This document shows, piece by piece, positions 1 to 13,389 of a stretch of 13,389 nucleotides of DNA (position 1 is its first letter; each line of letters opens with the position of its first letter). The DNA comes from Paludibacter sp. Lineage in GTDB: Bacteria; Bacteroidota; Bacteroidia; Bacteroidales; Paludibacteraceae. A program made the translations under genes and the position numbers. The DNA is taken from assembly GCA_030655595.1 (NCBI GenBank), contig JAUSNQ010000135.1, forward strand, positions 1-13,389, given 5' to 3'. The notes under the pieces were generated by a model that saw only the letters and a program-made list of their open reading frames with translations, was not told the origin of the DNA and did not search any database.

Positions 1-647
1 TAGATAAGCTCTTTCTAGATCACCGCATAGTCATGCTGGTCGGAGGTTCAATGATGTATATCGATGCGGTTTGTAATGGGATGGATGATATTCCCACCGT
101 GGATGAAGCAATCAGAACTCACTGGCAACAGATTTATACTACGCAAGGTCTTACATTTATTCAGGAGAAACTGAAAAGGCTTGATCCGATTCATTACCAG
201 CAGGTCGATTTGCAAAACCACAAGCGTGTCTTGCATGCGTTGGAAATTTGCTCTCAAACCGGAAAGCCGTATTCAGCTTTAAGGACAGGCGAAAGAAAAA
301 AAAGGAACTTCAATATTCTCAAAATCGGATTAAACCGTCCCCGCCCGGAATTGTATGACCGGATAAATCATCGTGTTGAGGTGATGATAGAAAACGGTCT
401 GCTGGAGGAAGCTTCTCAATTTTACCCATACAAGCATTTGAATACGCTTAATACAGTCGGCTACAAAGAATTGTATGATTATTTGGATGGGAAATGCTCT
501 TTGCAGGAAGCTGTGCAAATGATCAAACAGGATTCACGCAGGTATGCAAAACGTCAATTGACATGGTTTAACCGTGATCAGGATGTCTCGTGGTTTCATC
601 CGGAAGAGGAAGATTGTATTCTGAACTATATCAATCAATCGATTTAA
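1..647 (+). CDS. miaA: tRNA dimethylallyltransferase MiaA (5' partial)
   Basis: MiaA transfers a dimethylallyl group to N6 of adenosine 37 in tRNAs that read codons starting with U. The reading frame is already open at the window edge (first whole codon at position 3), so this is the C-terminal 214 residues. About the first 90 residues, including the Walker A loop, lie outside. Visible family landmarks are LVGGSMMYIDAVCNG near the visible start, the DPIHYQQVDLQNHKRVLHAL helix region, TVGYKELYDYL, and the C-terminal RRYAKRQLTWF tRNA-binding motif. An ATG at 33 is internal, because the preceding codons (DKLFLDHRIV) match the family. The gene ends 45 bases before the preferred rnz start with no terminator between, so miaA-rnz cotranscription is likely. 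Both act on tRNA. Confidence 0.95.
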   Translation, partial: DKLFLDHRIVMLVGGSMMYIDAVCNGMDDIPTVDEAIRTHWQQIYTTQGLTFIQEKLKRLDPIHYQQVDLQNHKRVLHALEICSQTGKPYSALRTGERKKRNFNILKIGLNRPRPELYDRINHRVEVMIENGLLEEASQFYPYKHLNTLNTVGYKELYDYLDGKCSLQEAVQMIKQDSRRYAKRQLTWFNRDQDVSWFHPEEEDCILNYINQSI

Positions 648-692
648 AAGTCAAAGCTGCTCCACTGTTTGTTGAAAAATCCAATAGGTACA

Positions 693-1604
693 ATGTCTGC
701 AAAATTATTTATATTAGGTTCCGGTTCTGCACTTCCAACGAAGTTTAACTTTCCTACTTCTCAGATATTTGAATTGAGAGACAAACAATACATGATTGAT
801 TGTGGAGAGGGTACCCAAATACGGATGCGGCAAATGGGGTTGAAAATTAACAGATTGGGACATATTTTTATCTCACATTTACACGGGGATCACTGTTTTG
901 GTTTGATAGGTTTGATTTCTTCTTTCGGTATGCTCAATCGAACTGCTGAATTATATGTGCATGGACCAATCGGGATAACCAAATTGTTTGAATCTCATTT
1001 GGCTTTCTTTTGCGAAAATCTCCCTTTTCAGGTTATTTTCGAGGAATTTGATACACGAAAACATGATTTGATATTTGAAGATCGTTCTGTATCGGTTTAT
1101 TCAATACCACTCAAACACCGTGTTCCCTGCAGCGGCTTTCTTTTTAATGAAAAAGCGCTTGACCGCCATATCAACCGTGCAATGATTGATTTTTATCAAG
1201 TACCGGTTGCTCAGTTAAATCTGATTAAAAGAGGTGCAGATTACGTAACTCCTGATGGTGATATCATTTTGAATGAGTGTTTGACCACGTCGCCCGACAA
1301 GACTGTCAGATATGCCTATTGTTCCGATACAGCTTATCATGAGAAAATTATTCCGTTAATTCAAGGAGTGGATTTGCTATATCATGAAGCAACTTTTGCA
1401 GAATCGGAAAAGATGCGTGCAAAGTCAACCATGCATTCAACAGCAATTCAGGCTGCAATTATTGCCCAAAAGGCACAGGTTGCAAAATTGATGATTGGTC
1501 ACTTTTCGGCTAGATATACCAACCAAAATGTACTTCTTGAAGAGGCTCAATCAATTTTTCAACCTGTTATATTAGCAGAGGATATGCTTGTGCTTGAATT
1601 TTAA
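693..1604 (+). CDS. rnz: Ribonuclease Z (tRNA 3' processing endonuclease)
   Basis: RNase Z cleaves the 3' trailer from tRNA precursors. It is a metallo-beta-lactamase-fold zinc enzyme of about 300 residues; this one has 303. The N-terminal strand FILGSGSALPT is followed by MIDCGEGTQ and the zinc signature HLHGDH at residues 62-67, placed in the typical ISHLHGDHCFGL context. Further metal ligands sit in YCSDTAYH and LLYHEATF, and a late GHFSARY supplies the last histidine. The segment around YQVPVAQLNLIKRGADYVTPDG corresponds to the tRNA-binding exosite arm region. I chose the ATG at 693. An in-frame TTG at 669 would add eight residues (MLKNPIGT) before the conserved start and is less likely. 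The gene converges on the S41 protease gene, with nine bases between the stop codons and no visible hairpin terminator. Confidence 0.95.
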   Translation: MSAKLFILGSGSALPTKFNFPTSQIFELRDKQYMIDCGEGTQIRMRQMGLKINRLGHIFISHLHGDHCFGLIGLISSFGMLNRTAELYVHGPIGITKLFESHLAFFCENLPFQVIFEEFDTRKHDLIFEDRSVSVYSIPLKHRVPCSGFLFNEKALDRHINRAMIDFYQVPVAQLNLIKRGADYVTPDGDIILNECLTTSPDKTVRYAYCSDTAYHEKIIPLIQGVDLLYHEATFAESEKMRAKSTMHSTAIQAAIIAQKAQVAKLMIGHFSARYTNQNVLLEEAQSIFQPVILAEDMLVLEF

Positions 1605-1613
1605 TCAATTTTC

Positions 1614-3233
1614 TTATTCTTTTCTCAAAACTTCCACAGCTTTCTTGACTGCCGGGTCATCCTGAAATAAAATCGGAAAAAATCCGGGATCTCCAAGAAT
1701 ATTTCTTGAAATATAAGCTTTCAAACGGTTGGTGATAATTCCTTTAGACAATTCAATTTGCTTTGGTACAGCCTTTACTCCTTTGGTTTCTGCATAAGTA
1801 ACGAACTGTGTAAGTAAGTTTTGAGCATTCAGGTGACGCTCCATCGCTTTCCAGTCCTTGTGCTTAGCTAATTGTTCGCGGTTTTTATCTGTATAAGCAA
1901 AGGCAAACTGATACATGTAAGCGGAATTGATGATTTTATTCAGATAGGGCGTAAATTCAGTTGTGTCGCGTGGAATGAAAATATCAGGCATGATACCTCC
2001 TCCGCCATAAACTGTCCTTCCGGATAAAGTTTTGTATTGTACTGTGTCTGCATTTTGAATGCTGTCTTCAGTATAAAATTCACCGTGCAGGAAACGGTTG
2101 TAAATGTCCTGGTTGTAATCATCGTTTTTACCGTTTTCATAATGCTTTTGAATGCTTCTGCCTGAAGGCGTGTAGTATCTCGCAACTGTCAATCTCACTG
2201 CTGAACCATCGGATAAACCTTTTTGTTGCTGTACCAGGCCTTTTCCAAACGACCTTCTGCCGATAACCATGCCCCTGTCGTTGTCCTGTATAGCACCAGC
2301 AAAAATCTCACTGGCTGAAGCAGAGAATTCATCAATTAAAACTACCACAGGATTATTGATACAACTCCCTGTTCCATCTGAGAATGCATCAAAACGCGGA
2401 TATGATTTTCCTTCTGTATAAACAATGAGTTGACGGGCTGGCAAAAATTCATTGATCATTGAAATGGCTCTGTCTAAATACCCTCCGCTGTTTTCACGTA
2501 AATCGATGATGAATTTTTTTCCTCCTTTTGCTCGTAAATCGGCAATAGCTGTCAAAAATTCTGAATAAGTTGTTTCGCCAAATTTGTTTACTTTAATCAA
2601 TCCAACTTCGGGTTCAATTATATAGTGAATATCAACCGAGCTGACCGGAATTTGACCGCGTGTAATGTGATAACTCAACACTTCTTTTGTACCTTGTCTT
2701 TTAATGCCGAGTTTTACTTGTGTGTCGGCTTGTCCGCGGAGTTTTTTCATCACCTTTTCGTTGGTAATGTTTTTTCCGGTAAAAGTGGAATCATCTACCA
2801 ATACAATCCTGTCACCGGCCAACAGACCAACCTTTTCGGAAGGACCACCACTGATAACAGATATAATCATGATGGTGTCGTTTTGAATGTTGAATTGTAC
2901 GCCTATCCCGCTAAAACTTCCTTCTAACTCGTTGTTTACAATTTCTAAATCTTTTGCAGGTATATATACCGAGTGGGGGTCAAGTCTGGAAATTAATTCA
3001 ACAGCCATTTCCTCTGTGAGATTGCTGATATCAACTGTGTCAACATAATGACTATCAATAAGCTGCATCAATTCCTCAAGTTTATTATCAGAGTTCATCA
3101 GTTTATTAAAAAATGCAGGGAAAGCTTGATTCTGACTGCCTAATTGTCTGACAGCAATTAAATTTCCCAATAGCAAACCAATGATGATTGATGCCAAAAC
3201 AATTAATACCAGATTTAAATTCTTTTTACTCAT
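1614..3233 (-). CDS. S41 family carboxyl-terminal processing protease with PDZ domain
   Basis: This is a membrane-anchored C-terminal processing peptidase (CtpA/Prc type) of 539 residues, expected to act in the periplasm on envelope proteins. Residues 8-27 form a hydrophobic signal anchor after a basic MSKKNLN start. A PDZ domain covers roughly 98-175 (GSFSGIGVQF, then PSEKVGLLAGDRIVLVD). The S41 core follows (FIIDLRENSGGYLDRAI). The SASASEIFAG motif holds the expected nucleophile Ser306, and FGKGLVQ holds the general base Lys331; their 25-residue spacing matches the family's Ser/Lys dyad. The C-terminal 110 residues are a less recognisable helical tail. I chose the ATG at 3233; a TTG at 3272 would add 13 polar residues before the anchor. 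It is the last gene of the mpl unit, 62 bases after the deaminase. Substrates are unknown. Confidence 0.93.
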   Translation of the reverse strand: MSKKNLNLVLIVLASIIIGLLLGNLIAVRQLGSQNQAFPAFFNKLMNSDNKLEELMQLIDSHYVDTVDISNLTEEMAVELISRLDPHSVYIPAKDLEIVNNELEGSFSGIGVQFNIQNDTIMIISVISGGPSEKVGLLAGDRIVLVDDSTFTGKNITNEKVMKKLRGQADTQVKLGIKRQGTKEVLSYHITRGQIPVSSVDIHYIIEPEVGLIKVNKFGETTYSEFLTAIADLRAKGGKKFIIDLRENSGGYLDRAISMINEFLPARQLIVYTEGKSYPRFDAFSDGTGSCINNPVVVLIDEFSASASEIFAGAIQDNDRGMVIGRRSFGKGLVQQQKGLSDGSAVRLTVARYYTPSGRSIQKHYENGKNDDYNQDIYNRFLHGEFYTEDSIQNADTVQYKTLSGRTVYGGGGIMPDIFIPRDTTEFTPYLNKIINSAYMYQFAFAYTDKNREQLAKHKDWKAMERHLNAQNLLTQFVTYAETKGVKAVPKQIELSKGIITNRLKAYISRNILGDPGFFPILFQDDPAVKKAVEVLRKE

Positions 3234-3295
3234 ATAGTTTTGATGTTTATGCTGCTTTTTAAATGACTGCAACTTTTTTTATTTAAGACTGCAAA

Positions 3296-3733
3296 TTATA
3301 CGGCTTTTTCATGTTCAATTTTCAACAACTCAACCTCAATTTTCGCTCTTTCGAGCAATTCTACGCCGTCCATGATGCGGTATGCTTCTCCGTACACCAC
3401 GCGTTTAATCCCTGCTTGTATAATGAGCTTTGCACATTCAATACAGGGAGATGCGGTCACGTATAATGTAGCGCCATCACTGCTATTGTGTGAACGAGCA
3501 ATCTTCGAAATGGCGTTTGCTTCAGCATGAAGGACATAGGCTTTCGACACATTGTTTTCATCCTCACACTTATTTTCAAATCCGGAGGGAGTCCCATTGT
3601 ATCCATCAGAAATGATCATTTTATTCTTAACCAATAGTGCGCCGACTTTTCTCCTTTCACAATAAGAATTTTCCGCCCAAATTCGAGCCATGCGCATGTA
3701 ACGTTCATCCAACAGTCTTTGTTTATTGTTCAT
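3296..3733 (-). CDS. comEB: Deoxycytidylate deaminase (ComEB/dCMP deaminase family)
   Basis: This zinc-dependent deaminase probably converts dCMP to dUMP, feeding thymidylate synthesis. It has 145 residues, the usual length. The catalytic motifs are complete: HAEANAI (His69, Glu71) and TASPCIECAK (Cys97, Cys100) form the zinc site and proton shuttle. The upstream DGYNGTPSGF segment is typical of dCMP deaminases rather than free cytidine or tRNA-adenosine deaminases. The fused name ComEB comes from the Bacillus competence locus; nothing here suggests a role in competence. It starts at the ATG 14 bases after the mpl stop, which indicates one transcript with mpl, and is followed after 62 bases by the S41 protease. 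Substrate choice (dCMP versus a related nucleotide) is inferred from the family. Confidence 0.93.
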   Translation of the reverse strand: MNNKQRLLDERYMRMARIWAENSYCERRKVGALLVKNKMIISDGYNGTPSGFENKCEDENNVSKAYVLHAEANAISKIARSHNSSDGATLYVTASPCIECAKLIIQAGIKRVVYGEAYRIMDGVELLERAKIEVELLKIEHEKAV

Positions 3734-3747
3734 CTTGTTATTGCAAT

Positions 3748-5121
3748 TTATTCAGTTTTATTTAACAGGTCTTTAGCGAATTCAATTAGATTCAATCCGG
3801 AGAAATTCCCGGATGTCATCAATAATAATGCAGTGTTTTTGTAATTCAGACTCTGCATTTTCTGCTTAAAAGCCACAGAGTCGTTATAAACAGATAAGTT
3901 ATTACCCCCGAAAGCTTGTTTTACTTCTTCAGGTGTGATGGTTTTTAATTTTTTGTGTTTGATAACATCAGGATTATAATACACAAAAGCCATATCTGCT
4001 TCCTCCATGCACCCTGCGTATTGGGGTAAAAAGGACTCGGTCAGACTGCTGAAAGTGTGCAACTCCATGCAGGCAATAAGCTGCTTGTCCGGAAATTGAG
4101 ATCTGACGGCATGTACAGTTGCTATTAGTTTCGAGGGAGAATGTGCGAAATCTTTGTATGCTACAGCATCTTTCGTCTGGCAAATTTGCTGCATCCGATT
4201 CGAAGCTCCAGGAAAATCGGAAATCGCATTGTTGAATTGTTCTTCTGTCACACCGATTTGTTTACAAGCCAAACGAGCCGCATGTAAATTTTGAAGGTTG
4301 TGCTCTCCAAAAATCTTCAGGGGAACTTTCCCCTTGCGTGTTATTAGATAAGTCACTCCATCAACCACTTCATGCTCAGGTGTGTTATAAGGAAAAGCAA
4401 CCACATCCCGCCTCAGATTCTTAGTCATGTCCATCAGCGCTTCATCTCCATCAAAATATATGAGTCGTCCCTGAATTTCCATTAAATCAATAAACTTTTT
4501 GAATTGTTCGACATAATTCTCAAAAGTTGGAAAAACATTGATATGATCCCATGCAATGCCTGTTAATATAGCGATGTGGGGTTTGTATAAATGAAACTTC
4601 GGTCGCAGATCGATGGGTGACGTCAGGTACTCATCTCCTTCGAAAACCGCAATTCGGGAGTCACTTGAAAGTTTGACCATGTTATCGAATCCTTCAATCT
4701 GAGCACCTACCATATAATCGGTGTCAATTTTCAATTTTTGTAATACGTATAAAATCATGGCGGTTGTAGACGTTTTGCCATGACTGCCACCTACGACGAT
4801 GCGGGTTTTATTTCGGGTTTGTTGAAAAAGATATTCCGGAAAAGAATAGATTTTTAAACCAAGTTCTTTGGCGCGTAATAATTCCGGGTTGTCAAGTTTG
4901 GCATGCATGCCTAAAATGACTGCAACAAGGTTGGAGTGAATTCTTTCAGGATACCACCCTATTTTGTCGGGTAATAATCCGTGTTCCTTGAGCCTGCTCA
5001 ACGATGGTTCGAAAATTTCGTCGTCCGATCCGGTGACTAAATATTGATCTTTTTTGCTGATGGCAATAGCAAGATTGTGCATGGCAGCTCCGCCGATGGC
5101 AATGAAGTGTACGCGTTGCAT
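3748..5121 (-). CDS. mpl: UDP-N-acetylmuramate:L-alanyl-gamma-D-glutamyl-meso-diaminopimelate ligase
   Basis: Mpl is a cytoplasmic Mur-ligase-family enzyme that attaches recycled L-Ala-D-Glu-meso-Dap tripeptide to UDP-MurNAc, salvaging peptidoglycan fragments. The 457 residues show an N-terminal Rossmann-like region (MQRVHFIAIGGAAMHNLA), the ATP loop GGSHGKTSTT at 111-120, EGDEY at 161-165, AWDHINVF at 190-197, FGEHNLQN at 271-278 and DFAHSPSK at 324-331, in standard Mur ligase order. Mpl is favoured over MurC because of the GGAAMHNLA start, the EGDEYLTSP motif and the C-terminal LLLMTSGNFSGLN; the gene also lies outside any mur/fts cluster. The start is the ATG at 5121. It heads a minus-strand unit with the dCMP deaminase and S41 protease genes. 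A TACTTTTG box at 5171-5178 on this strand may be its -7 element. Confidence 0.93.
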   Translation of the reverse strand: MQRVHFIAIGGAAMHNLAIAISKKDQYLVTGSDDEIFEPSLSRLKEHGLLPDKIGWYPERIHSNLVAVILGMHAKLDNPELLRAKELGLKIYSFPEYLFQQTRNKTRIVVGGSHGKTSTTAMILYVLQKLKIDTDYMVGAQIEGFDNMVKLSSDSRIAVFEGDEYLTSPIDLRPKFHLYKPHIAILTGIAWDHINVFPTFENYVEQFKKFIDLMEIQGRLIYFDGDEALMDMTKNLRRDVVAFPYNTPEHEVVDGVTYLITRKGKVPLKIFGEHNLQNLHAARLACKQIGVTEEQFNNAISDFPGASNRMQQICQTKDAVAYKDFAHSPSKLIATVHAVRSQFPDKQLIACMELHTFSSLTESFLPQYAGCMEEADMAFVYYNPDVIKHKKLKTITPEEVKQAFGGNNLSVYNDSVAFKQKMQSLNYKNTALLLMTSGNFSGLNLIEFAKDLLNKTE

Positions 5122-5122
5122 G

Positions 5123-5153
5123 TTTGTTGGTATACTGTTTTTAGTTATTTTTG
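5123..5153 (+). promoter_or_regulatory. Bacteroidota-type promoter for the MBL-fold hydrolase gene
   Basis: TTTG at 5123-5126 and TATTTTTG at 5146-5153 are separated by 19 bases, an excellent fit to the -33 TTTG / -7 TAnnTTTG pattern. The predicted start point is near 5160, about 36 nt before the ATG at 5196. This supports the upstream ATG, and not the one at 5273, as the ancestral start of the hydrolase. The -33 box begins two bases beyond the mpl start codon. Confidence 0.65.
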
Positions 5154-5170
5154 TGCGAAAATTGAATCAG

Positions 5171-5178
5171 CAAAAGTA
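5171..5178 (-). promoter_or_regulatory. Possible -7 element for mpl
   Basis: Read on the minus strand this is TACTTTTG, a match to the Bacteroidota -7 consensus TAnnTTTG, lying 50 bases upstream of the mpl ATG. Initiation would be expected near 5164, giving a leader of about 43 nt. I find no good TTTG at the expected -33 position, so the call rests on one box. It faces the promoter of the neighbouring hydrolase gene. Confidence 0.4.
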
Positions 5179-5195
5179 ATAAAAATTACCCAATA

Positions 5196-5318
5196 ATGAA
5201 TATAAGCAAAATTGAATCAGGATACTTTAACGCCGACGGTGGAGCGTGTTTTGGTGTAGTTCCTAAAAGAGTATGGAGCAAACGCTATCCTGTGATGAGG
5301 ATAACTTCTGTAAATTGA
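5196..5318 (+). pseudogene. Detached N-terminal fragment of the MBL-fold hydrolase
   Basis: Translating from the ATG at 5196 gives MNISKIESGYFNADGGACFG and then VVPKRVWSKRYPV, after which the frame turns to nonsense and stops at TGA 5316-5318. The readable part matches the usual start of a Bacteroidota metallo-beta-lactamase hydrolase subfamily (first strand, then DGGAxFGVVPK). The homologous continuation, DEDNFCKLTMRCL, is in a different frame beginning at GAT 5294-5296. Joining the two needs one extra base around 5290-5294 (for example CCT-GTN-GAT). The promoter at 5123-5153 sits correctly for this start. The fragment and the downstream frame (5273-6043) are therefore one broken gene, or one intact gene with a sequencing error. 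The joined protein would have about 282 residues. Confidence 0.8.
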
Positions 5319-6043
5319 CGATGCGTTGTTTGCATGTTGAGATAGGCGACAGGAAAATTTTGATTGATACAGGAACAGGCACTAAACAAGCTGATTATCT
5401 GAAGTTTTATGGAATTAAAGAGATTGTTGATTTTGAAAAGGAATTAAATAAATCCGGTTTGTCGTGCAATGACATTACCGATGTGATTTTAACTCACCTG
5501 CATTTCGACCATTGTGGAGGCTGCACCCAATATAACAAACAGAAAGAAATTGAACTGACCTTCCCCAATGCCTATTATTGGGTTGGTGAAACGCAATGGA
5601 AAAACATGATGTCGCCGAATGTACGTGAAGGGGATTCTTATTTCCTTGAAAATATGCTACCTATACAGGAAGCCGGAAGATTGAAGTTGGTGACAGAGGA
5701 TTTTACACTTTATCCGGGTGTTGAGATTAAGATTTTCAACGGACACACAGTCGGACAATTAGTTACTTACATGCATACCGGAGAAAAAACATGTGTTTAT
5801 GTCGGCGATGTGATTCCCGTAGCTGCCAATGTCCCTTTGGCCTGGGTTTCGGCTTACGATACTTTCCCCATTACTTCTATGACTGAAAAGAAGAGGTTGA
5901 TGGATGAAGCGATTGCCAATCATCAAATCCTGATTTTTGAACACGATGCCTATACAGAATGTTGCACAGTGACGGTGTCAAACGGAAAATACAAAGTCCT
6001 GGAAACGATGACACTCGAAGACCTCCTCGCTTTTCGCTCTTAG
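5273..6043 (+). CDS. Metallo-beta-lactamase-fold hydrolase, main frame (N-terminally truncated by frameshift)
   Basis: This frame carries the catalytic body of an MBL-fold hydrolase resembling the N-acyl-homoserine-lactonase-like branch. In its 256 residues, HLHFDH lies at 75-80, GHTVGQ at 157-162, GDVIP at 178-182 and FEHD at 222-225. These supply a full two-metal ligand set (His75, His77, Asp79, His80, His158, Asp179, His224). The first seven residues (MEQTLSC) are probably not native: they come from out-of-frame reading of the true N-terminal coding region, which starts at 5196 in another frame. Homology begins at DEDNFCKL. Without the 33 upstream residues the first beta strand of the fold is missing, so a product starting here may not fold. 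The substrate is unknown, and a role in quorum quenching should not be assumed. An intrinsic terminator follows directly. Confidence 0.8.
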   Translation: MEQTLSCDEDNFCKLTMRCLHVEIGDRKILIDTGTGTKQADYLKFYGIKEIVDFEKELNKSGLSCNDITDVILTHLHFDHCGGCTQYNKQKEIELTFPNAYYWVGETQWKNMMSPNVREGDSYFLENMLPIQEAGRLKLVTEDFTLYPGVEIKIFNGHTVGQLVTYMHTGEKTCVYVGDVIPVAANVPLAWVSAYDTFPITSMTEKKRLMDEAIANHQILIFEHDAYTECCTVTVSNGKYKVLETMTLEDLLAFRS

Positions 6044-6055
6044 CTCTTCGCTAAC

Positions 6056-6100
6056 AAATACCCTGAATATGGTATAAAATTACGCCATACAGGGTATTTT
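6056..6100 (+). terminator. Intrinsic terminator after the MBL-fold hydrolase gene
   Basis: AAATACCCTG (6056-6065) is the exact complement of CAGGGTATTT (6090-6099). Inside it, TATGG (6068-6072) pairs with CCATA (6085-6089), with a two-base bulge on the left arm and a 12-nt loop. That makes 15 base pairs ending in a T-run (TATTTT). It begins 13 bases after the TAG stop. The left-arm A residues could give weak function on the other strand, but no minus-strand gene ends here. Confidence 0.8.
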
Positions 6101-6127
6101 CATACAATTTAAATACACATATCTTTG
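6097..6127 (+). promoter_or_regulatory. Promoter for the DUF4395 gene
   Basis: TATCTTTG at 6120-6127 matches the TAnnTTTG -7 box. Nineteen bases upstream, TTTT at 6097-6100 is a one-mismatch -33 element made from the T-run of the preceding terminator. The predicted start is near 6134, about 23 nt before the ATG at 6157. Confidence 0.6.
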
Positions 6128-6156
6128 TTGCATCATAATCAAAAAAAAATAAAGGT

Positions 6157-6639
6157 ATGAATAACAATGCATTTTGCCCGATATCATTCAAGAAAATTGA
6201 TGAAAACGTTGCCCGGTTGAATGGGTTTTTTACTGTCATATTACTAACGTTGTTCTTAGTCACTTCCAATATCTTCATCGTACTTTTTTTATTAGCTGAT
6301 TTTTTGGTCAGAGGGATTGAAAAGCCGCAATGGAGTCCGTTGGCAATTGTTTCTAAATTCATCTTATCCAACATTAAAGCAAAACCCCATCCAATCAATG
6401 CAGGTCCGAAACTCTTTGCTGCCCGGATAGGAGTTCTGTTTACGGTTTTAATTAGTTTATCAACACTCGCAGGATTCAATGTTTTAGCACTTACCTTCAC
6501 GGGTGTCTTCGGAATTTGTGCCCTCCTTGAAGCTGCTGTTGGATTTTGTGTTGCTTGTAAATTATATCCTTTCATTTACAAGTTGATTTATCAATCGGAT
6601 TTCAAAAAAATGAATTTTAAGTCCGACTGGCAAATATAA
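6157..6639 (+). CDS. DUF4395 family integral membrane protein
   Basis: This is a 160-residue inner-membrane protein of unknown function. Recognisable DUF4395 features are the N-terminal CPIS with IDENVARLNG, the DFLVRGIEKPQWSPLA loop, the conserved NAGPKLFAARIG segment at 81-92, and the closing LLEAAVGFCVACKLYPFIY at 123-141. Hydrophobic stretches at about 22-36, 38-51, 92-109 and 110-131 suggest four membrane segments, in two hairpins around the conserved polar loop. Cys7 and the Cys131/Cys134 pair (CxxC) are notable and could bind metal or be redox active, but that is only inference. It has its own promoter (6097-6127) between a terminator and the kbl promoter, so it appears to be transcribed alone. 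The start is the ATG at 6157, preceded by an A-rich stretch. Confidence 0.85.
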   Translation: MNNNAFCPISFKKIDENVARLNGFFTVILLTLFLVTSNIFIVLFLLADFLVRGIEKPQWSPLAIVSKFILSNIKAKPHPINAGPKLFAARIGVLFTVLISLSTLAGFNVLALTFTGVFGICALLEAAVGFCVACKLYPFIYKLIYQSDFKKMNFKSDWQI

Positions 6640-6674
6640 AATGATAATAGCCTGAATAAAAAATCAAATATCTG

Positions 6675-6704
6675 TTTGTTTTTAAGAAGATAATACTACA
6701 TTTG
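6675..6704 (+). promoter_or_regulatory. Promoter for kbl-tdh
   Basis: TTTG at 6675-6678 and TACATTTG at 6697-6704 are 18 bases apart, fitting the Bacteroidota -33/-7 pattern. The predicted start is near 6711, about 22 nt before the kbl ATG. A 7-bp inverted repeat (ATATCTG 6668-6674, CAGATAT 6723-6729) brackets the promoter and could be a pair of regulator half-sites, though repeats this short also arise by chance. Confidence 0.6.
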
Positions 6705-6732
6705 TGATTCTTACTATCTAATCAGATATGCC

Positions 6733-7941
6733 ATGTTTGATAAATATAAGTCTCACTTAAACAAAGAGTTGTCTGCGATTCAATCCGCCGGTTTGTATAA
6801 AGCCGAGCGGATTATTGTTTCTCCACAGGGAGCAACGATTCGCATCTCAGACGGAAAAGCAGTGTTAAACTTTTGTGCCAATAACTATTTGGGCTTATCC
6901 AATCATCCCGAATTAAAATCCGCAGCAACCAAAGCAATTGAAACACACGGTTATGGTATGTCATCCGTTCGATTTATCTGTGGTACGCAGGATTTGCACA
7001 AGCAACTCGAAACAACAATTGCCCGTTTTTTCGGTACCGAAGACACCATTCTCTATGCCGCCTGTTTCGATGCGAACGGCGGTGTTTTCGAACCTTTACT
7101 CACCGAAGAAGATGCCATCATTTCAGATGCATTAAACCATGCCTCCATCATCGATGGAGTTCGTTTATGCAAAGCGCAGCGTTACCGCTATGCCAATGCC
7201 GACATGGCAGATCTCGAAAAACAACTCATACTTGCTCAAAAACAACGTTTTAAACTCATTGTAACCGATGGCGTTTTTTCCATGGATGGGAATGTAGCAC
7301 CATTGGATCAGATTTATGCATTGGCGCAACGGTATGATGCCATCGTGATGGTAGATGAATCGCATTCAGCGGGTGTGGTTGGAAAGACAGGCAGGGGAGT
7401 GACAGAATTATTTAATTTAAAAGGAAAAATCGAAGTAATCACAGGGACATTGGGCAAGGCATTTGGAGGAGCGATTGGAGGGTTCACAACCGGCAAAAAA
7501 GAAATTATTGAATTACTGAGGCAGCGTTCAAGACCGTACCTGTTTTCCAACTCTATTCCGCCGATGGTGGCTGCAGCAGGTATAAGGGCGTTTGAGTTGA
7601 TGGATGAGACCAATGAGCAACAGGAAAAGTTACATCGCAATACAGCATATTTTGTCAGCAAAATGATAAATCTAGGTTTTGATATCAAACCAACCGAATC
7701 GGCAATTTGTGCGGTCATGCTATATGATGCGAAATTGTCGCAGGAATTTGCTGCGCGGATGCTGGATGAAGGTATTTATGTTATTGGATTTTATTATCCC
7801 GTAGTGCCACAGGGTCAGGCTCGAATCCGTGTGCAGATTTCAGCTGCTCACGAACAGGAACATCTGGATAAATGTATTGCAGCCTTTGAAATAGTGAGAA
7901 AGGAACTCCAAACTTACACTTCTCCTCAAATGAAAAAATAA
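6733..7941 (+). CDS. kbl: Glycine C-acetyltransferase (2-amino-3-ketobutyrate CoA ligase)
   Basis: Kbl is a PLP-dependent alpha-oxoamine synthase that cleaves 2-amino-3-ketobutyrate with CoA to glycine and acetyl-CoA, the second step of threonine breakdown by the dehydrogenase route. The 402 residues match the family length. Visible are the [15 protein letters not shown] start region, [10 protein letters not shown], the NHASIIDG cofactor-stacking histidine region (His137), [11 protein letters not shown] with the pyridine-nitrogen Asp208, and GTLGKAFGG with the Schiff-base lysine Lys242. [21 protein letters not shown] near the end is typical of Kbl. Its assignment over sister enzymes (8-amino-7-oxononanoate synthase, serine palmitoyltransferase) is strongly supported by the coupled tdh gene. 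The stop TAA overlaps the tdh ATG by one base, indicating translational coupling. A nearby ATG at 6728 is out of frame. Confidence 0.96.
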
Positions 7942-8966
7942 TGAAAGCTTTAGTCAAACTTCGCCCCGAGAAAGGCATTTGGATGGAAGAAATGCCGATG
8001 CCGCACGTTGGAATCAACGATGTTTTAATCAAAATCAAGAAAACATCGATTTGCGGGACCGATTTACATATTTATAATTGGGATGACTGGTCGCAACGCA
8101 CGATCAAAACACCCATGATAATCGGACATGAATACGTGGGCGAAATAGTTGAAAAGGGACGAGGAGTCAAAAATATTCAAATTGGCAATCGTGTTACCGG
8201 AGAAGGCCATATCGCCTGTGGTCATTGTCGCAACTGTCGCCGAGGTAAACTACACGTTTGCGAAAACTCAATCGGAGTCGGCGTAAACCGCGATGGGTCT
8301 TTTGCTGAGTATCTTTCAATACCGGCAGCCAACATTGTTAAACTGGACAACAGAATCAATGATGAAATGGCAAGCATCATGGATCCGTTTGGTAATGCAA
8401 CTCATACCGCTTTGTCGTTTCCTTTAATAGGAGAAGATGTTTTGATAACAGGAGCCGGTTTGATCGGTTGTATGGCAACAGCCATTTGTCGCTTTGCCGG
8501 AGCAAGGAATATTGTAGTCAGTGATTTAAGCGATTATCGGCTCAAAATTGCTGAAAAGATGGGAGCCACACTGCTTGTCAATCCCACAAAAGGAGAAACC
8601 ATTGAAGGAGCAGTTAAACAGTTGCGCATGCATGGATTTGACATAGGACTTGAGATGTCGGGTTCTCCCGTTGCCTTTGAAAGTATGATTGAGAACATGT
8701 ATAACGGTTCAAAAATTGCTTTGTTGGGTATTTTACCGAATAGTACGACTGTTCATTGGGATACCATTATTTTTAAAGCCCTCACATTAAAAGGTATATA
8801 TGGTCGAGAAATGTGGGAGACCTGGTACCAGATGGAACAAATGCTAATCACCGGAATTGATTTAACTCCGATCATAACCCATCGTTTTCACATCAATGAT
8901 TTTCAAAAAGGCTTTGATGTCATGGAAGCCGGACAATGTGGTAAAGTAATTCTAAATTGGGACTGA
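7941..8966 (+). CDS. tdh: L-threonine 3-dehydrogenase (zinc, NAD-dependent)
   Basis: Tdh oxidises L-threonine to 2-amino-3-ketobutyrate with NAD+, handing the unstable product to Kbl. At 341 residues it equals the Escherichia coli enzyme in length. The ligands fall at the same positions: catalytic zinc Cys38, His63 and Glu64 ([14 protein letters not shown]), and structural zinc Cys93, Cys96, Cys99 and Cys107. The Rossmann loop GAGLIG is at 171-176, followed by VVSDLSDYR, whose Asp195 indicates NAD over [15 protein letters not shown] at 148-158 is characteristic of this dehydrogenase within the medium-chain superfamily. This is the zinc MDR type, unlike the short-chain (SDR) threonine dehydrogenase found in many other bacteria. 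Its ATG overlaps the kbl stop codon. Confidence 0.97.
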
Positions 8967-8980
8967 AATATTTTTGCTCG

Positions 8981-9012
8981 GTTGCATGAAAAGATTTTTA
9001 TGTCTAAATTTG
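8981..9012 (+). promoter_or_regulatory. Promoter for the DUF3467 gene
   Basis: TAAATTTG at 9005-9012 matches the -7 consensus, and GTTG at 8981-8984 supplies a partial -33 element 20 bases upstream. The predicted start is near 9019, about 25 nt before the ATG at 9044. A second -7-like box, TATTTTTG, lies at 8969-8976 but has no -33 partner. The -7 element falls inside the palindrome at 8994-9034. Confidence 0.55.
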
Positions 9013-9034
9013 CGGAGAATTTAAACATAAAAAT
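8994..9034. repeat. Imperfect palindrome over the DUF3467 promoter
   Basis: ATTTTTATGT (8994-9003) is the exact complement of ACATAAAAAT (9025-9034), and TAAATT (9005-9010) is the exact complement of AATTTA (9018-9023). One C/A mismatch separates the two blocks, and a 7-base centre (TGCGGAG) remains. In total 16 of 17 positions pair. The repeat covers the -7 box and the predicted start point, which suits an operator better than an mRNA structure. It could instead be an AT-rich transcript end for tdh, but it lacks a GC stem and a clean T-run. Confidence 0.7.
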
Positions 9035-9043
9035 ATTTAGATC

Positions 9044-9355
9044 ATGGACCCCAAAAATCAGAACCAACTTAACATTGAATTGACCCCCGAAGTCGCAGAA
9101 GGAATCTACTCTAACTTAGCGATTATCTCACATTCTACATCTGAATTTGTGTTGGACTTTGTCAGGATAATGCCCGGAACCCCCAAAGCCAATGTGAAAT
9201 CGCGGATTATTCTCACGCCGGAACATGCCAAAAGGCTGTTATTTGCTTTGCAGGAAAATATCGGAAAGTTTGAATCCCAACACGGCAAAATTAAAATTCC
9301 CGAAAACAACATGCTTCCTCCCGTTCCGATGAGTTTTGGAGGAGGAGAAGCCTGA
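9044..9355 (+). CDS. DUF3467 domain-containing protein
   Basis: This is a small 103-residue soluble protein of the DUF3467 family, common in Bacteroidota and of unknown function. The family pattern is visible as IELTPEVAEGIYSNLAIISH (residues 11-30), then EFVLDFVRIMPG, then VKSRIILTPEHAKRLLFALQENI, ending in a proline- and glycine-rich tail. The composition suggests a compact alpha/beta domain without membrane segments or signal peptide. The ATG at 9044 is preceded by an AT-rich leader. It sits between tdh and the ribosomal str operon and has its own promoter, so its position says little about its role. No metal or catalytic motif is apparent. Confidence 0.88.
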   Translation: MDPKNQNQLNIELTPEVAEGIYSNLAIISHSTSEFVLDFVRIMPGTPKANVKSRIILTPEHAKRLLFALQENIGKFESQHGKIKIPENNMLPPVPMSFGGGEA

Positions 9356-9413
9356 TAAAATCCATTCGAAACCGGCAAATTTCAGAAACTTTACAAAAAA
9401 TTCATTTGCAGCA

Positions 9414-9444
9414 TTTGCTCATTAAAAAACTTTTTGTAACTTTG
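9414..9444 (+). promoter_or_regulatory. Promoter of the rpsL-rpsG-fusA operon
   Basis: TTTG at 9414-9417, a 19-base spacer and TAACTTTG at 9437-9444 form the best Bacteroidota promoter match in the window, as expected for a ribosomal operon. The predicted start is near 9451, leaving a leader of about 60 nt. The leader can form a small hairpin (TTTGG 9452-9456 with CCAAA 9464-9468) right at the 5' end. Confidence 0.75.
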
Positions 9445-9510
9445 CAGCCCCTTTGGATAAAACCCAAATAATTTATAAATAAAGTAGTTATAGTTTAAAA
9501 CAAATTTGAA

Positions 9511-9930
9511 ATGCCTACAATTCAACAATTAGTTAGAAAAGGAAGAGCAGAATTGATCGACAAGAGCAAATCTCCGGCACTGGATTCATGTCCACAACGT
9601 CGCGGTGTTTGCGTTCGTGTATACACGACCACTCCTAAGAAACCAAACTCGGCCATGCGTAAAGTTGCGCGTGTACGTTTGACCAATCAAAAGGAAGTGA
9701 ATGCGTATATTCCGGGTGAAGGTCACAACCTACAGGAACACTCCATTGTGATGGTTCGTGGCGGTCGTGTGAAAGACCTTCCGGGTGTTCGTTATCACGT
9801 GGTTCGTGGCACTTTGGATACAGCCGGTGTTAGCGGTCGTACCCAACGTCGTTCAAAATATGGCACGAAGCGCCCAAAACCGGGTCAAGTAGTCAAAGGC
9901 GCTCCGGCTAAAGGCGGAAAAAAGAAATAA
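9511..9930 (+). CDS. rpsL: 30S ribosomal protein S12
   Basis: S12 lies at the decoding centre of the small subunit and monitors codon-anticodon pairing. The 139 residues carry the universal signatures [13 protein letters not shown] (Lys43, Lys44), [10 protein letters not shown] and [13 protein letters not shown] (Lys88, Asp89, the latter being the residue methylthiolated in some bacteria). The residues associated with streptomycin resistance (Lys43, Lys88) are the ordinary sensitive-type ones. The C-terminal tail ([18 protein letters not shown]) is longer and more basic than in E. coli, where the protein has 124 residues. It is the first gene of the str operon and is followed by a 158-base structured spacer before rpsG. 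Confidence 0.98.
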
Positions 9931-10021
9931 TTCTTAATCCGCGATAAATCAATTCCTTTTAAAGAGATTTACAAATCAAGTCAACAAACTTGTTTTATAG
10001 GTAGCAGATGAAGGTTGAGTA

Positions 10022-10041
10022 AACGACTCGGAGGAGTTGTT
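10022..10041 (+). promoter_or_regulatory. Hairpin in the rpsL-rpsG spacer
   Basis: AACGACTC (10022-10029) pairs with GAGTTGTT (10034-10041) around the loop GGAG: eight pairs including one G-U. A competing, weaker pairing joins GAGT (10017-10020) to ACTC (10026-10029). There is no T-run, so it is not a terminator. In E. coli, S7 binds the rpsL-rpsG intercistronic mRNA to repress itself, so an analogous S7 site is plausible here. That role is inferred from position only. Confidence 0.5.
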
Positions 10042-10088
10042 GAAGCAAAACTAAAAGCAACCAAGAAACAAAAGCAATTAATTAAAAA

Positions 10089-10565
10089 ATGAGAAAGTCG
10101 AAACCAAAAAAACGGATCATTTTACCTGATCCCGTTTTCAATGAGTCGATGGTTACCAAATTTGTTAACCACTTAATGTATGACGGCAAAAAATCAACTG
10201 CCTTCGACATTTTTTATTCATCGTTGGATGTTGTTAAAAACAAACTTCCGAACGAAGAAAAAGCCCCCCTTGAAATCTGGAAAAAAGCCCTCGAGAACAT
10301 TACTCCCCTTGTGGAAGTAAAATCACGTCGTGTTGGTGGTGCTACTTTTCAGGTTCCTACAGAAATCCGTTCCGACAGGAAGGAATCAGTTTCAATGAAA
10401 AATCTTATATTATACGCCCGGAAACGTGGCGGACGCTCGATGGCTGATAAATTGGCTGCCGAAATCGTTGATGCATTCAACAACCAGGGAGGTGCTTTCA
10501 AACGCAAGGAAGATATGCACCGCATGGCTGAAGCTAACCGCGCATTTGCTCACTTTAGATTTTAA
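10089..10565 (+). CDS. rpsG: 30S ribosomal protein S7
   Basis: S7 is a primary 16S rRNA binding protein that organises the head of the 30S subunit and contacts E-site tRNA. The 158 residues match the family: [32 protein letters not shown] near the start, the [16 protein letters not shown] beta-arm region around 76-91, and the C-terminal [21 protein letters not shown]. It starts at the ATG at 10089, after an A-rich stretch with no Shine-Dalgarno sequence. It is separated from rpsL by 158 bases containing a hairpin and from fusA by only 39 bases, consistent with one transcript. Confidence 0.98.
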
Positions 10566-10604
10566 TTGACAAATCCAATTATTAAAAAGGAAATAAATTA
10601 AGTA

Positions 10605-12722
10605 ATGGCTAAAGGAGATTTAAGTTATAATAGAAATATCGGTATCATGGCGCATATCGATGCTGGTAAAACAACTACATCAGAACGTATTTTGTTTTAT
10701 ACCGGTTTGACTCACAAAATTGGTGAGGTGCATGATGGTGCTGCCACGATGGACTGGATGGAGCAGGAGCAGGAAAGAGGTATTACTATTACTTCAGCTG
10801 CTACGACTACGTCCTGGGATTATTTAGGCGAAAAATACAAAATAAATTTAATTGACACCCCGGGACACGTTGACTTTACCGTTGAGGTAGAGCGTTCATT
10901 GCGTATTCTGGATGGTGCTGTTGCTGCATTTTGTGCCGTAGGAGGTGTTGAACCTCAGTCGGAAACAGTGTGGCGTCAGGCTGATAAATATAATGTGCCA
11001 CGAATTGGTTTCGTAAATAAGATGGACCGTTCAGGTGCTGATTTTTATGAAGTTGTTCGTCAGGTAAAAGAAGTGTTAGGTGCAAAACCATGTCCCATTC
11101 AAATTCCAATCGGAGCTGAAGAGAAATTCAAAGGCGTTGTGGATTTGGTTAAGATGAAAGCAATTCTTTGGCACGATGAGGCCATGGGCTCTCAATATGA
11201 TGTTGAAGAAATTCCTGCTGATTTGCTTGCAGAAGCACAGGAATGGAGAGATAAAATGCTCGAGATTGTAGCCGAATATGATGATGTTTTGATGGAGAAA
11301 TATTTTGATGACCCTTCAACAATCACTGAAGATGAAATCAAAGTTGCAATCCGCAAAGCAACCCTTTCGATGGAAATCAATCCCATGATTTGTGGTTCGG
11401 CATTCAAAAACAAAGGTGTACAAACCATGCTTGATGCTGTTTGTGCTTACCTGCCAAGTCCGCTGGATACTCCCGAAATTATTGGTTTAGATCCTCGTTT
11501 TGAGGACAAACAAGTTATTCGTCATCCGGATGCCAACGAACCTTTGTGTGCCCTGGCATTCAAAATCGCAACTGACCCCTATGTTGGTCGTCTTTGTTTC
11601 TTCCGTGTTTATTCAGGAAAACTTCCTGCCGGTTCTTACGTTTACAATACCCGATCTGATAAGAAAGAGCGTATTTCACGTATTTTCCAAATGCATTCAA
11701 ACAAACAGAATCCTGTTGATGTAATTTCTGCAGGTGACATTGGTGCCGGTGTAGGTTTCAAAGATATTCGTACCGGTGATACTTTATGCGACGAAGCACA
11801 TCCGATTACATTAGAATCGATGGATTTTCCGGATCCTGTAATTGGAATTACAGTTGAACCGAAAACTCAAAAGGATTTAGATAAATTGGGTATCGGTCTG
11901 TCAAAATTGGCCGAAGAGGATCCTACATTTACCGTACATACGCAAGAACAAACCGGTCAGACAATTATTTCAGGAATGGGTGAACTCCACCTCGAAATTA
12001 TCATCGATCGTTTGAAACGCGAATTTAAAGTTGAATGTAACCAAGGTCGTCCGCAGGTATCTTACAAAGAAGCAATTTCCCAATCAGTTGAAATCCGTGA
12101 GGTTTACAAGAAACAATCGGGTGGACGCGGTAAATTTGCCGATATGATTGTACGTGTTGAACCTGCAGATAAAGATTTCGATGGATTACTACAGTTTGTT
12201 GACTTAGTTAAAGGAGGAAATATTCCCAGAGAATTTATTCCTTCTATTCAAAAAGGATTTAATGCTGCCATGAAAAATGGTGTGTTGGCTGGATATCCGA
12301 TGGATAATTTAAAGGTTACTGTATTGGATGGTTCATTCCACGCAGTTGACTCTGATCAGCTTTCATTTGAAATTTGTGCTCAGATTGCATTTAAAACAGC
12401 TTGCGCCAAAGCAAAACCAATACTTTTGGAACCCATCATGAAAATGGAAGTGGTTACTCCCGAAGAGAATATGGGTGATGTAATCGGTGACTTAAACAAA
12501 CGCCGCGGTCAGGTAGAAGGTATGGAATCGAGTCGCACCGGAGCCCGGATTGTGAAAGCAAAAGTTCCTTTGGCAGAAACATTCGGATATGTAACCGCAT
12601 TGCGTACAATTAGTTCCGGTCGTGCAACTTCTTCGATGGAATTTTCACATTATGCTGAAGTTTCAAGTTCTATTGCAAAAACAGTAGTTACCGAAGCAAA
12701 AGGAAAAGTAGAATTATTATAA
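10605..12722 (+). CDS. fusA: Elongation factor G
   Basis: EF-G is the GTPase that drives tRNA-mRNA translocation and, with RRF, ribosome recycling. The 705 residues contain the full five-domain protein: the P-loop AHIDAGKTT at 16-24, switch I ERGITIT at 57-63, DTPGH at 84-88, NKMD at 138-141, and GSAF at 264-267 for guanine recognition. Domain III follows with [14 protein letters not shown]. The domain IV tip carries GSFHAVDSD with His579, at the position that reaches the decoding site. Domain V ends with [15 protein letters not shown]. Its place after rpsL-rpsG marks it as the main translational EF-G rather than a divergent paralogue. A perfect terminator-like hairpin follows the stop after six bases. 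Confidence 0.98.
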
Positions 12723-12728
12723 AGTGAT

Positions 12729-12768
12729 ACATCCGGTTAGCGAATGACTCTTAACCGGATGTTTTATA
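12729..12768 (+). terminator. Intrinsic terminator or attenuator between fusA and rpsJ
   Basis: ACATCCGGTTA (12729-12739) and TAACCGGATGT (12752-12762) are perfect complements, 11 base pairs with a 10-11 nt loop, and the right arm runs into TTTTATA. It begins six bases after the fusA stop. The shape is that of a rho-independent terminator at the str/S10 junction. No promoter box is recognisable in the 30 bases between it and rpsJ, so partial read-through (attenuation) is likely. Confidence 0.8.
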
Positions 12769-12793
12769 CAATCTAAAAATAAATTAAAACGAT

Positions 12794-13099
12794 ATGAGTC
12801 AAAAAATCAGAATTAAATTAAAATCTTACGATCACAGCCTGGTTGATAAATCAGCAGAAAAAATCGTAAAAACAGTGAAAGCTACAGGTGCACATGTAAG
12901 TGGTCCAATTCCATTACCAACGCACAAAAGAATTTTCACCGTGAACCGTGCAACATTCGTGAATAAAAAGTCACGCGAACAATTTCAATTGTCATCATTC
13001 AAACGTTTGATTGACATTCACAACTCATCTGCCAAAACAGTAGATGCATTGATGAAACTCGAATTGCCAAGCGGGGTAGAAGTTGAAATTAAAGTGTAA
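12794..13099 (+). CDS. rpsJ: 30S ribosomal protein S10
   Basis: S10 is a head protein of the 30S subunit and, as NusE, part of transcription antitermination and transcription-translation coupling complexes. The 101 residues are the family length. Landmarks are [23 protein letters not shown] (about 3-25), the extended loop [16 protein letters not shown] (about 37-52), and [20 protein letters not shown] (about 60-79). It is the first gene of the S10 operon in most bacteria. Here it follows fusA by 71 bases with a strong hairpin between and no clear promoter of its own. Its stop codon lies in the motif GTGTAA, and the same hexamer then recurs seven times in the spacer downstream. Confidence 0.98.
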
Positions 13100-13105
13100 A
13101 GAAAT

Positions 13106-13161
13106 GTGTAATCGTGTAACTGTGTAATTGTGTAACTGTGTAATTGTGTAAACGTGTAATC
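13106..13161 (+). repeat. Tandem GTGTAANN octamer array (seven units)
   Basis: GTGTAA starts at 13106, 13114, 13122, 13130, 13138, 13146 and 13154, exactly every eight bases. The last two bases vary (TC, CT, TT, CT, TT, AC, TC). An eighth degenerate unit, ATGTACAC, follows at 13162. The array lies in the rpsJ-rplC spacer and is not coding. Confidence 0.95.
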
Positions 13162-13163
13162 AT

Positions 13164-13225
13164 GTACACCCCACACGCCTACACCCCTACACCCCTACAC
13201 ATTTAAAACCCTACACCCCTACACA
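13164..13225 (+). repeat. Opposed CCTACACC octamer array
   Basis: TACAC occurs at 13180, 13188, 13196, 13212 and 13220, still on an eight-base register, with degenerate CACAC at 13172. One unit position (about 13201-13209) is replaced by an AT-rich interruption, ATTTAAAAC. The TACAC cores are the reverse complement of the GTGTA cores in the preceding array, so the two arrays can pair as 5-bp blocks separated by 3-nt mismatches around a TGTACA centre (13163-13168). Confidence 0.9.
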
Positions 13226-13266
13226 ATTAATCGATTTCACAAATAAACAATAAATAATTAATTGAA

Positions 13267-13389
13267 ATGCCAGGATTATTAGGAAAAAAAATCGGAATGA
13301 CATCCGTTTTCAGTGCCGACGGTAAAAACGTACCGTGCACTGTTATCGAAGCAGGTCCTTGTGTTGTTACCCAAATCAAATCAGTTGAT
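13267..13389 (+). CDS. rplC: 50S ribosomal protein L3 (3' partial)
   Basis: L3 is an early-assembling 50S protein that reaches the peptidyl-transferase centre. Only the first 41 codons are present before the window ends, in frame to the last base. They read [20 protein letters not shown] followed by [21 protein letters not shown], the standard bacterial L3 start (GKKxGMT, then the [13 protein letters not shown] strand). It follows rpsJ by 167 bases, most of which is the octamer repeat region. The last 40 or so bases before the ATG are AT-rich without a recognisable promoter or Shine-Dalgarno sequence. Confidence 0.96.

Follow-up and report, generated by a model that had tools for sequence, protein, structure and literature searches.

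Facing octamer arrays between rpsJ and rplC in a Paludibacter genome belong to a class of 7/8-bp intergenic arrays found across sampled Bacteroidota

The closest described systems are the G-rich intergenic heptamer repeats of Xanthomonas (GGGAATC) and Nostoc (GGGGA(C/T)T) (PMC4692102). In Xanthomonas the G-rich strand of GGGAATC is sense when the repeats lie <50 bp from stops and antisense when they lie <50 bp from starts; the repeats are under-represented between divergent genes, the majority are transcribed, and pairs of facing sites number 70 in Xcc and 75 in Xac, with only a few in Nostoc (PMC4692102). The same paper discusses the Xanthomonas repeats as quadruplex-forming heptamers. Another heptamer, TAACTGA, forms intergenic arrays in Beggiatoaceae, some Cyanobacteria and five Bacteroidetes, also 5' of fusA and of the L3 gene; other heptamer repeats are mentioned in the same Bacteroidetes regions, and one inverted case is given among the 170 sets of the main genome (PMC4679880). 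Long simple sequence repeats with 1-11 bp units were surveyed by Mrazek and co-workers (2007, as summarised in PMC4679880), who found heptamers to be the most abundant class in most genomes and proposed slippage as their source. An octamer-derived satellite family is noted for Mesorhizobium, together with 6-8-base units in Burkholderia (PMC6749651). Targeted literature searches, for which subscription journals were mostly outside scope, gave no account of facing 7/8-bp arrays in Bacteroidota among their best matches.

The window, a 13,389-nucleotide stretch of Paludibacter sp. DNA, ends on its right with rpsL, rpsG, fusA, rpsJ and the start of rplC. Its EF-G shares 85% identity with that of a MAG labelled Prevotellaceae and 84% with that of a Paludibacter jiangxiensis MAG; its glycine C-acetyltransferase matches two Paludibacter sp. 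proteins at 88 and 86%, with other nearest matches at 93-95%. The gene upstream of the arrays, rpsJ (S10; 12794..13099, plus strand), was identified from the ORF list and by Pfam Ribosomal_S10 (E 1.9e-35). Downstream, rplC (L3; 13267..13389, plus strand) is present as its start only, the contig ending within it. Its 41 residues have no Pfam match by themselves; 35 of them are identical to the product of L007:3987-4595, which matches Pfam Ribosomal_L3 (E 1.9e-14). The spacer between the two genes comprises 167 bases (13100-13266).

Fifteen octamers in one unbroken frame fill 13106-13225 of this spacer. The 5', G-rich arm (13106..13161, plus strand) consists of seven GTGTAANN octamers, evident in the letters, by TRF and in a core scan, with GTGTAA cores starting at 13106, 13114, 13122, 13130, 13138, 13146 and 13154. 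The centre octamer ATGTACAC (13162..13169), seen in the letters and the core scan, contains the palindrome TGTACA. The 3', C-rich arm (13170..13225, plus strand) reads CCCACACG, CCTACACC twice, CCTACACA, TTTAAAAC, CCTACACC and CCTACACA, its cores being complementary to those of the 5' arm: TACAC starts at 13180, 13188, 13196, 13212 and 13220, and CACAC at 13172. The TACAC of the centre (13165) is one base off the register of these downstream cores. The AT-rich interruption TTTAAAAC (13202..13209) is exactly one octamer long, so the register stays intact. Read on the minus strand, the 3' arm is made of GTGTAGGG, GTGTAGGC and GTGTGGGG plus the single AT-rich unit. Each unit can thus be divided into a five-base core, GTGTA, common to both arms, and a three-base tail that differs by arm, AHY in the 5' arm and GGG or GGC in the 3' arm (minus-strand reading); the 5' arm holds no G-runs. 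TRF detected both arrays, each with period 8, and the stretches 13105-13158 and 13188-13241 are 70% complementary. An AT-rich leader (13226..13266, plus strand) that includes AAACAATAAATAATTAATTG precedes rplC, and AAACAATAAATAATTAATTG itself recurs unchanged in a relative (L210).

Like the Xanthomonas repeats, the window has an inverted array pair in one gap, with the G-rich strand sense after the stop and antisense before the start (skew 0.52 over 13100-13165 and -0.84, C over G, over 13166-13266). The placement rules are therefore not new in kind, since the GGGAATC heptamers follow them in print. In contrast to the Xanthomonas and Nostoc heptamers, the window unit measures 8 bp and not 7, its arms combine a common core with arm-specific tails, and the Bacteroidota units examined below are of many types, 50 of 55 lacking three G or C in a row. 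The window shares with TAACTGA the intergenic position and the site before the L3 gene; unlike the window, TAACTGA is a fixed single heptamer unit, direct, and mostly located shortly upstream of start codons. The simple sequence repeats of Mrazek, as summarised in PMC4679880, come without an inverted arrangement or a rule for Bacteroidota.

DNA uptake sequences of Neisseriaceae are single longer words and not tandem arrays, and inverted pairs of them act as terminators. They occur in dialects, that is, short words typical of a lineage (PMC3630211), and the Bacteroidota array words likewise are short and tend to be lineage-typical.

An initial annotation of this DNA had described seven octamers, a TGTACA centre and complementary downstream octamers, all in one eight-base register through the centre and the AT-rich unit; the core positions, the frame and shuffling all bear this out. 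In the spacer the longest period-8 run of a pentamer is 7; dinucleotide shuffling of the spacer (2000 times) never gave more than 3, nor did 100 shuffles of the whole window. Folding of 13090-13275 as RNA, which the annotation had proposed as a check, gave -36.3 kcal/mol, while shuffles averaged -25.4 (z -3.25) and 1 of 200 did as well; the spacer folded alone reached z -5.5. The predicted transcript stem is a series of 5-bp helices with three-base internal loops between them. No intrinsic terminator, defined as a G+C-rich hairpin followed by a T-run, was found in 12720-13389, and no Rfam family matched the window at gathering score. The GTGTAA that closes rpsJ, to which the annotation had drawn attention, is indeed present at 13094. 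It is out of register and also ends 15 of the 149 Bacteroidota rpsJ genes examined (window counted); we therefore regard it as a coincidence, and a role as seed of the array was rejected.

To place the feature we used an array-blind set of 140 Bacteroidota stretches (2.2 Mb), made up of 80 loci from an EF-G search and 60 Bacteroidales stretches. With genes called crudely as longest ORFs, and with analyst-set array thresholds of which several were tried, this set held 85 intergenic tandem arrays of period 4-21, 41 of them with period 7 and 14 with period 8 (55 of 85). The other 30 were distributed over periods 4 (7), 11 (6), 14 (6, twice 7), 12 (3) and 21 (2), with one array each at periods 5, 9, 13, 15, 16 and 18. 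Periods 5, 6, 9 and 10 together thus account for 2 arrays, versus 41 and 14 for periods 7 and 8. In a Markov control for the intergenic segments (three replicates), no period yielded more than 0.67 arrays per replicate, and intergenic arrays were absent from 350 kb of E. coli K-12. Only five of the 55 array-blind period-7/8 arrays have a consensus unit with three G or C in a row. The window feature has period 8, is intergenic, places its G-rich array first and does not lie between divergent genes; it belongs to this class of 7/8-bp intergenic arrays found across the sampled Bacteroidota. A similar architecture of facing arrays is seen in other genomes too.

Placement was examined in 1053 gaps, which include stretches of the genomes G457 and G428 (fetched for their S10-spacer arrays) and G546, all three being excluded from the 140 array-blind stretches. 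Arrays were present in 52 of 757 tandem gaps, 10 of 108 convergent gaps and 5 of 188 divergent gaps (Fisher p 0.020). When arrays with a skew beyond 0.2 were considered, those in the first half of tandem gaps were G-rich in 22 cases and C-rich in 4, and those in the second half G-rich in 5 and C-rich in 23; convergent gaps gave 4 G-rich and 1 C-rich, then 1 G-rich and 6 C-rich. No such switch occurred in 40-mers of array-free tandem gaps (G-rich:C-rich 188:97, then 157:126). Array edges were close to stops (15 nt or less) in 35 of 70 cases, and as close to starts in 23 of 58.

An inverted partner at 75% match was found for 21 of 64 arrays, compared with 5 direct, 3 reversed and 6 complement controls; at 80% match the count was 11 of 64, compared with 4, 2 and 3. 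For octamers only, at 80% match, it was 1 of 14 versus 0 direct, 0 reversed and 1 complement, and a separate set of octamer arrays gave 7 of 16 with an inverted partner at 16 or more matches in 20 (1 direct, 1 reversed). From facing pairs one cannot tell selection for pairing apart from strand composition shaped by selection or mutation, because G-first polarity alone makes neighbouring arrays face each other. The initial annotation had suggested that the arrangement reflects either an inverted duplication or selection for pairing. Complementarity, the single register and folding above chance agree with it as far as pairing goes, and the arm-specific tails and the unmirrored unit order tell against duplication. 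In the 26 arrays tested that have an inverted partner, variant units did not follow a mirrored order overall (combined p 0.10), which speaks against one arm having been copied into the other; inverted duplication as a general source was accordingly rejected. Exceptions with mirrored order at p < 0.05 were L249 (0.015) and L017 (0.035). The pair at L249:1850-1988 (genome G457) lies between convergent genes; its heptamer arms give an almost perfect stem and, unlike most pairs, mirror each other in variant order.

The unit of an array tends to be typical of its genome. For arrays found by periodicity alone, unit similarity at period 7 was 0.639 within and 0.571 between genomes (0 of 5000 permutations), G457 and G428 contributing 30 of the 68 period-7 arrays; at period 8 it was 0.738 within and 0.647 between genomes (64 of 5000 permutations). 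The annotation had proposed to seek the window's own unit in relatives. Three copies of GTGTANNN occurred in none of 10 relatives' genomes, and of the 393 genomes searched in the order, 4 had four copies; the exact unit does turn up elsewhere in the order, and it was rejected as a family trait. Four copies of the reversed pattern ATGTGNNN, meant as a control, matched 38 of the 393 genomes by hand count and proved to be other genomes' octamers. Four-octamer matches of this pattern per strand numbered 98 and 94 in G198 and 85 and 83 in G079; arrays are fewer than matches because matches overlap and a long array is counted many times, the 88 overlapping matches of G230, for example, representing 9 clusters. 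In the stretches around the matches, the main units were ATGTG[AG]TA in G230, ATGTG[AT]TG in G361 and GTGTARRR in G039. These three genomes were picked for their arrays, and the constancy of their core is unusable as evidence since the search pattern fixed it. G230 (L122-L128) has several words in one genome: its ATGTG[AG]TA octamers adjoin GGAAGAC-type heptamers, in arrays of up to 481 bp.

We then compared the rpsJ-rplC spacer itself, which could be read in 142 of 149 records with rpsJ. For the family of the window, 200 genomes were searched and 177 matched; the 70 spacers used comprise the best 30, 40 near the top and the window, with L303 lacking a spacer. Partial matches and contig ends were skipped in this choice, and L001, the same genome as L227, enters once per spacer set. 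Of the family spacers, 45 measure at least 60 bp and 20 less than 40 bp. Period-7/8 arrays were found in eight of the 70 (the window, L210, L215, L216, L281, L288, L289 and L315), a period-7 flag in L223 being discounted as AT-rich, and in three of 30 long spacers of another set (L027, L040 and L053) that includes some family members. The initial annotation had called for such a comparison across relatives, and at this site arrays do vary, relatives carrying other units, unrelated palindromes or nothing. In the same spacer, L210 and L281 have octamers, and L215, L216, L288, L289 and L315 have AGTTACR-type heptamers. Both arms exceed the array threshold in the window, L215 and L315 only and one arm does so in the other five, of which L210, L216, L281 and L288 have by eye a shorter complementary 5' stretch and L289 has none. 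L210 is 84% identical to the window over the adjoining DNA, with GTTGAANN in a short 5' arm and GTTTAANN in the 3' arm. At the third base of the unit both L210 arms have T and both window arms G, a difference that is suggestive of one paired change.

Folding was applied to spacers of at least 55 bp; the 67 shorter ones have no period-7/8 array. The annotation's view that ribosomal operons rarely tolerate such inserts is not supported at this junction, given the 45 long family spacers, 22 of which fold at z < -2, as do 20 of the 30 others. The array spacers of L210 and L216 reach z -1.7 and -0.3 only. The closest relative by DNA among the 200 family genomes searched (L209, 86%) has no array and instead a long CCCCCTGAAGGGGG-type palindrome (z -6.9). 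Long GCCCCCTAACCCCCTAAAGGGGG-type palindromes fill the spacers of L209, L228 and L238 (z -6.9, -8.0 and -4.5, respectively) and look like a separate repeat. An array is thus not needed at the junction, since L209 lacks one and 20 of 70 family spacers are shorter than 40 bp. Nor do arrays simply replace a hairpin, because in L216 and L288 a separate hairpin lies beside the array. The rpsJ/rplC junction often bears some hairpin, of many unrelated kinds. Such a pattern fits a boundary between the rpsL-rpsG-fusA-rpsJ and rplC clusters, at which a hairpin would have a plausible job, and it fits equally a gap where inserts harm little.

Two further elements were noticed at this junction. In 12 of the 142 spacers, all at Flavobacteriaceae-type loci (L049, L052, L053, L055, L056, L057, L063, L064, L065, L067, L072 and L077), a conserved ATGTCC ... 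GGRAAARACGG is present; by eye, the ATGTCC element is followed by a hairpin and a T-run ahead of rplC, and 11 of the 12 could be aligned. It has the look of a so far undescribed ribosomal leader that carries an attenuator. The spacers of L052, L055 and L063 had no Rfam match, and the ribosomal leader table of PMC7247131 has no entry for rplC in Bacteroidetes. Just 5' of rplC lies a short conserved hairpin, CCGATCCCCC-loop-GGGGTTARGGGT and variants of it; a pattern search located it in 12 spacers, and visual inspection added L218, L223, L235 and L293 (loci L212, L218, L222, L223, L229, L233, L234, L235, L280, L288, L291, L292, L293, L297, L306 and L317; 13 of 16 aligned). L306 shows an apparent compensatory change in it (CCAC/GTGG), the spacers of L223 and L229 had no Rfam match, and the window lacks it. 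This hairpin is a possible rplC leader of the window's family.

In the reading that we prefer, and to which we give an even chance, the arms arose by slippage and have been retained as a hairpin in the mRNA between rpsJ and rplC, one that would tune passage to rplC. A short palindromic seed, represented by TGTACA in the centre, may have been extended outwards by replication slippage, each arm independently, with a unit length of 7-8 bp presumably favoured by the replication machinery. Arms behind genes would be kept or tolerated because the transcript forms a long interrupted hairpin, and at this junction the hairpin most likely would tune transcription or mRNA flow from rpsJ to rplC, candidate modes being partial termination, pausing, or processing with end protection. 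The putative hairpin may attenuate the operon or protect mRNA, as the annotation had it. Weighing against this reading are the negative terminator search, the breaks in the stem after every five pairs, the array-free spacer of L209 and the short spacers elsewhere in the family, the single-armed arrays of five relatives, the weak folds of L210 and L216, the fall in inverted partners at 80% match, array edges near starts as well as stops, the separate hairpins of L216 and L288, and the 30 arrays of other periods. The arrays could also be, with a smaller but substantial probability, a neutral by-product of slippage and template switching on chance quasi-palindromes, persisting where they harm little, mostly behind stops, and functionless between rpsJ and rplC. 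Arrays are in the minority at this spacer (8 of 70 in the family), the set of periods is as narrow as a mutational process may give, their rarity between divergent genes fits plain tolerance, and the unmirrored unit order makes the arms seem to grow separately. By itself this account does not explain why units are common to loci of one genome or why G-rich arrays come first. A selected 3'-end hairpin is slightly favoured over a tolerated slippage product because of polarity, facing pairs and shared words.

The same sharing of units among loci within genomes, together with a window core that is constant in both arms beside a variable tail, would be expected if a cell protein recognised the core, a putative binding that we hold to be quite unlikely. 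A broader proposal, in which lineage-typical 7-8 bp words, set in facing arrays behind genes, form a widespread and rapidly evolving system of hairpins or binding sites read by some factor of the cell, with words drifting genome-wide like dialects and the window array replacing the leaders or terminators of relatives at rpsJ/rplC, is in our estimate unlikely. Over 13166-13266 C greatly outnumbers G (skew -0.84), C-rich steps recur at regular spacing and the upstream arm is complementary; these are points in favour of a rut-like site, Rho preferring C-rich RNA. Untranslated RNA would then recruit Rho through the C-rich, G-poor 3' arm unless the G-rich 5' arm masked that arm by pairing, and rplC would be preceded by a polar switch; this is speculative, and we judge it very improbable. 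That the arrays are an assembly artefact or due to chance is barely credible: the contig does stop 123 bases into rplC, but the two arms are unlike in sequence, the same architecture occurs in other genomes, and the run length was never reached in shuffles. Quadruplexes cannot be the general basis of the arrays, since G-runs are missing in the 5' arm of the window and in 50 of the 55 array-blind units.

Much the same rules as in Xanthomonas apply in the sampled Bacteroidota with many unrelated units, some of them 8 bp long. That these units are unrelated, mostly lack three G or C in a row and include octamers suggests a common cause other than quadruplexes. At a ribosomal protein gene junction, mutational drift and selected hairpins can now be tested directly against each other.
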